The notes under the pieces are model-generated. The model was given only the letters and a program-made list of their open reading frames with translations, ran no database searches and was not told the DNA's origin. A stretch of DNA of 64,000 nucleotides from Salarchaeum sp. JOR-1 (GTDB lineage: Archaea; Halobacteriota; Halobacteria; Halobacteriales; Halobacteriaceae). The stretch is taken from positions 558,001 through 622,000 of the forward strand of contig NZ_CP042241.1 in the NCBI RefSeq assembly GCF_007833275.1. The letters run 5' to 3'. Of the stretch, positions 1-64,000 are shown in pieces (within the stretch, counting starts at the first letter, position 1; every line of letters begins with the position of its first letter). Position numbers and translations under genes: made by a program.

Positions 1-1168
1 GCGTGTTCCGGACGGCGCGCGCGTGCCGGGAGTCGCTCGTGCGGCCGCCGACGGTACCGACTTCGGGATACCGGGGGACGAGTTCGTTGAAGCCGTGCGC
101 GCGCCCCACGTCGTCCACGATGTCGACGGCGTGCAGCACGTCCACCCGGTACGGCGGGACTTCGACGTCGTAGTCCACGCCGTCTCCCCAGACTTCGGTT
201 TCGACGCCCAGTCCGGCGCGCTCCATGTAGTCCACGACCTCGTCCTCACTGAGGTCGACGCCGAGCAGGGTCTCGATGCGGTCGTGCGTGACGTGTTTCT
301 CCGTCGTCTCGAAGTCGGGGCGGACGAGCGTGCGGTCGGGGTACTCGACGTCCACGGACTCGATCTGGCCGCCGCGGGCGGAGAGGGCGTAGCAGAGGAT
401 GACGCACATCTTGTCGATGGTCCACTGGTCGGTCCCGGTGAGTTCGATGAAGAGGTCGCGGGAGTCCGTGGTGACCTCGGTGCGGCGGCCGTTGATGACG
501 GGCGGGAAGCTGAACAGCCCGAGGTCGTCGTAGATGGCCGGATAGGTGTCGTGGCCCTCGACGAGGTCGGCGTACGTCTCGCCCGTGGGGTGGTCGGTGA
601 GCACCTCGTCGGGCGTGAGTTCGCGGTCGGAGTCGAGCGCGACGAACGTGTCGCCGTCCGGGCTGACGCCGCGGTACTCGACGGAGTTGTGGTCGTCGGC
701 GGCGTCGGGGCCGAGCGCGCCGCCCTTGAGCATCGTGAGGTCGTGGATGCCGATAGCGCCCTTCGCGCGCTTGCGCCCCATCGTCGCGTGCAGTTTCTCC
801 TGGAGTTGGATGAGGGAGTCGAGCGCGTCCTCGCTGAGGTTCACGTCCCGGACGACGGCGCCGGTGACGTACGGCCGGTAGTCGGGGACGGAGTCGTCCA
901 CTTCGATCGTCCACTCGGCGTCGTTCGCGTCGGGTACGAAGATGCCGCGGGTGTCGCCGTACTGGTAGCGCAGGGAGCGCGCGACGCCCTCGACGCTCAG
1001 GCGGTCGAGTCGGTCGGGCGCGAACTCCAGTTGGAACGCGCCGCCGTCGGTTTCGCCCTCGAATTCGAGGCCGAGCGCGAACAGGTCGTCCTTCAGTTCG
1101 TCGTCCGATTTCTCGTCGTGGCCCGTGAGCGTGCGGAGTTCGTCGGGGTCGATGTCGACGACGACCAT
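1..1168 (-). CDS. pheT: Phenylalanyl-tRNA synthetase beta subunit, C-terminus cut by window edge
   Basis: This is the beta subunit of the cytosolic heterotetrameric PheRS, which charges tRNA-Phe together with PheS. It is open from the ATG at 1168 to the window edge, giving 389 codons of an expected 550-600. The N-terminus begins MVVVDIDPDELRTLTG, typical of archaeal PheT. Downstream there is the B3/B4-type region with GRKRAKGAIGIHDL (Gly-rich editing/binding segment) and then the B5 region. The start codon overlaps the pheS stop (ATGA), so the two are translationally coupled and share the Phe-rich leader upstream of pheS. The missing part lies to the left of the window. Identity is secure from family resemblance and operon position. 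Confidence 0.95.
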   Translation of the reverse strand, partial: MVVVDIDPDELRTLTGHDEKSDDELKDDLFALGLEFEGETDGGAFQLEFAPDRLDRLSVEGVARSLRYQYGDTRGIFVPDANDAEWTIEVDDSVPDYRPYVTGAVVRDVNLSEDALDSLIQLQEKLHATMGRKRAKGAIGIHDLTMLKGGALGPDAADDHNSVEYRGVSPDGDTFVALDSDRELTPDEVLTDHPTGETYADLVEGHDTYPAIYDDLGLFSFPPVINGRRTEVTTDSRDLFIELTGTDQWTIDKMCVILCYALSARGGQIESVDVEYPDRTLVRPDFETTEKHVTHDRIETLLGVDLSEDEVVDYMERAGLGVETEVWGDGVDYDVEVPPYRVDVLHAVDIVDDVGRAHGFNELVPRYPEVGTVGGRTSDSRHARAVRNT

Positions 1169-2676
1169 CAGTACAGCACCTCCTCGCCGCGGAGGTAGTC
1201 GAGGTCGACGAGCGTCCCGTGCACGTCCCGGATGTCCTCCGCGCCGGTGACGAGCATCATCAGACGCTCCAAGGCGAGCCCCCACGCCATCACGTCGCAG
1301 TCCACGCCGAGCGGCTCCAGGACTTCGGGCCGGAAGATGCCGGAGTTCCCGATCTCGATGATTTCGCCCGTGCGGGGGTGTCGGCCGAACAGTTCGAACG
1401 ACGGCTCCGTGTAGGGATTGTAGTGGGGTTTGAACGTCACGTCCTCGATTCCGAACTGGCTGTAGAACTCCGTGAAGGTTCCCATGAGGTCTCTGACGCT
1501 GAGGTCGTCCGCCATCACCCAGCCCTCTATCTGGAAGAATTCGAGGAGGTGCGTGGCGTCGAGCGTGTCGTTCCGGTACACTTTCTCGACGCTGAAGTAC
1601 CGCTGCGGGGGTTCGAGGTCGCCCTCGGCCTCCCCGGAGAGGTAGCGCATGGAGAGGGAGGTGGTGTGCCCGCGGAGGTCGAGGCCGCGCGCCATCTCCT
1701 CCGTCCACGGGCTGTGGTAGCCCTCGCCGTCGTCGCCGACGCCCTGGCGGTGTGCGTCCTCGACCCGGGAGACGAGGTCGTCGGGGAGGTCGCGGATTTC
1801 GCTCGGCTGGGAGAGCGCGAACTGGTCCCAGTGGGTGCGCGCGGGATGGTCTTGGGGCATGAACAGCGCGTCGTTGATCCAGAACTCGGCGTCGACGTGC
1901 GGGCCCGCCATCTCCTGGAAGCCCATGCCGACGAGCACGTCCTTGACGTTCTCCGCCATCTCGCGGAGCGGGTGAGTGCGGCCGGGGTTCACGTCCTCCG
2001 CGGCGGCTTCCACGTCGTACGACCGAAAGTCGGCGTCCCGCCACTCGCCGGAGGAGAGCACGTCGGGCGTGAGCTGTCCGAGGCCGCCCTCGGTTTCGAC
2101 GCCCTCCATGAGCGCGGTGACGCCCGCCTCGGTGAGCTGGACAGTTCGGACGGTTCGCTCGGAGCGCGAGACGAGATCGCGGCGGACGAGCGCGTCCACA
2201 GCGGACTCGTCGGTGACGGGTTCGCCGTCGGCGAGGCTCGCGAGCGCCGCGGCCTCCCCGTCGCTGTCGGGGTCGGCGTCGGGGTTCGCGGCGACGCTCC
2301 CGGCGTCGATGGTGCCGTAGCCCTTCCGCGCGAGGTTCGACAGCGCGATGTCCACCTGCGGGCCGTCCAGGCCGGCGCGTCCGAGGAGTTCCCCGAGCGA
2401 CACGGAGTCGTCGGTCGCGCCCGCCTCGACGGCCGCCCGGTAGAGCCGAACCTCGGGCAGGCCGTCGTCGAGGTACTCGCGGGCTTCCTCGGTGAGTTCG
2501 AGTTCCTCCTCGACCGTCTCAGTGACGGAGAGCAAGCCTGCTTCTTCGAGTTCGAACGCCGCGCCCGTCACCGTCTCCGGCGGCAGGTCGGCGTCGTCCG
2601 CGATGTCGTCGATTCGCCTGGGTTCGTCGGCGCTCGCGGTTTCGAGCACCGCGAGCTGATGTCGTGGCAGTTGCAT
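1168..2676 (-). CDS. pheS: Phenylalanyl-tRNA synthetase alpha subunit
   Basis: This is the catalytic alpha subunit of PheRS, 502 aa. A winged-helix-like N-terminal region (about residues 1-80, beginning MQLPRHQLAVL) is followed from about residue 230 by the class II catalytic core, with GFQEMAGPHVDAEFWINDAL, HPARTHWDQF and the motif 3 segment GLALERLMMLVTG near the C-terminus. An upstream in-frame extension to 2856 exists. I chose the ATG at 2676 because the family N-terminus begins there and the extension runs through the leader-peptide region. pheT follows with a 4-nt overlap. Regulation is probably by the leader at 2677-2873. No key motif is missing. Confidence 0.96.
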   Translation of the reverse strand: MQLPRHQLAVLETASADEPRRIDDIADDADLPPETVTGAAFELEEAGLLSVTETVEEELELTEEAREYLDDGLPEVRLYRAAVEAGATDDSVSLGELLGRAGLDGPQVDIALSNLARKGYGTIDAGSVAANPDADPDSDGEAAALASLADGEPVTDESAVDALVRRDLVSRSERTVRTVQLTEAGVTALMEGVETEGGLGQLTPDVLSSGEWRDADFRSYDVEAAAEDVNPGRTHPLREMAENVKDVLVGMGFQEMAGPHVDAEFWINDALFMPQDHPARTHWDQFALSQPSEIRDLPDDLVSRVEDAHRQGVGDDGEGYHSPWTEEMARGLDLRGHTTSLSMRYLSGEAEGDLEPPQRYFSVEKVYRNDTLDATHLLEFFQIEGWVMADDLSVRDLMGTFTEFYSQFGIEDVTFKPHYNPYTEPSFELFGRHPRTGEIIEIGNSGIFRPEVLEPLGVDCDVMAWGLALERLMMLVTGAEDIRDVHGTLVDLDYLRGEEVLY

Positions 2677-2764
2677 TGTGCGTGTGCGCGTAGAGTACTC
2701 GGAAAGCGGTTCCGATGCCCGCACGAGCGGTTTCGGCGCCGACCGGCCGGCGCGTCCACCCTCG
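2677..2764 (-). promoter_or_regulatory. Candidate attenuator structures between Phe leader peptide and pheS
   Basis: On the minus strand, after the leader-peptide stop, the transcript can form a 6-bp stem GCGCCG/CGGCGC (2736-2741 with 2748-2753) and a 5-bp stem CGGAA/TTCCG (2700-2704 with 2710-2714) about 24 bases before the pheS ATG. The segment at 2738-2743 can alternatively pair with GCCGAC at 2798-2803 inside the leader ORF, just upstream of the Phe codons. A further stem CGGGT/ACCCG (2768-2772 with 2782-2786) brackets the Phe codons themselves. No T-run follows any of the stems, so control could be of translation initiation rather than intrinsic termination. The pairings are read by eye and no folding energy was computed. 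Confidence 0.55.
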
Positions 2765-2842
2765 TCACGGGTCGAAAAAGAACCCGAACCCCGGACCGTC
2801 GGCTTCGCGAACGATGCGGCGCGCGTGGGATTCGGACGCCAT
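2765..2842 (-). CDS. Phe-rich leader peptide of the pheST operon
   Basis: This is a 25-codon ORF, ATG to TGA, ending in GPGFGFFFDP. Four of its last seven residues are Phe (codons 19, 21, 22 and 23), and one uses TTT. It lies between the trpS1 stop at 2881 and the pheS start at 2676 and has its own TATA-like TTTT box 26-29 bases before its ATG, which fits a leaderless transcript. A short ORF rich in the cognate amino acid in front of an aminoacyl-tRNA synthetase operon matches bacterial attenuation leaders such as pheST of enterobacteria. That role here is inference. It has not been shown to be translated, but the agreement of position, promoter spacing and Phe content argues against chance. 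Confidence 0.75.
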   Translation of the reverse strand: MASESHARRIVREADGPGFGFFFDP

Positions 2843-2866
2843 GCTCGAATCGTCAACCGTCGGCGG

Positions 2867-2873
2867 CAAAAGC
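2867..2873 (-). promoter_or_regulatory. Promoter (TATA-like) of Phe leader-pheST transcript
   Basis: On the minus strand the sequence reads GCTTTTG, with the T-run 26-29 bases upstream of the leader-peptide ATG at 2842. That spacing puts transcription start at or next to the ATG, as expected for leaderless haloarchaeal mRNAs. The box sits right after the trpS1 stop codon, so pheST is an independent transcription unit. Confidence 0.6.
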
Positions 2874-2880
2874 GTGTCGT

Positions 2881-4434
2881 CTACGCCCGCGTGGACGTGA
2901 GCTGGATGTCCGCGTCCTCCAGGAGGTCTTCGACTTCCGCGCGTTTCTCCTGGTGGTCGGCGAGGAACTCCCGCATCAGTTCGGCGGCCTGTTCCTTGCA
3001 GTCCCCGCAGAGGCGGTCGCCGTTCCGGCACTCCTCGTACACGCGCTCGGCGAACTCGTCGTCGTCCGCCGCGAGGAGGTACGCGTACAGTTCGTAGACG
3101 GGGCAGTCGTCGGGCCGGCCGCCCTTCTCGCGCTGTTCCTCGGCGCTCTGCCGGCCGCCCGTCGTCGCCGACTTGACCTTCTCGTAGCCCGTCTCGGGGT
3201 CGTCGAGGAGGCTGATGTGGCTGGCGGGAATCGAGGAGCTCATTTTCCCGCCCGTGAGCCCCGTCATGAACCGGTGGTAGACCGAAGAGGGCGGGACGAA
3301 CCCGTACCCGCCGTGTTCGACCTCTACGTCCTGTGCGAGGTCGCGCGCCTCGGCCTCGGTGAGGTCGAACGCGTCCACGTGCCCCTCGAACACGCGTTTC
3401 TCGCCCTCGACGGCGTCGATGAGCGCCTCGAACGCGTCGTCCGTGGCGTTCCGGTCGAAGAAGCGGGTGCGGGGGCGAAGCGGTTCCATCCCGGCGTTCT
3501 CCAGTTTCTCGATCGTGGCGGAGAGCATCGCTTCGTCCACGCCCTCGGGGAACGCGTCGACGCCTCGGTCGGCGAGCCACTCCGCGGCCTCGACACACCG
3601 CGGCGTCTCGGCGTCGTCCGCGTACTCCTCGCGGGCGTCGTAGGCGCGCGCGACCAGCGGGCGTTCGTCGTCGGTGAGCTCGAAACTCGCGTACGCCTCA
3701 GTGACCTTGAAGTATCGAGCCCGGGACGCGAGGTCGCGCGCGAGTCGAATGTGGGGGTCTTGGTCGGGGCCGACGGGAATCACGGTCGGCTTCGGCTCGT
3801 CCAACTGCGGGTAGAGGATGTCCGCCATCTGCGTGACGACGGACTGCATGTGCGAGACGTCCGTCTCGCCGCCGAACCCGTAGATGGCTTCGAGCTCGCT
3901 GAAGTTCGCTTCCGCGCCGAGTTCGAACGCCAAGTCCTGGAGTTCGCGGTTCTCCGACTGCCGGTACAGTGTCCCTTCTTCGGGGTCGAATCCGAGCGCG
4001 AGCAGGCTCAGGAGGTAGTTCCGCGAGTGTTCGTCTATCTCCTCCCAGGTGAGGCCGCGCGCGGCGTTCGCTTCCAGGTCGGCGATGAGCGCGTACGCGT
4101 CCCCGCCCTGCTCTTGATGCCAGATTATCTCGTCGAACACGAGCTTGTGCCCGATGTGGGGGTCGCCGGTCGGCATGAACCCGGAGAGCGCCGCGAACGG
4201 TTCGTCCGCGCGCATCGCGTCGAGAACGCGGCGGTAATCCCGGTGGCCGAAGATGATGGCGCGCCGCATCAGGTAGTGGGGGTTCGGCACCTCGTCGAGG
4301 AGGTCGTCGAACGCCTCGATGCCGAACTCGCCGAACAGTTTCTCGTAGTCGGAGACGGTCGACGACCCCCAGGGGTCGAGGGTGACGTCGTCCGCGCCGG
4401 CCGTGCCGTCGTCGCGTGGTGTGTCGTCAGTCAT
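2881..4434 (-). CDS. trpS1: Tryptophanyl-tRNA synthetase, Fe-S-motif form (TrpS1)
   Basis: This class I aminoacyl-tRNA synthetase (517 aa) charges tRNA-Trp. HIGH is at residues 93-96 (DPHIGHK) and KMSSS at 397-401. Near the C-terminus are Cys444, Cys469, Cys476 and Cys479, spaced C-x24-C-x6-C-x2-C. This resembles the C-x22-C-x6-C-x2-C iron-sulfur motif known from Thermotoga TrpRS, so a 4Fe-4S cluster is likely (inference). I chose the ATG at 4434 because it overlaps the endA stop by 4 nt and gives the family-length protein. The longer in-frame extension runs inside endA. It is co-transcribed with endA and the zinc-ribbon gene upstream. A second, cysteine-free TrpRS lies at 25239-26360. Confidence 0.95.
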   Translation of the reverse strand: MTDDTPRDDGTAGADDVTLDPWGSSTVSDYEKLFGEFGIEAFDDLLDEVPNPHYLMRRAIIFGHRDYRRVLDAMRADEPFAALSGFMPTGDPHIGHKLVFDEIIWHQEQGGDAYALIADLEANAARGLTWEEIDEHSRNYLLSLLALGFDPEEGTLYRQSENRELQDLAFELGAEANFSELEAIYGFGGETDVSHMQSVVTQMADILYPQLDEPKPTVIPVGPDQDPHIRLARDLASRARYFKVTEAYASFELTDDERPLVARAYDAREEYADDAETPRCVEAAEWLADRGVDAFPEGVDEAMLSATIEKLENAGMEPLRPRTRFFDRNATDDAFEALIDAVEGEKRVFEGHVDAFDLTEAEARDLAQDVEVEHGGYGFVPPSSVYHRFMTGLTGGKMSSSIPASHISLLDDPETGYEKVKSATTGGRQSAEEQREKGGRPDDCPVYELYAYLLAADDDEFAERVYEECRNGDRLCGDCKEQAAELMREFLADHQEKRAEVEDLLEDADIQLTSTRA

Positions 4435-5462
4435 GGAGTGAGTCGGGAGACCGCGAGCCAGTCGGGTGAATCCTGTGCGTCCAGCGCAAAAACCATTCGC
4501 TTCCGCACGCCGTGCGCGAGCCGGACGTCGAGCGCCACGTCCCGCGGGGAGAACGTGTGGTCGGCGGGGAGCGAGCGCACGAGCCAGGGGGAGTGTCCGA
4601 GGTTGTCGGCGTCCTCGATGTCGTGGTAGACGCGGAAGTCCGCGCCGAACTTGAACCCGGTCTTGGGCGTGTAGCCGGCGTCGCGGAGCGCGCGGTACGC
4701 GCGGAGCCGGCGGTCGAACCGGCCGCCCTCGGCGTCCCGGCCGCGCTCGACGACGGCTTCGACGCCGCCCTCGACGGACAGCGCGCCGACCGCGGCGAGG
4801 TGCGCGGCCTCCACGAGCGACAGCTGGAGCGGCGCGTGCTCGGCGGCGCGTCCCGTGAGCGGCTGGCCGTAGAAGAACTCGTGGTGGAGGCGTTCGGGCG
4901 GCTCCCAGACCACGACGCGGTCGTCGAGGAGCACGCCGTCGGCCGCGGGCGGCGTCTCCGGCGTGTCGTCGGGGACCGCGAGGCGTTCGGTCTCGAAGTA
5001 CGTGATGTCGCTCTCCTCGTCCACGACGGCGAGCGTCACGTCCCCGAGCGCGCTCGCGGCCACGTCGGCGCGTTCGCTCACGGTGCGAATCCGGTACGCC
5101 TCCGTGTCGTCCCACGGGCCGTCCCCGCGCGGGTAGACCACGAAGTCGATCCCCTCCGAATCGTCGACCCAGCCGTCGCGGGCGGGCGAGAGGTAGAACC
5201 CGCGGTCGCGGAGGTCGGCGTACACGACGAACCGCGCGCCGAACCCCGCGTTCTGTCGGGCGAGGTAGTCCGCGAACCCGCAGTCGTTCCCGTCGACTTC
5301 GACGGCGTCGAGGTCGCCGCGGAACAGGAGGTGGGCGGCCTCGACGGGCGCGAGCACCACGTCGTCGCCGTCCCGCGGCCGCCCGTACCCACGGGAGTCG
5401 TAGAAGCGCTGACGGGCGTCCCCGCCGACGTGGACGAGTCCGTCGCGCGCGTGTCCGTTCAT
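4431..5462 (-). CDS. endA: tRNA-intron endonuclease EndA (tandem-repeat form)
   Basis: EndA cleaves bulge-helix-bulge motifs to remove introns from tRNA and rRNA precursors. The 343-aa length is about twice a single archaeal EndA unit, as in the fused homodimeric form of haloarchaea. The C-terminal half holds the catalytic set: Tyr in GADFRVY, His in LGHSPWLVR and Lys in GVRKRMVFAL. The N-terminal half repeats the fold (GFGARFVVYADLRDRGFYL) with degenerate catalytic positions. It is followed by trpS1 with an ATGA overlap. Known haloarchaeal tRNA-Trp genes contain an intron, so the pairing links processing and charging of the same tRNA. It starts 25 nt after the stop of the upstream zinc-ribbon gene. 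Confidence 0.93.
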   Translation of the reverse strand: MNGHARDGLVHVGGDARQRFYDSRGYGRPRDGDDVVLAPVEAAHLLFRGDLDAVEVDGNDCGFADYLARQNAGFGARFVVYADLRDRGFYLSPARDGWVDDSEGIDFVVYPRGDGPWDDTEAYRIRTVSERADVAASALGDVTLAVVDEESDITYFETERLAVPDDTPETPPAADGVLLDDRVVVWEPPERLHHEFFYGQPLTGRAAEHAPLQLSLVEAAHLAAVGALSVEGGVEAVVERGRDAEGGRFDRRLRAYRALRDAGYTPKTGFKFGADFRVYHDIEDADNLGHSPWLVRSLPADHTFSPRDVALDVRLAHGVRKRMVFALDAQDSPDWLAVSRLTP

Positions 5463-5487
5463 GGGCGCTGAGAGGCCGCCGAGCGCC

Positions 5488-6210
5488 CTATTGGTTGCGG
5501 TCGCAGGTCGCGTCCAGACACCGCCGGCCGCTCGGCGTGTCGAACGCGGGGAGGCCGCAGTCGCAGGCGCCGTCCACGACCCCGGACGGGATTCGGTAGA
5601 CGGCGTCGCAGTCCGGGCAGACGGCGTCGAGCGCGCGCCGCCGCTCGATGCCGAGGAGACTCCCGCAGCGACACGTCCACTCGGCGTCGAACGCGCCGAT
5701 AACGGCGTCGTCGAGGGAGTCGCAGGTGCGGTCGAGACAGCATTCGAAGGTGTCGCCGCGGTCGGCGCGGAAGGTGGGCAGCCCGCAGTCCTCGCAGGTG
5801 GTCTCGGTGAGCGTCGCGTCCCGGGGGAGCGCGTAGGCGGTGCGACAGCCGAGGCAGGTGACGCGCGCGCCGTCCCGAACGAGCGTGCTGGCGCAGTCCG
5901 GGCACGTGCCGACGGTGGGGCCGGCGGGCGTGACGGGATAATGCGCGCTCCCGTAGTCGGCGTTCGAGTCGACGCGGAGGCGTTCCTCGTTCTTCGTCGC
6001 GACGAGCGCGAACCCGGACGTGTCGCGTTCGAACTGCACGGAGTTCGGGCGGGTGAGCCACGCGGCCGGCTGGTAGCCGGCGTCGTCGTGGACGAGGACG
6101 GTGTTGTCGGGTTTCACGAGCACGACGACTTCGCCGCGCTGGGTGGTGGTGCGGCCGTTCTCGTACGTGACGGTGCAGTCGCCGGCGAGGACGCGGGTGG
6201 AGTCCTGCAT
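5488..6210 (-). CDS. NucS/DUF91-like N-terminal domain protein with four zinc ribbons
   Basis: This is a 240-aa protein of uncertain role. Residues 1-70 (TRVLAGDCTVTYENGRTTTQ, then a segment ending AAWLTRP) resemble the beta-rich N-terminal domain of NucS-type (DUF91) endonucleases. The nuclease domain itself is absent. The rest carries repeated cysteine pairs: CPDC/CLGC, CEDC/CCLDRTC, CRC/CPDC and CDC/CLDATC. The second and fourth resemble topoisomerase I C4 zinc fingers. I infer a DNA- or RNA-binding function. It is the first gene of the operon with endA and trpS1, 25 nt before endA, so a role in RNA processing is also possible. The start ATG at 6210 is the only good choice. Confidence 0.6.
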   Translation of the reverse strand: MQDSTRVLAGDCTVTYENGRTTTQRGEVVVLVKPDNTVLVHDDAGYQPAAWLTRPNSVQFERDTSGFALVATKNEERLRVDSNADYGSAHYPVTPAGPTVGTCPDCASTLVRDGARVTCLGCRTAYALPRDATLTETTCEDCGLPTFRADRGDTFECCLDRTCDSLDDAVIGAFDAEWTCRCGSLLGIERRRALDAVCPDCDAVYRIPSGVVDGACDCGLPAFDTPSGRRCLDATCDRNQ

Positions 6211-6249
6211 ACCGCGGGGTGGCCGCGGCTTCCTACGTGAACTCTCGGC

Positions 6250-8589
6250 CTACGCCACGCGCACCGTTCGCGTCTCGGAGACGGGCAGGAGCGGGAGGTC
6301 GGGGAAGACGACTTCGACCTCGTAGGTGAGTTCGTCCGCGCTCGCGCCGAACACGCCCACGGGAACCTGGAGGGAGTCCGTGAGGAACGCGGTCTTCTCG
6401 GTCATCTCGGTGTCGTTCACGCGCACGCTCACGTACGCGCTCGCGCCGCCGCCGTCGTTCGTCACCGCGACCTCGCACAGCTCGTTCTCGCCGAGCGCGA
6501 TGGCGTCGGGGAAGTCGCCCCAGTCGAAGCCTACCCGGGGGGCGTCGGTCGCCTGCTCGTACACGCTCTCCGCGACGCCGCCGGAGAGCCCGGCGTCCAC
6601 GAGGCCCTCGACGCCCGCGTCGTAGGCGTCCGCCGGCGTCTCGATTCCCTCGTCGGCGAGTTTGTGCGCGCGGCCCGCGCCAACGCCGTCCAGGGCGGTG
6701 AGGCCGACGGCCCGCCGGGGGACGCCGGTGTCGATGCGCGCCTCCAGTCGGTGCGCGAGGTTCGCGCCGCGCGGGCGGTCGAAGCGCTCGAAGAACTCCG
6801 CGAGCGCCGCGAGCAGCCGGAGCGCGTTCTGCGTGATGACCCAGGCGTCGCTCCGGAGTTCGGGCGGCACGCTCCCCCGCGTGTTGGCGTAGAGGATTGC
6901 GAGCACCTTCCGCGGGCCGGATTCGAGGTCGCTCCCGCGGTCGCGGAGCGAGGACTGGATCGCGTCCCGTTCGGACTGCCGGGCGCTCACGCTGTCGAAC
7001 TCGCGGGCGGACGCGACCGCCGCGAGTATCGCTTCCTCGTCGAGGGCGTCGTTCGTCGCGAGGTCGTGGAAGGCCTCGGCGGTCTCCATCCGGAGGTAGT
7101 ACGTCGAGGTGAGAATACCGAGTGTGGTCGCCGAGAGGCCGAGGTCGTCGTCGGCTTCGACGAACCCGCGGCCGCGGAGGGTGTCGAGGTGGTCGCGGAC
7201 GCGGTCGCGGAGCCCGGCGAAGTCGTAGTCGTCGGGTTCGGACTGCGCGCGGTGGTAGTAGAACGTGGTTTCGAGCCAGTCCATCACGTCGCCGACGCCG
7301 CGGATGGTGCCCATCGCCACCTCCGCGTTCAGGTGTTCGGGGAGGCTGTCCGCGAGCCGGGACTCTATCTCCTTTCCCTCCCGGAGCAGGCGGCGGTACT
7401 TGTCGGCGTCCGACGTGTCGCAGACGACCCAGCCGTAGCCCACGTCGTCGTAGCCGGGGCGGCCCGCGCGGCCGAGCATCTGGAGCACGTCGAGCGGGCT
7501 CATGTCCACTTCGCCCTCGAGGGGGTCGTGGAGTTTCGTGTCCCGTATCACGACGCAGCGCGCGGGGAGGTTGACGCCCCACGCGAGCGTCGAGGTGGAG
7601 AAGAGGAGTTCGATTTTGCCCTCGCGGAACCACTGCTCGACGAGGTTCTTGTCGTTCGTGGAGAGCCCGGCGTGGTGGAACGCGACGCCGTCCAGCACGG
7701 ACTTCCGGAGCGTGCTGTTGTCCAACTGCTCGCTCTCGGTGTGGAAGTCGTAGTCGCCGCGCGCGCCCATCGGGATGTCGCGTTCCGCGATCTCGTCCCG
7801 GGACTTCTTCGCGGCCTGCACGGTGTCCTGGCGGCTGGAGACGAACACCAAGGCCTGCCCGTCCTCGCGCAGGTGGGGTTCCGCGAGGTCGAGCGCGGTA
7901 AAGAGCCGCCTGTACTTGTCGGCGAAGGCGTTGTCGCCGTGCGTGTACGTCCGCACGTCCGCGTGCAGGTCGACGGGCCGGTAGTCGTCCCCGAACTCGA
8001 ACGTCGTCTCCGGGGGCGCGTCGAGCCAGTTCGCCACGTCGCCGATGTTCGGCATCGTCGCGGAGAGCGCGACGACCCGGGGGTCGCAGAGCCGCCGCAT
8101 CCGCGCGACCACGACTTCGAGCACCGACCCGCGGTGTTCGGAGTCGAGGAGGTGGACTTCGTCGATGACCACGAGGTCTACGTCCGTGACGAACGAGTAC
8201 CGGGGACTGTCGTGTTTTCGAGTGGCGGAGTCGAGTTTCTCCGGCGTCATCACGAGCACGTCCGCGCGCTCGGCGCGCCGGGGGTTCAGGTCGCGTTCGC
8301 CCGTGACGACGTACACGGAGTAGCCGAGGGATTCGAAGCGCTCCCACTCCGATTCCTTCTCGTTGGTGAGCGCGCGCAGGGGCGCGATGAACACCGCGGT
8401 GCCGCTCTCGCGGAGGGTCTTGCAGATGGCGAGTTCGGCGAGCGCGGTCTTCCCGGACCCGGTCGGTGCGGACGCGACGACGTTCTCCGAGGTGTCGAGG
8501 AGCGCCGGCGCGGCCTCGGACTGCATCTCGTTGAACTCCTCGAAGGGGAAGGCGTCCGCGAACTCCGGAACCGCTTCGGCGACCTCCAT
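6250..8589 (-). CDS. Ski2/Hel308-like DEAD/DEAH-box helicase
   Basis: This is a 779-aa superfamily 2 helicase. Walker A is APTGSGKTAL at residues 41-50, the DEVH box is at 143-146, motif III is SATMPN and motif VI is QMLGRAGRPGYD. Then come a winged-helix/ratchet region, a helix-hairpin-helix segment (GVGAGRAHKLADEG) and a C-terminal beta-rich Sec63/FN3-like region (VGFDWGDFPDAIALGENELC). The architecture matches Ski2-like helicases related to Hel308 and Brr2, which unwind branched DNA or structured RNA. The substrate cannot be decided from sequence. It runs in the same direction as the zinc-ribbon gene 39 nt downstream and could be in its operon. Confidence 0.9.
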   Translation of the reverse strand: MEVAEAVPEFADAFPFEEFNEMQSEAAPALLDTSENVVASAPTGSGKTALAELAICKTLRESGTAVFIAPLRALTNEKESEWERFESLGYSVYVVTGERDLNPRRAERADVLVMTPEKLDSATRKHDSPRYSFVTDVDLVVIDEVHLLDSEHRGSVLEVVVARMRRLCDPRVVALSATMPNIGDVANWLDAPPETTFEFGDDYRPVDLHADVRTYTHGDNAFADKYRRLFTALDLAEPHLREDGQALVFVSSRQDTVQAAKKSRDEIAERDIPMGARGDYDFHTESEQLDNSTLRKSVLDGVAFHHAGLSTNDKNLVEQWFREGKIELLFSTSTLAWGVNLPARCVVIRDTKLHDPLEGEVDMSPLDVLQMLGRAGRPGYDDVGYGWVVCDTSDADKYRRLLREGKEIESRLADSLPEHLNAEVAMGTIRGVGDVMDWLETTFYYHRAQSEPDDYDFAGLRDRVRDHLDTLRGRGFVEADDDLGLSATTLGILTSTYYLRMETAEAFHDLATNDALDEEAILAAVASAREFDSVSARQSERDAIQSSLRDRGSDLESGPRKVLAILYANTRGSVPPELRSDAWVITQNALRLLAALAEFFERFDRPRGANLAHRLEARIDTGVPRRAVGLTALDGVGAGRAHKLADEGIETPADAYDAGVEGLVDAGLSGGVAESVYEQATDAPRVGFDWGDFPDAIALGENELCEVAVTNDGGGASAYVSVRVNDTEMTEKTAFLTDSLQVPVGVFGASADELTYEVEVVFPDLPLLPVSETRTVRVA

Positions 8590-8629
8590 TGGTGTGGGGA
8601 AGCCGACGCCCGGGGAAAGGGGTTTCTCT

Positions 8630-10033
8630 CTAGTCCGCGCTCGCGCTGTCGGCCGCGCGGCGGAGCATGCCGTCTGTCGTGGAGTACCAGAAGTAGACGC
8701 AGAGGCCGACGGCGGCGGCGACGTTCGAGAGCGTCACCGCCCAGAAGACGGCGTGGACGCCGTACCCGAGGCCGACGCCGAGGATTCCCGAACCGACCGT
8801 GGCGACGGGGACGCGGACGGCCCAGTACTGGAGCATCGTCGCGTACATCGACACGTCGGTCTTGCCCGCGCCGTTGAACCCGGATTCGACGGTGTAGATC
8901 GCGCCGAGCGCCCAGTACCCGAACGCGAGAATCACGAGGTAGTCCGCGGTGAGCGCGAGCCCCTCGGCGGTGAGCGTGGGCGCGAACACGGTGGCGATGG
9001 TTTCGGGTATCGCGAGTTGGATCGCGGCGAACGCGGAGAGCCCGATGACGGCGACAGCGACGGCGACCCACGTGGTGCGTCTGGCGCGGTCGGTGTTCTC
9101 CGCGCCGAGGTTCTGTCCGACGACGCTGGTCGCGGCGTTCCCGAGGCCGATGGCGGGGACGAACGCGACGGTGGAGATGCGCGCCCCGACGGTGTACGCG
9201 GCGAGGCCGGCCGACCCGGCGGTGAAGGAGACGACGGCGATGACCGCGACGCGGGCGGCGTGTCGGGCGGTGCGCTGGCCGGCAGCGGGCCAGCCGACGG
9301 ACACCATCTCGCGCGCCACGTCCGTGTCGAACGTGAACGACCCGGGGGAGAGCGAGAAGTTCCGGGTGCCGCGGAACGTGACGGAGACGGCGATCAGGAG
9401 ACCGAACACGAAGCCGAGGGCGGTGGCGAGCGCCGCGCCGAACACCTCGAGGCGGGGGATGGGGCCCCAGCCGAGGATGAGGAAGGGGTCGAGGACGAGG
9501 TTCGATCCGAACGAGGCGAGGTTGATGTAGAGCGCGGCCGTCGAGTCGCCGGACGCGAGCAATCCCATTTCGAGCACGTCGCTCGCGCCGGCGGCGAGCG
9601 TCCCGACGGCGTACACCTGGAGGTAGATGGCGGCGTAGTCCGCGACCGCGCCGTCGGCGCCGAGCAGGGAGACGAGCGTGTCGGCGAACAGGAGCGCGAC
9701 GACGGCGACGACGATCTGGAGCGCGATGGAGAGGACGACGCCCGCCCAGACGACGCGGCGCGCGCCCTCGTCGTCGCCCGCGCCGAGGCGCTGGGAGGTG
9801 AGGACGTGCGTGCCGGTGATGGCGAGCATCGCCGGGACGAGCGAGAGCGCGGTCAGCGGGACGACGAGGCCGACGCCGGCGACCGCGTCCTCGCCCACGC
9901 GTCCGACGAAGAACACGTCGACGACCTGCTGGGCGACGGCGACGAAGTTCTGCGCGACGAGCGGTGCGGCGAGGAGGAGGAGGGTGCGCGTGAGACGACC
10001 CTCGACCATATCTTCGTTCGATACGTCAAACAT
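8630..10033 (-). CDS. MATE-family multidrug/cation antiporter
   Basis: This is a 467-aa integral membrane protein with about 12 predicted hydrophobic segments in two homologous halves. The N-terminus EGRLTRTLLLLAAPLVAQNF and the QQVVDVFFVGRVG segment are typical of MATE (NorM/DinF-like) transporters, which export organic cations or drugs in exchange for H+ or Na+. The start at 10033 is supported by an AT-rich element (AATTT on the minus strand, about 10053-10057) 20-25 bases upstream. The substrate is unknown. It is divergent from lipA and separated by 112 bases that hold both promoters. Confidence 0.88.
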   Translation of the reverse strand: MFDVSNEDMVEGRLTRTLLLLAAPLVAQNFVAVAQQVVDVFFVGRVGEDAVAGVGLVVPLTALSLVPAMLAITGTHVLTSQRLGAGDDEGARRVVWAGVVLSIALQIVVAVVALLFADTLVSLLGADGAVADYAAIYLQVYAVGTLAAGASDVLEMGLLASGDSTAALYINLASFGSNLVLDPFLILGWGPIPRLEVFGAALATALGFVFGLLIAVSVTFRGTRNFSLSPGSFTFDTDVAREMVSVGWPAAGQRTARHAARVAVIAVVSFTAGSAGLAAYTVGARISTVAFVPAIGLGNAATSVVGQNLGAENTDRARRTTWVAVAVAVIGLSAFAAIQLAIPETIATVFAPTLTAEGLALTADYLVILAFGYWALGAIYTVESGFNGAGKTDVSMYATMLQYWAVRVPVATVGSGILGVGLGYGVHAVFWAVTLSNVAAAVGLCVYFWYSTTDGMLRRAADSASAD

Positions 10034-10145
10034 AGTTCAATACCGGAGTTATGGCCAAATTACCCGGAATGTTCATTAATCTATGGATATCGCGAGCGGG
10101 GCGCGGGAACCCCACGCTTTTGCCGTCGCGCCCGAAGGCTAGGGT

Positions 10146-11081
10146 ATGAGTCGCCGACGGAAACCGGACTGGCTGAAGATGCGGCCGCCGTCCGGCGAGC
10201 GGTTCACGGAGATAAAGCGAACCCTGCGCGACCACGACCTCCACACGGTCTGCGAGGAGGCGTCGTGTCCGAACATGGGCGAGTGCTGGAGCGGCCGGGA
10301 CGGCCCGGGGACGGCGACGTTCATGCTGATGGGCGACCGCTGCAGTCGCGGGTGTAACTTCTGCGACGTGAAGACGGGGGGGATGGAGGCGCTCGACCCG
10401 GACGAGCCCGCGAACGTCGCAGAGGCGGTCGCCGAAATCGGCCTCGACTACGTGGTGCTCACGTCGGTCGACCGCGACGACCTCGACGACCAGGGCGCGA
10501 GCCACTTCGCGGAGACGATCCGCGAGATAAAGCAGCGCGACCCGGACATCCTCGTGGAGTCCCTGATTCCGGACTTCCGGGGCGAGGAAGACCTCGTCCA
10601 GCGGATCATCGACGCGGGCCCGGACGTCATCGCGCACAACGTGGAGACGGTGGAGCGCCGGCAGTTCCCGGTTCGCGACCGGCGCGCGGGCTACGAGCAG
10701 TCGCTCTCGGTGCTCGAACAGGTCGGGCGCGCGCGGGACGTGTACGCGAAGACCTCGATAATGCTCGGCGTGGGCGAGCACGACCACGAGGTCTACCAGA
10801 CGTTGAGCGACCTCCGGGAGCGCGGCGTGGACGTGGTGACGCTCGGGCAGTACCTCCAGCCCAGCCGGTCGCACCTCGACGTCGCGGACTACGTGCATCC
10901 GCAGAAGTTCGAGACGTGGCGGGCGGTCGCAGAAGAGGAGTTGGGATTCCTCTACTGCGCGAGCGGGCCGATGGTGCGGTCGTCGTACCGCGCGGGCGAA
11001 CTGTTCGTGGACGCGCTGCGGCGGGACGACCGGTCGGTGGCGGAGGCGCGGGAGACGGCGCGCGCCCGCGCCGGCGAATAG
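10146..11081 (+). CDS. lipA: Lipoyl synthase
   Basis: This radical-SAM enzyme inserts two sulfur atoms into protein-bound octanoyl groups to make lipoate. The 311-aa protein has the auxiliary cluster cysteines C36, C41 and C47 in [12 protein letters not shown] and the radical-SAM cluster cysteines C66, C70 and C73 in CSRGCNFC. Near the C-terminus, the sequence [12 protein letters not shown] supplies the serine that ligates the auxiliary cluster. A CTTTTG box lies about 25 bases upstream of the ATG at 10146 (leaderless). It precedes the 2-oxoacid dehydrogenase operon whose E2 subunit needs lipoate, so the context supports the function strongly. Confidence 0.96.
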
Positions 11082-11164
11082 GACGTTCGTCCAGTCTCGT
11101 CCGACCCCGCCCGTTCGAGAGAGCTGTTCTTCCGGAAACGAGGATGCTTTTTCGACAGTGTACG

Positions 11165-11273
11165 CTTCCCACCACAGTTAGTGGACGTAAGTCCACGAAT
11201 CGCGGGTCGCGACGGCTCGTTACGAAAACCATATGGTGCGGGATGTGGCAATTATTACTATGCAAGGACGGGG
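11165..11273 (+). promoter_or_regulatory. Promoter/operator region of the 2-oxoacid dehydrogenase operon
   Basis: The 192-base gap after lipA contains a hairpin GTGGAC-gtaa-GTCCAC (11181-11196), a perfect 10-bp palindrome ACCATATGGT (11228-11237) and a TATA-like ATTATTA (11251-11257) about 20 bases before the E1-alpha ATG at 11274. The palindrome lies just upstream of the TATA box, where a regulator would act. The spacing favours the ATG at 11274 over the in-frame upstream start at 11181. Confidence 0.5.
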
Positions 11274-12395
11274 ATGCCCGTGACTTCGATACTAGACCGC
11301 GAACCGGACGACCGCTTCCGCATCCTCGACGAGGACGGAGCGGTCGTCGACGGCGCGTCCGTCCCGGATCTCTCGGACGAGGCGTTCGTGGAGATGTACC
11401 GGACGATGAAGCTCGCGCGTCACTTCGACCAGCGCGCGGTGAGCCTCCAGCGACAGGGCCGCATGGGTACGTATCCCCCGCTCTCCGGGCAGGAGGGCGC
11501 GCAGGTCGGGAGCGCGATGGCGCTCGACGACGACGACTGGCTCGTCCCGAGTTACCGCGAGCACGCGGCGACGCTCGTCCACGGCGTCCCGCTGAAGCAA
11601 ACGCTCCTCCTCTGGATGGGGAACGAGCACGGGAACGACGTGCCCGAGGACGCGAACGTGTTCACGACGGCGGTTCCCATCGCGAGCCAGATTCCGCACG
11701 CGACCGGACTGGCGTGGGCGTCGAAACTGAAGGACGAGTCGGGGAAGGGATTCCTCTGTTACTTCGGGGACGGCGCGACCTCCGAGGGCGACTTCCACGA
11801 GGGCCTGAACTTCGCGGGCGTGTTCGACACGCCGAACGTGTTCTTCTGCAACAACAACCAGTGGGCGATTTCGGTTCCCAGAGACCGCCAGACGGCGTCG
11901 GAGACCATCGCGCAGAAGGCGACCGCGTACGGGTTCGACGGCGTGCAGATAGACGGGATGGATCCGCTCGCGGTGTACGCGACGACGGAGGCCGCGCTGG
12001 AGAAGGCGAAGAACCCGGGCGAGGGCGAGCGCCGGCCGACGCTCGTGGAGGCCGTCCAGTACCGGTTCGGCGCGCACACGACCGCCGACGACCCCTCGGT
12101 CTACCGCGAGGAGGCCGAAGTCGAGAAGTGGCGGGCGAAAGACCCGATTCCGCGCCTGGAGACGTTCCTCCGCGACACGGGCCGTCTCGACGACGAGTCC
12201 GTGGAGCGAATCGAGGGCGAAGTCGAGGAGCGCGTCGCGGACGCCATCGAGGCGGCGGAGTCGACGCCGCGACCCGACCCGCGCGAGATGTTCGAGAACG
12301 TGTACGAGGAGATGACGCCCCGGCTCGAACGCCAGCTCGCGGAGTTCGAGGGGATACGGGAGAAGCACGGCGACGAGGAGATGCTTGAGGACTGA
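11274..12395 (+). CDS. pdhA: 2-oxoacid (pyruvate-type) dehydrogenase E1 alpha
   Basis: This is the thiamine-diphosphate-dependent decarboxylase alpha chain of a 2-oxoacid dehydrogenase complex, 373 aa. The ThDP/Mg motif is visible as [13 protein letters not shown] followed by CNNNQWAIS. Other family segments are [16 protein letters not shown] and [11 protein letters not shown]1 beta follows with 1 nt between stop and start, then E2 and E3, so the complete complex is encoded. Haloarchaea generally oxidise pyruvate with a ferredoxin oxidoreductase, so the true substrate (pyruvate, branched-chain oxoacid or other) is open. The gene symbol reflects homology, not proven substrate. Confidence 0.92.
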
Positions 12396-12396
12396 G

Positions 12397-13380
12397 ATGA
12401 CTGAGACACAGAACCTAACGCTCGTGCAGGCGGTACGGGACGGCCTCCGGGACGCGATGGCCGCGGACGACGACGTGGTCGCGCTCGGGCAGGACATCGG
12501 GAAGAACGGCGGCGTGTTCCGCGCGACCCAGGGGCTCCACGAGGAGTTCGGGGACGACCGCGTCATCGACACGCCCCTCGCCGAGTCCGGCATCATCGGA
12601 ACGTCGGTGGGGATGGCCGCGTACGGCCTGAAGCCCGTTCCCGAAATCCAGTTCTCGGGCTTCATGTACCCGGGATTCGACCAGATCGTGAGTCACATGA
12701 GCCGGATGCGCACCCGAAGCCGGGGGCGGTACACGCTCCCGATGGTGCTGCGCGCGCCGTACGGCGGCGGCATCCGCGCGCCCGAGCACCACTCGGAGTC
12801 GAAGGAGGCGTTCTACGCCCACGAGGCCGGTCTGAAGGTCGTCGTCCCCTCGACGCCGTACGACACGAAGGGACTCCTCATCTCGGCGATTCGCGACCCC
12901 GACCCCGTAGTGTTCCTCGAGCCGAAGAAGATCTACCGCGCGTTCCGCGAGGAGGTGCCGGACGACCCGTACGAGATCCCGCTCGGCGAGGCGTCGGTGC
13001 GCCGCGAGGGGAGCGACGTGTCCGTGTTCACGTGGGGGGCGATGACGCGCCCGACGCTCGAAGCCGCGGAGACCGTCGCGGACGAGATGGACGTGGAGGT
13101 CGTCGACCTGCGGACGCTCAGTCCGATGGACGAGGAGGCCATCGTGGAGTCCTTCAAGAAGACCGGGCGCGCCGCGGTCGTGCACGAGGCGCCGTTCACG
13201 GGCGGGCTGGCGGGCGAAATCGCCGCCACCCTCCAGGAGCGCGCGCTCCTCCACCAGGAAGCGCCGATAGAGCGCGTGACGGGCTTCGACACGCCGTTCC
13301 CGCTGTACGCGCTCGAAGACTACTACACGCCGGGGCCGGCCCGAATCGCTGAAGGCCTGCGGAACGTCGTGGAGTTCTAG
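12397..13380 (+). CDS. pdhB: 2-oxoacid dehydrogenase E1 beta
   Basis: This is the beta chain of the heterotetrameric E1 component, 327 aa, which completes the ThDP site. Family segments include ALGQDIGKNGGVFRATQGL, DTPLAESGIIGTSVGMA and the histidine-containing GIRAPEHHSESKEAFYAH. I start it at the ATG at 12397, one base after the E1-alpha stop. A TTG four codons earlier is unlikely because it lies within the E1-alpha coding region. Two bases separate its stop from the E2 start, so expression is tightly coupled within the operon. Confidence 0.93.
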   Translation: MTETQNLTLVQAVRDGLRDAMAADDDVVALGQDIGKNGGVFRATQGLHEEFGDDRVIDTPLAESGIIGTSVGMAAYGLKPVPEIQFSGFMYPGFDQIVSHMSRMRTRSRGRYTLPMVLRAPYGGGIRAPEHHSESKEAFYAHEAGLKVVVPSTPYDTKGLLISAIRDPDPVVFLEPKKIYRAFREEVPDDPYEIPLGEASVRREGSDVSVFTWGAMTRPTLEAAETVADEMDVEVVDLRTLSPMDEEAIVESFKKTGRAAVVHEAPFTGGLAGEIAATLQERALLHQEAPIERVTGFDTPFPLYALEDYYTPGPARIAEGLRNVVEF

Positions 13381-13382
13381 AG

Positions 13383-14894
13383 ATGCCGACGGAATTCAAA
13401 CTGCCCGACGTGGGCGAGGGCGTGGCGGAGGGCGAAATCGTCGCGTGGCTCGTCAGCGAGGGCGACACGGTCGAGGAAGACCAGCCGGTCGCGGAGGTCG
13501 AGACGGACAAGGCGGTCGTGGAAGTCCCGTCTCCCTACGACGGGACGGTGAAGGAACTGCACTACGAGGAGGGCGACGTGGTTCCCGTCGGGGACGTCAT
13601 CGTGACGTTCAACGTCGAAGGCGAGGACGACCTCGACGCCGCTCCCGAGCGAGACGAGACGTCCGCCGCGGACGCGGACGCGGACACGGAGACCGCGGAT
13701 GCCGCGTCCGCCGCGTCCAGCGGGTCGGGGCGGACGTTCGCCCCGCCGTCGGTGCGGCGGTTGGCGCGCGAGCGCGACGTCGACCTCAGTACCGTCTCGG
13801 GGAGCGGGCCGAGCGGCCGCATCACCGAGGGCGACGTTCGCGCGGCCGCCGAGTCGGGCGAGGAGAGCGCGGAGGCGTCCGCGCCGAAGTCCGCGGTGAC
13901 GAAGGTCAGTGAGGAGGACGAGAAGTCGGCCGCGTCGGCCGCCACTAACGAGAAGGCCGCGTCGGCCGAACCGGTGGAGGCGGCGGGCCGGGAGAAGACG
14001 CTCGCGGCCCCGGCGACGCGGCGGGTGGCCGAAGAGCTCGGCGTGAGCCTCGACGACGTGCCGGCGAGCGAGGAGCGCGAGGACGGCGCGTTCGTGAGCG
14101 AGGCGGCGGTCCGCGAGTACGCCGAAGCCCAGCAGGCCGCGCAGGCCGCTGACACCGCCGAGGTGCGGTCGGGCGACGCCGACGGCGAGTCGGGCGAGCG
14201 CGAGGAGCGCGTGCCCTACCGGGGCGTCCGGCGCACCATCGGGAAACAGATGGCGGAGTCGAAGTACACCGCGCCGCACGTCACGCACCACGACACGGCG
14301 GTCGTGGACGCGCTCGCGGACGTGCGCGAGGAACTGAAGCCCGTCGCCGAGGAGCGGGGCTTCCGGCTGACCTACATGCCGTTCATCGTGAAAGCCGTGG
14401 TCGCCGGCCTCAAACAACACCCGTACCTCAACTCCCAGTTGGACGAGGAGAACGAGGAGATCGTCCTGAAGAACTACTACAACATCGGTATCGCCGTCGC
14501 GACCGACGCGGGCCTGATGGTGCCCGTCATCAAGAACGTGGACGAAAAGTCGATTCCCGACATCGCCGCGGAGATGCGCGACCTCATCGAGAAGGCGCGC
14601 GACCGCTCTATCAGTCGAGAGGAGATGCAGGGCGGGACGTTCACGCTCACGAACTTCGGCGCTATCGGCGGCGAGTACGCGACCCCCATCATCAACTACC
14701 CCGAGACCGCGATTCTCGGCCTGGGCGCGCTCGAAGAGCGGCCCGTGGCGGAGGACGGCGACGTCGTCGCGAAGGAGACGCTGCCGCTGTCGCTGTCCAT
14801 CGACCACCGCGTCATCGACGGCGCGGTGGCGGCGGAGTTCGCGAACACAGTCCAAGAGTACTTGGAGAACCCCAGCATGCTTCTACTCGAATAA
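13383..14894 (+). CDS. pdhC: 2-oxoacid dehydrogenase E2 (dihydrolipoyl acyltransferase) with two subunit-binding domains
   Basis: E2 is the acyltransferase core, 503 aa. The lipoyl domain occupies about residues 1-78, with lipoylated Lys43 in VETDKAVVEV. After an Ala/Asp-rich linker there are two peripheral subunit-binding domains. The first begins APPSVRRLARERDVD (about 120-155) and the second begins APATRRVAEELGVS (about 205-245). The catalytic domain carries DHRVIDGAVAAEF near the C-terminus. Bacterial PDH E2 usually has a single binding domain per chain. The stop overlaps the E3 start by one base (TAATG). Context: lipA supplies lipoate just upstream of the operon. Confidence 0.94.
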   Translation: MPTEFKLPDVGEGVAEGEIVAWLVSEGDTVEEDQPVAEVETDKAVVEVPSPYDGTVKELHYEEGDVVPVGDVIVTFNVEGEDDLDAAPERDETSAADADADTETADAASAASSGSGRTFAPPSVRRLARERDVDLSTVSGSGPSGRITEGDVRAAAESGEESAEASAPKSAVTKVSEEDEKSAASAATNEKAASAEPVEAAGREKTLAAPATRRVAEELGVSLDDVPASEEREDGAFVSEAAVREYAEAQQAAQAADTAEVRSGDADGESGEREERVPYRGVRRTIGKQMAESKYTAPHVTHHDTAVVDALADVREELKPVAEERGFRLTYMPFIVKAVVAGLKQHPYLNSQLDEENEEIVLKNYYNIGIAVATDAGLMVPVIKNVDEKSIPDIAAEMRDLIEKARDRSISREEMQGGTFTLTNFGAIGGEYATPIINYPETAILGLGALEERPVAEDGDVVAKETLPLSLSIDHRVIDGAVAAEFANTVQEYLENPSMLLLE

Positions 14895-16318
14895 TGGTCG
14901 TCGGAGATGTCTCAACCGGAACGGAACTCGCGATAATCGGCGCCGGCCCCGGCGGGTACGTCGCCGCGATTCGCGCCGGCCAGCTCGGCCTGGACGTAAC
15001 GCTCATCGAGAAGGACGCGTGGGGCGGCACCTGCCTGAACTACGGCTGCATCCCCTCGAAAGCCCTCATCACCGCGACGGACGTGGGGTACGAGGCCGAC
15101 ACCGCAGAAGAGATGGGGATTCACGCGGACGTGAAGGTGGACGTAGACCAGATGACGACGTGGAAGGACGGCGTCGTCGACCAGCTCACGTCGGGCGTAG
15201 AGAAGCTCTGCAAGGCGAACGGCGTGAACCTCGTGGAGGGCGTGGCGGAGTTCGAGAGCGAGAACAAGCTCCGGGTCGCGCACGGCGGCGACGGCCAGGG
15301 CTCGGAGACCATCGAGTTCGAGAACGCCATCATCGCCACCGGGAGTCGCCCCATCGAAGTCCCCGGGTTCGAGTACGACGGCGAGCACGTCCTGAGTTCG
15401 CGGGACGTGCTCGACCTCGACCGCGTGCCGGAGTCGATGGTCGTGGTCGGCGGCGGGTACATCGGGATGGAGCTCTCGACCGTGCTCGCGAAGATGGGGT
15501 GTGACGTGACCGTCGTGGAGATGCTGGACGACATCCTCGCGGGCTACGAGGAGGACGTGACGAGCGTCGTCCGACAGAACGCCGAGGATCTCGGCATCGA
15601 CTTCCGGTTCGGCGAGGCGGCGAGCGACTGGGAGAAACGCGACGGCGACATCGTCGTCACCACCGAAAACGAGGACGGCGAGGAGTTCCAGTACGCGACG
15701 GAGAAGGCGTTCGTCGCGGTCGGCCGCCAGCCCGTGCTCGACACCCTGAACCTCGACGCAATCGGCCTCGAACCGAACGAGGACGGCCACCTCGAAACGG
15801 ACAAGCAGGCGCAGACCGACGTGGCGGGCGTGTACGCCATCGGCGACGTGGCGACGGGCCCGATGCTCGCGCACAAGGCCTCGAAGGAGGGGCAGGTCGC
15901 CGCGGAGGCCATCGCGGGCGAACCGGCCGCGCTCGACTACCAGGCCGTGCCCGCGGCCGTCTTCACCGACCCCGAAATCGGCACCGTCGGGATGACCGAA
16001 CAGGAAGCCGAAGACGCCGGCTTTTCTCCCGCGGTCGGGAACTTCCCGATGCGGGCGTCCGGGCGCTCGCTCACCACCGGCAACGACGACGGGTTCGTCC
16101 GCATCGTCGCCGACGAGGACTCCGGGTTCATCCTGGGCGCGCAGATCGTCGGGCCGGAGGCGAGCGAGCTCGTCGCGGAACTCGGACTCGCCATCGAGAT
16201 GGGCGCGACCCTCGAAGACGTCGCCGCGACCATCCACACGCACCCGACGCTCTCCGAGGCCGTGATGGAGGCCGCCGAGCACGCGCTCGGTCACGCCATC
16301 CACACGCTGAACCGATAG
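14894..16318 (+). CDS. lpdA: Dihydrolipoyl dehydrogenase (E3)
   Basis: This FAD-dependent disulfide oxidoreductase (474 aa) reoxidises dihydrolipoamide with NAD+. Visible are the FAD-binding IIGAGPGGYVAA, the redox-active disulfide in GGTCLNYGCIPSKAL, the NAD-binding VVGGGYIGMELS and the interface His in IHTHPTLSEAVMEA. It is the last gene of the four-gene operon and its ATG overlaps the E2 stop by one base. Dihydrolipoamide dehydrogenase was characterised in halophilic archaea before the complex was recognised. Nothing is unusual in the sequence. Confidence 0.96.
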   Translation: MVVGDVSTGTELAIIGAGPGGYVAAIRAGQLGLDVTLIEKDAWGGTCLNYGCIPSKALITATDVGYEADTAEEMGIHADVKVDVDQMTTWKDGVVDQLTSGVEKLCKANGVNLVEGVAEFESENKLRVAHGGDGQGSETIEFENAIIATGSRPIEVPGFEYDGEHVLSSRDVLDLDRVPESMVVVGGGYIGMELSTVLAKMGCDVTVVEMLDDILAGYEEDVTSVVRQNAEDLGIDFRFGEAASDWEKRDGDIVVTTENEDGEEFQYATEKAFVAVGRQPVLDTLNLDAIGLEPNEDGHLETDKQAQTDVAGVYAIGDVATGPMLAHKASKEGQVAAEAIAGEPAALDYQAVPAAVFTDPEIGTVGMTEQEAEDAGFSPAVGNFPMRASGRSLTTGNDDGFVRIVADEDSGFILGAQIVGPEASELVAELGLAIEMGATLEDVAATIHTHPTLSEAVMEAAEHALGHAIHTLNR

Positions 16319-16361
16319 GGGCGGCGACGGCTTTTTCTCCCCCTCGCGGCGTACGAGGCGT

Positions 16362-17171
16362 ATGAAGGTCGTCACCCTGGGACCGTCCGGAACGTACTCG
16401 CACCGCGCCGCCACCGCCGTCTCGGAGGACGCGGACGTGGGGTTCCGAGAGTCCGTGCACGCCATCGTCTCCGCGGTCGCGGACGGCGACGCCGACCGGG
16501 GCGTGGTTCCCATCGAGAACTCCATCGAGGGGTCGGTGACGGAGTCGCTGGACGCGCTCGCGGAGCGCGAGGTCGCGGTCGTGCAGGAGGTCGTGACGCC
16601 GATTCGGCACGCGCTGCTCGCGCAGACGGAGACCGTCGAGACCGTCGCGAGTCACAGTCAGGCGCTCGCGCAGTGCCGGAGCTACCTCGACGAGAACTAT
16701 CCGAACGCCGACCGACAGGCGGTGGCGTCCACGGCGCGCGGCGTCGAGCTCGCGCGGGAGACCGCGGGCGTCGCCGGCATCGGCCACCCCGACAACGCGG
16801 GCGACAACCTCACCGTGCTCGCGGAGGACATCCAGGATCGGAACTCGAACGCCACCCGGTTCTTCGTCGTCGCCGGCGCCGCGGAGCGCTCCGACGCCGG
16901 CGGGAAGTCGACGTTCGTCGTCTACCCGGACGCGAACTACCCCGGACTGCTCCTCGACCTGCTCGAACCGTTCGCGGAGCGCGACATCAACCTCAGCCGG
17001 GTGGAGTCCCGGCCGAGCGGCGAACGCCTCGGCGACTACGTCTTCCACCTCGACGTGGCCGCCGGCCTCTACGAGCAGCGCACCCGGGACGCGCTCGCGG
17101 AAATCGACGCCATCGCCGAAGACGGCTGGGTGCGCCGCCTCGGCTCCTACGACGTTCGACACGTCGTGTAG
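16362..17171 (+). CDS. pheA: Prephenate dehydratase
   Basis: This enzyme converts prephenate to phenylpyruvate, the committed step to phenylalanine; 269 aa. The N-terminal catalytic domain begins VTLGPSGTYSHRAA and contains PIENSIEGSV and the segment NATRFFVV with the catalytic Thr. A C-terminal ACT domain (about 185-265) with ESRPSGERLGDY carries the ESRP motif that binds Phe for feedback inhibition. A GCTTTTTC box lies 26-31 bases upstream of the ATG (leaderless). Unlike pheST, no Phe leader peptide precedes it, so feedback inhibition is the visible control. Confidence 0.94.
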   Translation: MKVVTLGPSGTYSHRAATAVSEDADVGFRESVHAIVSAVADGDADRGVVPIENSIEGSVTESLDALAEREVAVVQEVVTPIRHALLAQTETVETVASHSQALAQCRSYLDENYPNADRQAVASTARGVELARETAGVAGIGHPDNAGDNLTVLAEDIQDRNSNATRFFVVAGAAERSDAGGKSTFVVYPDANYPGLLLDLLEPFAERDINLSRVESRPSGERLGDYVFHLDVAAGLYEQRTRDALAEIDAIAEDGWVRRLGSYDVRHVV

Positions 17172-17231
17172 GCGGCCGCGGGCCGCGTTGGCCGCCGACT
17201 TTTAGCGTTCGCGCGACCTACTAGGAGGTGT

Positions 17232-17651
17232 ATGACGCGACGACGCAGCCCCTTCGACGAGTTCGAACGGCTATTCGACCGGATGAGCAACCAGTTCGAC
17301 GAGTTCGAGGAGTTCGACGTTGAGAGCCGGCTCGCCGTGGACGTGGAGGACACGGGTGACGCGTTCGTCGTCACCGCCGACCTCCCCGGGTTCGAGAAGG
17401 AGGACATCGACGTGCACCTCCGGGACGACACGCTCCAGGTCGACGCGACTCACGAGGCGTCGCCCGAGGATGACGTGCAAGAGCAGTACATCCGCCGGGA
17501 GCGCTCGAAGCGCTCCGTGTCGCGGTCGCTCTCGCTCCCCGAGTCCGTCGACGAGGACGCGGTGTCCGCGTCGTTCAACAACGGCGTGCTCACCGTCGAA
17601 CTCCCGAAAGCGAGCGGGGAGGACGACTCGACGAGCATCGACATCGCGTAA
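17232..17651 (+). CDS. Hsp20/alpha-crystallin-family small heat-shock protein
   Basis: This 139-aa cytosolic holdase chaperone has an N-terminal Phe- and Glu-rich segment (SPFDEFERLFDRMSNQFDEF). The alpha-crystallin domain follows with VVTADLPGFEKEDIDVHLRD and the conserved A-x-x-x-NGVLTVELPK near residue 120. The C-terminal IxI-type motif is only weakly present (SIDIA). It stands between pheA and the peroxiredoxin gene on the same strand, with 60- and 30-base gaps, and is probably transcribed separately as a stress gene. Confidence 0.9.
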   Translation: MTRRRSPFDEFERLFDRMSNQFDEFEEFDVESRLAVDVEDTGDAFVVTADLPGFEKEDIDVHLRDDTLQVDATHEASPEDDVQEQYIRRERSKRSVSRSLSLPESVDEDAVSASFNNGVLTVELPKASGEDDSTSIDIA

Positions 17652-17681
17652 GGCTAAGTTCCGGGCGTCCGTGTATCGGGT

Positions 17682-18131
17682 ATGCTCGAACCCGGTGCGG
17701 ACGCTCCGGACGTAGCGGCACAGAACCAGAACGGCGTGCTCGTCGACCTCGACTTCGAGGAGCCCACCGTCGTCTACTTCTATCCGAAGGACGACACGCC
17801 CGGCTGTACCGTCGAAGCCAAGCAGTTCAACGCGGAACTCGACGCGTACGCGGACGCCGGCGTCGACGTGTACGGCGTCAGCCTCGACGACGTGGACTCC
17901 CACGAGGAGTTCGCGGAGAAGTACGGACTCGAGTTCGGCCTGCTCGCTGATCCGGACGGGGACATCGCGGACGCGTTCGGCGTGGACACGACCGAGGGGT
18001 ACACGGAGCGCGTGACGTTCGTGCTCGCGGACGGCGAGGTCACGCACGTCTACGAGGGCGTGAAGCCGGACGGCCACGCGCGCGACGTGCTCGGGGACAT
18101 CCTCGACGACGGCCTCGCGACCCTAGACTAA
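17682..18131 (+). CDS. bcp: Peroxiredoxin, BCP/PrxQ family, single-cysteine
   Basis: This is a thiol peroxidase reducing hydroperoxides, 149 aa. The peroxidatic Cys42 lies in FYPKDDTPGCTVEAKQF, the BCP/PrxQ signature. It is the only cysteine in the protein, so resolution must use another thiol rather than an intramolecular disulfide. The last 9 bases overlap the convergent gene at 18123-18581. It is close to the Hsp20 gene, suggesting a small stress-response group, though no shared promoter is shown. Confidence 0.93.
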   Translation: MLEPGADAPDVAAQNQNGVLVDLDFEEPTVVYFYPKDDTPGCTVEAKQFNAELDAYADAGVDVYGVSLDDVDSHEEFAEKYGLEFGLLADPDGDIADAFGVDTTEGYTERVTFVLADGEVTHVYEGVKPDGHARDVLGDILDDGLATLD

Positions 18132-18581
18132 CTCCACTAGTTCGTCCGCGAGCGCGTCGACCGCCGGACGCCACTCCTCGGCGTACTCGCCGTGTTTCGG
18201 CGGCGCGAGCGGCAGGTCGAGCGCGCGATACGCGAACCCCGGAACGTGGTCGTCCGCGAGCGCGCCGACGAACTCGGCGTTCGCGCGCTTGCTCGAAACG
18301 CCACCCGTGTCGAGCGCGTAGTAGTCGCTGAACGCCTGCACCAGAAACACGGGTCGGTCGAAGTCGCCGGCGTCAGCGTACCGCGCGAGCTTCACTGGAT
18401 TGTTCGCCGGGTCGGCTCGACGCATCTCCACCTCGACGAACACTCGGCGGTCGGCGGTCTCCCCGGCGACGTCAACCGGGGTTCGGCGAACGCGTTCCTC
18501 GGTCGTCCAGTCGAACCCCGGGAGGCGCTCCGCGAGCGCGTCGGCGAGGGCGTCGTGAACGGCGTCCGTGAAGGCGGCCAC
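18123..18581 (-). CDS. Conserved hypothetical protein, possible nuclease fold
   Basis: I do not recognise a named family for this 152-aa protein. A segment VFVEVEMRRADPANNPVKLARYADA has the look of a PD-(D/E)xK core strand (acidic residue, then E-V-E), followed by FLVQAFSDYYALDTGG. There are no Cys residues or membrane segments. A GTG start at 18581 is assumed. The frame stays open to 18657 with no ATG, so an earlier non-ATG start is possible. It is convergent with bcp (9-base overlap) and divergent from leuS. The nuclease suggestion rests on motif appearance only. Confidence 0.6.
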   Translation of the reverse strand: MAAFTDAVHDALADALAERLPGFDWTTEERVRRTPVDVAGETADRRVFVEVEMRRADPANNPVKLARYADAGDFDRPVFLVQAFSDYYALDTGGVSSKRANAEFVGALADDHVPGFAYRALDLPLAPPKHGEYAEEWRPAVDALADELVELV

Positions 18582-18684
18582 GAGCTGGGCGTCCCACGCC
18601 AGTAACGTGGCGTTTTCGGTGACGCGAACAGGGAGAGCAGTCAGTATGAGAGGGCTTTAGGCGTGCGGCCGTGAGGGTACGGAC

Positions 18685-21522
18685 ATGAGCTACGAGCCAC
18701 GGGAACTCGAACGGAAGTGGCAGGACCGCTGGGAGGACGGCGGTCGATACGAGGCCGACCCCGACGGCGAGGACGACGCGACGTTCGTCACCGTCCCCTA
18801 CCCGTATCCGTCGGGCGGGATGCACGTCGGGCACGTCCGCACGTACACCGTTCCGGACGTCTACGCTCGCTACCGCCGCCTGCAGGGCGACAACGTCCTC
18901 TTCCCCATCGCGTGGCACGTCACCGGCACGCCCATCGTCGGCGCGGTGAACCGCCTGCAGAAGGGCGAGGAAGACCAGATCTCGGTGCTGCGGGACACGT
19001 ACAACGTCCCGGAGGAGAAGCTCCACGACCTGGAGACGCCGATGGGCTTCGCGCGGTACTTCCTGGAGAACCACTACAAGCGGAACATGAAGTCGCTCGG
19101 CCTCAGCATCGACTGGCGCCGGGAGTTCACGACGAACGACGACCGGTACTCGAAGTTCATCGAGTGGCAGTACCAGACGCTCCGAGAGCGCGGCCTGCTG
19201 GAGAACGACCTCCACCCCGTGAAGTACTGCACGGAGGAAGAGAACCCGGTGACGACGCACGACCTCGCGGAGGGCGAGGAGGCGGAGGAGCAGAACTACA
19301 CGCTCGTGAAGTTCCGACGCGACGACACCGTGGTGCCGATGGCGACGCTGCGCCCGGAGACCGTTCGGGGCGTGACGAACGCCTACATCAACCCCGACGC
19401 GGAGTACGTCGAGGCCGAGGTCGACGGCGAGCGGTGGCTCGTGAGCCACGACGCCGTGCAGAAACTCGTCCTCCAGGAACGTGACGTGGAGATCCTGGAG
19501 CGGTTCACGGGTGACGCGCTCGTGGGCGAGCGCGTGGAGAACCCGGTGACGGGCGAGGACGTGCTCGTTCTCCCCGCGGGGTTCGTGGACGCGGACAACG
19601 CTACGGGCGTCGTGATGAGCGTGCCCGCGCACAGCCCCGACGACTGGGTCGCGCTCGAAGAAGCGAAAGCCGACGAGGAGCGCATGCGCGAGTACGGCAT
19701 CGACCCCGCCGAAGTTCGGGAGATAGAGCCGAAGTCCATCATCGACGTGGAGGGCTACGGCGTCTATCCAGCGCGGGACGCCGTCGAGGAGTACGGCATC
19801 GAGTCCAGCGACGACCCCGCGCTCGAGGACGCGACGCAGGACGTGTACAACCGCGAGTTCCACGCCGGCCGCATGAAGGACATGTACGACGAGTTCGCCG
19901 GCGACCTCGTGGAGGACGTTCGCGAACGCTTCGCGGACGCCTACGCCGCGGAGGGACGCTTCGACTCGATGTACGAGTTCTCCGAGGAGGTCGTGTGTCG
20001 CTGCGGCGGCGACGTGGAGGTCGCGAAACAGGAGACGTGGTTCCTCCGGTACAACGACGAGGACTGGAAGGCCAAGGCCCGAGAGGTCGTCGCCGGCCTG
20101 GACGCGACGCCGGAGAACACGCGCGACCAGTTCTACCACACCATCGACTGGCTCAAGCAGTGGCCGTGCATCCGGAACTTCGGGCTCGGAACCCGACTGC
20201 CGTGGGACGACGACTTCGTCATCGAACCGCTCTCGGACTCCACCATCTACATGTCCTACTACACGGTCGCGCACCGAATTCAGGACATTCCGCCCGAGAA
20301 ACTCACGCGGGAGTTCTTCGACGCGCTGTTCTACGGTGCGGACGCGGTGGAGAATCCGCCGGAGCGCGCGGTCGAACTGCACGAGGAGTGGGACTACTGG
20401 TATCCGGTCGATTATCGGTTCTCCGCGAACGACCTCATCTCCAATCACCTGACGTTCTACCTGTTCCACCACGCGGAACTGTTCGACGAGCCGAACTGGC
20501 CGCAGGGCACGACCATCATGGGGATGGGGCTGCTGGAGGGGCAGAAGATGTCGTCGTCGAAGGGGCACGTCGTCCTCCCCGAGAACGCCATCGAGGAGTA
20601 CGGCGCGGACACCGTCCGGTTCTTCCTGCTGAACTCCGCGGAGCCCTGGCAGGACTTCGACTGGCGGGCGAACGAGGTGGAGAACACGAAGCACCAGCTC
20701 GCGCGGTTCTACGAGCGCGCACAGGAGATCATCGACGCCGACGTGCCCGACGAGCGCCCCGACCTGAAGCGCATTGACCGCTGGCTGCTATCGAAGCTCC
20801 AGGACGCGGTGCGGGCGGCGACCGAGGCGATGGACGGGTTCGAGACGCGGAAGGCGAGCCAGACCGCGTTCTACCAGTTCCAGGATCACCTGAAGTGGTA
20901 CCGCAAGCGCACGAACCTCGACCGGCCGGGCGCGGCGTGGACGCGACGGGAGGTGCTGCGGACGCGCGTCCGCCTGCTCGCGCCCATCGTGCCGTTCCTC
21001 GCGAACGAACTCCACGAAGACCTCACGGGCGTTCCCGTGGAGGACGTAGCGTGGCCGGAACCCGATCCCGAGTTCGAGTCGGCGCGCGTCGAGGCGGAAG
21101 AGGCGCTCGTGGAGTCGCTCGTCGAGGACGTGCGCGATATCGTGGACGTCACGGGCACCGACCCCGACGAAGTCCGCGTGTTCACCGCGGCGGACTGGAA
21201 GCAGACGGTGTTCGACGAGGTCGCCGAAACCGGCCCCGACGTCGGCGCCGTGATGGGGTCGGTGATGCAGCACGAGAGCCTGCGCGAGCGCGGAAACGAG
21301 GTGAACGACCTCGTCCAGGAGCTCGTCGCGGACGTGCGCAGTCGCTCTGACGAGGAGATAGAGACGCTGCGAGAGACGGACGAGACAGAGGTGTACGAGG
21401 CGGCGGCCGGATTCCTCGCGCGCGAGTTCGACGCGAACGTCGCCGTCATCCCGGAGGACGAGGCGGACGCGGAGAAAGCGAGCCAGGCGGTGCCGTTCCG
21501 CCCGGCTATCCTGCTCGACTAG
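18685..21522 (+). CDS. leuS: Leucyl-tRNA synthetase, archaeal type
   Basis: This class Ia synthetase (945 aa) charges tRNA-Leu. HVGH is at residues 47-50 in PSGGMHVGHVRTYT, and KMSSS at 621-625 in GQKMSSSKGH. The CP1 editing domain lies between about residues 220 and 420 with TLRPETVRGVTN and GVVMSVPAHSPDD. CRCGGDVEVAKQETWFLRY is a zinc-ribbon-like insertion. The start ATG has a GGCTTTAGG box 26-31 bases upstream, suggesting a leaderless transcript. A four-codon micro-ORF (18646-18660) precedes it. It is divergent from the hypothetical gene at 18123. Confidence 0.96.
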   Translation: MSYEPRELERKWQDRWEDGGRYEADPDGEDDATFVTVPYPYPSGGMHVGHVRTYTVPDVYARYRRLQGDNVLFPIAWHVTGTPIVGAVNRLQKGEEDQISVLRDTYNVPEEKLHDLETPMGFARYFLENHYKRNMKSLGLSIDWRREFTTNDDRYSKFIEWQYQTLRERGLLENDLHPVKYCTEEENPVTTHDLAEGEEAEEQNYTLVKFRRDDTVVPMATLRPETVRGVTNAYINPDAEYVEAEVDGERWLVSHDAVQKLVLQERDVEILERFTGDALVGERVENPVTGEDVLVLPAGFVDADNATGVVMSVPAHSPDDWVALEEAKADEERMREYGIDPAEVREIEPKSIIDVEGYGVYPARDAVEEYGIESSDDPALEDATQDVYNREFHAGRMKDMYDEFAGDLVEDVRERFADAYAAEGRFDSMYEFSEEVVCRCGGDVEVAKQETWFLRYNDEDWKAKAREVVAGLDATPENTRDQFYHTIDWLKQWPCIRNFGLGTRLPWDDDFVIEPLSDSTIYMSYYTVAHRIQDIPPEKLTREFFDALFYGADAVENPPERAVELHEEWDYWYPVDYRFSANDLISNHLTFYLFHHAELFDEPNWPQGTTIMGMGLLEGQKMSSSKGHVVLPENAIEEYGADTVRFFLLNSAEPWQDFDWRANEVENTKHQLARFYERAQEIIDADVPDERPDLKRIDRWLLSKLQDAVRAATEAMDGFETRKASQTAFYQFQDHLKWYRKRTNLDRPGAAWTRREVLRTRVRLLAPIVPFLANELHEDLTGVPVEDVAWPEPDPEFESARVEAEEALVESLVEDVRDIVDVTGTDPDEVRVFTAADWKQTVFDEVAETGPDVGAVMGSVMQHESLRERGNEVNDLVQELVADVRSRSDEEIETLRETDETEVYEAAAGFLAREFDANVAVIPEDEADAEKASQAVPFRPAILLD

Positions 21523-21633
21523 GGGCGTTCACGCCGGACATCGAATACGGAACGGCCGTCCGGCGGGGTTTCGCGGCGCCGCTCCGGGCGAGCGTTACTG
21601 CACGCCCGGTCTGGCCGCGGCTTCCTACTTGTA

Positions 21634-22623
21634 CTATCGGACGCCGAGCAGGTCGAACTCGGTGCCGTTGTCCTTCTCGTTTGCGTGCTCGTAGACGACG
21701 TGTGCAGCGGCCACGTCCTGAATCGCGAGGCCCGTCGAGTCGAAGACAGTGACGCCGTCCTCCGGGGTGCGGCCGTCTTTTTTCCCGGTGACGATTTCGC
21801 CGATTTCGCCGTAGATGTCGTCCTCGCCGAGGACGCCCTCGCTCCACGGGACGTTGATTTCGCCGGAGTGCGTGGTCTGCGAGAAGTCGTCGATGACGAC
21901 CGTGGCGTCCAGCAGGACGTCGTCCGCGATCTCGTGTTTGCCTTCGGCGTCCGCACCCATCGCGTTGACGTGGGTGTGTTCGCCGATGTCCGTCGGGTGG
22001 ACGATTGGGTCTTCGACGGGTGTGACAGTGGAGAGGATGTCGCAGTGCCCGGCGTCCGAAATGGTGCCCTCGCGCACGTCGAACGCGTCGCCGAAGTAGT
22101 CGATGAACTGCTCGATGCGCGCTTCGTTCAGGTCGCTGACGACGACTTCCTCGATGTCCCGAATCTGGCTGATAGCTTCCAACTGAGTGTAGGACTGGAC
22201 GCCCGCGCCGACCAGCCCGAAACTGGACGCGTCCTCGACGGCGAGGTGGTCGGTGGCGACAGCGGCGGCCGCGCCCGTGCGTTTCATCGTGAGTTCGGTA
22301 CCGTCCATGATGGAGAGCGGGTACGCGTTCTCGGGGTCGGAGTACACCATCGTCCCCATCACGGTCGGGAGGTCGAAGCGGTCTGGGTTGTCCGGATGGA
22401 CGTTCACCCACTTGATGCCGGCGGCGTCCCAGGATCCGGCGTCCAGATAGGCGGGCATCGACCGGAAGTCCCCGTTGTACTGGGGGAGGTCGATATAGGA
22501 CTTCGCGGGCATCTGCGCGTCCCCGGTCTCGTACGCGGCGAACGCGTCCTCGACCGCGGAGATGAGTTCCGGCATCGGCGTGTTCTCGTCCACGTCTTCC
22601 TTGTTCAACAGGAGAGTGACCAT
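21634..22623 (-). CDS. Alanine dehydrogenase / ornithine cyclodeaminase family
   Basis: This 329-aa NAD(P)-dependent enzyme belongs to the OCD/mu-crystallin family. The Rossmann motif is FGLVGAGVQSYTQLEAI near residue 140, preceded by the substrate-loop segments PAKSYIDLP and GIKWVNVHPDNP. Archaeal members include alanine dehydrogenase (Archaeoglobus), ornithine cyclodeaminase and lysine/arginine-related enzymes, so the substrate is undecided. An AAGTATTG element lies 20-27 bases before the ATG at 22623, suggesting a leaderless mRNA. It is separated from the thermosome gene by 206 bases. leuS ends convergent to it. Confidence 0.85.
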   Translation of the reverse strand: MVTLLLNKEDVDENTPMPELISAVEDAFAAYETGDAQMPAKSYIDLPQYNGDFRSMPAYLDAGSWDAAGIKWVNVHPDNPDRFDLPTVMGTMVYSDPENAYPLSIMDGTELTMKRTGAAAAVATDHLAVEDASSFGLVGAGVQSYTQLEAISQIRDIEEVVVSDLNEARIEQFIDYFGDAFDVREGTISDAGHCDILSTVTPVEDPIVHPTDIGEHTHVNAMGADAEGKHEIADDVLLDATVVIDDFSQTTHSGEINVPWSEGVLGEDDIYGEIGEIVTGKKDGRTPEDGVTVFDSTGLAIQDVAAAHVVYEHANEKDNGTEFDLLGVR

Positions 22624-22808
22624 ATCCCGGGATTTCCGCGGACAATACTTAGGGTGTTCGAAAGGCGGAGTCGAAAACCATGACAGACCGATAATTCCGC
22701 ACAGTCACGACTAGTCGGTGTGTCGCGCGAAGAAAAACCGAGTGTGTCAGGCGAGCGGTACAGCGGTCGGGTGGGTGCGTGGGCGAAGCGGCGGTTCGCT
22801 GTCCACGC

Positions 22809-22831
22809 GAAGTCAGTGGTTCCCTGACTTC
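22809..22831 (-). terminator. Terminator-like hairpin at the end of the thermosome gene
   Basis: A perfect 8-bp inverted repeat GAAGTCAG-n7-CTGACTTC overlaps the thermosome stop codon (22830-22832). There is no immediate T-run on the minus strand. A T-rich stretch occurs about 70 bases further downstream. Its position at the 3' end makes a role in mRNA ending or stability plausible. Confidence 0.45.
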
Positions 22832-24515
22832 ACATCGCGCCGCCCATGCCGCCCATACCGCCCATGCCGCCCATGCCGCCGGCGCCACCGGGGCCGCCGG
22901 GGCCTTCGTCGCCGCCGGAGTCGGAGTCGATCTGGCCGCCGGCGAGGTCGCCCGCGGCGATGACGTCGTCGATGCGGAGGATCATCGTCGCTGCCTCCGT
23001 GGCGGAGTCGATCGCCTGCGTCTTCACGCGGAGGGGCTCGACGACGCCCTCGTCGTCCATGTCGATGACTTCGCCCGTGTAGGCGTCGAGACCGGCCGCA
23101 GTCGCGCCGCCGTCGTGCTGGCTGCGGAGGTCGACGAGCGAGTCGATGGAGTCGAGGCCCGCGTTCTCGGCGAGCGTGCGCGGGATGACTTCGAGCGTGT
23201 CGGCGAACGCCTCGACGGCGAGCTGCTCGCGGCCGCCGACGCTGTCGGCGTAGTCGCGGAGGCGCATCGCGAGTTCCGTCTCGGGCGCGCCGCCGCCGGG
23301 GAGCACCTGACCGTCTTCGAGCGTGACGCGGACGACGCCGAGGGAGTCGTCGATCGCGCGCTCGACTTCGTCGACGACGTGTTCGGTGCCGCCGCGGAGG
23401 ATGAGCGTGACGGACTTCGCGTCAGCGACGTCCTCGACGAAGATGCGTTCGTCGCCGCCGATGTCCTTCTGCGCGACTTTCCCGGCGTGACCGAGGTCGT
23501 CCTCCTCGATGTCCTTCACGTTGGACACCGGGACGGCGCCGGTCGCGCGGGCGAGCCGGCTGAGGTCGTCGCTGCTGGTGCGGCGGACGGCGAGGATGCC
23601 GTGCTGTGCGAGGTAGTGCTGGGCCATGTCGTCGATACCGCCGTCGACGAACACGACGTTCGCGCCCACGTCGTGGAGCGCGTCGACCATCTCCTCGAGC
23701 TGCTGTTCTTCCTGGTCGAGGAACTCCTGGAGCTGGTCGGGGTCGGTGACGTTGACCTCGGTGTCGATTTCGGTCTCCTGGACTTCGAGCGCGTCGCCGA
23801 GCAGGGCGACGTTCGCGTCCTCGACGGCGAACGGCATGTTCTCGCTGACGCGCTCCTTGTCGACGATGACGCCCTCGACGAGTTCGGAGTTCTCGATTGC
23901 GCCGCCGGTGACCTTCTCGACCTTGATGTTGTCCGTGTCGACGACGCCGTCGTCGGCGACGGACTGGACGGCGCGAACGACGAGTTCGCTGAGGACGTCC
24001 TTCGCGTTCTCCGCGCCCTTGCCGGTCATGGCGGTCGCGGCGATCTGCTCGAGGTACTCGGTGTCCTCGGAGTCGATGTCGATGGCGATGTCTTCGAGGA
24101 TTTCACGCGCCTGCTGGGAGGCCTCCCGGTACCCCTGGGCGAGCGTGGTCGCGTGGATGTCCTGTTCGAGGAGTTCCTCGGCCTCCTTGAGGAGTTCGCC
24201 GCTGACGATGACCGCGGACGTGGTGCCGTCGCCGACCTCGTTCTCCTGGGTCTCGGCGACTTCCACGATCATGTTCGCGGCGGGGTGCTCGATGTCCATC
24301 TCCTTGAGGATCGTCACGCCGTCGTTCGTGACGACGACGTTCCCCGAGGAGTCGACGAGCATCTTGTCCATGCCTTTCGGGCCGAGCGTGGTGCGGACGG
24401 ACTCCGCGACGGCCTTCCCGGCGGTGATGTTCATCGACTGTGCGTCCTTCCCCGACGTTCGCTGCGAGTCGTCGGAGAGTACGATAAGCGGCTGATTACC
24501 CATTTGCTGCGCCAT
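22830..24515 (-). CDS. thsA: Thermosome subunit (group II chaperonin, CCT-like)
   Basis: This is an ATP-dependent double-ring folding chaperonin subunit, 561 aa. The ATP-binding segments are [13 protein letters not shown] near residue 45 and [10 protein letters not shown] near residue 98. The C-terminal equatorial part contains [10 protein letters not shown] and [10 protein letters not shown]. The tail is Gly/Met-rich with four GGM repeats ending GGAM, as in other haloarchaeal thermosomes. The strongly acidic surface fits halophily. Its promoter lies at about 24541-24553. The KH-domain gene upstream is separated by 115 bases, so the thermosome is probably its own transcription unit. Confidence 0.97.
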
Positions 24516-24540
24516 AGCTACTCGAATGATTGATTGTCCT

Positions 24541-24553
24541 TCTACATAAATCT
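24541..24553 (-). promoter_or_regulatory. Thermosome promoter
   Basis: On the minus strand the sequence AGATTTATGTAGA centres about 32 bases upstream of the ATG at 24515, leaving a very short 5' leader. The T/A-rich core fits an archaeal TATA box. Heat-shock control of chaperonin genes is known in haloarchaea, but no specific regulator site was identified here. Confidence 0.55.
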
Positions 24554-24630
24554 ACTGTCGGTCGTGCTAACGCGACGCGTGGAAGGCCAGTATGCGTGTT
24601 AACTAGTGCCAAGAACGGGGTGTTTAAATA

Positions 24631-25185
24631 CTATCCGTGGTACTCGTGGTACTCCATCCCCTGATTCTTGAGCTCCTCCGCGCGTTTTCGCTCCAGGAAC
24701 GAGTACACCGCGCCGTGGGGCGCGCCGTCGAGAATCATCTCCGCGGCCGACCGAGCGATCTCGACCTCGGTCGGGCCGCCGATGACGCCGAACGTCGACC
24801 CGTAGATGACGACGCTCGCACCCGTCAGCTCCTCGATGAGTTCACGAGTCCGGCCGTTCTCACCGATGAGCCGGCCCTTCTTGCGACGGAGGTCGTTGTC
24901 GTTGCGCGCCGCGCGACCGATATCGATGGTGTCGAACATCCGCATATCGTCGTCGAGCAGGCTGAGCGCGTCGTCCGGCCGAAAGCCACGACCGATGGCG
25001 CGCACGATGTCCGGCCCGTTCAGGCCCCGAATCGGGTCGCCCGTCTTCTCCACCGCGACCGCGCCGTTCTCGGAGTCCACGTCGAGGCTGACCTCCGCCT
25101 CGCGTTCGATCCGGCGAAGGGTCTCTCCGTTCTCGCCGATGAGGACTCCGATGCGGTCCTGCGGAATCTTCACGTGCTGTGTCAT
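24631..25185 (-). CDS. KH-domain RNA-binding protein, Pno1/Dim2-like
   Basis: This 184-aa protein has two KH-type domains. The first carries the GxxG loop IGVLIGENGETLRRIE (about residues 11-26) and the second GRLIGENGRTRELIEELTG (about 108-126). It resembles archaeal Dim2/Pno1 proteins that act in 3'-end maturation of 16S rRNA with the Rio1 kinase. Archaeal genomes often keep this gene next to rio1 and aIF1A. Here trpS2 and its leader lie between it and rio1. The function is inferred from family and context. Confidence 0.9.
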   Translation of the reverse strand: MTQHVKIPQDRIGVLIGENGETLRRIEREAEVSLDVDSENGAVAVEKTGDPIRGLNGPDIVRAIGRGFRPDDALSLLDDDMRMFDTIDIGRAARNDNDLRRKKGRLIGENGRTRELIEELTGASVVIYGSTFGVIGGPTEVEIARSAAEMILDGAPHGAVYSFLERKRAEELKNQGMEYHEYHG

Positions 25186-25238
25186 TGCCGAATCCTAAGA
25201 GATGAAGCCGTTTAAGCGTTCAGTCCTCCGCTCCGCCG

Positions 25239-26360
25239 CTACAGTCCAACCGCCGACCGCGCCCGCTCGCGTTCGCCCTCGGCAAGCCGGTAGGCCGCGA
25301 GCTCGTCGTCGAGCGCCCCGAGGTTCGCCTTCCGGGACTGGTGCTCGCGGAGGAACTCCGCTATCCGGTCGGCCGCGAGTTCCTTCAGGTCGCCCGAGAG
25401 CAACTCGCCCCCGCGGTACGCGGCCGCGATGTCGCGGAGGCGGTCGTCGTCCGGTTCGAAAAAGGCCTGCAGGTACTGGAAGGGGACGTCCTCCTCGGGA
25501 ATCCCGCCCTTCTCGCGGTGCTCGGAGAGCGTCGCGCGACCGCCCGTGTATGCGTGCGACGAGATCTTCTCGCGAACGGTGTCGGGGTCGTCGTCGAGGT
25601 GGATGGCGACGCCCTCGCTCGAACTCATCTTCCCCGGGCCGTCGAGACTCGGGAGGAACTTCCCGAGGAGCGCGGTCGGTTTCGACACGTCGTACTTCGC
25701 CTTTGCGGCGACGTCCCGGGAGACGCGGACGTGCGGGTCCTGGTCGACGGCGATGGGCACCAGGGTGGCGTGCTCGCCCTCGACGAGCTGGGGCAGCAGG
25801 AGGTGTGCGGTCTGGACGGCGGGGTAGAAGGCGAGGCCGACGTTCGGCGGGTCGCCGTACGTCGCCGTCATCTGGTTGTGCGTGATGTCGCCCGCGAACG
25901 CCGACGCGACCGGATACACCACGTCCGCGTCGTCCGTGTCCACGACGATGCGGGTGTTCTCGGGGTCGAACCCCACCGCGAGAACGTCCCGGAGGTTGTC
26001 GCGGAGGTACTCTCGGGTCTCGGGGTACGTCTGGGCTTTCGCGTAGTACTTCTCGTCGTCGGAGAGCGGGACGTACACGGTCGCGTCGAACGCGTCCTGG
26101 AGGTGTTTCGCGAAGTAGAAGGGGAGGACGTGCCCGAGGTGCATCGGCCCGCTCGGCCCGCGGCCCGTGACGACCGATCGCCGGTCGGCGTCGAGGAAGC
26201 GCGCGACGTCCCGGCCCGCGTAGAACACGTCGCGGCGCGCGAGCGGATGGCCGAGGCGGTCCTGGTGGGCGTCCCGGAGGCGGTCTGCGCCGAAGTCGTC
26301 GAGGAGTCGTTCGTAGTCGATGTCGCCCGAAACGTGGTAGGGTGTGACTGTCTGTGTCAT
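25239..26360 (-). CDS. trpS2: Tryptophanyl-tRNA synthetase, cysteine-free paralogue (TrpS2)
   Basis: This second TrpRS (373 aa) is shorter than TrpS1. HLGH is at residues 74-77 and KMSSS at 244-248 (GPGKMSSSEG). The C-terminal region aligns with TrpS1 (YRGGELLSGDLKE against CRNGDRLCGDCKE), but every cysteine is replaced. The whole protein has no Cys, so it cannot carry the Fe-S cluster predicted for TrpS1. I start it at the ATG at 26360. The open extension to 26486 overlaps the leader ORF in another frame and lacks family similarity. It is preceded by a Trp-codon leader peptide with alternative hairpins, so expression probably responds to charged tRNA-Trp. Confidence 0.93.
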   Translation of the reverse strand: MTQTVTPYHVSGDIDYERLLDDFGADRLRDAHQDRLGHPLARRDVFYAGRDVARFLDADRRSVVTGRGPSGPMHLGHVLPFYFAKHLQDAFDATVYVPLSDDEKYYAKAQTYPETREYLRDNLRDVLAVGFDPENTRIVVDTDDADVVYPVASAFAGDITHNQMTATYGDPPNVGLAFYPAVQTAHLLLPQLVEGEHATLVPIAVDQDPHVRVSRDVAAKAKYDVSKPTALLGKFLPSLDGPGKMSSSEGVAIHLDDDPDTVREKISSHAYTGGRATLSEHREKGGIPEEDVPFQYLQAFFEPDDDRLRDIAAAYRGGELLSGDLKELAADRIAEFLREHQSRKANLGALDDELAAYRLAEGERERARSAVGL

Positions 26361-26377
26361 GTAGGGGTGGCTGCGTG

Positions 26378-26509
26378 GCTCTCTGGTGAGTAGTGCGCGA
26401 GGAGAGCGAGGGAGCGCCACCCCGAGTCGGGGAGCGCAGTTAGGCCGCGACCCCGATGCGGGCGACACTGTCCGCTCTCGAACCACGCCAGCGCCAGTCG
26501 AGAGCGGAC
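26378..26509 (-). promoter_or_regulatory. Attenuator-like alternative hairpins in the trpS2 leader
   Basis: Four segments are built on one motif. Segment 1 is 26499-26509 and segment 2 is 26470-26480; they form a perfect 11-bp stem with an 18-base loop containing both Trp codons. Segment 3 is 26402-26408 (CGCTCTC on the minus strand) and can pair with 7 bases of segment 2. Segment 4 is 26378-26383 (GAGAGC) and can pair with 6 bases of segment 3, ending 17 bases before the trpS2 ATG. So 1:2 with 3:4 excludes 2:3, as in classical attenuators. A second set of competing arms, TCGGGG/CCCCGA/TCGGGG, lies at 26420-26456. Pairings were read by eye and energies were not computed. Confidence 0.65.
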
Positions 26510-26514
26510 TGCAT
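26440..26514 (-). CDS. Trp-codon leader peptide of trpS2
   Basis: This 24-codon ORF runs from ATG (26514) to TAA (26440) and begins MQSALDWRWRGSRADS. Trp codons are at positions 7 and 9 (TGG CGC TGG), in the loop of the 11-bp hairpin 26470-26509. A six-T TATA-like run on the minus strand lies 24-29 bases before its ATG, so its mRNA is probably leaderless. trpS2 starts 79 bases after its stop. Two Trp residues in 24 is rare by chance, and the match to the downstream enzyme suggests a ribosome-stalling sensor. Translation has not been shown. Confidence 0.78.
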   Translation of the reverse strand: MQSALDWRWRGSRADSVARIGVAA

Positions 26515-26536
26515 ACCCCGGAATCAGCGCGACGCC

Positions 26537-26544
26537 GAAAAAAG
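26537..26544 (-). promoter_or_regulatory. Promoter (TATA-like) of trp leader-trpS2 transcript
   Basis: The minus strand reads CTTTTTTC, with the T-run 24-29 bases upstream of the leader-peptide ATG at 26514. It begins right after the rio1 stop (26554). No comparable box is seen directly before the trpS2 ATG, so trpS2 probably depends on this promoter. Confidence 0.6.
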
Positions 26545-26553
26545 CCTACCGCT

Positions 26554-27396
26554 CTACTCGCGGGTGACGAACGCGTACAGGTCGTCCACGTCGGCGTCCG
26601 CGCCCGCCCGCGAGAAGAAGTTCGCGACGTTCCGGCAGTCCCGCCGCAGGAACTCGTCCGCGTTCGGGTGGTAGGTGGTGACCGCCTGCCCCACGTCGAT
26701 AACCGTCAACTCGCCCTCGTGGACGACGATGTTGTACTCGGAGAGGTCGCCGTGCACGAGTTTCGCGTCGTACAACCGCCGCATGTACTCGCGGACGACC
26801 TCGTACGCCGTCTCCGGGTTCTCCAGCGTCACGTCGGTGAGCGTCGGCGCGGCCTCGTCCTCGCCGCCGATGTACTCCATCGCGAGCACGTTCCGCTGGA
26901 CGGCAATGGGTTCCGGAACCTTCACGCCCGCCTCCGCCGCGCGCTGGAGGTTCGCGAACTCCTTGCGCGTCCACGCCAGCACGACCGACTTCTTGTCCCC
27001 CCGAATCCCCTCGAAGCGCGGGTCGCCCTCCAGGTAGTCCCGCATCTGCCGGAAGTCCGAGGCGTTCACGCGGTACACTTTCAGTGCGACCGTCCCACCG
27101 TCCGGCGCTTCCGCCGCGTACACGTTCGCCTCCTTCCCCGTCGAGATCGGGCCGCCGAGCGCCGCGACGTACCCGTCCTGGACGAGCTTGTAGATAGCCG
27201 CGTACGTCGCGTCGTCGAACGCGCCGGCCTCGACCTTGAACTGGTCGGCGTCCTTCACGCGCTTGCGGAACTCCGCGAACTCGCGGTCACGCTTGCGCGC
27301 GATGCGGTCTGCCTCCGTGTCGGAAACGTCTATCTCCTCGAACTCGTCCCCCGGTGCCCCCTCCGGTTCCTCGACGAAGTCGTCGTCCTCGGTCAC
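26554..27396 (-). CDS. rio1: Rio1-type atypical protein kinase/ATPase
   Basis: This 280-aa RIO-family kinase acts in late 30S ribosomal subunit maturation. The nucleotide loop is GPISTGKEANVY at residues 82-93 and the invariant Lys is K106 in VALKVYRV. The catalytic loop LVHGDLSEYNIV contains D217, and the metal-binding loop is IDVGQA at 233-238. The N-terminus is acidic and unstructured. The STGKEA P-loop signature marks Rio1 rather than Rio2. It lies in a translation neighbourhood with KH/Pno1-like protein, aIF1A and two tRNA synthetases. Confidence 0.96.
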   Translation of the reverse strand: MTEDDDFVEEPEGAPGDEFEEIDVSDTEADRIARKRDREFAEFRKRVKDADQFKVEAGAFDDATYAAIYKLVQDGYVAALGGPISTGKEANVYAAEAPDGGTVALKVYRVNASDFRQMRDYLEGDPRFEGIRGDKKSVVLAWTRKEFANLQRAAEAGVKVPEPIAVQRNVLAMEYIGGEDEAAPTLTDVTLENPETAYEVVREYMRRLYDAKLVHGDLSEYNIVVHEGELTVIDVGQAVTTYHPNADEFLRRDCRNVANFFSRAGADADVDDLYAFVTRE

Positions 27397-27428
27397 TGGT
27401 CGCGACTACGCAGCGCGCTCGTAAAAGG

Positions 27429-27641
27429 TCACGGAGAATTCTTGGCGAACCGCCGCCATAGCAGCGAAAGCAGGTAGAGACCGATGACGAGAAGTGTTGT
27501 CGCCGTGAGCGCGATAGCGACCACGTTCGGCAGCGGGGCTGGAGTCCCGAGCGCGACGAGCAACCCGAACACGAGGACGCTCACGAGATAGGTCGCTTGC
27601 CACTCGCGCACGGACGCCGGGAATCGGAGGGTCAAAGCCAT
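27429..27641 (-). CDS. Small membrane protein, hypothetical
   Basis: This 70-aa protein has two hydrophobic segments (about residues 18-34 and 42-60) and a basic C-terminus (LLWRRFAKNSP). I do not recognise the family. I chose the ATG at 27641 rather than the in-frame one at 27671 because a TATA element lies 20-30 bases upstream of 27641. The upstream ATG would fall inside that element. It sits 32 bases beyond the rio1 start in an AT-rich stretch. Confidence 0.6.
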   Translation of the reverse strand: MALTLRFPASVREWQATYLVSVLVFGLLVALGTPAPLPNVVAIALTATTLLVIGLYLLSLLWRRFAKNSP

Positions 27642-27657
27642 ACAGAGAAAACTCACC

Positions 27658-27671
27658 AATAATATAAACAA
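27658..27671 (-). promoter_or_regulatory. TATA element of the small membrane protein gene
   Basis: The minus strand reads TTTATATTATTG about 20-30 bases before the ATG at 27641. It is one of the clearest TATA boxes in the window and decides the start of the gene at 27429-27641. Confidence 0.6.
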
Positions 27672-27773
27672 TTTTTTACTACCACTCCCACCAACTGTTG
27701 TAGAAAATATATAGTTAAGATGATTTCTAGTAGGAAAATTTAATAGTGCCTCTGTCCGATTATTCAGCTGCGT

Positions 27774-28315
27774 ATGACTGCTAAAGAGGAGGACAAGACG
27801 GTGAATAGACGATCGGTACTCAAAGGAACGGCAGGGCTGCTTTCTATCGGAGGCCTAGCCTCCACTGCCCAAGCAGCTTCGAATAATGAGGACGGAGGAC
27901 CTGAAGTCGAACCTGAGGTCATGACTAATGAACCCATAGGTTCGACCCGCAAACGGTCTCAGTCGGTGATACCACTTACGCTCGTGGGACTGGTTCGTGG
28001 ACAACCCCCACCATCGGCGATATCGTTCAATTCGACAGGTTCATTGCCGCAGAGAATATTGGGCGCCCAACGATTACAGCATCGAATTTCCCGAACATCG
28101 AGAGCGGATTCCATTACGATAGCGGGTCTGACAATCCGCTCGGAGAATCAGCGTACCACTTCAGCACTGGCCAGTTCACGATTATCGCTCCGTTCGGAAC
28201 CACCCGCTACCTCGACGTTAAAATCCCGACGTTCCATAGAGGACGTGTAGAAGGTAAGAGCGGGACGCTGTGGCCCTGGTGGGATTTCGCAGTGGGGTAT
28301 CTCGACATCAAATGA
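27774..28315 (+). pseudogene. Tat-signal secreted protein gene with a frameshift
   Basis: The first frame (from 27774) encodes a twin-arginine signal peptide (NRRSVLKGTAGLLSIGGL, cleavage near AQAAS) and an acidic stretch to about residue 53. After that it becomes low-quality sequence ending at 28250. The frame one base back is open from 27932 to a TGA at 28313-28315. It encodes a convincing beta-rich domain with TVSVGDTTYARGTG, IVQFDRFIAAENIGRP and a Trp-rich C-terminus (TLWPWWDFAVGYLDIK). A single-base deletion, or a sequencing error, between about 27932 and 27945 would explain this. No canonical slippery heptamer is seen. The intact product would be about 179 aa. I do not recognise the domain. 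Base composition is lower in GC than neighbours, suggesting acquisition. Confidence 0.75.
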
Positions 28316-28387
28316 GGCGAAATCGGCCATAGTACAGTCGAACCCGAGGTAGTAGATGCCCCATCCCTCGTTCGCACCTGAAAAACC

Positions 28388-28409
28388 GTGTAGTGTGCAC
28401 TATCTACAC
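28388..28409. terminator. Inverted repeat between convergent genes
   Basis: GTGTAG (28388-28393) and CTACAC (28404-28409) flank a 10-base spacer, and an inner TAGTG/CACTA pairing overlaps them. The repeat lies between the 3' ends of the Tat-signal gene and the aIF1A gene, where a bidirectional terminator would be expected. The spacer lacks a T-run. Confidence 0.35.
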
Positions 28410-28421
28410 AGTCGGAGATCG

Positions 28422-28709
28422 TTAATCCAGGTGGCCCTCCTCCCTGAGTTGTTCCGCGTCCGCCTTCTCGTAGCGCCACGTCACGTCCGCCTTCTCGTCC
28501 TGCCAGTCCCACGGCTCCACCAGCACGATGTCGCCCTCGCGAATCCAGATGCGCTTCTGCATCCGGCCCGGAATACGGGCGGTTCGCTCTGTCCCGTCCG
28601 CACAGCGGACGTTGACTCGGTTCGCGCCGAGCATGTCCGTCACCTCGGCGAACACTTCGTCCTCGTCGGGCATCCGCAAGTTCTTGCGGCTCCCCTCGTC
28701 GTCGCTCAT
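28422..28709 (-). CDS. eif1a: Translation initiation factor aIF1A
   Basis: This 95-aa OB-fold protein binds the A site of the 30S subunit during initiation. Family segments are [39 protein letters not shown] and [18 protein letters not shown] start it at the ATG at 28709, where a TTTAAA box lies about 25 bases upstream. The longer in-frame extension to 28811 crosses that promoter. It belongs to the same conserved neighbourhood as rio1 and the KH protein, but the AT-rich patch 27640-28420 separates it from rio1. Confidence 0.97.
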
Positions 28710-28730
28710 ATGCCCGCGTAGACGCGGCAG

Positions 28731-28740
28731 GCTTTTAAAT
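28731..28740 (-). promoter_or_regulatory. aIF1A promoter
   Basis: The minus strand GATTTAAAAG sits 22-31 bases before the aIF1A ATG at 28709, the spacing for a leaderless transcript. It supports that start. Confidence 0.6.
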
Positions 28741-28791
28741 CCATACTCTCCCCACCGAAACCGGCTTCTCCGCGGCGAGAAACTACGACGT

Positions 28792-28971
28792 ATGCTCGAC
28801 AAACTCGGCACGCAAGGACTCGTCGGAATCCTCCTCGTAGTCGTCGGCCTCGCCGTCGTCGCCTACAACGCGCCTATCGTCGCGATCGGCCTGTTCGTGG
28901 TTCTCCTCGGCCTCGCCCTGCTCGTCCGTCGTGGCCTCCGTGCGGGCATGGAGATGATGGGGATGGCGTGA
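28792..28971 (+). CDS. Small haloarchaeal two-TM membrane protein (DUF7470-like)
   Basis: This 59-aa protein begins [19 protein letters not shown] and is almost entirely hydrophobic, with two membrane segments (about 8-26 and 28-46) and a basic linker before a Met-rich tail ([10 protein letters not shown]). It resembles a widespread family of short haloarchaeal membrane proteins of unknown function, which I recall as DUF7470. It is divergent from aIF1A. Its role is unknown. Confidence 0.7.
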
Positions 28972-29181
28972 ACGCCCACGGGCCACCCGCGAGACGGCGA
29001 CGTGTGCACGCACGGTACGCCACCGCGGACGTCGTGCTCGCCGCTCGCGCCCGATAGTTCAAACCGGAAGCCGACACAGCCACGGCTATCACGCAGTAAG
29101 CCACCGCACGGAATTCGGAATCGGAGAGCGGCAGTCACCCCGTGCGCACCCCGAGACTGCCCGAACGCCCCCAATCCGCAG
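28972..29181. other. Intergenic region without identified feature
   Basis: These 210 bases lie between the end of the small membrane protein gene and the 3' end of tyrS. I looked for a tRNA (a GTTCAAACC stretch occurs at 29056-29064) but could not build acceptor and D arms around it. No ORF with family character and no clear hairpin were seen. Confidence 0.4.
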
Positions 29182-30162
29182 TCAGGAACGAAGCTCCCGC
29201 AACCGCTCCCGGCCCGGCGCGATGAGTTCGTCGAGGTAGTCCGCGAGCGCGCCCTTCGCGTCCGCCGGGTGGAGTTCGCCCGATTCGAGGTCGGCGGCGA
29301 GCGCCTCGTAGTCGTCGTACGCCAGGTCGCCGCCGTACTCGTCGGGCCGCTCCACGACGACTTCGTCGAACCGCGGGAACACGTGGTACTCGAAGACCTG
29401 GAGCACGGGGTTTTCGAGGTCTCCCTCGGGGTCGCGGGTCGGCGGGCAGAACGCCGAGTTCACCTTCTCCGCGATGTCCTCAGTCGAGTCCTCCATGCTG
29501 ATGTTCACGCCCGAGGACGAACTCATCTTCCCCTCGCCGGACTCGAGGTCGGCGATGAGCGGCGTGTGCAGCGACGTCGGCGCGTCGTACCCCACGCTGG
29601 GCAGGACGTCCCGCGCGAGCATGTGCACCTTGCGCTGCTCCATCCCGCCGACCGCGAGATCCACGTCGAGGTACTCGATGTCGAGCGCCTGCATCAGCGG
29701 GTAGACGGCCTGCGAGACCTTCACGGAGTCACCGCTCTTGATCTCGCTCATCGCGCGCTCCGCCCGCGAGAGCGTCGTCTCCAGTTCGAGGCCGTGCAGG
29801 TCGAGCACGTAGTCCTCGTCGAACTGGAACGACGACCCGTAGACGAACTCCGTCGACTCCTCGTCCAGACCGTACGCGAGAAACTGCTCGCGCATCCGCT
29901 CCGCGATCTCCTCGATCTCGTCGAACGACCCCTTGTCGTTCAGGTAGGCGTGCACGTCCGCGAGCAACACCACGACATCGAATCCCGCTTCCTGGAGGTC
30001 GATGAGCTTGTTCGCGCCGAGGAGGTGGCCGATGTGGAGCACACCGGACGGCTCGTACCCGACGTACACCCGCTTCCCCTCGGGGTCGTCGGCGAGCGCT
30101 CGGACTTCCTCCTCGGTCACGACTTCCGCGGCGTTCCGCGTGACCAACTCGTACGTGTCCAT
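29182..30162 (-). CDS. tyrS: Tyrosyl-tRNA synthetase, archaeal type
   Basis: This 326-aa class I synthetase charges tRNA-Tyr and lacks the C-terminal S4 domain of bacterial TyrRS, as usual for archaea. HIGH is at residues 43-46 (SGVLHIGHLLG) and KMSSS at 212-216. The tyrosine-binding region includes YVGYEPSG and the Y-x-x-x-Q segment SQAVYPLMQALD. A TTTCTTT element lies about 25 bases upstream of the ATG (leaderless). No Tyr-rich leader ORF precedes it. It follows the DUF460 gene on the same strand with a 51-base gap. Confidence 0.95.
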   Translation of the reverse strand: MDTYELVTRNAAEVVTEEEVRALADDPEGKRVYVGYEPSGVLHIGHLLGANKLIDLQEAGFDVVVLLADVHAYLNDKGSFDEIEEIAERMREQFLAYGLDEESTEFVYGSSFQFDEDYVLDLHGLELETTLSRAERAMSEIKSGDSVKVSQAVYPLMQALDIEYLDVDLAVGGMEQRKVHMLARDVLPSVGYDAPTSLHTPLIADLESGEGKMSSSSGVNISMEDSTEDIAEKVNSAFCPPTRDPEGDLENPVLQVFEYHVFPRFDEVVVERPDEYGGDLAYDDYEALAADLESGELHPADAKGALADYLDELIAPGRERLRELRS

Positions 30163-30213
30163 ACACGACCCTCCCGACGAGCGGGAAAGAAACTCTCGGT
30201 TCTCCGCGCGCCG

Positions 30214-32175
30214 TCACTCCCGGTCGGCGCGATGCTCCGAGATTATCTGGTCGACCATCGCCTCGTTCTGCTCCTGTTCGCGCTCCTCGACGCGCTCGCG
30301 GTAGTCGGCTTCGACGGCTTCGACGGCGTCCTCGCTGGCGATTGCGAGTTCGTCGATTTCCCGAATCCGCACGTCGTCAGCCGGCCCGAACGCCACGTCC
30401 TCCTCGTAGAGCACGTCGCGGGCGGCGTCCGACGTGCTGCCGGAGAGCAGGACGACCCGGGGGTCGTGGTCGGCGAGCAGTTCGGCGGTCGCGCGGCCCG
30501 CACCCGAGGCGTCCCGGAAGTACACCACGTCCCCGGCGGCGATGCCGTACTCCTCAACGGTGGATTCGATGGCGTCCCGCGTGAACTGCTCGACCGGCTT
30601 CACCGCGACGAGGTCGCCGGAGTTCACGTCCGCGAAGTTCGAGTGGTCGAGCTTCCAGAGGTCTTTCAGTCGAGCGAGCTTCGACTCCAGTTCGTCCGCG
30701 CGCTCGCGCTCGGCGTCGAGTTCGTCCTCCAGCCGCGAGTTCTCCCACTCCAGTTTGGTGACCTCGCGGCGTTCGCGGGCGCGTTCGCGCTCCTCGCGGC
30801 GAGCATCTGACAGCTCGGACTCGTACTCCTCGATTTCAGCCTCCTTCTCCTCGAGTTCGGCTTCGAGTTCGTCGACGTGATCCGAGAGCCGTTCGACCTG
30901 GCGTTCGAGGTCGCGGATGCGCTTTTCCTCGTCGGTGAGCTCTCGAGCCTCGTGCTCCGTCTCCTCGGGTTGGGGCTCCTCGGTCGCGGTGAGGTCGTCG
31001 ACGACGGCGTCGACGTGTTCGCCGTTCCCGACGACGCGCGCGAGCACGTCCTCCCTATCGACCTGCGGCGGGATCTGCTCCGTCACCCGTCGAATCTGGT
31101 CTTCGTGCGCGTCGTACGCGAACAAGGCGGCGGCCATCGCGTCCCGCTCGTGGTCGTTCTCGTAGCCCTCCTCTCGCGTCCGGTGCTGCTTCTCGTCCAC
31201 GGGCAGGTCGGCGTCGGGCTCCCAGCCCGCGGCGTCGAACGTCCGCCGGAAACTGTCTACCGTCTCCGGCATCGGCGTCACGTCCGCGGCGACGAGGACG
31301 GGCCGTCCGTGTTCGATAATCCACTCCACCACGTCCGCAGTGTCCGCAGTTCGGGTGCTGAGCACGTCGAGTACGCGGCCGTCGAAGTCCACGAGCGCCG
31401 CCGCCGTCGTGGTTCCGGGATCGATACCGACGAGCACGCGATCGCGGCGGCGCGCGAGCGGCACGAACTCGATGCCGTCCCGTCGAACGGGCTCGATTTC
31501 GACGCGGGTGTCGCCGGAGCGCCGACTCGACACGGGAATGTCCTCCATGCGCGCCTGCACGGTAAACACCGCGTTCGAGAACCCCCCGTACTTCTCCGTC
31601 TCGTCCATCTCGTAGTCCAAGCCGGCGTCGTCGAGTTTCGAGGCGATCTCGCGGGCGTCCGTCTTCACGTTCCCGTGGATCCGTCGCGTGTACCTGTCAG
31701 AACTCCACCCGCCCTTTCCAGTGGAACGCCCGCGAGAGACCTTGATTTCGGTCTCGTTCGTGAACGCCGAGACCTCGTAGCCGACGTTCCGCGCGGCGAG
31801 GCGAGCGGCGGCCTCGGCCTCTTCTATCGCGGGTTTCCCGTAGGGGACGCCGTGGCGCTTCGCAACCCGAGAGAGGGGTTCCGGGCGCTCGTCGCCCGTC
31901 ACCTGCACGAGCTTCGTCTCGGCGGGGAGGCCGCGGAGGAAGTGAACGAGTTGGTCTTTGTCCGCCGCGAGTTCGTACATATTGTCCGTCGCGAGCAGGT
32001 CGGGTTCCTCGTCCGCGACGAGCCGCCGGAGTTTGCGGCGGCTCACCACGTCGCGTTCGATTTCTTCGCCGTCGTACACGACGAGCGCGTAAGAGGGCGC
32101 GTTACCGCGGACGTCGCCGCTCTGCACGTCGACGCCGAACACCAGCGCGTCCAGCGCGCGGGTACGGGTACTCAC
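30214..32175 (-). CDS. DUF460 protein: RNase H-like domain plus long coiled coil
   Basis: This is a 653-aa archaeal DUF460 protein. The N-terminal third ends in an RNase H/RuvC-like core (VLVGIDPGTTTAAALVDFDGRVLD at about residues 245-270, with HERDAMAAALFAY later). A charged coiled coil follows at about 415-525 (repeated E/R/L heptads). The C-terminal domain holds a Rossmann-like segment. The acidic residues expected for a nuclease are partly visible (D in GIDPGTT, D in ERDAMA). Its activity has not been established to my knowledge. The RuvC-like fold near RNase Z and tRNA genes suggests nucleic-acid work, as inference only. Confidence 0.85.
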   Translation of the reverse strand: MSTRTRALDALVFGVDVQSGDVRGNAPSYALVVYDGEEIERDVVSRRKLRRLVADEEPDLLATDNMYELAADKDQLVHFLRGLPAETKLVQVTGDERPEPLSRVAKRHGVPYGKPAIEEAEAAARLAARNVGYEVSAFTNETEIKVSRGRSTGKGGWSSDRYTRRIHGNVKTDAREIASKLDDAGLDYEMDETEKYGGFSNAVFTVQARMEDIPVSSRRSGDTRVEIEPVRRDGIEFVPLARRRDRVLVGIDPGTTTAAALVDFDGRVLDVLSTRTADTADVVEWIIEHGRPVLVAADVTPMPETVDSFRRTFDAAGWEPDADLPVDEKQHRTREEGYENDHERDAMAAALFAYDAHEDQIRRVTEQIPPQVDREDVLARVVGNGEHVDAVVDDLTATEEPQPEETEHEARELTDEEKRIRDLERQVERLSDHVDELEAELEEKEAEIEEYESELSDARREERERARERREVTKLEWENSRLEDELDAERERADELESKLARLKDLWKLDHSNFADVNSGDLVAVKPVEQFTRDAIESTVEEYGIAAGDVVYFRDASGAGRATAELLADHDPRVVLLSGSTSDAARDVLYEEDVAFGPADDVRIREIDELAIASEDAVEAVEADYRERVEEREQEQNEAMVDQIISEHRADRE

Positions 32176-32217
32176 GGCGAAAAGTAGGCGATTGCGAAAT
32201 ATAAGCGCACGGCCGCC

Positions 32218-33141
32218 CTACTGTGGGTAGGGGACGTCGAGTTCGAGGCCGTCGTGCGCGACGACGGACTTCCCGGTGAACGTGCGCTCCGCCTGCTGTT
32301 TGAGTGTACTCGCGTCGCCCGCGTACCGGCTGGAGATGTGGGTGAGGGCGAGCCGTCGCGCCCCGGCGTTCCGGGCGACCCGCGCGGCCTCGCTAGCGGT
32401 GGAGTGGCCGGTTTCGGCGGCGCGCTCGGCGGCGTCGTCCGCGAACGTCGCGTCGTGAATCAGGAGGTCGGCGCCGTCCGCGGCCTCCACGGTCGCGTCA
32501 ACGGGACGCGTGTCGCCCGTGTAGACGACCGTGCGGCCGGGTCGCGGTTCTCCCACGACCTGTTCGGGCCGCACGAGCGTGCCGTCGTCGAGTTCCACGG
32601 GGTTGCCGTCGTGGAGTTCGCTGAACTTCGGGCCGACGGGCACGCCGAGTTCCTCCGCTCTCTCGCGGTCGAATCGGCCCCTCCGGTCGTGCTCGACGAG
32701 CGCGTACCCGACGGACGTGGTGCGGTGCTCGGTCTCGAACGCCCGTACCTCGTACTCGTCGCGGTCGAGGACGACTTCGCCGGGCGTGACTTCGCTCACG
32801 CGCACCGAGAACCCCGTGGGGGAGCCGATGGCGCGCACGAGCTGGTCGAGCTTCGACTTCGTGCCCCGGGGCGTGTGAATCGTCACCGGCTCCGAGCGGT
32901 CGTTGAAGTCCCACGTCTGCACGAGCCCGGGGAGGCCGAGCACGTGGTCGCCGTGGACGTGCGAGACGAACACGTCCGACACGTCGAACCCCGTGCCGTA
33001 CGTCATCATCTGGCGCTGCGTTCCCTCACCGGCGTCGAAGAGGAACGCGTCGCCCTCGCGCTTCACGAAGACGGAACTCGGGTTCCGGGTCGTCGTGGGA
33101 ACGGCCCCGCTCGTCCCGAGGAAAGTAACGTGGAGAGTCAT
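32218..33141 (-). CDS. rnz: Ribonuclease Z (tRNA 3' processing)
   Basis: This metallo-beta-lactamase-fold endonuclease (307 aa) cuts precursor tRNAs after the discriminator base. The metal motif is HVHGDHVLGLPGL at about residues 61-73. The flexible-arm/exosite region follows at about 155-190 (PVGPKFSELHDGNPVEL). Further ligands are in YTGDTRPVD, HDATF and the AHD/THISSRY segment near the C-terminus. It is of the short RNase Z form. It lies close to DUF460, tyrS and a tRNA methylase. Confidence 0.96.
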   Translation of the reverse strand: MTLHVTFLGTSGAVPTTTRNPSSVFVKREGDAFLFDAGEGTQRQMMTYGTGFDVSDVFVSHVHGDHVLGLPGLVQTWDFNDRSEPVTIHTPRGTKSKLDQLVRAIGSPTGFSVRVSEVTPGEVVLDRDEYEVRAFETEHRTTSVGYALVEHDRRGRFDRERAEELGVPVGPKFSELHDGNPVELDDGTLVRPEQVVGEPRPGRTVVYTGDTRPVDATVEAADGADLLIHDATFADDAAERAAETGHSTASEAARVARNAGARRLALTHISSRYAGDASTLKQQAERTFTGKSVVAHDGLELDVPYPQ

Positions 33142-33185
33142 GGGTGAGCGTGGGCGTGGCGGTCGGAAAGCGGCTTCGACTCGTC

Positions 33186-33236
33186 GTTCAAACCGTCCAA
33201 AACGGTTCGAACGGATGAACGGCCGTCCGGATTAAT
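33186..33236 (+). promoter_or_regulatory. Upstream repeat/operator and TATA of the DUF4382 lipoprotein gene
   Basis: An 11-bp inverted repeat with one mismatch (33186-33196 and 33202-33212, 5-base spacer) is followed by GAACGG units. The segment GTTCGAACGGATGAACGG at 33205-33222 is nearly identical to 43632-43650, upstream of another secreted-protein gene. A TATA-like ATTAAT lies at 33231-33236, about 30 bases before the ATG. The repeats sit directly upstream of the TATA, in activator position. Confidence 0.55.
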
Positions 33237-33263
33237 CCCCGTCGCGCTCCACGGGTCGAGTAC

Positions 33264-34298
33264 ATGAATCGCACACTGGCCACGCTCGTCGTCGCGGTGA
33301 CCGTCGTCCTCGCCGGGTGCGCCGGCGCGGGCGGCCCCACCACGACGGCGACCACCACTGACGGCACGACGACGGACGGCACGACAACCGGCGGAACGGC
33401 GCAAGTCGCGTTCTACGTGAGCGACCGCCCGGGCGCTATCGGGGACTTCGAACACCTGAACGTCACCATCACGCGCGTCGGCTTCCACCTCGTCGAGAGC
33501 GCGAACGACACGACGGACGTGACCTCGACGGTGAACGCGACGAGCACCACGACCAACACCACCACGACCAACACCACCACGACCGCAACCACGACCACCA
33601 CGGCCGGGACTGCGACGACCGAGGAATCCGAGTCCCAGTCCGGCGGCGGCGAGTGGGTGGAGCGGGACGTGAACGACACGACGGTCGACCTGACGCGGTT
33701 GCAGGGCGAGAACGCGAGCCTGCTCGGGAACGTCTCCGTTCCCGCCGGCACCTACGACAAGGTGTTCGCGTACGTGAGCGAGGTGAACGGCACGCTCACG
33801 ACCGGCGAGTCGGTGAACGTGAAGCTGCCGTCGCAGAAGCTCCACGTGAACAGCGAGTTCACGCTGAACGCGAGCAGTTCCGCGCACTTCGTCTACGACA
33901 TCAACGTCGTGAAGGCGGGGAACAGCGGGAAGTACATCGTCAAGCCCGTGGTGAGCGAGACGGGACTGAACAAGCCCGTGAACCCGGTTCGGATGCACGA
34001 GGACGGCATGCGCGGGACTGACGGGAGTCTGACCGTCTCCTTCGCGGGGAACGTCTCCGCGGGCGAGAACGTCACGGTGCGCGTCACCGAGAACGGGAGC
34101 GCCGTCGCGAACGCCACCGTCACCGTGAACGGCGAGCGCGTCGGCACGACGGACGCGAACGGCACCATCACCGTCACCGTGCCGGACGCCGACCACGTCC
34201 GCGTGTTGGCGGAGGCTGGTGACGACCGCGGGACACTCTCGGTACGGCTGAGCGACCGCGGCGGCAACGGCGGAAGCGACGGCGGGCAGTCGGCGTAA
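33264..34298 (+). CDS. Secreted lipoprotein with DUF4382 and Ig-like domain
   Basis: This 344-aa protein has a lipobox signal peptide (TVVLAGC, Cys18 as lipid anchor) and a Thr/Gly-rich linker. A DUF4382 domain then begins VAFYVSDRPGAIGDF and is interrupted by a Thr/Asn-rich stretch (about 90-120). A C-terminal beta-sandwich segment contains GENVTVRVTENGSAV and VTVNGERVGTTDANGT. Many Asn-x-Thr sites suggest N-glycosylation. It is exported and probably anchored outside the cell membrane. The function is unknown. Its upstream motif is shared with the gene at 43702. Confidence 0.8.
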   Translation: MNRTLATLVVAVTVVLAGCAGAGGPTTTATTTDGTTTDGTTTGGTAQVAFYVSDRPGAIGDFEHLNVTITRVGFHLVESANDTTDVTSTVNATSTTTNTTTTNTTTTATTTTTAGTATTEESESQSGGGEWVERDVNDTTVDLTRLQGENASLLGNVSVPAGTYDKVFAYVSEVNGTLTTGESVNVKLPSQKLHVNSEFTLNASSSAHFVYDINVVKAGNSGKYIVKPVVSETGLNKPVNPVRMHEDGMRGTDGSLTVSFAGNVSAGENVTVRVTENGSAVANATVTVNGERVGTTDANGTITVTVPDADHVRVLAEAGDDRGTLSVRLSDRGGNGGSDGGQSA

Positions 34299-34335
34299 CC
34301 GACCGATTCTTACCCGCGCCCCGACTCCGTCCGGT

Positions 34336-35337
34336 ATGGACGACCCGCTCTGGATAGAGACGCACGCGCCCTCCCTCGCCGACATCCCACAGGAGGACGT
34401 GCGCGAACGTCTCCGGGACGCCGTGGACGAACCCGTGAACCTCGTGCTCCACGGGCCCGTCGGCGTGGGGAAGACCGCGGCGGTGCGCGCGCTCGCGGAC
34501 GCCGCACACGAGAGCGAGAACGACCTCGTCGAGTTGAACGTGAAGGACTTCTTCGGGATGACGAAGAAGGAGATCGCGAACGACCCGCGATTCGAGCACT
34601 TCATCACGCCGAAGCGCAAGCGGAACTCCTCGAAGGCCGACCTCATCAACTACGTGCTGAAGGAGTCCGCGAGCTATCCGCCGGTCTCGGGCGACTACAC
34701 CACCGTCCTGCTCGACAACGCCGAGTCGATCCGCGAGGACTTCCAGCAGGCGCTGCGTCGCGTGATGGAACAGCACCACGAGGCGACCCAGTTCGTCATC
34801 GCGACCCGCCAGCCGACGAAGCTCATCCCGCCGATTCGCTCGCGGTGCTTCCCCGTCTCCGTGCGCGCGCCGACGGCGGACGAGACCGTCGGCGTCCTCC
34901 ACGACATCGTCGAAGCCGAGGAGGTCGCGTACGAGGACGACGGCCTGGAGTACGTCGCGGGGTACGCCGCCGGCAACCTCCGGAAGGCCGTCACCGCCGC
35001 GCAGGCGACCCACGAGGCCGAGGGCGAGGTGACGATGGACGCCGCCTACGAGACCCTCCAGGACGTGGGACTGGACGACGAAATCACGGGAATGCTGGAC
35101 GACGCCGAGGCCGGCGACTTCACCGACGCGCGCTCCACCCTCGACGACCTGCTCGTGGACGAAGGCCTCGACGGCACCGAAGTTCTCGACGAAATCCTCA
35201 GAGTCGGCCGCTCACGGTACGCGGGCGACGACCTCGCGGAACTCCACGAACTCGCTGGCGACGTGGACGTGATGCTCGCCGAAGGAAACAGTGACCGCGT
35301 CCAACTCGGGCGGATGCTCGCGGAACTCGGACGCTGA
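34336..35337 (+). CDS. rfcC: Replication factor C small subunit variant (RfcC)
   Basis: This 333-aa AAA+ protein is a clamp-loader subunit that loads PCNA. Walker A is GPVGVGKTAAV near residue 40 and the SRC motif is RSRCFPVSV. The Walker B position reads TVLLDNAES instead of the usual LDEAD, so ATP hydrolysis by this subunit may be weak while it still completes neighbouring sites. Haloarchaea encode several RFC small subunits, and this one resembles RfcC. PCNA and PriL lie 13-16 kb away in the same window. Confidence 0.88.
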   Translation: MDDPLWIETHAPSLADIPQEDVRERLRDAVDEPVNLVLHGPVGVGKTAAVRALADAAHESENDLVELNVKDFFGMTKKEIANDPRFEHFITPKRKRNSSKADLINYVLKESASYPPVSGDYTTVLLDNAESIREDFQQALRRVMEQHHEATQFVIATRQPTKLIPPIRSRCFPVSVRAPTADETVGVLHDIVEAEEVAYEDDGLEYVAGYAAGNLRKAVTAAQATHEAEGEVTMDAAYETLQDVGLDDEITGMLDDAEAGDFTDARSTLDDLLVDEGLDGTEVLDEILRVGRSRYAGDDLAELHELAGDVDVMLAEGNSDRVQLGRMLAELGR

Positions 35338-35380
35338 CGCGCCGAGAAGAGTTTTTGTCGACCGAGTAAGTAATTCGCGT

Positions 35381-35749
35381 ATGGCCCTCCCGGATACGTT
35401 CGAGCGAATCGGTATCGTGCTCGGAACGGTGCTACTCGGTATCATCGCAACAAGCCCGCTCGCCGGTGTGATGACGGATTTCGGGACGGGCGCGGTGTTC
35501 GTGGGGACGCTCGTAGTCGCCGGCGTCGGCGGCTGGCTCATCGCGACCGACCGAGTCCGCGTCCCGTACACGCGGGCGTGGCGGTTCGCCATCGTGACGA
35601 TGCTCGGAGCGCTCGCGCTGTACGCGCTTGCCGGACTGAACGATACGCTCGACCCACAGCCGGTAGAAGGAGTCGCGCTCTGGCTCGTCGCCGCCGCGCT
35701 CGGCGCGCTCGTCGCGGGCTACGACCGCGTGCTGGCGCGCCTGCGGTAG
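35381..35749 (+). CDS. Four-TM membrane protein, hypothetical
   Basis: This 122-aa protein has four hydrophobic segments and an [13 protein letters not shown]-terminus. The ATG at 35381 was chosen because a GTTTTTG box lies 25-30 bases upstream. The longer ORF from 35291 runs inside rfcC. Its last 31 bases overlap the convergent DHFR gene. I do not recognise a family. Confidence 0.65.
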
Positions 35750-36213
35750 GTGACGAACGCGAACTCGGCACGGTCGTCGCGCTCGACTTCCTCCCAGTCG
35801 TCGCGATTCCAGTCCGGGAAGTGAGTGTCGCCCTCGTACTCCTCGCGGAGTTCGGTGAGGACGAGTTCGTCGGCGTCGGGGAGGAACTGGCGGTAGACGG
35901 TTTCGCCGCCGACGACGTACGCCACGTCGTCCCTGGCACGCGCCGCGGAGACGGCTTCCTCGACGCTGTCGACGCCGACGACGCCGTCCGGGAGGGTGTC
36001 GGGACTGCTGGTGAGGACGACGTTCGTGCGGTCGGGGAGCGGGCCACCGAGGCGCTCGCGGATGCTCTCGAACGTCCGCCGCCCCATGATGACGGGGTGG
36101 CCGGTCGTGGTCTCCTTGAAGTGCGCGAGGTCCTCGGGGTAGTGCCAGGGCATCCCGCCCCCGCGGCCGATGACGCCGTTCGCGGCGACGGCGGCGACGA
36201 TGCTGAGTTTCAT
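35719..36213 (-). CDS. folA: Dihydrofolate reductase
   Basis: This 164-aa enzyme regenerates tetrahydrofolate with NADPH. Family segments are [33 protein letters not shown] and [13 protein letters not shown]. The catalytic Asp/Glu position in the PWHYPED segment is present. The start overlaps the thyA stop (ATGA), so it is translated after thymidylate synthase, which consumes methylene-tetrahydrofolate and yields dihydrofolate. This pairing is the classic haloarchaeal thyA-DHFR operon. The 3' end overlaps a convergent membrane-protein gene by 31 bases. Confidence 0.96.
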
Positions 36214-37202
36214 TCTGCCACGCCGAAGTCAAGTCCCGGATGCGAGTCGTACCCGGAGAGCGTGATGTCGTCGAATTCGAGGGCGTCGAGCGGCTTGTCG
36301 GCGACTTCGATATCGGGCTTGGGCGTGGGGTCGCGCGAGAGCTGTTCGAGGAGACCGGGGACGTGGTCGTACGGCTTCCCGCGCGGATCCGTCGAGCCAT
36401 CGGGGGCCTCGGACTCGACCCACGATTTCACGTCGAGCGGGTCGCCGTCGGCGAGACGGGACTGGAGTTCTGGGAGGTTGTCGCCGTACCATTCCCCACG
36501 AGCGCCCTCGCCGCAGTAGACGTGGGCGTCCACGACGGTGTGCGCGAACGTCCCCGGTTCGAAGCCCGCGCGCTGCGCGACGGCGGTGAGGAGGAGCGCG
36601 TACGCCGCGAGATTGAACGGCACGCCGAGCGCGATGTCGCCCGAGCGCTGCGTGAGGTGGAGGTTCAGCCGGTCGCCCTGGACGTTGAACACGAACGTGT
36701 AGTGACACGGTGGGAGCGTGGAGACGGCGGCGTTCGCGGGGTGCCAGGCGTTCACGACGAGACGCCGCGAGTTCGGGTTCTCCGCCAGTTGGTCGAGGAC
36801 GTACTGGATCTGGTCGAACGTCCCCTCCTCGGTCACCCAGTCGTTCTCCTCGTCCGCCCACGTCTCGCCGGGTAATCCCTCGTCCGGGATGGGGTAGCGC
36901 CGCCAGAACCGACCGTAGGCGGTGTCGAGGTGGCCGTCCTCGTCGGCCCACTCGTCCCAGATTCCGGTCTTCTCGCGGAGGTCGCGGACGTGCTCCTCGC
37001 CGGAGAGGTACCAGAGGAGTTCGTGCAGCATCGACTTCCAGCGGAAGCCGTCCATCTTCTTCGTCGTCAGGAGGGGGTAGCCGTCCGCGAGATCCGTCTC
37101 GTAGTGCCGGCTGAACGCCGAGATCGTGTCGACGCCCGTCCGGTTCGGCTTGTAGTTACCCCCGCTGAGGGTGTCCGATACCAGCCCGAGGTACTGCTCC
37201 AT
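36210..37202 (-). CDS. thyA: Thymidylate synthase (ThyA)
   Basis: This 330-aa enzyme methylates dUMP to dTMP. The catalytic Cys166 lies in [13 protein letters not shown], preceded by [10 protein letters not shown], and the dUMP-binding [18 protein letters not shown] follows. An 85-residue stretch with acidic insertions (about 85-130) makes it longer than E. coli ThyA. A CTTTAGG box about 28-31 bases upstream supports the ATG at 37202. The DHFR gene follows with ATGA overlap. The ABC-ATPase remnant lies just upstream. Confidence 0.97.
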
Positions 37203-37284
37203 ACACGTGGAGAACGCGCCTGCACCCTAAAGTGGTACTCCTCTCGGTCAGCGCGCGTCGGCGCTGGTGGCGCGCGCCATGGAG

Positions 37285-37479
37285 TCCGTTCACCGTCACC
37301 GACCCCGCGGGCGGTTTCAGGAGCGTGACGAGCATCTTGATGGTCGTCGTCTTCCCGGCGCCGTTCGCGCCGAGGAACCCGAAGAACTCGCCCTCCGGCA
37401 CGTCCATCGACACGTCCGTGACGGCCTCGGTTCCGTCGGCGTACGTCAACGCCAGCTGGTCGGCATCTATCGCGCTCAC
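37285..37479 (-). pseudogene. 5' remnant of an ABC-transporter ATPase gene
   Basis: The first 65 codons from the GTG at 37479 encode a good ABC ATPase N-terminus with Walker A GANGAGKTTTIKML (residues 38-51) and the following LLKPPAGSVTVNG. Beyond 37285 the similarity stops. The frame continues as unrelated sequence into the thyA start region. The signature LSGGQ, Walker B and the permease partner are absent. A palindromic operator-like site lies just upstream (37514-37527). I read it as a deletion remnant of a drug-export-type ABC operon. Confidence 0.75.
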
Positions 37480-37513
37480 AGCGGGGAGAAAGACTCAGCC
37501 GACTAAGCCGTTT

Positions 37514-37527
37514 TGACTGAACAGTCA
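37514..37527. promoter_or_regulatory. Palindromic operator-like site TGACTG-aa-CAGTCA
   Basis: A perfect 6-bp-armed palindrome, followed by one more AGTCA-like half-repeat (GTCA to 37531), lies 35 bases upstream of the ABC-ATPase remnant. The form resembles TetR-family operators often found before haloarchaeal ABC exporters. No such regulator gene is in the window. It overlaps the stop codon of the gene at 37525. Confidence 0.45.
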
Positions 37528-38133
37528 GTCACTTTCGGTGGTCGCGTAGTAGAGCGCCGGGACGCCGAGCGGGAGCGCGAGCACGCCGAACGCGCCCGCC
37601 GCGACCGCCGCCCGGTCGCCGTCGGTTCGAGCGGCGAGGAACGCGGCGACGCCGACCGCGGCGACGGCGTACGCGAGCGTGCTCCAGACCGTGACGTACG
37701 ACGAGCAGTACGCCCAGCAGACGACGGTGTACGCGGGCGCGTTCCACGTCGCCGGGTCGGGCTTCGGCCAGAAGTACCGGCAGTACGTGGTGAGCGCGAC
37801 CATCAGGACGGCGGGTACTCCGACGAGCCACGCCGAACGGCGGCCCGCGACGGGGGCGAACCGGCGGTACGCGGCGAGCAGCGCGAACGGGAGGCCGAAC
37901 ACCCACAGCCAGACGGCGAGCGTGTACGACACCGGCCAGTGCTCAATGCGGGGTTGCGTGTAGGGAAGGCGGAGCGACGGCGGGAGCGTCGCCCACGGGA
38001 ACGAGGGGTCGGGGACGGGGTTCGTGACGAACGCGACCAGTCCGAGGAGCGTGCCGGCGGCGAGCGCGTACACGCCCCAGTCGGCGGCGCGGTCGAGACG
38101 GCCGGGGAGGGAAGCGGTAGCCGGACGTGACAT
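37525..38133 (-). CDS. Multi-TM membrane protein, hypothetical
   Basis: This 202-aa protein has about six hydrophobic segments, with YCRYFWPKPDPATWNAPAYT between the third and fourth. The ATG at 38133 is the last good start. An ATG 4 codons upstream and a much longer frame running through the neighbouring gene are rejected as shadows. I do not recognise a family. It lies upstream of the ABC-ATPase remnant on the same strand. A tandem repeat and an inverted repeat occur in its upstream region. Confidence 0.65.
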   Translation of the reverse strand: MSRPATASLPGRLDRAADWGVYALAAGTLLGLVAFVTNPVPDPSFPWATLPPSLRLPYTQPRIEHWPVSYTLAVWLWVFGLPFALLAAYRRFAPVAGRRSAWLVGVPAVLMVALTTYCRYFWPKPDPATWNAPAYTVVCWAYCSSYVTVWSTLAYAVAAVGVAAFLAARTDGDRAAVAAGAFGVLALPLGVPALYYATTESD

Positions 38134-38284
38134 GTGTGGCCGTACGTACTCGTCGTTCACGGGCGTTTCCGGTTCGAAACCGAGGCGGAACACCCGTCTC
38201 CTCGAACAGTTCCGAACAGTTACGGGAGAAAACGTCGGAATCCGAACTGGATTGGGCGTCATCGGCGAGGGCCGCGAGCGCTGA
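38134..38284. repeat. Short repeats in the gap between membrane protein gene and tRNA methylase
   Basis: The gap contains CGGTT-CGA-AACCG (38170-38182) and a tandem direct repeat CGAACAGTTC/CGAACAGTTA at 38203-38222. Either could be a regulator site for the minus-strand gene starting at 38133. No ORF was seen in the gap. Confidence 0.4.
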
Positions 38285-39253
38285 TCACTCCAGGACGAGG
38301 ACGTGGCGGTCGAGCGAGCGGTGGACGCGCCGGACGAACCGCGCAGAGACCGTCCAGTCCGCCTCCCGGGCTTCGTCGCGCCAGTCGCGGTCGGCGACGA
38401 GCACGCACCGGCCGGTGGTGACGCGTGCGACCTCGGCGAGCGCGCCGCCGACGAGGTCGCTGAGGCCGTGCGCCTCGATTTTCGACTGGCGACCGTAGGG
38501 CGCGTCGAACACCGCTGCATCGACCGCAGCGTCGCGGAGCGGGAGGCGGGTGGCGTCCCCGCGCCAGACCGCGGAGTCGTCGGCGTAGGCCGCGAGGTTC
38601 TCGCGCGCGCCCCGAACCATCTTCGCCTGAGCGTCGTTTCCGAGCGGGTGCGCGCCGACCAGGCCGGCCTCGATGAGCACGCCGCCGGTGCCGCACATCG
38701 GGTCGAGGAGCCGCGTGCCGTCGCGTGCGCCGGCGAGGTTGACGAGACCGCGGGCGAGCATCGGATCCATCGATCCGGGCTGGAAGAACGGCCGCTTCGT
38801 GGGTTTCCGGGCGTCGTAGTCGCGGTCGGTCGCGACGGCGAGCCAGCCGAGCGCGCACGTGTCGGCGCTGAACGCCGCGCGCAGGACGAAGTCGGGGTCG
38901 TCGAGATCCACGGAAAACCCGCGGTCGGTGAGGACGCCGCCGAGTTCGCGCTCCGCGCGCTGGGTGTCGACTCCCGCGCTCCCGCGCAGGTCGACCGCGC
39001 GAACCGCGACAGTTCCCTCGATACCGACGTTCGCGGCGTCGAGAAGGGCGGTAGCGCTCTCGACGCTCGCGTCGGTGCGGCCGACGAGGCGGCTCGCGTA
39101 CCGGGTGAACGCGAGGTCGCCCGCCCGACCGAGGTCGAGCGACGGCGCGACGGCGAGACCGGGCGCGACGCGCTCCGCGGCGGGTGCGGCGGCCGCGCGC
39201 GCCTCCGCGACCGCGAATTCGTCGTCCGCCCCGACGAGTTCGAGGAGGTACAC
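38285..39253 (-). CDS. trmG10: tRNA (guanine10-N2)-methyltransferase, THUMP type
   Basis: This 322-aa SAM-dependent enzyme forms m2G/m2,2G at position 10 of tRNA. The N-terminal THUMP region (about 1-150) is followed by the Rossmann methylase with motif I LLDPMCGTGGVLIEAG and motif IV FDAPYGRQS, the N/D-PPY-type motif in which the second position is Ala. A GTG at 39253 is chosen as start because family N-termini begin MYLLEL and a CTTTTAAC box lies 31-38 bases upstream. The longer ATG at 39325 would cross that promoter and approach the tbp promoter. Confidence 0.88.
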   Translation of the reverse strand: MYLLELVGADDEFAVAEARAAAAPAAERVAPGLAVAPSLDLGRAGDLAFTRYASRLVGRTDASVESATALLDAANVGIEGTVAVRAVDLRGSAGVDTQRAERELGGVLTDRGFSVDLDDPDFVLRAAFSADTCALGWLAVATDRDYDARKPTKRPFFQPGSMDPMLARGLVNLAGARDGTRLLDPMCGTGGVLIEAGLVGAHPLGNDAQAKMVRGARENLAAYADDSAVWRGDATRLPLRDAAVDAAVFDAPYGRQSKIEAHGLSDLVGGALAEVARVTTGRCVLVADRDWRDEAREADWTVSARFVRRVHRSLDRHVLVLE

Positions 39254-39325
39254 ACCGGCGGTTGGGGGCGTCCACACAAGGCGTTTGTTAAAAGCAAGAG
39301 TGAGTCGCGCTCGCCGGACAGCCAA

Positions 39326-39361
39326 ACTTTATAAAGGTTAAATACGATATTTAAGTCGTAT
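39326..39361 (+). promoter_or_regulatory. tbp promoter with inverted repeat at the start
   Basis: CTTTATAAAGG (TATA core about 39328-39337) lies about 25-30 bases before the tbp ATG at 39362. Between TATA and ATG there is a perfect inverted repeat ATACGA-n8-TCGTAT (39342-39347 and 39356-39361). It includes a second T/A-rich core (TATTTAAG) and abuts the ATG. It could be an operator, a second TBP site for autoregulation, or a short mRNA hairpin. Confidence 0.6.
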
Positions 39362-39922
39362 ATGACCGACCCCAAGGAAACCATCAATATTGAAAACGTG
39401 GTCGCGTCCACGGGAATCGGCCAGGAACTCGACCTTCAGAGCGTCGCCATGGACCTCGAAGGCGCCGACTACGACCCCGAGCAGTTCCCCGGCCTCGTCT
39501 ACCGCACCCAGGAACCGAAGAGCGCCGCGCTCATCTTCCGATCCGGCAAAATCGTCTGCACCGGCGCGAAGAGCACCGCGGACGTCCACGAAAGCCTCCG
39601 CATCGTCTTCGACAAACTCCGCGAACTCAACATCGAAGTCGAAGACGACCCCGAAATCGTCGTCCAGAACATCGTCACCTCCGCCGACCTGGGACGACAG
39701 CTCAACCTCAACGCCATCGCCATCGGACTGGGCCTCGAGAACATCGAGTACGAGCCCGAGCAGTTCCCCGGCCTCGTCTACCGCCTCGACGAACCCGAAG
39801 TCGTCGCGCTCCTCTTCGGCTCCGGCAAACTCGTCATCACCGGCGGAAAGAAGCCCGAGGACGCCGAACACGCCGTCGACAAAATCGTCAGCCGCCTCGA
39901 AGAACTCGGCCTGCTCGAGTGA
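39362..39922 (+). CDS. tbp: TATA-box-binding protein
   Basis: This 186-aa general transcription factor consists of the two pseudo-symmetrical repeats typical of TBP. The repeat signatures are PEQFPGLVYRTQEPKSAALIFRSGKIVCTG and PEQFPGLVYRLDEPEVVALLFGSGKLVITG, about 90 residues apart. The acidic C-terminal tail is short. Haloarchaea carry several TBPs. This one is in a core chromosomal neighbourhood, which suggests the ancestral copy. An inverted repeat adjacent to its start may allow autoregulation. A stable hairpin follows the gene. Confidence 0.98.
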   Translation: MTDPKETINIENVVASTGIGQELDLQSVAMDLEGADYDPEQFPGLVYRTQEPKSAALIFRSGKIVCTGAKSTADVHESLRIVFDKLRELNIEVEDDPEIVVQNIVTSADLGRQLNLNAIAIGLGLENIEYEPEQFPGLVYRLDEPEVVALLFGSGKLVITGGKKPEDAEHAVDKIVSRLEELGLLE

Positions 39923-39976
39923 ATTGGTAGCGTCGGGGTCGCTCTGCGAACCCCCGCAGCAAAACGTAACATAAAA

Positions 39977-39992
39977 CGGCCGCTCGCGGCCG
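39977..39992 (+). terminator. Hairpin after tbp
   Basis: A perfect 6-bp stem CGGCCG with a CTCG tetraloop lies 55 bases after the tbp stop. An A-run precedes it and no T-run follows. Its position fits a 3'-end structure or terminator. Confidence 0.4.
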
Positions 39993-40104
39993 GTGCGGGG
40001 GTGAATCCGCTCGGCCGGGCTCTTCGAGCCGTTCGACAGATGCCGAGTTACAGCGGCTGAAAATGCTCACAGGGTTTTTCGGAGAGTAGACCGAACCGTC
40101 GAGT

Positions 40105-40455
40105 ATGGAGCCCTCCCCACGCGAGCAGGTGTTCCGAGCGAGCGCGGTGATGGTCGGCGTCGCCGCCGCGTTGTTCGCGCTGAGTTACGTACTGGAGCCG
40201 TCGACGGCGTTCGCGGCGGTACTCGGTGTCGCGGCGGCCGGCGTGTTCGCCGGTGTCGTACTGGACGCGCTCGACGACCGGTTCGGGCTGGTGTGGCTTT
40301 CGTTCGGCCTCGCCGCGGCAGTCGTCTACCTGAGCGCCGACGCGGGCGCGCTCCGAGAGTCCGTGCTCGGCCTCGTCGGCGTCGCAATCGCGGGTGCGTT
40401 GTTGTGGTTCGTGCCCGCGAAGGCCACGGAACTCGGCGAACGCCTCCACGACTAG
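40105..40455 (+). CDS. Four-TM membrane protein, hypothetical
   Basis: This 116-aa protein has four hydrophobic segments (starting near residues 13, 36, 62 and 87) and short charged ends. A GGTTTTTC box at about 40074-40080 lies 25-31 bases before the ATG. The stop lies 6 bases from the convergent hisG stop. I do not recognise a family. Confidence 0.65.
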   Translation: MEPSPREQVFRASAVMVGVAAALFALSYVLEPSTAFAAVLGVAAAGVFAGVVLDALDDRFGLVWLSFGLAAAVVYLSADAGALRESVLGLVGVAIAGALLWFVPAKATELGERLHD

Positions 40456-40461
40456 TCCGGA

Positions 40462-41304
40462 TTACTCGACGAGCCGCTCGATTTCGGTGACGAGTACGTC
40501 GCTCGCGCCCTTCTCCGTGAGGTCGGTGATGGTCTGGAAGACCTCGCGTTCGGGGACGACGGCGTGGACGGCGACGGTGTTCGGTTCGTCCACGTCGAGC
40601 ACCGTCGGGCCGCCGAGGCCGGGAATCACGTCCTCGATTTCGTCGAGGCGGTCGGCGGGCGCGTTCAACATCAGGTAGCGTTTGTCCTCCGCGGCGATGA
40701 CTGAGTCGAGCGCGGTCTCGACCTGCGCGGCCTTCTCGCTCTCGACGTCGGGGCGGGCGAACAGCCTGACGGAGCTCTTGAGGACCTCGTCGACGATTTC
40801 GAGGCGGTTCACGCGGAGCGTCGTTCCCGTCGAGGTGATGTCGATGATGGCGTCCGCCATCTCCACGTGCGGCGTGAGTTCGGTCGCGCCCGACACCTCC
40901 ACGATGTCGGGGTCGACGCTCGTGTCCGCGAAGTAGTCGCGGGCGACGCGCGGGAACTCGGTGGCCACGGTCTTCCCGGCGAGGTCACCGACGGAACTCA
41001 CGTCGTCCTCCTCGGGGGCGGCGAGGACGAGCCGACACTCGCCGTACCCGAGGTCGAGGCGGTCCTGCAAATCGACCCCTGACTCTCGGACCTGATCGAG
41101 GCCGGTGATGCCGAGGTCGGCCGCGCCGTCCGCGACGTACTCCGGGATGTCGGCGGCGCGCGCGAACAGCACCGTGATGTCGGGGTCGACGGTGTCGGCG
41201 TACAGCTGTCGGTCGGCGGTCGGCTCTATCGAGAGGCCCGCGCGGTCGAGCAGGTCGACCGTCGGGTCGTGCAGGCGGCCCTTGTTCGGGACGGCGATGC
41301 GCAT
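40462..41304 (-). CDS. hisG: ATP phosphoribosyltransferase (long form)
   Basis: This is the first enzyme of histidine biosynthesis, 280 aa, which joins ATP and PRPP. The catalytic part begins [15 protein letters not shown] and contains [13 protein letters not shown] and the PRPP loop [15 protein letters not shown]. The C-terminal region (about 205-280) is the ACT-like regulatory domain with [11 protein letters not shown], as in long-form HisG inhibited by histidine. It stands alone, not in a his operon, and no His-rich leader ORF precedes it. Confidence 0.95.
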
Positions 41305-41330
41305 ACGGGGAAATCGGCGGCGACCGGCAA

Positions 41331-42203
41331 CTAGCTTTTCCTTCCCGCGATGCCGCCGGATCCGGGGAGTCGCCCGCGAAAGCCCCCGCTCCCGCCGTTC
41401 CCGTCGTCGCCGAAGTCGATGCCTTCGAAGTACGCGGGCGTCTCGTCCTCGGTCGCGTACACGTAGAGCGCGGTCTTCGCGACGCCGGTCAGTGTCTGGC
41501 CGACGAGGCCCGCGAGGAGGACGCCGATCGCGAGAACGACGAGGGAAACCGGCGTCGGGACGGGGGCAGCGACGAGGAGAACTGCACCGGGGAACGCGCC
41601 GAGGAAGACGAGCGCGACGGTGACGAGGCCGACGGCGCCCGCCGCGCCGAGGGATTCGCCCCACGTCTGTTGGACGGTCTCCTTGCTCCGGGAGAACATC
41701 TCGAAGACGCCGACGTTCTCGAACACGATGACGGGGAGGACGAAGTAGGTGAGGACGCCCCAGGCGACGCTGAACACGGCCGCGACGAGTTTCGCGGGAA
41801 GGGAGTCGTTCGACTCGATGAGTCGGATGACGACGCCGACGACGGCGCTGATTGCGGCCCACGCGACCAGCGGGCCGAGGTTGCGGCCGGCGGCGCGGAG
41901 GCCGTCCCGGATGACGGGTTCCTCACCGTCGAACACCTGTTTCGCGCAGAACATCAGCGCGGCGGTGAAGTACGAGGCGAGGAGGGTGGAGCCGAAGTAG
42001 AGCGCGAGGAGCGCGGCGACCAGGAGGGGCTGGGACGGGGACGGTTCGACGGCGAGCACGACTCCCCAGAGCGCGGCGAGGTACAGGAGGCCGGCGACGC
42101 CGGCGACCGCGGGGAGGGCGGCGAGGCGGGGATGGTCGCGGAGCGCTCGCGCACTCCGGCGAGCGAACGAGAACCCGGTTTTCAGGCGGCTGAAGATACC
42201 CAT
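41331..42203 (-). CDS. Integral membrane protein (DUF6159-like)
   Basis: This 290-aa protein begins [21 protein letters not shown] and has about six membrane segments. The family marker seems to be [27 protein letters not shown] in the middle. A flexible Gly-rich tail ends the protein. I recall this type as DUF6159, with function unknown. The ATG at 42203 is the family start, and the large upstream frame is a shadow of the amidohydrolase gene. It is divergent from that gene with an 82-base gap. Confidence 0.75.
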
Positions 42204-42285
42204 AGCCGACGATACGTCAGGCGACGCGTAAGTCTTCCGCCGAGCTTCCAACAGATTAACGGCCGCTATCCACGATTTTTCCGCC

Positions 42286-43575
42286 ATGAGTACGCTACGA
42301 GTCGCTGACGGACGGGTGCTCCGCCCCGACTTCTCGGTCGAACGCGCGGACGTGCTCGTCGACCAGGACGCCGGCGAGATTCTCGACGTGGGCGACGTAT
42401 CGGACGGCGACGAGACCTTGGACGCCGAGGGCTGTCTGGTGATGCCAGGGTTGGTGAACGCGCACACGCACGCCGCGATGACGCTCCTGCGGGGGTACGC
42501 GGACGACAAGCCCCTCGACGCGTGGCTGCAGGAAGACATCTGGCCGGCGGAGGCCGAACTCACGACCGAGGACGTGCGTACCGGCACGGAACTCGCGCTC
42601 GTGGAGATGATTCGGGGCGGCGTGACGGCGTTCGCGGACATGTACTTCGAGGAACCCACGGTCGCGGAGACCGTCGCGGACGCGGGCGTTCGGGCCCGAC
42701 TCGGCCACGGCGTCGTCACCGTCGGGAAGGACGACGAGGCGGCGCGTGCGGACAACGAGGAGAGCCTCTCGTTCGCCCGCGAGTACGACGGGTACGCCGA
42801 CGGTCGCGTCCGCACGATGTACGCGCCGCACAGCCTCACCACCGTGGACGACGACCTCCTCGCGGAGTTCACGGCGGCGGCCCGCGAGGCGGGGGTTCCG
42901 CTGCACTTCCACGCGAACGAGACCGAAGGCGAGGTCGCCCCCATCGTCGAGTCCGAGGGCGAACGCCCGCTCGCGCACGCGGACGGGCTCGGGATGCTCA
43001 CGGGCGACGACTTCCTCGCGCACGGCGTGCACGTGGACGCCGAGGAAATCGACCTGCTCGCGGCGCGCGACACCGCGGTCGTGCACTGTCCGGCGTCGAA
43101 CATGAAACTCGCGTCCGGAATGGCGCCCGTCCAGCGGATGCGGGAGGCCGGCGTGACGGTCGCGCTCGGCACGGACGGCGCGGCGTCGAACAACGACCTC
43201 GACGTGTTCGACGAACTCCGGGACGCCGCGATGCTCGGGAAGCTCGCCGCCGAGGACGCGGCCGCCGTGCCCGCGGAAGCCGCCGTTGAGATGGCGACCG
43301 CGGGCGGCGCGGACGCGCTCGGATTCGACTCGGGCCGCGTCGCGGCGGGCGCGAACGCCGACCTCGCCGTCGTGGACTTCGACGCCCCGCACCTGACGCC
43401 CGTCCACGACCACGTCAGCCACCTCGCGTACGCCGTCCGCGGGAGCGACGTGCGTCACACCGTCTGCGACGGCCGCGTGCTCATGGAAGACCGCGACATC
43501 CGCACGCTCGACGAGGCCGACGTTCGGGCGCGCGCCGCCGACCGCGCCGCCGCACTCGCGGAACGCGCCGACTAA
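42286..43575 (+). CDS. mtaD: Amidohydrolase: MTA/SAH (5'-deoxyadenosine-type) deaminase
   Basis: This 429-aa zinc amidohydrolase belongs to the cytosine/adenosine deaminase-like branch. Metal ligands are visible in GLVNAHTHAAM (residues about 56-66), HFHANETEGEV, LAHGVHVD and LGTDGAASNN. Members deaminate 5'-methylthioadenosine, S-adenosylhomocysteine or 5'-deoxyadenosine, so the exact substrate is not fixed by sequence. SAH hydrolase is encoded 1.1 kb downstream, placing two SAM-cycle salvage steps together. The start has good spacing from the divergent gene. Confidence 0.87.
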   Translation: MSTLRVADGRVLRPDFSVERADVLVDQDAGEILDVGDVSDGDETLDAEGCLVMPGLVNAHTHAAMTLLRGYADDKPLDAWLQEDIWPAEAELTTEDVRTGTELALVEMIRGGVTAFADMYFEEPTVAETVADAGVRARLGHGVVTVGKDDEAARADNEESLSFAREYDGYADGRVRTMYAPHSLTTVDDDLLAEFTAAAREAGVPLHFHANETEGEVAPIVESEGERPLAHADGLGMLTGDDFLAHGVHVDAEEIDLLAARDTAVVHCPASNMKLASGMAPVQRMREAGVTVALGTDGAASNNDLDVFDELRDAAMLGKLAAEDAAAVPAEAAVEMATAGGADALGFDSGRVAAGANADLAVVDFDAPHLTPVHDHVSHLAYAVRGSDVRHTVCDGRVLMEDRDIRTLDEADVRARAADRAAALAERAD

Positions 43576-43607
43576 CCCCGAATCCGGCGTTTTCGCCCGC
43601 AGTAAAC

Positions 43608-43673
43608 GTTCGTGAACGGGTTTTCCACCGCGTTCGAACGGACTGAACGGGTCGAACGCTCATCCCCCCTTTT
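43608..43673 (+). promoter_or_regulatory. Upstream repeat array and promoter of the secreted-protein gene at 43702
   Basis: GTTC-gt-GAAC (43608-43617), GTTCGAACGGACTGAACGG (43632-43650) and a further GTCGAACG follow one another, giving AACGG units at 9-base spacing. The 43632-43650 element differs from 33205-33222 by one inserted base. A CTTTTC box lies at about 43669-43674, roughly 30 bases before the ATG. Confidence 0.55.
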
Positions 43674-43701
43674 CTCCGTGCCGCCGGTACGGTGGGATGC
43701 G

Positions 43702-44529
43702 ATGCGCTCGATGAAATTCACCGCCGCGCTCGTCGCGGCCATGACAGTACTCGCGGTATCGGTACCCGCAGTCGCCGGTGCAGCGGCGACCGGCGACCTG
43801 AGCGTCGGCGTCGACCAGCCCGACGCCGGGAGCGACGCGACCGTCACCGTGACGGCGAACGACACCGCGGTCGCGAACGCGACCGTGAACGTCACGGAGA
43901 CGACGAACACCACGTACAACGGCACGGGGACGTACGAGACGGACGCGAACGGCACCGTCGTCCTCCCCGCGCCCGACACGAACGTCACCGTGGCGGTGAC
44001 GGCGACGCACAACAACACCACCGCGTCCGCGACCGTGACCCTCCTCGCGGAGACGACCGCGAGCGAGAGCGGGGAGAACGAGACGGTCACCGAGGAGAGT
44101 CCGTTCGGCCAGCAGGTCGAACAGTTCATCGCCGCGATGTTCGGTGAAGACGCCGTCGACGGCCGCATCCTGGCGGACTTCGTCACGGCGAACAACCCGG
44201 GCGCTGACGACCGCCCCGACCACGCCGGCCCGCCCGAGGATCGGCCCGGTCACGACGACCGTGACGAAACCGACGACGTGAACGAGACGGCCGAGAACAC
44301 CACGCAGGGCCCGCCCGAAGACCGCGGCCCCGATCGTGACGACGCGAGCGAGGACGCCGAACACGACGCGCAGGGCCCACCTGAAGACCGCGGCCCCGAC
44401 CGCGAAGCGTCCGCGAGCGACGACGGCGACGAGGACGAGGACGGCGACGAGGACGAAGACAGCGAGGGCGGCGAAGACGACTCGAACGGCAACGGCAACG
44501 GCCGTGAGGGAGCGCCCGGCCGGAACTAA
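43702..44529 (+). CDS. Secreted protein with Ig-like domain and GPPEDR repeats
   Basis: This 275-aa protein has a Sec-type signal peptide (MKFTAALVAAMTVLAV, cleavage near AGAAA). A beta-rich Asn/Thr-rich domain with many N-glycosylation sites follows (DATVTVTANDTAVANATVNV). The disordered acidic second half has three copies of a GPPEDR(G)PD/HD unit and an Asp/Glu run. The start is taken at MRSMKF (43702). MKF at 43711 is equally possible. The C-terminal acidic tail lacks a visible anchor. I do not recognise a family. Its upstream element matches that of the DUF4382 lipoprotein gene. Confidence 0.7.
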   Translation: MRSMKFTAALVAAMTVLAVSVPAVAGAAATGDLSVGVDQPDAGSDATVTVTANDTAVANATVNVTETTNTTYNGTGTYETDANGTVVLPAPDTNVTVAVTATHNNTTASATVTLLAETTASESGENETVTEESPFGQQVEQFIAAMFGEDAVDGRILADFVTANNPGADDRPDHAGPPEDRPGHDDRDETDDVNETAENTTQGPPEDRGPDRDDASEDAEHDAQGPPEDRGPDREASASDDGDEDEDGDEDEDSEGGEDDSNGNGNGREGAPGRN

Positions 44530-44721
44530 CGCGGCCTTCGTAGCGCGCGAGTGAGCAGGCGGCCATCGGTCTTTTTCTGACGGCGGTCGAAGTAGGGGTG
44601 TCGCCGCGGTGCGGAAGCGACGGCTGGCCGTATCGGAACCACCGCCGCAGTCCGCCGTCTTCCACCCTCGCGCGGCTTCCTGCTTCGGTAGGGTTTTGGG
44701 TCGCGTGCGTGACGCATAGGT
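44530..44721. other. Intergenic region before ahcY, contains its promoter
   Basis: These 192 bases have a GGTTTTGGG box at about 44690-44697, 25-31 bases before the ahcY ATG. I saw no SAM- or SAH-type riboswitch motif and no supported ORF. Confidence 0.4.
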
Positions 44722-46005
44722 ATGGAAACGGCCGCACCTATCAGCGAACGCGTCCCGGACGTGGACGCGAAACACGAGTCGGGCCGACAGAAGATCGACT
44801 GGGCCCGCGAACACATGCCGATTCTCTCCGCGCTCGAAGACGAGTTCACGGCGGAGCGTCCGCTCTCTGGAGAGGTCGTGGGAATGGCGCTGCACGTCGA
44901 GGCGAAGACGGCGGCGCTCGTCGAACTGCTCGCGGAGGGCGGCGCGGACGTCGCCATCACCGGCTGCAATCCGCTCTCGACGCACGACGACGTGAGCGTC
45001 GCGCTCGACGCCCACGAGAACATCACGTCGTACGCCGAGCACGGCATCGACGACACCGAGTACTACGAGGCCATCGACGCCGTCATCGACCACGAACCCA
45101 CCATCACGGTGGACGACGGCGGCGACCTCGTCTTCCGCATCCACGAGGAGTATCCCGAGCTCGTGGAGTCAATCATCGGCGGCACGGAGGAGACGACAAC
45201 CGGCGTTCACCGCCTCCGCGCGATGGACGCGGACGGCGCGCTCGACTACCCGATGTTCAACGTGAACGACACCCCGATGAAGCACCTCTTCGACAACGTG
45301 CACGGCACCGGGGAGTCCGCGCTCGCGAACATCGCCATGACCACGAACCTCTCCTGGGCGGGGAAGACGGTCGTCGTCGCCGGGTTCGGGTACTGCGGGC
45401 GCGGCGTCGCGAAGAAGGCCAGCGGACAGAACGCGCACGTCATCGTCACCGAAATCGACCCGCGGCGCGCGCTCGAAGCCCACATGGAGGGCTACGAGGT
45501 TACGAGCATGGACGACGCCGCCGGACGCGGCGACGTGTTCGTCACCACCACCGGAAACCGCGACGTCGTCACCGCCGACCACTTCGAGGACATGCAGGAC
45601 GGCGTCGTGCTCGCGAACGCCGGGCACTTCGACGTGGAAATCAACCTCGAAGACCTCCGAGACCTCTCCGTGAACGAACGCGAGGTCCGAGAGGGCGTGC
45701 AGGAGTACGAGCTCACAGACGGCTCGCGCGTGAACGTGCTCGCCGAGGGCCGTCTCGTCAACCTCGCCAGCCCAGTCAGCCTCGGGCACCCGGTCGAAGT
45801 GATGGACCAGTCGTTCGGCGTGCAGGCCGTCTGCGTCCGCGAACTCGCCACGCACGGCGACAGCTACGAGGACGGGCTGCACGACGTGCCGGACGCGCTC
45901 GACCGCGAGGTCGCGGAACTCAAACTCGACGCAGAAGGCATCGAACTCGACGAGCTAACGGACGTCCAGCGCGAGTACATGGACTCCTGGCAGCACGGGA
46001 CGTAA
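44722..46005 (+). CDS. ahcY: Adenosylhomocysteinase (SAH hydrolase)
   Basis: This 427-aa NAD-dependent enzyme splits S-adenosylhomocysteine to adenosine and homocysteine. The NAD-binding motif is VVVAGFGYCGRGVAKKASG near residue 220. Substrate-binding segments include NVNDTPMKHLFDNVHGTG and LANAGHFDVEIN. The C-terminus is the archaeal short form. The nearby amidohydrolase may process SAH by the alternative deaminase route. The start has leaderless-type promoter spacing. Confidence 0.96.
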   Translation: METAAPISERVPDVDAKHESGRQKIDWAREHMPILSALEDEFTAERPLSGEVVGMALHVEAKTAALVELLAEGGADVAITGCNPLSTHDDVSVALDAHENITSYAEHGIDDTEYYEAIDAVIDHEPTITVDDGGDLVFRIHEEYPELVESIIGGTEETTTGVHRLRAMDADGALDYPMFNVNDTPMKHLFDNVHGTGESALANIAMTTNLSWAGKTVVVAGFGYCGRGVAKKASGQNAHVIVTEIDPRRALEAHMEGYEVTSMDDAAGRGDVFVTTTGNRDVVTADHFEDMQDGVVLANAGHFDVEINLEDLRDLSVNEREVREGVQEYELTDGSRVNVLAEGRLVNLASPVSLGHPVEVMDQSFGVQAVCVRELATHGDSYEDGLHDVPDALDREVAELKLDAEGIELDELTDVQREYMDSWQHGT

Positions 46006-46011
46006 GCGGCG

Positions 46012-46809
46012 CTACTCCTCGCCGCGCACGACGTACCCGTACTTGAGGAGCGCGACGAACAGCGTCCCGCCGACGACGTTGCCAGCGGTCGCGAGCAACA
46101 GGAAGTCAGCGTAGGTGGAAACGCCAAACGCGGACGACGACAGGACGGCGGCGAGAACCTCGACATTCCCCGCGATGGAGTGCGGGAGGTGTGCGATGCC
46201 GATTCCCATTGTGACGAGCCAGACGAGGGCGATGCGCGCTATCGTGGAGTCCGCGGCGGTGATGAGCCAGGAGAGCAACCCCATCAGCCAGCCGGCAAGC
46301 ACGCCGCCCATGAGGAGGACGAGCGGCGGATGCGCGACGAGCGGTCGCGCCAGCTGTTCGAACGCCGTGGGGTCGATGATGCCGTATGTGGGGGCAAGCA
46401 CGACCATCGCCGCCGCGAACACCGCGCCAGCGAGGACGTTCCCGATGTAGACCAATCCCCAGAGGCGAGCGAGTTTTCGGACGGACGCGCGGCCGTCGAG
46501 AACCGGAAGAACGGCGAGCGTCGTGTGTTCGGTGAACAGTTCGGCCCGGCCGAGGATAACGAACACGAACCCGAACGTGTACGCGTTCGCCACGAGCAAC
46601 CGCGTCACGGGTTCGGAGAGCGCACCACCCACGAGCGTGAGCACGACCGCCATGAAGAACGGCCCGAACCCGATGTCGAGGCCCGCTGAGATCGCGGACA
46701 GGAAGAGGGCTCCCGCGGGTCGTTCCAGCTCGTCCAACCCTTCCTCTATCTGTGCCGCGAGGATGTCCGTCTTCGACTTCTTGTCCAGCGGCGCGTCGCT
46801 CTCGCTCAC
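46012..46809 (-). CDS. Formate/nitrite transporter-family channel
   Basis: This 265-aa membrane protein has about six TM segments and the FNT fold signatures [20 protein letters not shown] and [19 protein letters not shown] proteins move formate, nitrite, hydrosulfide or small acids. The substrate is not known here. I prefer the GTG at 46809 ([16 protein letters not shown]) because upstream residues look unrelated and overlap the hjc promoter. It is convergent with ahcY, with a 6-base gap. Confidence 0.85.
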
Positions 46810-46895
46810 TGTCCCGTCGTTCGGACGGACGGAAGAAAAACCGCGTGGCCACGGCGACACGTGTCGCTCTTTACACCGGGCACCCAACGGAGGGT

Positions 46896-47387
46896 ATGGT
46901 GAAGAACCGGAAGGGCGACCGGCGGGAGCGCGAGCTCGTGAACCGCCTCGACGAGGCCGGGTTCGCGGTGATGCGCGCGCCGGCGTCCGGGAGCGCCACC
47001 CAGCGCGAACTCCCCGACGTGCTCGCGGGCGACGGCGAGAGTTTCTACGCCGTGGAGGCGAAATCGTCGTCGGGCGACCCGATCTATCTCACGGGCGAGG
47101 AAATCGAGGCGCTCGTGTACTTCTCGCGGAGCTTCGGCGCGCGCCCGAAGGTCGGCGCGCGCTTCGACCGCGAGGACTGGTACTTCTTCCACCCGCACGA
47201 CCTCCACCGAACGGACGGCGGGAACTACCGCGTGAAGAAGGAGACGGCGCTCGACTCGGGCGAAACCATCGCCGACCTGAAAGCCGCGAGCGACGAAGGG
47301 GACGGCGCGCGAACCGTCCGCGAGGTTCTGAACGCGTTCGAGCAAGGCGCTATCTCCATCGAGGACGCCGTGGAACTACTCGACTAG
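46896..47387 (+). CDS. hjc: Holliday junction resolvase Hjc
   Basis: This 163-aa structure-specific nuclease cleaves four-way DNA junctions. The PD-(D/E)xK active site is visible as the Glu in [13 protein letters not shown], the Asp in [11 protein letters not shown] and E-x-K in [10 protein letters not shown]. The start at 46896 has a CTTTACA box 23-29 bases upstream. The last 12 bases overlap the convergent SWIM-domain gene. The C-terminal extension of about 40 residues beyond the minimal Hjc core is acidic and may be a halophilic addition. Confidence 0.95.
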
Positions 47388-48017
47388 GGGTTCGAGGCGG
47401 CTCCGCGGGAACGCGTACCGGGTGAGGTCGCTCGGCGTGAGGTCGTCGGGCGCGAGGGCGCGACTGATTGGGTAGAGGACTTCGACGACCACGTCCGTCT
47501 CGGGGTACGTGCGGTTGGTCGGGTAGTCGGCGACGGTGGTGTCCCAGCCGGGAACCGCGACTGCGTTCGCGCGGTCGCGGGTGGTTCGGGCGACGACGAG
47601 GAGGTCGCCGCGTTCGCGGTCGCGGACGAACCGACCGGTGTCGAGCGTGCACGGCTCGCAGTAGACGGGCGTGGGTTCGTCCTCGTCGACGTACACCGGG
47701 CGCTCGCAGTCCGCGCAGGCGTCCTCGCGCTGGCCGGGCGCGGGGACGCGACCGTCGGTCACGCCGATGGCGACCCGGCGGAGGTGTTTGCAGCGCGCGC
47801 GACGGTGCTGGTGGTCCGGGCACGTACACCGGCCCTCGGGGAGGTCGACGGTGTAGACGGTGTCGTACTCGGTGACGACGTCGTAGCAGCCGCCGCCGAT
47901 GGCGGTGACGGCCATGCGTTCGGTTCGGGCGCGGTCGGCCCGCGTCCGCGTGGAGCCGCCGGGCGAGAGCGCGGTCGGTTCGCTGGTCGTGGTGCTGGTG
48001 GGTTTCGAAGGCACCAT
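47376..48017 (-). CDS. SWIM zinc-finger domain protein
   Basis: This 213-aa protein has a SWIM motif C-x-C-xn-C-x-H in [17 protein letters not shown] (about residues 83-99). A second zinc site ([23 protein letters not shown]) follows, then a C-terminal region with no known motif. I take the ATG at 48017 because a GGTTTAGGG box lies 27-33 bases upstream. A start at residue 35 (MAVTAIGGG) is also possible. SWIM proteins often assist DNA recombination or transposition. The overlap with the convergent hjc gene is suggestive but not proof. Confidence 0.85.
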
Positions 48018-48273
48018 ACGAGAGACGAGGGGCTCAGCGGCCCTAAACCGCTCAGTTCCGACGGACGTTTACGCGCTCGTTGGGGCGTCCGGGGCGGACA
48101 GGCGGCCGGTATCGGGCGTCGAGCGGTGGCCGCGCAACCGCGTGCGCTCGACGGCACGTGTCACGTCACACCCGCGGGTGGTCGCCCTATCCTATTTGAA
48201 GGTTGCCGAGTCGCGAGAATCGTGAAAAGCCGCGTTCGAAGCCCTTTTCATGCGTTCTCCGGAAGCGTTGGGT
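48018..48273. other. Divergent intergenic region
   Basis: This 256-base gap holds the promoters of the SWIM gene and the small membrane protein gene (CCCTTTTCATG at about 48240-48250). No ORF or strong repeat was found. Confidence 0.4.
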
Positions 48274-48474
48274 ATGGCATTCGAGCGGGAGAAACTGGTG
48301 GAGGCCGCCTGGGCGTCGCTCGGCGTGGTCGTGTTCATCGCGGCGCTGGTCGGAACCGCGTCGATGAGCGGGGCGTCGCTTGGCCGTCAGGGAACGTTCG
48401 CGGTCATCGGAAGTCTCGTCCTCTTCCTCGTGTTGATGGGAGGGATCGGAGTCTACCTCTCGACGCGCGACTAA
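48274..48474 (+). CDS. Small two-TM membrane protein (haloarchaeal)
   Basis: This 66-aa protein begins MAFEREKLVEAAWASLGVVV and has two hydrophobic helices with a Gly/Ser turn (SMSGASLGRQ). Such short membrane proteins next to priL are common in haloarchaea, but I do not know the role. The ATG at 48274 is supported by promoter spacing. The stop overlaps the convergent priL stop by 4 bases. Confidence 0.65.
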   Translation: MAFEREKLVEAAWASLGVVVFIAALVGTASMSGASLGRQGTFAVIGSLVLFLVLMGGIGVYLSTRD

Positions 48475-49544
48475 GTCTCGGACTGCTCGTTCTGCTCGCG
48501 CCAGTCGTCAAGTTCGTCCTCGTCGGCGTCGTCGAGTTTCGCCTCGTAGTAGGAGAGCGGGTGGCTGATGTGATCGCAGAGCGCGTCCGGGTTCACGCAG
48601 TCGCCGTACGACTTCATCGTCGCGCAGGCGGGCGCGGTGTACTCGGTGGGACTGCTCTCGCCCTGAATGTGATCGGTCTGGTAGCGCGTCATCTCCTCGC
48701 CGAACCCGGGGTTCACTTCGTATATCTGGACGATTTCGTCCGTGCTGAGGCCGATGTTCGCGAGAAACGCCGTGATGGCGAAGCGGCTGTGGTGGGGGAG
48801 GTGGTCGCCGCGCTGCACGCGTTCGAGGAGGTTCGTCATGCACGGCGGGAACAGTTCGGGGACGACGGTGTCGATATCTCGGGTGAGGTCGAGTTCGGAG
48901 AGCACGGTCTTCACCTCGGAGACGGCTTCGCCGAGTTCGCTCCCGATGGCGTCCGGCACGGAGAGCGGGAGGCCGTCGGCGACCCGGTCTTCGACGGCCT
49001 GCCGGAGCAGTTCGTCGAGTTCGAGGCCGCTCACGGGGACGAGGCCGTCGTCGAGGCGGCGATTCACGAGCCGCCAGTCCTCGCCGCGGATGCTGGAGGA
49101 GAGCAGGAGGTAGGTGGCGACGCCCACGTCGAACCCCTCCTCGGTGGAGGTGACGTGTTCGCGGAGGTCGAACTCGGCGAGCAGGTCGTCGCGTGAGACG
49201 CGGGCGTCAGTGCGGACGCTCGCGAGGTCGTCGTCGCTCGCGAAATCCGCTCGGAAGCGCTCGTACGCGGCGTTCGCCTCGCCCTGCGCGTACCGCCGGA
49301 CGAGGATGTTCTCGTCCACGAGCGAGACGATGACGCGCGCCACCGGATACGAGAGGAGTTCGACGCGCGTGCTGTGCGCGGACTCCCCTATCTCGCGGTC
49401 GGTGACCGCCGTGGTGACGCGCTCCAGCGCGCGCTCCACGACCGCGTCGTCGTTCTGCACCACGTCCGCGAGGTTCACGCCGGCCTCCTGAACCGCCGTG
49501 CGGGCGCTCGCGAGGAACGGATAGCGGGCGTGGCGCGCGTCCAT
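48471..49544 (-). CDS. priL: DNA primase large subunit
   Basis: This 357-aa non-catalytic subunit of archaeal/eukaryotic primase aids initiation and product length control. The C-terminal Fe-S domain contains four cysteines: one in FPPCMTNLL, one in PACATMKSY, one in GDCVNP and one in ALCDHISHPLSYY. The N-terminal helical domain starts MDARHARYPFL. A TTTATT box lies 26-33 bases before the ATG at 49544. The larger frame upstream is a shadow of the decarboxylase gene. It is divergent from that gene and close to pcn. Confidence 0.95.
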   Translation of the reverse strand: MDARHARYPFLASARTAVQEAGVNLADVVQNDDAVVERALERVTTAVTDREIGESAHSTRVELLSYPVARVIVSLVDENILVRRYAQGEANAAYERFRADFASDDDLASVRTDARVSRDDLLAEFDLREHVTSTEEGFDVGVATYLLLSSSIRGEDWRLVNRRLDDGLVPVSGLELDELLRQAVEDRVADGLPLSVPDAIGSELGEAVSEVKTVLSELDLTRDIDTVVPELFPPCMTNLLERVQRGDHLPHHSRFAITAFLANIGLSTDEIVQIYEVNPGFGEEMTRYQTDHIQGESSPTEYTAPACATMKSYGDCVNPDALCDHISHPLSYYEAKLDDADEDELDDWREQNEQSET

Positions 49545-49628
49545 CTGTTCGCGTTCTCGTGCCGAACCCGAATAAACGCCGCGGATGGCGACCGAACCAT
49601 CCAAACACCCGGCGCACGAACGCGAGGT

Positions 49629-50216
49629 GTGCAATTCGCTCCCGGTGCGCGACGGCTCGCGGCGTACGCGCTGGTCGCCGCGCTCCCGTTCGTCTTCGTT
49701 CCGTTCGGCCCCGCAGTCGTCCTGCTGGCGCCCGCGTTCGTTCTCTGGTTCCACCGCGACCCCGACCGCGACACGCCGGAATCCGGCGTCGTCGCGCCCG
49801 CGGACGGCACCGTCTCCGTGATTCGGGCGGACGACGACTGGCTCCGCGTCGGCGTGTACATGAGCGCCGCCGACGTGCACGTCAACCGCGCGCCCAAAGG
49901 CGGTTTTCTCGAACACGTCACGCACACGCCCGGCGCGCACAAGCCCGCGTTCTCGAAGGACTCCGAGAAGAACGAGCGCGTCACCTTCCAGTTCGGCGAC
50001 CACGAGGTCGTGCTCATCGCGGGCGCGTTCGCCCGCCGCATCCACCCCAGTCGGGAACCCGGACAAGTCGTGGAGCGCGGCGACCGCATCGGCCACATCA
50101 GCTTCGGCAGTCGCGCGGACGTGAAACTCCCGCCGACGTACGAGGAATCCGAGTTGCTCGTCGAAGAAGGCGACACCGTCCGTGCGGGCGAGACGGTGCT
50201 GGTAGAAGAACAGTAG
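49629..50216 (+). CDS. asd: Phosphatidylserine/archaetidylserine decarboxylase proenzyme
   Basis: This 195-aa membrane-associated enzyme decarboxylates serine phospholipids to the ethanolamine form. One or two N-terminal TM helices (ALVAALPFVFVPF, VVLLAPAFVLWF) are followed by DPDRDTPESGVVAPADG. The self-cleavage site is in GHISFGSRADVKLP, where the Ser becomes a pyruvoyl group. This is the short archaeal Psd form. A GTG at 49629 (MQFAPGARRL) is preferred over longer frames that pass through the priL promoter. Confidence 0.9.
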   Translation: MQFAPGARRLAAYALVAALPFVFVPFGPAVVLLAPAFVLWFHRDPDRDTPESGVVAPADGTVSVIRADDDWLRVGVYMSAADVHVNRAPKGGFLEHVTHTPGAHKPAFSKDSEKNERVTFQFGDHEVVLIAGAFARRIHPSREPGQVVERGDRIGHISFGSRADVKLPPTYEESELLVEEGDTVRAGETVLVEEQ

Positions 50217-50240
50217 GAGACGCCTGGAGCGGCCGGGTGG

Positions 50241-50984
50241 TTAGTCGCTCTGAATTCTGGGCGCAAGCATGTAGGTTACGTTACCTTTCCCTTCGGCGAG
50301 GTCGAAGTGGAGTTTGACCGGGAACTCCTCGCCGAGTTCGGCCGTGATTTCCGCGTCCTTCGGGATTGCCTTGTTCATGTCCTTGAGGTAGTCGAGGCTG
50401 AACAGGCTGTGCGCGGGGCCGACTTCGAGGTCGATGAGGTCGTCCTCGTCGAGTTCGAGGTGGACGTCGTCCGTGTCGCCCTCCGCGTTCACGTAGAACA
50501 GTCCAGTGGTCTCGTCGACGCCGAGCGCGATGTGGTCGGAGACCATGTCGGCGGCGCGGACGGCGCGGTCGAGGTCGCGGCCCTCGATGACGACGGTGGC
50601 GGGGAGGTCGAGGTCGGGGAGGTCGGGCTCCTGGCGGATGCTGTCGGGGTCGATGAGCGCGAGCGTGTACTCGAGGCCCTCGATCTGGATGTGGAGTTTG
50701 CGGGTTTCCTCGTCGAGTTCGAGGTGGATGAGCTGGCCGGCGTCCGCCATCCCGGCGATGTCCTCCAGTCGGGAGAGGTTGACGCCGATGAGACCGCCGT
50801 CGGCGTCGTAGGACTCGAAGGCGTCGCTGGAGAGGTCGAGGTCGACCATGCCGACGTTGGCGGGGTCGACGGCGCGAATCGCGAGTCCGTCCTCGTTGAG
50901 GTGGATTTTGCATTCGTCCACCAGCACGCTCACGGCGTCGAGTGTAGTGCGGAGCGTGTCGGCGCTAATAATCGCCTTGAACAT
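50241..50984 (-). CDS. pcn: PCNA sliding clamp
   Basis: This 247-aa DNA polymerase sliding clamp is a homotrimer. It has two similar domains, beginning [19 protein letters not shown] and [20 protein letters not shown], with an interdomain loop EPDLPDLDL and a C-terminus PIP-pocket segment [12 protein letters not shown]. It is extremely acidic, as for halophilic PCNA. It lies near priL and within 16 kb of rfcC. Nothing is unusual. Confidence 0.98.
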
Positions 50985-51104
50985 CTTATCAACGGGTAGG
51001 GCGAGGCGGCATAAAAAGGCACACGGTACGCGCGCGTGCGTGAAGCGCGTCGTGGGGCGGCGACGGGCGAACCGGCTTTGAGGCTGGCACGCGAACAGTC
51101 CGAT

Positions 51105-51773
51105 ATGGACACGCGAACGAAACTGAAACTAGTCGGTGGCGCTGTCGGCGCGGCGGCCGGCGCGCTGGGCGCGTGGACGCTCGCGGACGCGCTGGCGAAG
51201 GCGCGGGTCGAGCGCGTCGACTACACGCACGTCACCGACGTGGACGGCGTGGAACTCCGGCGGTACCCGGAGACCGTTCGAGTGGAGACCACCGCGCCCT
51301 CGGAGCGCACGGCGTTCCGCCGGCTCTATCGGTACATCGACGGCGCGAACGACGGCGGCGAGTCGGTGGCGATGACCACTCCGGTCGAGACCGGCGAGTC
51401 GGTGGCGATGACCGCGCCCGTCGAGACCGAGGCGTCCGACGGCGACGTGACGATGTCGTTCTTCCTCCCCGCGTCGTACACGCCGGAGACGGCGCCGGAG
51501 CCGTCAAGCGACGCCGTCTCGCTCGTCGTCGAACCCCCGAAAACGCTCGCGGTGCTGTCGTTCTCGTGGTGGACGCCCGGAGTCCGGGTGCGCAAGAAGG
51601 AATCCGAACTGCTGGACGCGCTCGAAGCGACCGACATCGAGACCGTGGGAGCGCCGGCGTTGCGGCGGTACGACGCGCCGTTCACGCCGCCGTTCCGCCG
51701 GACGAACGAGGTCGCAGTCGAGGTCGAGTCGGAGAGCGTGCGCCGATATCTCGCGGGCGAACGAAGCACGTAA
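51105..51773 (+). CDS. SOUL-family heme-binding protein
   Basis: This 222-aa protein has one N-terminal TM/anchor segment ([21 protein letters not shown]) and then a SOUL domain, from [15 protein letters not shown] through MTTPVET and MTAPVET repeats to LSFSWWTPG. The MTxPV motif is the family mark. SOUL proteins bind heme or tetrapyrroles in other organisms; the archaeal role is unclear. The ATG at 51105 has a GGCTTTGAGG box 26-34 bases upstream. It precedes rlmE by 24 bases on the same strand. Confidence 0.88.
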
Positions 51774-51797
51774 CCGCTCGCGGACTCATTCTCGGGT

Positions 51798-52568
51798 ATG
51801 AGCGGGAAGGACGAGTACTACAACCGCGCGAAGCAGCAGGGGTATCGCGCCCGGTCGGCGTACAAGCTCAAGCAACTCGACCGGGAGCTCGAGCTCCTGC
51901 CGTACGGCGCGACCGTGGTCGATCTGGGGGCCGCCCCCGGGGGGTGGATGCAGGTCGCCGCGGAGGAGGTCGGAGCCGACGGCCGAATCGTCGGCGTGGA
52001 CTTCCAGCGAATCGACGACATCGAGGACGCGTCCGCGACCGTGGAGACGGTGCGGGGCGACATGACAGAAGACGACACGAAAGCCGACGTCAGGGAGGTC
52101 GCGGGCGGCGACGTGGACGTGGTGCTCTCAGACATGGCGCCGAACATGACCGGCGAGTACAACCTCGATCAGGCGCGCTCGGTCTACCTCGCCCAGCAGG
52201 CGCTCGCGACGGCGCGCGACCTCCTCACGCCGGGCGGCCACTTCGCGGTGAAGGTGTTCGAGGGCCAGGACTTCGACGAGTTCGTGGACGACGTGCGGGA
52301 GTCCTTCAGTTTCGTTCGCGTCACCAGCCCCGACGCCTCCCGGGAGTCCTCCTCGGAGCTGTACGTCGTCGGGAAGAACTACGTGAACGCGCCCGTCGCC
52401 GCCGGCGACACCCTCACCGTCACCATCGAGGACGAGGGCGAGGAGGGCGACGGCATCGCGAAAGTCGAGGGGTTCACGGTGTTCGTCTCCGGCGCGAGCG
52501 AGGGGGACGAGGTCGACGTAGAAATCGAGGACGTGAAGCCGAACTACGCGTTCGCTTCCGAGACCTAG
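51798..52568 (+). CDS. rlmE: 23S rRNA 2'-O-methyltransferase RlmE with TRAM domain
   Basis: This 256-aa FtsJ/RrmJ-type enzyme methylates a uridine 2'-OH in 23S rRNA. The N-terminus RAKQQGYRARSAYKLKQLD contains a catalytic Lys. Motif I is VVDLGAAPGGWMQVA, the catalytic Asp is in VVLSDMAPNMTG, and the second Lys is in FAVKVFEGQ. The C-terminal 60 residues are a TRAM domain (AGDTLTVTIEDEGEEGDGIAKVEGFTVFV), an RNA-binding addition common in archaea. The 3' end overlaps the convergent transporter gene by 4 bases. Confidence 0.95.
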   Translation: MSGKDEYYNRAKQQGYRARSAYKLKQLDRELELLPYGATVVDLGAAPGGWMQVAAEEVGADGRIVGVDFQRIDDIEDASATVETVRGDMTEDDTKADVREVAGGDVDVVLSDMAPNMTGEYNLDQARSVYLAQQALATARDLLTPGGHFAVKVFEGQDFDEFVDDVRESFSFVRVTSPDASRESSSELYVVGKNYVNAPVAAGDTLTVTIEDEGEEGDGIAKVEGFTVFVSGASEGDEVDVEIEDVKPNYAFASET

Positions 52569-53251
52569 CGCCGGAAGTACGCGACCGTCCCGTACACGAA
52601 CGGCGTGTCGGCGAACGCGATGGCGAGTTTCAGGACGTACTGACCGACGATGAGCGACGCGACCATCGAGAGTTCGTACGCGCTCCCGACGCCGAGGTAG
52701 GTCGGCGCGACGTAGAACGCCACCGAAACGAAGATGACGGTGTCGATGGCCTGACTCGTCGCCGTGGAGGCGATGTTGCGCAGCCAGAGGTACTTGCTAT
52801 CCGTTCGGCGGCGGATCGCGTGGAAGACGTACACGTCCCAGTTCTGGCTCACGATGTACGCGAGCAGGCTGCCGGCGACGATGTTCGCGCTCGACCAGAG
52901 GACGCGGCTGAACTCGGCCTGGCCGACGCCGGAGAACGGCGCGATGGGCGCTTTGATCGTCGTCCAGACGAGCGCGAGCATCAGCAGCGTCATCCCGAAC
53001 CCGACGTTCACCATCGTCTGCGCGGCGTTCCGGCCGTAGAGTTCCGAGTAGCAGTCGGAGGCGAAGAACGTGAGCGCGTACGCGAGCGCCGCGCCCGGCA
53101 TCACGAGCGAACTCCCCGTGACGGGAATGCTGAACGGCAACTGGAACATGAGGAGTTTCGACGCGGTGAGCTGGCTCGTCACGAGCGCGGTCATGAAGAC
53201 GCCAATGAGGACGACGCGGCCCGTCGCGAGCGGAGACTCGGTTCTACTCAT
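52565..53251 (-). CDS. yhhQ: Queuosine-precursor-type transporter (YhhQ/QPTR family)
   Basis: This 228-aa membrane protein has about six TM segments. The family segments are NFxxSK-like TASKLLMF, ASDCYSELYGRNAA and SQNWDVYVFHAIRRRT. In bacteria the family imports preQ0/preQ1. In haloarchaea it could salvage preQ0 for archaeosine. The start overlaps the end of the upstream RHH gene by 8 bases, so the two are an operon. It is convergent with rlmE. Confidence 0.9.
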   Translation of the reverse strand: MSRTESPLATGRVVLIGVFMTALVTSQLTASKLLMFQLPFSIPVTGSSLVMPGAALAYALTFFASDCYSELYGRNAAQTMVNVGFGMTLLMLALVWTTIKAPIAPFSGVGQAEFSRVLWSSANIVAGSLLAYIVSQNWDVYVFHAIRRRTDSKYLWLRNIASTATSQAIDTVIFVSVAFYVAPTYLGVGSAYELSMVASLIVGQYVLKLAIAFADTPFVYGTVAYFRR

Positions 53252-53417
53252 CGTCGAGTCTCCCGTGGCGGGCGTCGATTTCGTCGAGCTGGTCGAGCGT
53301 CTTCCGGACGCAGGCGCGAAGCGCCTCGCTGCGGTTGACGAACTTTCCGTTCTCGCCGACGTGCGCGTCGAGGTCGTCGAGGAGCTCCTCGGGCACGTCC
53401 ACGCTTATCTTGGGCAT
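53244..53417 (-). CDS. Ribbon-helix-helix domain protein
   Basis: This 57-aa protein begins MPKISVDVPEELLDDLDAHV, followed by NRSEALRACVRKTLDQLD, a standard MetJ/Arc (CopG) ribbon-helix-helix fold. The leading strand KISVDV would contact DNA. The stop lies 8 bases into the queuosine-precursor transporter gene, so it is co-transcribed and may regulate it. An AT-rich stretch (CTAAGTAATACC on the minus strand) lies about 15-28 bases upstream of the ATG. Confidence 0.85.
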   Translation of the reverse strand: MPKISVDVPEELLDDLDAHVGENGKFVNRSEALRACVRKTLDQLDEIDARHGRLDDE

Positions 53418-53441
53418 ACCCGAGTATTCGAGAGGTATTAC

Positions 53442-55643
53442 TTAGGCCGTGCGTTCCGGCAACGCGCGCCCGCCGCCGCGGCGGCCGCCGAGCGTGCCCA
53501 CCCAGAGCACGCCGAGGCCGAGGAAGTACGCGGCGGAGAGCGGGACGCCGACGATGAGCATCGTGTACACGGTGTCGGGCGTGAGGAGCGCGCCGAGCGC
53601 GAAACTCACGAGCACGGCGACCCGCCAGCGCTCGCGCATCGTGTGGTAGGAGACGAGGCCGCCGGCGTGAAACAGCGCCATCGAAATGGGGACGTCCATC
53701 AGGAGGCCGATACCGGCGGTGGTGAGGAACACCATCCAGAGGAAGTTACTGATCCGGTAACTGATGACCATGTCGGCGCGGAGCGCGTCCGCGACGAGGT
53801 ACGTGATCACGTTCGGGGCGACGAACAGGTAGCCGAGGACGCTCCCGACGGCGAGACCGCCGAAGACGCCGCCCGCCCAGACGGTGATGGTGCGGCGGTC
53901 GCCGGTGAGGATGCCGCGCTCCGCGAGCACCGGCCACGCGTAGTAGACGACGAGCGGGAGAGTAGCGATAGCGGCGGCGACAGCGCTCACCTTCGCCTCG
54001 AAGACGAGGGCCTCGACCGGATGGAGGGTGATGGGCCACTGCATTCCCGCGGCGGCGGATCCTGGGTCGGCGGCGGGGCCGGCGCTGGCGTTGCTCGCGG
54101 TTCGAAGATCAGCGGGCAGTCGGCCGATGAAGTCGTCGCGGAGCGTCGCGAGACCGCCGTAGTAGAGGAAGCCGAACGCCGCGACGAGCACGCTCATGAA
54201 CACCGCGGCGATGCGGAACGCGCGCCCGCGGAGCGCGCCGAGCACGGCGAGGATGTCCTCGTAGTACCCGCCCACGTCGTCCTCCGTCGTCTCGTCCTCG
54301 GTGAACGCGTCCAGCATCCCCGCCGTGCGCTTCGTGACGGTGCCGGCTTCCTCCTCCGCGGCGTCAGCCTCCGCGGCCTGTTCCTCGCGCTCGTCCGCGG
54401 CGTCGTCGAAGCGGTCGAGGATGGCCTGCGCCTTCTCGTCGTCGCCGTCGTCGATGGCGGTGCGGGCGGCGGCGAGCGCGTCCTCCTCGTCCATCGCGAC
54501 GAACCGCTCCTCGGGGGCGGCGCGAACGCCCGCTGCGTCCAGCACGTCGAGGTTCAGGTTCTCCGGTTCCCGCGCCCGCCCGCCGTACACCGCTGCCTCG
54601 GCGGACGCCGCCCGCTCGATGGCGACGAACGCGACGTACGCGAGCGCGCCGACCAGCGCGAGCGCGCCGACCGCGAGTCCGACGGGGAGCGGGTCGTACT
54701 GCGGCAGGAGGTAGGCTTGCGGGTAGGCCGTCCCGACGAGCGTCTCGTTCACGCGCTCGACGACGCCGTAGCGGTACGCGCCGTACCCGAGCGCGAACCC
54801 GACGACGGCGACGGCGAGCGGGACGTTCCAGCGCGCGCGGAGGACGCCGAGCACGTCGATGCGTTCGCTCCCGCGCTTCGCGGTGACGACTATCTTCGTG
54901 ACGTAGAGGCTAACGCCGTACAGAAAGCAGAGCGGGAGCGCCCACAGGATCTGCGTGAAGGGGTCGGGCGGCGAGAACACCGCGCCGAACGTGAAGATGC
55001 CGACGACGGCGTACTTCCACTTGTCGCGGAACGTCTCGTAGGGGACGATTTCGGCGTACGCGAGCGCGGACATCACGAGCGGGAGCTGGGCCGCGAGCCC
55101 GAAGGACACCGCGAGCATCAGGATGAACTCCGTCCACATCACGATGGAGTACATCGGCGCGAGGCCGGCCTTCACGGCGTAGTCGGCGAGGAAGTAGAAG
55201 ACGATGGGGAAGAAGAGGCCGTAGGCGTACGCCACGCCGAGCGCGAACAGGAGGACGGCGGCCACGCCGAGCACGGCGAGGTGCCAGAGTTTCACCTCCA
55301 AGTCCGGGACGATACCGCGCTCCTTCAGGGGTTCGCGGGCGTGGTAGAGGAGGGGCGGGACGGTGGCGAGCACGCCGGCCACCAGCCCGATTTTCACCTG
55401 CATCAGGATGACGTCGAACGGCGTCTGCGTGATGATGCGGGCCTCGGTCGCGAGGAGGTCGGCGCGGAGTTGCGGCCAGATGACCAGCCGCATCGCGAGC
55501 ACGCCGCCGAGCAGGCCGACGACGAAGAAGACGAACGCGACCTGGAGTTTCTTCTGGAGCGTGCGGAGCGTGACGCCGATGGTCTCGCGGCCGACGCCGA
55601 CAGCGCGCGCTGCGTCCTCACGTACGCCGCCCGAACTACTCAT
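53442..55643 (-). CDS. tatCt: Fused double TatC (TatCt) translocase subunit
   Basis: This 733-aa protein contains two TatC domains joined by an acidic linker of about 140 residues (about 340-480, with DEREEQAAEADAAEEEAG). Each half has about six TM segments, and the first has MSIVMWTEFILMLAVSFG-type TatC segments. The fusion is a haloarchaeal speciality and, with TatA proteins, exports folded Tat substrates such as the signal peptide seen at 27774. The ATG at 55643 has a TATA-like GATTGATAACTCG about 20-35 bases upstream. It is divergent from tatCo. Confidence 0.93.
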   Translation of the reverse strand: MSSSGGVREDAARAVGVGRETIGVTLRTLQKKLQVAFVFFVVGLLGGVLAMRLVIWPQLRADLLATEARIITQTPFDVILMQVKIGLVAGVLATVPPLLYHAREPLKERGIVPDLEVKLWHLAVLGVAAVLLFALGVAYAYGLFFPIVFYFLADYAVKAGLAPMYSIVMWTEFILMLAVSFGLAAQLPLVMSALAYAEIVPYETFRDKWKYAVVGIFTFGAVFSPPDPFTQILWALPLCFLYGVSLYVTKIVVTAKRGSERIDVLGVLRARWNVPLAVAVVGFALGYGAYRYGVVERVNETLVGTAYPQAYLLPQYDPLPVGLAVGALALVGALAYVAFVAIERAASAEAAVYGGRAREPENLNLDVLDAAGVRAAPEERFVAMDEEDALAAARTAIDDGDDEKAQAILDRFDDAADEREEQAAEADAAEEEAGTVTKRTAGMLDAFTEDETTEDDVGGYYEDILAVLGALRGRAFRIAAVFMSVLVAAFGFLYYGGLATLRDDFIGRLPADLRTASNASAGPAADPGSAAAGMQWPITLHPVEALVFEAKVSAVAAAIATLPLVVYYAWPVLAERGILTGDRRTITVWAGGVFGGLAVGSVLGYLFVAPNVITYLVADALRADMVISYRISNFLWMVFLTTAGIGLLMDVPISMALFHAGGLVSYHTMRERWRVAVLVSFALGALLTPDTVYTMLIVGVPLSAAYFLGLGVLWVGTLGGRRGGGRALPERTA

Positions 55644-55739
55644 TCCCTTGCGGGTAGCCGACTGCGAGTTATCAATCTTCTCGTCTGGGCTACGAAGTAA
55701 AAAGCCTATAACGCGGGACGCGCGTATCTCCGCCAACGA

Positions 55740-56888
55740 ATGGGTGACGGCGAGGGCTCGAACGCCGGCGACGAGGACACGGGGCGGCGTCCCGGCGCAG
55801 ATGTTCCGGTCGGAGACCACGACTCGGACGCCGAGCCGCAGCTCCCGAAACCCGGAGACGACACCGCGCCGTCCAGCGACGCTGCCGACGAAACGGACGG
55901 CGACGCGACGGACGTGACGCCCGCGGTCAGGCGGGTCGCGCCGACGCCGGCGGTCGAACGCGTCTCGGGCGGCGACCACGAGGCAGACGCGACCGACGCG
56001 GGGCCGACGCTCGCTGACACCGAGCGGTCGCTCGGAGACGACGAGACAGTGGCGAGCGACGAGGCGTTCCCCCCGATGCCCGCGGGGGAGGCGGACGGCG
56101 TAGCGCCGGTCGACGGGGCGACGGAGAGCGTGGGCGGCGTGCAGGGCCCGGCGACGGACGAGGAGTTGCCGCTCGCCGACCACGTGGAGGAGATGGTGAA
56201 GCGCCTCGCAATCGTGGTCTCCATCGCGGGCCTCGTCAGCATCGCCGTCTGGCCGCTCGGCGAGGAGATCATCAACCACCTCTGGTACGCCGTCATTCCG
56301 GCGACGCCGCCCGCGCCCACCGGAAGCGCGGGCCGCGGCGCGCCCCACCTGTACCAGCCGCTCGAACTCCTCATCACCCAGTTCAAGGTCGCGAGCCTCG
56401 CCGGCTTGATCGCCGCCCTCCCCGTGTTCGTCTACCAGACGTACGCGTTCATGCGCCCCGGCCTCTACCCGAACGAACGCCGGTACTACCTCGCCGCCGT
56501 CCCGATGAGCCTCGTGCTCGCCGTGCTCGGCCTCACGTTCGCGTACTTCGTCGTCCTCCCCGCCGTCTTCGGCTACTTCTACAACTACAGCCAGCCCGTC
56601 GCCGACATCGCGTTCGCGCTCTCCGACACCTTCAACCTCATCCTCATCCTCATGGGCTACCTCGCCGTCGTCTTCCAGATCCCCCTCTTCATCATGCTCG
56701 CCATCATGATGGGCATCACGACCCGCAGGTGGCTCGAAAACCGCCGCCTCCTCTTCTGGGGCGGCTTCCTCGGCGTCTCCTTCCTCTTCACGCCCGACCC
56801 GACCGGCGTCGCCCCCATCCTCGTCGCCGTCACCATGGTCGTCCTGTTCGAGGGAACGCTGGGCGTGCTCCGCTGGACCGGGAACTGA
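55740..56888 (+). CDS. tatCo: TatC with extended acidic N-terminus (TatCo)
   Basis: This 382-aa single TatC has a hydrophilic acidic N-terminal extension of about 140 residues. The TatC core starts ELPLADHVEEMVKRLAIVVSI and contains YQPLELLITQFKVASLAG, AFMRPGLYPNERRYYL and FLFTPDPTG. It is the receptor for twin-arginine signal peptides in the Tat translocase, here next to the fused TatCt. The shared 96-base divergent promoter region allows balanced expression. A CCTATAACG box lies about 25-28 bases before the ATG. Confidence 0.95.
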   Translation: MGDGEGSNAGDEDTGRRPGADVPVGDHDSDAEPQLPKPGDDTAPSSDAADETDGDATDVTPAVRRVAPTPAVERVSGGDHEADATDAGPTLADTERSLGDDETVASDEAFPPMPAGEADGVAPVDGATESVGGVQGPATDEELPLADHVEEMVKRLAIVVSIAGLVSIAVWPLGEEIINHLWYAVIPATPPAPTGSAGRGAPHLYQPLELLITQFKVASLAGLIAALPVFVYQTYAFMRPGLYPNERRYYLAAVPMSLVLAVLGLTFAYFVVLPAVFGYFYNYSQPVADIAFALSDTFNLILILMGYLAVVFQIPLFIMLAIMMGITTRRWLENRRLLFWGGFLGVSFLFTPDPTGVAPILVAVTMVVLFEGTLGVLRWTGN

Positions 56889-56927
56889 GGCAAGGTTTTT
56901 CCGGTGGGGCGAGTAGAGAGTTGTCGA

Positions 56928-58919
56928 ATGGAACTGGAGGACGTGCCGGGCGTCGGCGCGAAGACGGCGGAGGCGCTCCGCGAGCTGGACGACCCGGAGG
57001 GCGCGCTCGAACGCGGAGACGTGGCCGCCGTCGCGGGCGCGCCCGGCATCAGCGAGGGGCGGGCGGCGCGCGTCGTTCGGGGGGCGATTCGCGCGCGCCA
57101 CGACGACCCGGGCGGCTTCCTCGCGACCGACCGCGCCCGCGAACTCTACGAGGACGCGCTCGCGCTCCTGACGGAGCGCGCGGTGACGACGTACGGCGAG
57201 AAGCGCCTGCGGACGCTGTACCCCTCGCGGAGTCCCGACCGTATCGCGGAAGTCCGAGAGTTCGTGGAGAGGGCGCGGTCGCGGGAGGTCGAGGATGGCG
57301 TGCTGGACGCGCTCGCGGGCGTCGAACCGCTCAGTGAGCCGGAGGGCGTGCGGGTGCGCGACAGGTGTCTGGCGACGACGGACGCGGAGACGTACAGCGA
57401 GGCGCAGGAGCGGGTTCCTGAGGTGAGCGTGGAGATCGTCGAGGACGCCCGGGGGCTCGCGGAACTCGCGCGCGGCTACTCGACCGTGGTCGCGCTGGAC
57501 GAGGCGTTCGCGGGCGTGGACGTGGAGGGCGACGTGCGCGTCGAACCGGACGCGCTGGAGGATCCCGCGGAGGTGGTGCCGGAGCGCGCGCTCGCGTTCT
57601 TCGCGGAGAACCGCGACCGCCTGGAAGCCGCGGTGGCGGTGCATCGACGGAGCAGTCTCAGTCCGCCGCTCGACCTCGACACGCTGGAGGGCGCGCTCGC
57701 CCGCCTCGAAGCGGACGGGAGCGTCGCGGGCGACGGCGAACTCGACCGGCTCACGGACGCCGTGAACGATTTGGATGCGGCCGTCTCGACCGCCGAATCG
57801 GTGGCGAACGACCGGCTCCGGGGGGCGATTCAGGAGCGGGACGTGACCATCGAGGGCGCGGATTTGCTGTCGCTCGTGGAGCGCGGCGCGGGCGTGGACT
57901 CCCTGCTCTCGCGCGAACTCGCCGACGAGTTCGACGCGGCGGTCGGGGCGGCGCGCGACCACCTCGTGGACGCGCTCGATCTGACGGAGGGCGAGGCGAG
58001 CATCGCCCGCCAGGCCTTCGCGGACGACCCGACGTTTCCCGTGGAGCGCGAGGAGGACGCCGTCGCGCGGCTTCGAGAGGAACTCGCGGCCGCGCGCGAC
58101 CGGCGGGCGGCGCGGCGCAAGCGCGAACTCGCCGCGGACCTCGCGGACGCCCGCGGGGACGCGACGGCGCTCGTGCGGGCGGCGCTCGAACTCGACGTGG
58201 AACTCGCCGTCGCGCGGTTCTGCGACGACTTCGACTGCACGACGCCGGAGCGCGCGGGCGACGGGTTCGACATCGAGGGCGGGCGCTCCCCCCTGCTCGA
58301 CGTGCCCTTCGAGGACGTGGAGCCAGTGGATTACGGCGCGGACGGCGTCGCGCTCCTCTCCGGCGTGAACTCCGGCGGGAAGACGAGCACGCTCGACCTC
58401 GTCGCCACGGTCGTCGTGCTCGCGCACATGGGCCTCCCCGTCCCCGCGGAGTCCGCGCGCGTGCCCGAGGTCGAGGAACTGCACTACTACGCGAAGTCCC
58501 AGGGGACGCTCGACGCGGGCGCGTTCGAGGCGACGCTCCGCGATTTCGGCCGGCTCGCAACCGGGGCGTCCGACGCGACGACGCTGGTGCTGGTGGACGA
58601 ACTGGAGTCCATCACGGAACCCGGGGCGTCCGCGAAAATCATCGCGGGCATCCTCGAAGCCCTGGACGACGCGGGCGCGAGCGGCGTGTTCGTCAGCCAC
58701 CTCGCGGGCGAGATACGGGACGCCTGCGGGTTCGACGTGACCGTGGACGGCATTCAGGCCGTCGGGCTGGAGGACGGCGAACTCGTCGTGGACCGCTCGC
58801 CCGTGAAAGACCACCTCGCGCGCTCGACCCCCGAACTCATCGTGGAGAAACTCGCGGACGGCGACGAGGGAAGCGACCGCGAACGCGCGTTCTACCGGCG
58901 CTTACTGGAGAAGTTCTGA
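56928..58919 (+). CDS. MutS-family ATPase with N-terminal HhH (MutS5-like)
   Basis: This 663-aa protein begins with a helix-hairpin-helix segment (EDVPGVGAKTAEALRELDD). A long MutS-like lever/clamp region follows, then the ATPase domain with Walker A SGVNSGGKTSTLD near residue 485 and Walker B LVLVDELESI. It lacks the MutS1 mismatch-reading domain, so it belongs to the MutS2/MutS5-like branch acting on branched DNA or recombination. The ATG at 56928 has a GGTTTTTCC box 26-33 bases upstream. No Smr nuclease domain is visible. Confidence 0.88.
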   Translation: MELEDVPGVGAKTAEALRELDDPEGALERGDVAAVAGAPGISEGRAARVVRGAIRARHDDPGGFLATDRARELYEDALALLTERAVTTYGEKRLRTLYPSRSPDRIAEVREFVERARSREVEDGVLDALAGVEPLSEPEGVRVRDRCLATTDAETYSEAQERVPEVSVEIVEDARGLAELARGYSTVVALDEAFAGVDVEGDVRVEPDALEDPAEVVPERALAFFAENRDRLEAAVAVHRRSSLSPPLDLDTLEGALARLEADGSVAGDGELDRLTDAVNDLDAAVSTAESVANDRLRGAIQERDVTIEGADLLSLVERGAGVDSLLSRELADEFDAAVGAARDHLVDALDLTEGEASIARQAFADDPTFPVEREEDAVARLREELAAARDRRAARRKRELAADLADARGDATALVRAALELDVELAVARFCDDFDCTTPERAGDGFDIEGGRSPLLDVPFEDVEPVDYGADGVALLSGVNSGGKTSTLDLVATVVVLAHMGLPVPAESARVPEVEELHYYAKSQGTLDAGAFEATLRDFGRLATGASDATTLVLVDELESITEPGASAKIIAGILEALDDAGASGVFVSHLAGEIRDACGFDVTVDGIQAVGLEDGELVVDRSPVKDHLARSTPELIVEKLADGDEGSDRERAFYRRLLEKF

Positions 58920-58939
58920 ACGGCGACGGGGACGCCCGC

Positions 58940-59167
58940 CTATCGCCGTCGCGCGATAGCGATACCGCCGACGAGCGCGAGGAGTGCGAACAACCCCGTG
59001 AAGAGCGCCGCCAGTACGCCGTTCTGCAAACTGAACGAGTGGCGACTACCCATCATGTGCCATCGAATCCACTGACCGGTCATCGTGAAGGAAACCGCGA
59101 ACCCGGCAGTCCCGAGGACGACGAACGCCGCAGCCCTGAGCGTGGATCGAGACGGGAGGAGGGTCAT
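58940..59167 (-). CDS. Small membrane protein, hypothetical
   Basis: This 75-aa protein has two hydrophobic segments (about 12-28 and 50-70) and a basic C-terminus IAIARRR. It is convergent with the MutS-like gene. I see no family, and no clear TATA box precedes the ATG. Confidence 0.5.
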   Translation of the reverse strand: MTLLPSRSTLRAAAFVVLGTAGFAVSFTMTGQWIRWHMMGSRHSFSLQNGVLAALFTGLFALLALVGGIAIARRR

Positions 59168-59375
59168 TAGTGAGAATCACCGCATCCGTTCTGCACCAAC
59201 AGATACACACGGGAACCTGAAGTGCCAGACATACCACACCCAACAAACCCATATTTCATAAATCTTTTACAGCGTGCAGAGAAGGGAGCGCTCAATAGAG
59301 AACGGGAGTGACGCAACGGGCCGTTTTTCTCGACCTGCAGTACTGTTAAGTGGACTGCGGCGAATCTCTCGCGTG
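59168..59375. other. AT-rich gap upstream of orc, holds its promoter
   Basis: These 208 bases contain an AT-rich stretch at about 59250-59272 and a CTGTTAAG box 25-33 bases before the orc ATG at 59376. Because haloarchaeal orc genes can adjoin origins, I looked for origin-recognition-box repeats. None with the expected G-rich ends and dyad were found, so I do not call an origin. Confidence 0.45.
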
Positions 59376-60500
59376 ATGGCCGAGGACCCCGAGGAGGGGA
59401 TGCTGTCGTGGGACGAGACGGTGTTCCGCGACGAACACGTCTTCGAGATCGACTACGTCCCCGAGGTGTTCCGGCACCGCGAATCCCAGCTTCAGACCCT
59501 CCAGTACGCGCTCCGGCCGGCGGTTCGCGGGAATCGCCCGCTGAACGCGATGGTGCGGGGGCCGCCCGGCACGGGGAAGACGACGGCGGTGCAGAAGCTG
59601 TTCGGCGAGCTCGGCGCGCAGACCGGCGTCCGAACGGTGCGAGTGAACTGCCAGCACGACTCGACGCGGTACGCGGTGTTCAGCCGTATCTTCGAGGCGA
59701 TTTTCGACTACGAACCGCCCTCCTCCGGTATCTCGTTCAAGAAGCTGTTCAATCAGGTGACGGACAAGCTCGTGGAGCGCGAGGAGGTTCTCGTGGTGGC
59801 GCTTGACGACGTGAACTACCTGTTCTACGAGAACGAGGCGTCGGACACGCTCTACTCGCTGCTGCGGGCGCACGAGACGCACGCCGGCGCGAAAGTCGGC
59901 GTCATCCTCGTCTCCTCCGACCTCGACCTGAACGTCATCGAGGAACTCGACGGCCGCGTGCAGTCCGTCTTCCGTCCCGAGGAAGCCTACTTCCCCGTCT
60001 ACGACCGCACCGAGATCGCGAGCATCCTCGGCGACCGCGTGAAAGCCGGGTTCCGCGACGGTGCGGTCTCCACCGAACTCCTCGACCGCGTGTCCGAGTT
60101 CACGGCGGACGCGGGCGACCTCCGCGTCGGCATCGACCTCCTCCGGCGCGCCGGCCTGCACGCGGAGATGCGCGCGAGCCCCGTCGTCGAGGAGGAGGAC
60201 GTAGAGGCGGTCTCGGAGGAGGCGAAACACCTCCACCTCGCGCGCCGGCTCGACGGCCTCACGGAGAACGAGCGCGCGCTGATAGAGGTCGTCGCCGACC
60301 ACGACGGCGAGCGGGCGGGCGACGTGTACGAGGCCTTCTCGGAACGCACGGGACTCGGGTACACGCGGTACACTGAAATCGTGAACAAGCTCGACCAGCT
60401 CGACCTCATCCGCGCGGAGTACGAGAGCCTGGAGGGACGCGGCCGGTCGCGGGTGCTGAGCCTCGAACACGACCCGGACGCGGTTCGCGAACGGTTGTAG
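59376..60500 (+). CDS. orc: Orc1/Cdc6-type replication initiator paralogue
   Basis: This 374-aa AAA+ protein has Walker [12 protein letters not shown] (about residues 65-75), Walker [11 protein letters not shown] and a C-terminal winged-helix domain ([17 protein letters not shown]). Haloarchaea carry many orc genes, and only some are paired with active origins. The ATG at 59376 is chosen over the upstream frame at 59274 because of promoter spacing and family N-termini. rpiA follows 35 bases downstream. Confidence 0.92.
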
Positions 60501-60535
60501 TGAGTGTTTTCCGGTCGGCGGCCGACCACACAGGT

Positions 60536-61213
60536 ATGAGCGATACCCAGGAGATGAAGCGGCGCGCCGGCGAGTCCGCGGCCGACCTCGTGGAGGACGG
60601 AATGGTCGTCGGTCTCGGCACGGGAAGCACGGCCGCGGCGGCGATTCGCGCGCTCGGCGACCGCGTCGATTCCGGACTGGACGTCGCGGGCGTCCCGACC
60701 TCGTATCAGTCCCGCGAACTCGCGCGGGAGGCCGGCGTCCCCCTCACGACGCTCGCCGACGTGGAGACACTGGACATCGCCATCGACGGCGCAGACCAGA
60801 TTTCGGGGTCCGACCTCGTGAAGGGCGGCGGCGCGGCGCACGCCCGCGAGAAGTACGTGGACGCCGCCGCGGAGCGCTTCGTCGTCGTCGCCGACCCCTC
60901 GAAGACGGCATCCGTCCTCGACCACCCCGTGCCCGTGGAGGTGCTGCCGGACGCGAAACCCGTCGTCGCCGACACCGTCCGCAACCTCGGCGCGGAACCG
61001 GCTCTCAGGGAGGCCGAGCGGAAGGACGGCCCGGTCGTCACCGACAACGGCAACCTCGTGTTGGACTGCGACTTCGGCGAACTCTCGAACCCCGGTGCGA
61101 CCGCGCTCGACCTCGACGCGGTTCCGGGAATCGTCGAACACGGCGTGTTCCCGTCGATGGCGGACGAAGTGCACCTGGGAACCGACGACGGCGTGACGGT
61201 CGAGTACCCGTAG
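60536..61213 (+). CDS. rpiA: Ribose-5-phosphate isomerase A
   Basis: This 225-aa enzyme interconverts ribose-5-phosphate and ribulose-5-phosphate for nucleotide and aromatic precursor supply. Family segments are [23 protein letters not shown] and [16 protein letters not shown], followed by GNLVLDC and the C-terminal GIVEHGVF. The ATG at 60536 has a GTGTTTTCC box 26-33 bases upstream. It lies just after orc on the same strand. Confidence 0.96.
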
Positions 61214-61257
61214 CCCGGGCTACGCGGCGCGAAAAATACGGAAAGAACGAAGCCTGT

Positions 61258-61425
61258 TTAGAGGTCTCGCGGCTGAACGGTCTTGCGACCGTTCTCCTCG
61301 GCGCGGCGGGCCGCGTCGGCGAGGATCTCCTCGACTTCCTCGTCGAGGGCGTCGTAGAAGTCCGAAGCAACGTTCTTGTCGTCCAGCGCTTCCTTCACTG
61401 CGGCTTTGACGATGAGGTCTGCCAT
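61258..61425 (-). CDS. Histone-fold protein (DUF1931-like)
   Basis: This 55-aa protein begins MADLIVKAAVKEALDDKNVA and ends with GRKTVQPRDL, the strand-like loop of a histone fold. It matches the small archaeal DUF1931/CBF-type histone-fold proteins, though shorter and more acidic than HMf histones. DNA binding is not proven. A strong TATA-like TTATTAAT lies 25-33 bases before the ATG at 61425. It is convergent with rpiA. Confidence 0.85.
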   Translation of the reverse strand: MADLIVKAAVKEALDDKNVASDFYDALDEEVEEILADAARRAEENGRKTVQPRDL

Positions 61426-61511
61426 ACACGCCGTTTTTCCCCGCCCCGATTAATAAGGCTTCCCATAAGGATACGGCCACACCGGCCTCACTGGGGCGAT
61501 TTACGCCCGAT

Positions 61512-61529
61512 TTGACCCCATTGACCCCA
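61512..61529 (+). repeat. Exact tandem 9-bp repeat TTGACCCCA
   Basis: Two abutting identical copies lie in the divergent promoter region between the histone-fold gene and the GIY-YIG gene. They are placed between the two presumed core promoters and could bind a regulator. Confidence 0.4.
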
Positions 61530-61600
61530 CCGGATATACCTCTGTCGTCCGGACGCCGAAAACGGAAACCCTCAAGCCCGCGGCACGCGGCGACTCGGCC

Positions 61601-61840
61601 GTGTCCCACTACGTCTACGTGCTCGAATGCGCCGACGGCACGTACTACACGGGCTACACGACCGACGTGGAGCGCCGCGTCGCCGAACACGACGCCGGCG
61701 ACGGCGCGAAGTACACCCGCGGCCGCACCCCCGTCACCCTCCGGCACGTCGAGGAGTACGACACGAGATCCGGCGCGATGAGCCGCGAGTACGAGATAAA
61801 ACAGCTCTCGCGGCGGCAGAAAGAGCGACTGGTGGAGTGA
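61601..61840 (+). CDS. GIY-YIG nuclease-fold protein
   Basis: This 79-aa protein consists of a single GIY-YIG domain. [19 protein letters not shown] gives the Y-V-Y/Y-T-G signature, with the Arg in [20 protein letters not shown]. The Glu expected for catalysis is in [10 protein letters not shown]. Small YhbQ/UPF0213-type proteins of this size are of unclear function, possibly DNA repair. The start is a GTG (SHYVYVL). Confidence 0.88.
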
Positions 61841-61898
61841 CGGCGGTGGGGGTGCAGGAAGCGAGGCGTTTTACGGGGGTGGCGGCGACACTCCGAGT

Positions 61899-63278
61899 AT
61901 GGACGAGATCGCGTTCGGAACCGACGGCTGGCGGGATACGCTGGACGTGTTCACGGACGACCGAGTGCGGATGGTCGCGCAGGGCGTCGCCACCTACCTC
62001 GACGAGGCGGGGCGGAGCGGAGAGACGGTCGCGGTGGGGTACGACGCGCGGGAGACGTCCGGGGGGTTCGCGGACGAGGTGGCGCGGGTGTTGGCGGCGA
62101 ACGGCTTCGACGTGTTGCTGCCGGAGCGGGACTGCCCGACGCCACTGGTGGCGCACGCCATCGTGGAGCGCGACCTCGCGGGCGCGGTGGTCATCACGGC
62201 CTCTCACAATCCGCCCGAGTACAACGGCGTGAAGTTCATCCCGGCGGACGGCGCGCCCGCCCTCCCCGAGGTCACGGAGGCTATCGAGTCACACCTGGAC
62301 GAGCCGACGGTGACGCCCGAGGCCGACTGGGGGGACATCGAGGAAGCGGACTTCGTGAGCCGGCATCGCGAACACGCGCTCGGACTCGTGGACGCCGACC
62401 TCTCGGGGCTGACCGTGGTGTACGACGCGATGCACGGGAGCGGGCGCGGCGTCACCGACGAACTGCTGCGCGCGGCGGGCGCGGACGTCGTGTCGCTCCG
62501 TGACGAGCGCGACCCCGAGTTCGGCGGAACGCCGCCGGAACCCGACTCCGCGAACCTCGAAGGCCTCGAGATCGCCGTGGACGAGTACGACGCGGATCTC
62601 GGCGTCGCGAACGACGGGGACGCCGACCGCGTCGCCGCCGTGGCGCCCGACCGCGGCTACCTCGACGGGAACCAGTTCTTCGCCCTGCTCTACGACTACC
62701 TCCTCGAAACCCGCTCGGGGCCGGCGGTGCGCACGGTGTCCACGACGTTCCTCGTGGATCGCATCGCGGAGGCGCACGACGCCGAAGTCGTGGAGACGCC
62801 GGTCGGGTTCAAGTGGGTCGCCGAGGCGATGGGCGAGCACGACGCGCTGGTCGGCGGCGAGGAGTCCGGCGGGTACTCCGTCCGCGGGCACGTCCGGGAG
62901 AAGGACGGCGTGCTGATGGCGCTGTACGCCGCTGCGGCCGCCGCAACGGAGGGCGGTATCGAGGCGCGCCTCGACCGCATCAGCGAGCGGTACGGCGACA
63001 TCCATCAGGAGAAGACGAGCGTCGACTGCCTCGAGGAGCGCAAACAGCCCGTGCTCCGCGAGCTCGCCGACCGCCTCCCCGAGACGGTGGCGGGCGAGCG
63101 CGTGGAGCGCGTGAGCGACGCGGACGGCTTCAAAATCCTGCTCGAAGACGGCTCGTGGTTGCTCGTTCGGCCGTCGGGAACCGAGCCGAAGATGCGCGTG
63201 TACGCGGAGGCGGGGAGTCAGAAGCGCGTCGAGGAGCTGCTCGTCGCGGGCCGCGACCTCGTCGAACCGCTCATTTGA
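61899..63278 (+). CDS. Phosphohexomutase (phosphoglucomutase/phosphomannomutase family)
   Basis: This 459-aa alpha-D-phosphohexomutase carries the phosphoserine Ser102 in VVITASHNPPEYNGVKF, the metal loop GVANDGDADRVA, the sugar-binding GGEESGGYSVRGHV and the C-terminal phosphate loop VRPSGTEPKMRVY. Substrate choice (glucose, mannose or glucosamine phosphate) is not settled by sequence. It overlaps the convergent GNAT gene by 8 bases. Confidence 0.94.
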   Translation: MDEIAFGTDGWRDTLDVFTDDRVRMVAQGVATYLDEAGRSGETVAVGYDARETSGGFADEVARVLAANGFDVLLPERDCPTPLVAHAIVERDLAGAVVITASHNPPEYNGVKFIPADGAPALPEVTEAIESHLDEPTVTPEADWGDIEEADFVSRHREHALGLVDADLSGLTVVYDAMHGSGRGVTDELLRAAGADVVSLRDERDPEFGGTPPEPDSANLEGLEIAVDEYDADLGVANDGDADRVAAVAPDRGYLDGNQFFALLYDYLLETRSGPAVRTVSTTFLVDRIAEAHDAEVVETPVGFKWVAEAMGEHDALVGGEESGGYSVRGHVREKDGVLMALYAAAAAATEGGIEARLDRISERYGDIHQEKTSVDCLEERKQPVLRELADRLPETVAGERVERVSDADGFKILLEDGSWLLVRPSGTEPKMRVYAEAGSQKRVEELLVAGRDLVEPLI

Positions 63279-63648
63279 GCACGCCTCGACAGCGTTCTCC
63301 CCGTTCCTCGATGTCGAACCCGAGCGACGCGTAGAACGGTCGCACGCCGGGGCGGAAGTCGGCGGTGAGCGGCCGCCAGCGGTCGGCAGCGAGTTCGACG
63401 AGGCGAGAGCCGATGCCGCTGTCCCGGCGCGCCCGGCGGACCGCGACAGCCTCGATGTGCGCGCCCGTCTCCCGGGGAGTGGTGAGGAGCGCGCCGACGA
63501 TGCGCCGGTCGTCGTCCGCGACGAGCACGCCGCCCGCCGCGATGCGCCGCTGGACGGTTTCGCTCTCCACGTCGAGCATCGCGCCGTCCAGCACCCGCAT
63601 CACGCCGAGGTGGTCGCGGGCGGACGCGGGTCTACCGTCGACCGCCAC
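63271..63648 (-). CDS. GNAT-family N-acetyltransferase
   Basis: This 125-aa protein has the acetyl-CoA-binding motif VAVRRARRDSGIGSRLVELA (R/Q-x-x-G-x-G/A type) and the C-terminal FYASLGF. The substrate is unknown. The start is a GTG that lies within the end of the samp2 gene (17-base overlap), so the two are translationally coupled. Its 3' end overlaps the phosphohexomutase gene by 8 bases. Confidence 0.87.
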   Translation of the reverse strand: MAVDGRPASARDHLGVMRVLDGAMLDVESETVQRRIAAGGVLVADDDRRIVGALLTTPRETGAHIEAVAVRRARRDSGIGSRLVELAADRWRPLTADFRPGVRPFYASLGFDIEERGERCRGVLK

Positions 63649-63835
63649 GGATGAGCCGGAGAACCTTCACGTAGTCCGTTTCGACGGGCTGGTCTTCCGG
63701 GACGGGCCGGCCGTCCACCATCACCGACACCTCGTGCGGGCTGAGGTCGACGCGGTCGAGGAGGTCGGCGTACGTCGCGTCCGAAACGTCGACCTCGTGG
63801 GTGGCGTCGCCCACGACCTCGACCGTCACGTGCAT
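63632..63835 (-). CDS. samp2: SAMP2-like small archaeal modifier protein with C-terminal extension
   Basis: This 67-aa ubiquitin-fold protein begins MHVTVEVVGDATHEVDV and ends VKVLRLIRGGRR. In Haloferax SAMP2 the chain ends at the diglycine used for isopeptide bonds and for tRNA thiolation. Here two Arg follow the Gly-Gly, so maturation by a protease may be needed. The middle segment VSVMVDGRPVPEDQPVE is close to SAMP2. The GNAT gene follows with overlap. The start is an ATG at 63835. Confidence 0.88.
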   Translation of the reverse strand: MHVTVEVVGDATHEVDVSDATYADLLDRVDLSPHEVSVMVDGRPVPEDQPVETDYVKVLRLIRGGRR

Positions 63836-63842
63836 ACCCGGA

Positions 63843-64000
63843 TTAGGCCGTGGGCTCGTTTGAGGGTGTCGCGTCCGCGTCACCGTTGCGGCGGTCGCGG
63901 CGGTTACGGTACGCCCCGACGAGCGCGCGGACGAGCGCGCCGACACCGACGAGGAGAACGGCGAGCTGGACGAGACCGCCGACAAGCGGCGCGAGGTCGA
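63843..64000 (-). CDS. C-terminal part of a small membrane protein
   Basis: On the minus strand an open frame from the window edge to a TAA at 63843 encodes a hydrophobic helix (VGGLVQLAVLLVGVGALVRALV), then a basic stretch (YRNRRDRRN) and a short Asp/Thr/Pro-rich tail. It lies just upstream of samp2 on the same strand. The N-terminus is outside the window and I do not recognise the family. Confidence 0.5.
   Translation of the reverse strand, partial: DLAPLVGGLVQLAVLLVGVGALVRALVGAYRNRRDRRNGDADATPSNEPTA

Follow-up and report, generated by a model that had tools for sequence, protein, structure and literature searches.

Leader-peptide attenuation is generally regarded as a bacterial mechanism. 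The known precedent on a gene for tryptophanyl-tRNA synthetase (TrpRS) is also bacterial: attenuators have been predicted upstream of Streptomyces trpS genes, including trpS2 of S. avermitilis, and these are of the classical kind, with GC-rich terminators plus poly-U (PMC1262725). In S. coelicolor an attenuator on an indolmycin-resistant auxiliary TrpRS is reported to have been studied experimentally. In the erm/cat-type translational attenuators of inducible resistance genes, a ribosome stalled on the leader frees the downstream start region. We were not able to find an archaeal leader-peptide attenuator in the open-access literature that we searched, which agrees with an earlier note on this locus that knew of no described haloarchaeal example. 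Note that subscription papers were mostly outside this search and that priority is uncertain.

Here we describe a leader in front of trpS2 in the window, that is, in the whole stretch of 64,000 nucleotides of Salarchaeum sp. JOR-1 that was analysed. We consider it very probable that this leader is a ribosome-mediated attenuator which senses charged tRNA-Trp and controls a TrpRS gene. The case is a computational one, and there are no expression, ribosome-profiling or probing data. The product of trpS2 scores above the cut-off for the NCBIfam tryptophan--tRNA ligase NF008927, and by sequence comparison its closest PDB chain is 3jxe (E=6e-70). The leader lies on the minus strand, in a stretch of 190 intergenic nucleotides upstream of the trpS2 ATG (at 26360) and beyond a gene ending at 26554, which we take to be a RIO1-type kinase gene (an ORF identified by reading). 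The features are collected in Table 1.

Table 1. Features of the trpS2 leader in the window, and loci where the leader precedes trpS1.
Feature	Position	Strand	Basis
trpS2, tryptophanyl-tRNA synthetase, 373 aa, putative controlled gene	25239..26360	-	NCBIfam NF008927, PDB 3jxe
Leader ORF, putatively leaderless, 24 codons, MQSALDWRWRGSRADSVARIGVAA then stop	26440..26514	-	W-x-W ORF in relatives, promoter spacing
Putative sensor codons TGG CGC TGG (Trp-Arg-Trp), loop of 1:2 hairpin	26488..26496	-	both TGG almost invariant in alignment
Segment 1, GUCCGCUCUCGA	26498..26509	-	12 bp with segment 2; covariation; partner test
Segment 2 and 3' flank, UCGAGAGCGGACAGUGUCGCCC	26460..26481	-	1:2 uses 26470-26481; 2:3 uses 26473-26479 and 26460-26469
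Intervening hairpin, 6+5 bp, leader stop codon in loop	26427..26456	-	predicted in both window states
Segment 3, with conserved GCUCMCU element at 26409-26415	26402..26423	-	2:3 pairing, partner test
Segment 4, ending 4 nt before trpS2 ATG	26364..26383	-	3:4 pairing, partner test
TATA-like box TTTTTT of leader promoter, -29 to -24 from leader ATG	26538..26543	-	sequence; A/T profile of 65 loci
Leaders before trpS1 in genomes without trpS2	L144-L155, L157-L165, L167, L131, L135		

The leader ORF runs from an ATG at 26514 to a TAA at 26440 (stop codon 26440-26442). The earlier note had described this ORF with TGG CGC TGG in a hairpin loop, behind a promoter with leaderless spacing, and both claims held. 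Its perfect 11-bp hairpin (26470-26480 with 26499-26509) was confirmed as well, the real length being 12 bp (26498-26509 with 26470-26481). The right arm was said to pair with 26402-26408, and indeed this segment (CGCUCUC) is perfectly complementary to 26473-26479, which forms the inner helix of 2:3. The further pairing proposed for 26402-26408, with 26378-26383 at 17 nt before the trpS2 ATG, holds for 26402-26407 and belongs to 3:4, as do the pairs of 26414-26415 with 26373-26374. Two larger helices had been missed. One of them is the outer helix of 2:3 (26460-26469 with 26413-26422), which lengthens this pairing to about 18 bp; the other is the main 3:4 stem (26416-26423 with 26364-26371), which stops 4 nt short of the trpS2 ATG. 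The hairpin between segments 2 and 3 has a counterpart at or just after the leader stop codon in many relatives.

In the mechanism that we propose, a leaderless transcript would begin at the AUG of the leader. When tryptophan is replete, the ribosome would clear the Trp codons and segment 1 would pair with segment 2; segment 3, being free, would pair with segment 4, closing a stem beside the trpS start codon, and expression would be low. When charged tRNA-Trp is scarce, the ribosome would wait on UGG-CGC-UGG within the hairpin and hold segment 1, and segment 2 would pair with segment 3 around a conserved internal loop. Once 2:3 has formed, 3:4 would be impossible and trpS would be expressed. 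The stalling itself, the direction of the response and an output in translation initiation rather than in transcription are inferred from sequence alone. The anatomy lends good support to ribosome stalling as the means of sensing; about the output we are less certain.

A search for loci related to trpS2 gave 71 loci, 70 of them haloarchaeal. An upstream W-x-W ORF (W-R-W, W-H-W or W-Q-W) is present at 64 of these 70, with the window additional. The other six are L018, where there is only about 100 nt of sequence upstream of trpS2, the plasmid-borne L028 and L030, which have a single-Trp variant of the leader ending in RRWR, and L034, L060 and L062, where we were not able to find a W-x-W ORF upstream of trpS2. 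Both TGG codons are nearly invariant in the leader alignment. Since the same architecture recurs across the class, the arrangement in the window is not due to chance.

The spacing of these elements can be quantified. Between segment 1 and the first Trp codon lie 10 to 25 nt, a distance that varies only by threes (1 mod 3) in all 45 of 45 cases, and the distance from Trp to segment 2 is 23-29 nt, with the frame after Trp broken in five. The nucleotides GAGYGGACAGU of segment 2 are maintained despite a shifted frame (in Halorussus, where the peptide ends in GERTVS) or an earlier end of the ORF (in L047, where it ends in GRWRWH). This is the pattern expected if a ribosome must read from the AUG to Trp and the sequence beyond is needed as RNA: the frame is strict up to Trp and is lost thereafter while the nucleotides persist, which argues for selection on translation as far as Trp and on RNA from there.

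Several variants of the leader were seen. L136, L137 and L141 form, together with the plasmid loci L028 and L030, a trpS2 subclass with a single-Trp leader, RRWR-stop, in which the stop codon follows the sensor codon directly. Segment 1 consists of the Trp codons in Halomarina and L061. UGG codons lie inside segment 1 in L058, L061, L065 and L066, where a stalled ribosome would cover the pairing arm directly.

Next, we asked whether the stems are supported by evolution. In the alignment, 96.2% of the cells of the 1:2 stem are paired, as compared with 30-50% in slid controls; five pairs have changed on both sides, giving 44 double-change cells; 0 of 500 shuffles did as well. We also used a partner test, in which the segment of each species is scored with its own partner and with the partners of other species, both for 65 loci and for a subset of 39 sequences, one per genus or lineage. 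All three pairings stand out among the 65 loci (z=-9.4 for 1:2, -8.9 for 2:3 and -5.2 for 3:4; negative controls +0.6 for 2:4 and -2.0 for 1:3) and again in the 39-lineage subset (-6.5, -6.2 and -4.2, respectively; controls +2.1 for 2:4 and +1.7 for 1:3). The tests are not fully corrected for phylogeny; the control pairings 2:4 and 1:3 speak against composition or relatedness as the source of the signal.

The signal for 2:3 depends on where one looks. With a narrow region of comparison the partner test was not significant (p about 0.17), and widening it on both sides exposed the outer helix and a strong signal. This outer helix has a partner-test score of -6.7 and clear GC, AU and CG swaps, and is divided from the inner helix by a conserved internal loop, GACAGU/GCUCMCU. 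The inner helix (7 bp in a constant register) shows modest covariation when taken alone (z=-2.6; Fisher p about 0.003, three contrasts). In summary, 1:2 and 2:3 covary and 3:4 has support, all of which is shown computationally. The earlier note would have been refuted by relatives that lack the ORF or its Trp codons, or by stems without covariation; we found the opposite on both points.

A switch between the folds is predicted with standard RNA parameters at 37 C, which do not describe molar KCl. To model stalling, we placed the first Trp codon in the ribosomal A site and took the first 31 nt to be hidden under the ribosome. The window transcript, when folded freely, has 1:2 at 0.97, 3:4 at 0.95 and 2:3 at 0.03. 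With the ribosome on the Trp codons 2:3 rises to 0.89 and 3:4 falls to 0.03, and with the ribosome at the stop codon 1:2 and 3:4 return (0.97 each). The constrained folding thus supports, as a prediction, the earlier claim that stalling masks the first arm and favours 2:3. Across the 65 loci the change from free to stalled is from 0.38 to 0.64 for 2:3 and from 0.46 to 0.23 for 3:4. At 29 of the 65 loci the free RNA adopts the 2:3 form to a substantial degree even without a ribosome, and for about half of the loci no 3:4 is predicted; the model thus predicts a clean two-state picture in the window and not at every locus. The release of the start region, also claimed earlier, is seen in the predicted folds as a small change: on stalling the AUG region becomes more open in 32 of 64 loci and less open in 10 (mean 0.47 to 0.55, p=0.0003). 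A conserved pyrimidine-rich stretch after GCUCMCU becomes less accessible in the stalled fold in 26 of 64 loci and more accessible in 8 (p=0.001).

Relative to the leader start codon, the A/T content of the 65 loci peaks at -30..-25 (0.65-0.89 against a background of 0.39), with further peaks at -36..-34, which is BRE-like (GAAA), and at -11. From the positions of these peaks we infer a standard archaeal promoter, placed for transcription to start on the leader AUG or beside it, and hence a leaderless transcript. We could not see any promoter-like A/T peak at -30..-25 of the trpS2 ATG, where the profile of 64 loci is flat, so that we reject a promoter of its own for trpS2, nor any SD-like 5-mer within 20 nt before this ATG in any of 64 loci. 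Since there is neither a second promoter peak nor an SD-like 5-mer, trpS2 probably depends on the leader promoter for its expression and starts translation without a Shine-Dalgarno sequence, which is again an inference.

As to the output, we infer that control of trpS translation initiation is likely, and more so than intrinsic termination, because 3:4 adjoins the trpS2 AUG, no U-run follows it and the start region is slightly more open when the ribosome is stalled. No U-run was found after 3:4 in the window, and between the leader stop codon and the trpS2 ATG the longest T-run is 1-3 in 53 of 65 leaders and never over 5. For want of a U-run we reject intrinsic termination after 3:4.

To see how widely the leader is distributed, we used a covariance model of it (R1) for genome searches. 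R1 recovers the window leader (E=2e-15) plus one other strong match in the same genome, and matches 162 of 392 genomes of the class. A trpS2 gene (E<=1e-60) is present in 136 of the 392 genomes, and 127 of these 136 have the leader as well. Among 150 listed matches, 123 share the strand of a trpS2 gene and are 104-324 nt upstream of it; the other 27 comprise 24 in front of trpS1, which is a distant TrpRS paralogue, and single matches before a trpS2-like fragment, before a GNAT gene and at a contig end. All 24 trpS1-preceding leaders are in genomes without trpS2 at E<=1e-60, and they retain the peptide (e.g. MSASDGWRWRWQFPEADSLASPAAR) as well as 1:2 and 2:3. The leader is found before trpS1 where trpS2 is absent, and therefore tracks TrpRS function rather than one gene; a Trp-related function is strongly supported by this co-occurrence with the enzyme activity.

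The second TrpRS gene of the window (trpS1, 2881-4434, minus strand) has no leader match in this genome. A search of 393 sampled genomes of the phylum gave R1 matches only in the order to which the window belongs. A search of a plasmid collection returned nothing. We were also not able to find any Rfam family, including the bacterial Trp leader, in positions 26200-26700 with cmscan, which returned only two sub-threshold chance matches to microRNAs. As nothing in Rfam came near the threshold, we reject a T-box and any other RNA family already known.

It speaks against the proposed mechanism that not every leader has two Trp codons: there are leaders with a single one (e.g. L160) and leaders without any (the GNAT leaders). 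A Trp-less leader at G000:C2:2009777-2009830 (minus strand, L077), with 1:2 and 2:3 intact, precedes a GNAT acetyltransferase gene, and the same genus has another (L142); the peptides of such leaders in the genus of the window are MSALSTFAVTSRERTVRSAA and MSAPNASAGRSRERTVRSAA. Possibly these are a second attenuator for a different, unknown signal, which is inferred from sequence alone. One-Trp leader scaffolds precede another GNAT acetyltransferase gene (L166, genome G159) and an MsbA-like ABC exporter (L143, genome G274).

Could the same observations be explained otherwise? The most serious rival keeps the sensor and changes the output: 1:2 together with 3:4 would permit early termination, by an intrinsic pyrimidine-rich signal or by FttA/aCPSF1 acting on untranslated RNA, and 2:3 would block it. 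In favour of this, the stalled fold hides more of the pyrimidine-rich stretch that follows GCUCMCU, and the title of PMC8576121 argues that transcription is coupled to translation in haloarchaea; the short T-runs before the trpS2 ATG speak against it. We regard a transcriptional output as possible, although less probable than a translational one. A T-box-like riboswitch, on the other hand, would need no translation, as the loop would show UGG to the anticodon of tRNA-Trp. It would fit the UGG in a hairpin loop, the TrpRS target and the conserved internal loop in 2:3, but not the strict in-frame spacing from the start-codon side to Trp, the leaderless promoter or the two in-frame Trp codons around a variable codon (R, H or Q); moreover, the internal loop of 2:3 lacks a conserved UGGN, and there is no T-box match with cmscan at E<=1. 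We consider it very unlikely.

The inverted repeat might also be a DNA operator for a transcription regulator, since it is a long, near-perfect palindrome immediately after the inferred start site. However, the arm sequences differ while their complementarity persists, the spacer is variable, the right arm has a second complementary region some 50-70 nt downstream, and the Trp codons are conserved in frame, all of which makes this reading very improbable too. Finally, the ORF could encode a conserved functional microprotein, with the RNA folds as by-products, and the motif SA..WRW...ADS, seen repeatedly among the leader peptides, could be taken in its favour. Outside W-x-W, however, the peptide follows the RNA: the nucleotides of segment 2 are kept although Halorussus reads them in another frame and the L047 ORF stops short of them. 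We consider this explanation extremely improbable.

If the attenuator is real, archaeal ribosomes serve as amino-acid sensors, on a leaderless mRNA and without a terminator or Shine-Dalgarno sequence; translation of the leader is tightly coupled to RNA folding, and the system gives access to the way in which haloarchaea initiate translation of leadered genes without an SD sequence. Halobacterium salinarum DSM 3754 (L007), which can be cultured, has the leader too, and it is directly testable there. A bolder reading, which we doubt slightly more than we believe it, is that haloarchaea own a modular family of leaderless ribosome-stalling attenuators, with one scaffold (a stem with the conserved GGACAGU, the intervening hairpin and the GCUCMCU element) and swapped sensor codons, moved between genes and acting on non-SD initiation without a terminator. 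Its targets would be the two paralogous TrpRS genes, sensing Trp, and the GNAT acetyltransferases and the ABC exporter, which would respond to another signal, possibly translation inhibitors.

How, then, does the trpS2 attenuator proposed here compare with known systems? With the T-box riboswitches on aminoacyl-tRNA synthetase genes it has in common that tRNA charging is sensed and a synthetase controlled through alternative folds, but T-boxes bind the tRNA directly and have no leader ORF, and their conserved features are missing here. The Streptomyces trpS attenuators likewise place a Trp-codon leader on one of a cell's two TrpRS genes, and differ in their GC-rich terminators and poly-U (PMC1262725). 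As in the erm/cat type, the start region would be freed by a stalled leader ribosome, and GNAT and ABC-exporter genes have related leaders in haloarchaea; erm/cat leaders stall on a drug or nascent peptide, whereas the haloarchaeal main class uses cognate Trp codons. From the E. coli trpL-type attenuator the haloarchaeal leader differs in the leaderless AUG that coincides with or adjoins the start site, the Trp codons within the 1:2 loop, the extra hairpin between 2 and 3, the lack of a U-run after 3:4 and of a Shine-Dalgarno sequence, the archaeal host and the aminoacyl-tRNA synthetase target. The statement of the earlier note that the locus mirrors bacterial trp attenuation thus held in part: we do not class the whole as E. 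coli trp type, because a terminator was looked for and not found (there is no 3:4 terminator with a U-run), but the sensing half works like that of the bacterial trp attenuator. Common to both are tandem Trp codons in a leader ORF, 1:2, 2:3 and 3:4 pairings that exclude one another (with evolutionary support here), and a position of the Trp codons at which a stalled ribosome would mask segment 1 and free segment 2; the order of spacing matches that of E. coli trpL, with about 15-20 nt here between the Trp codons and the start of segment 2.
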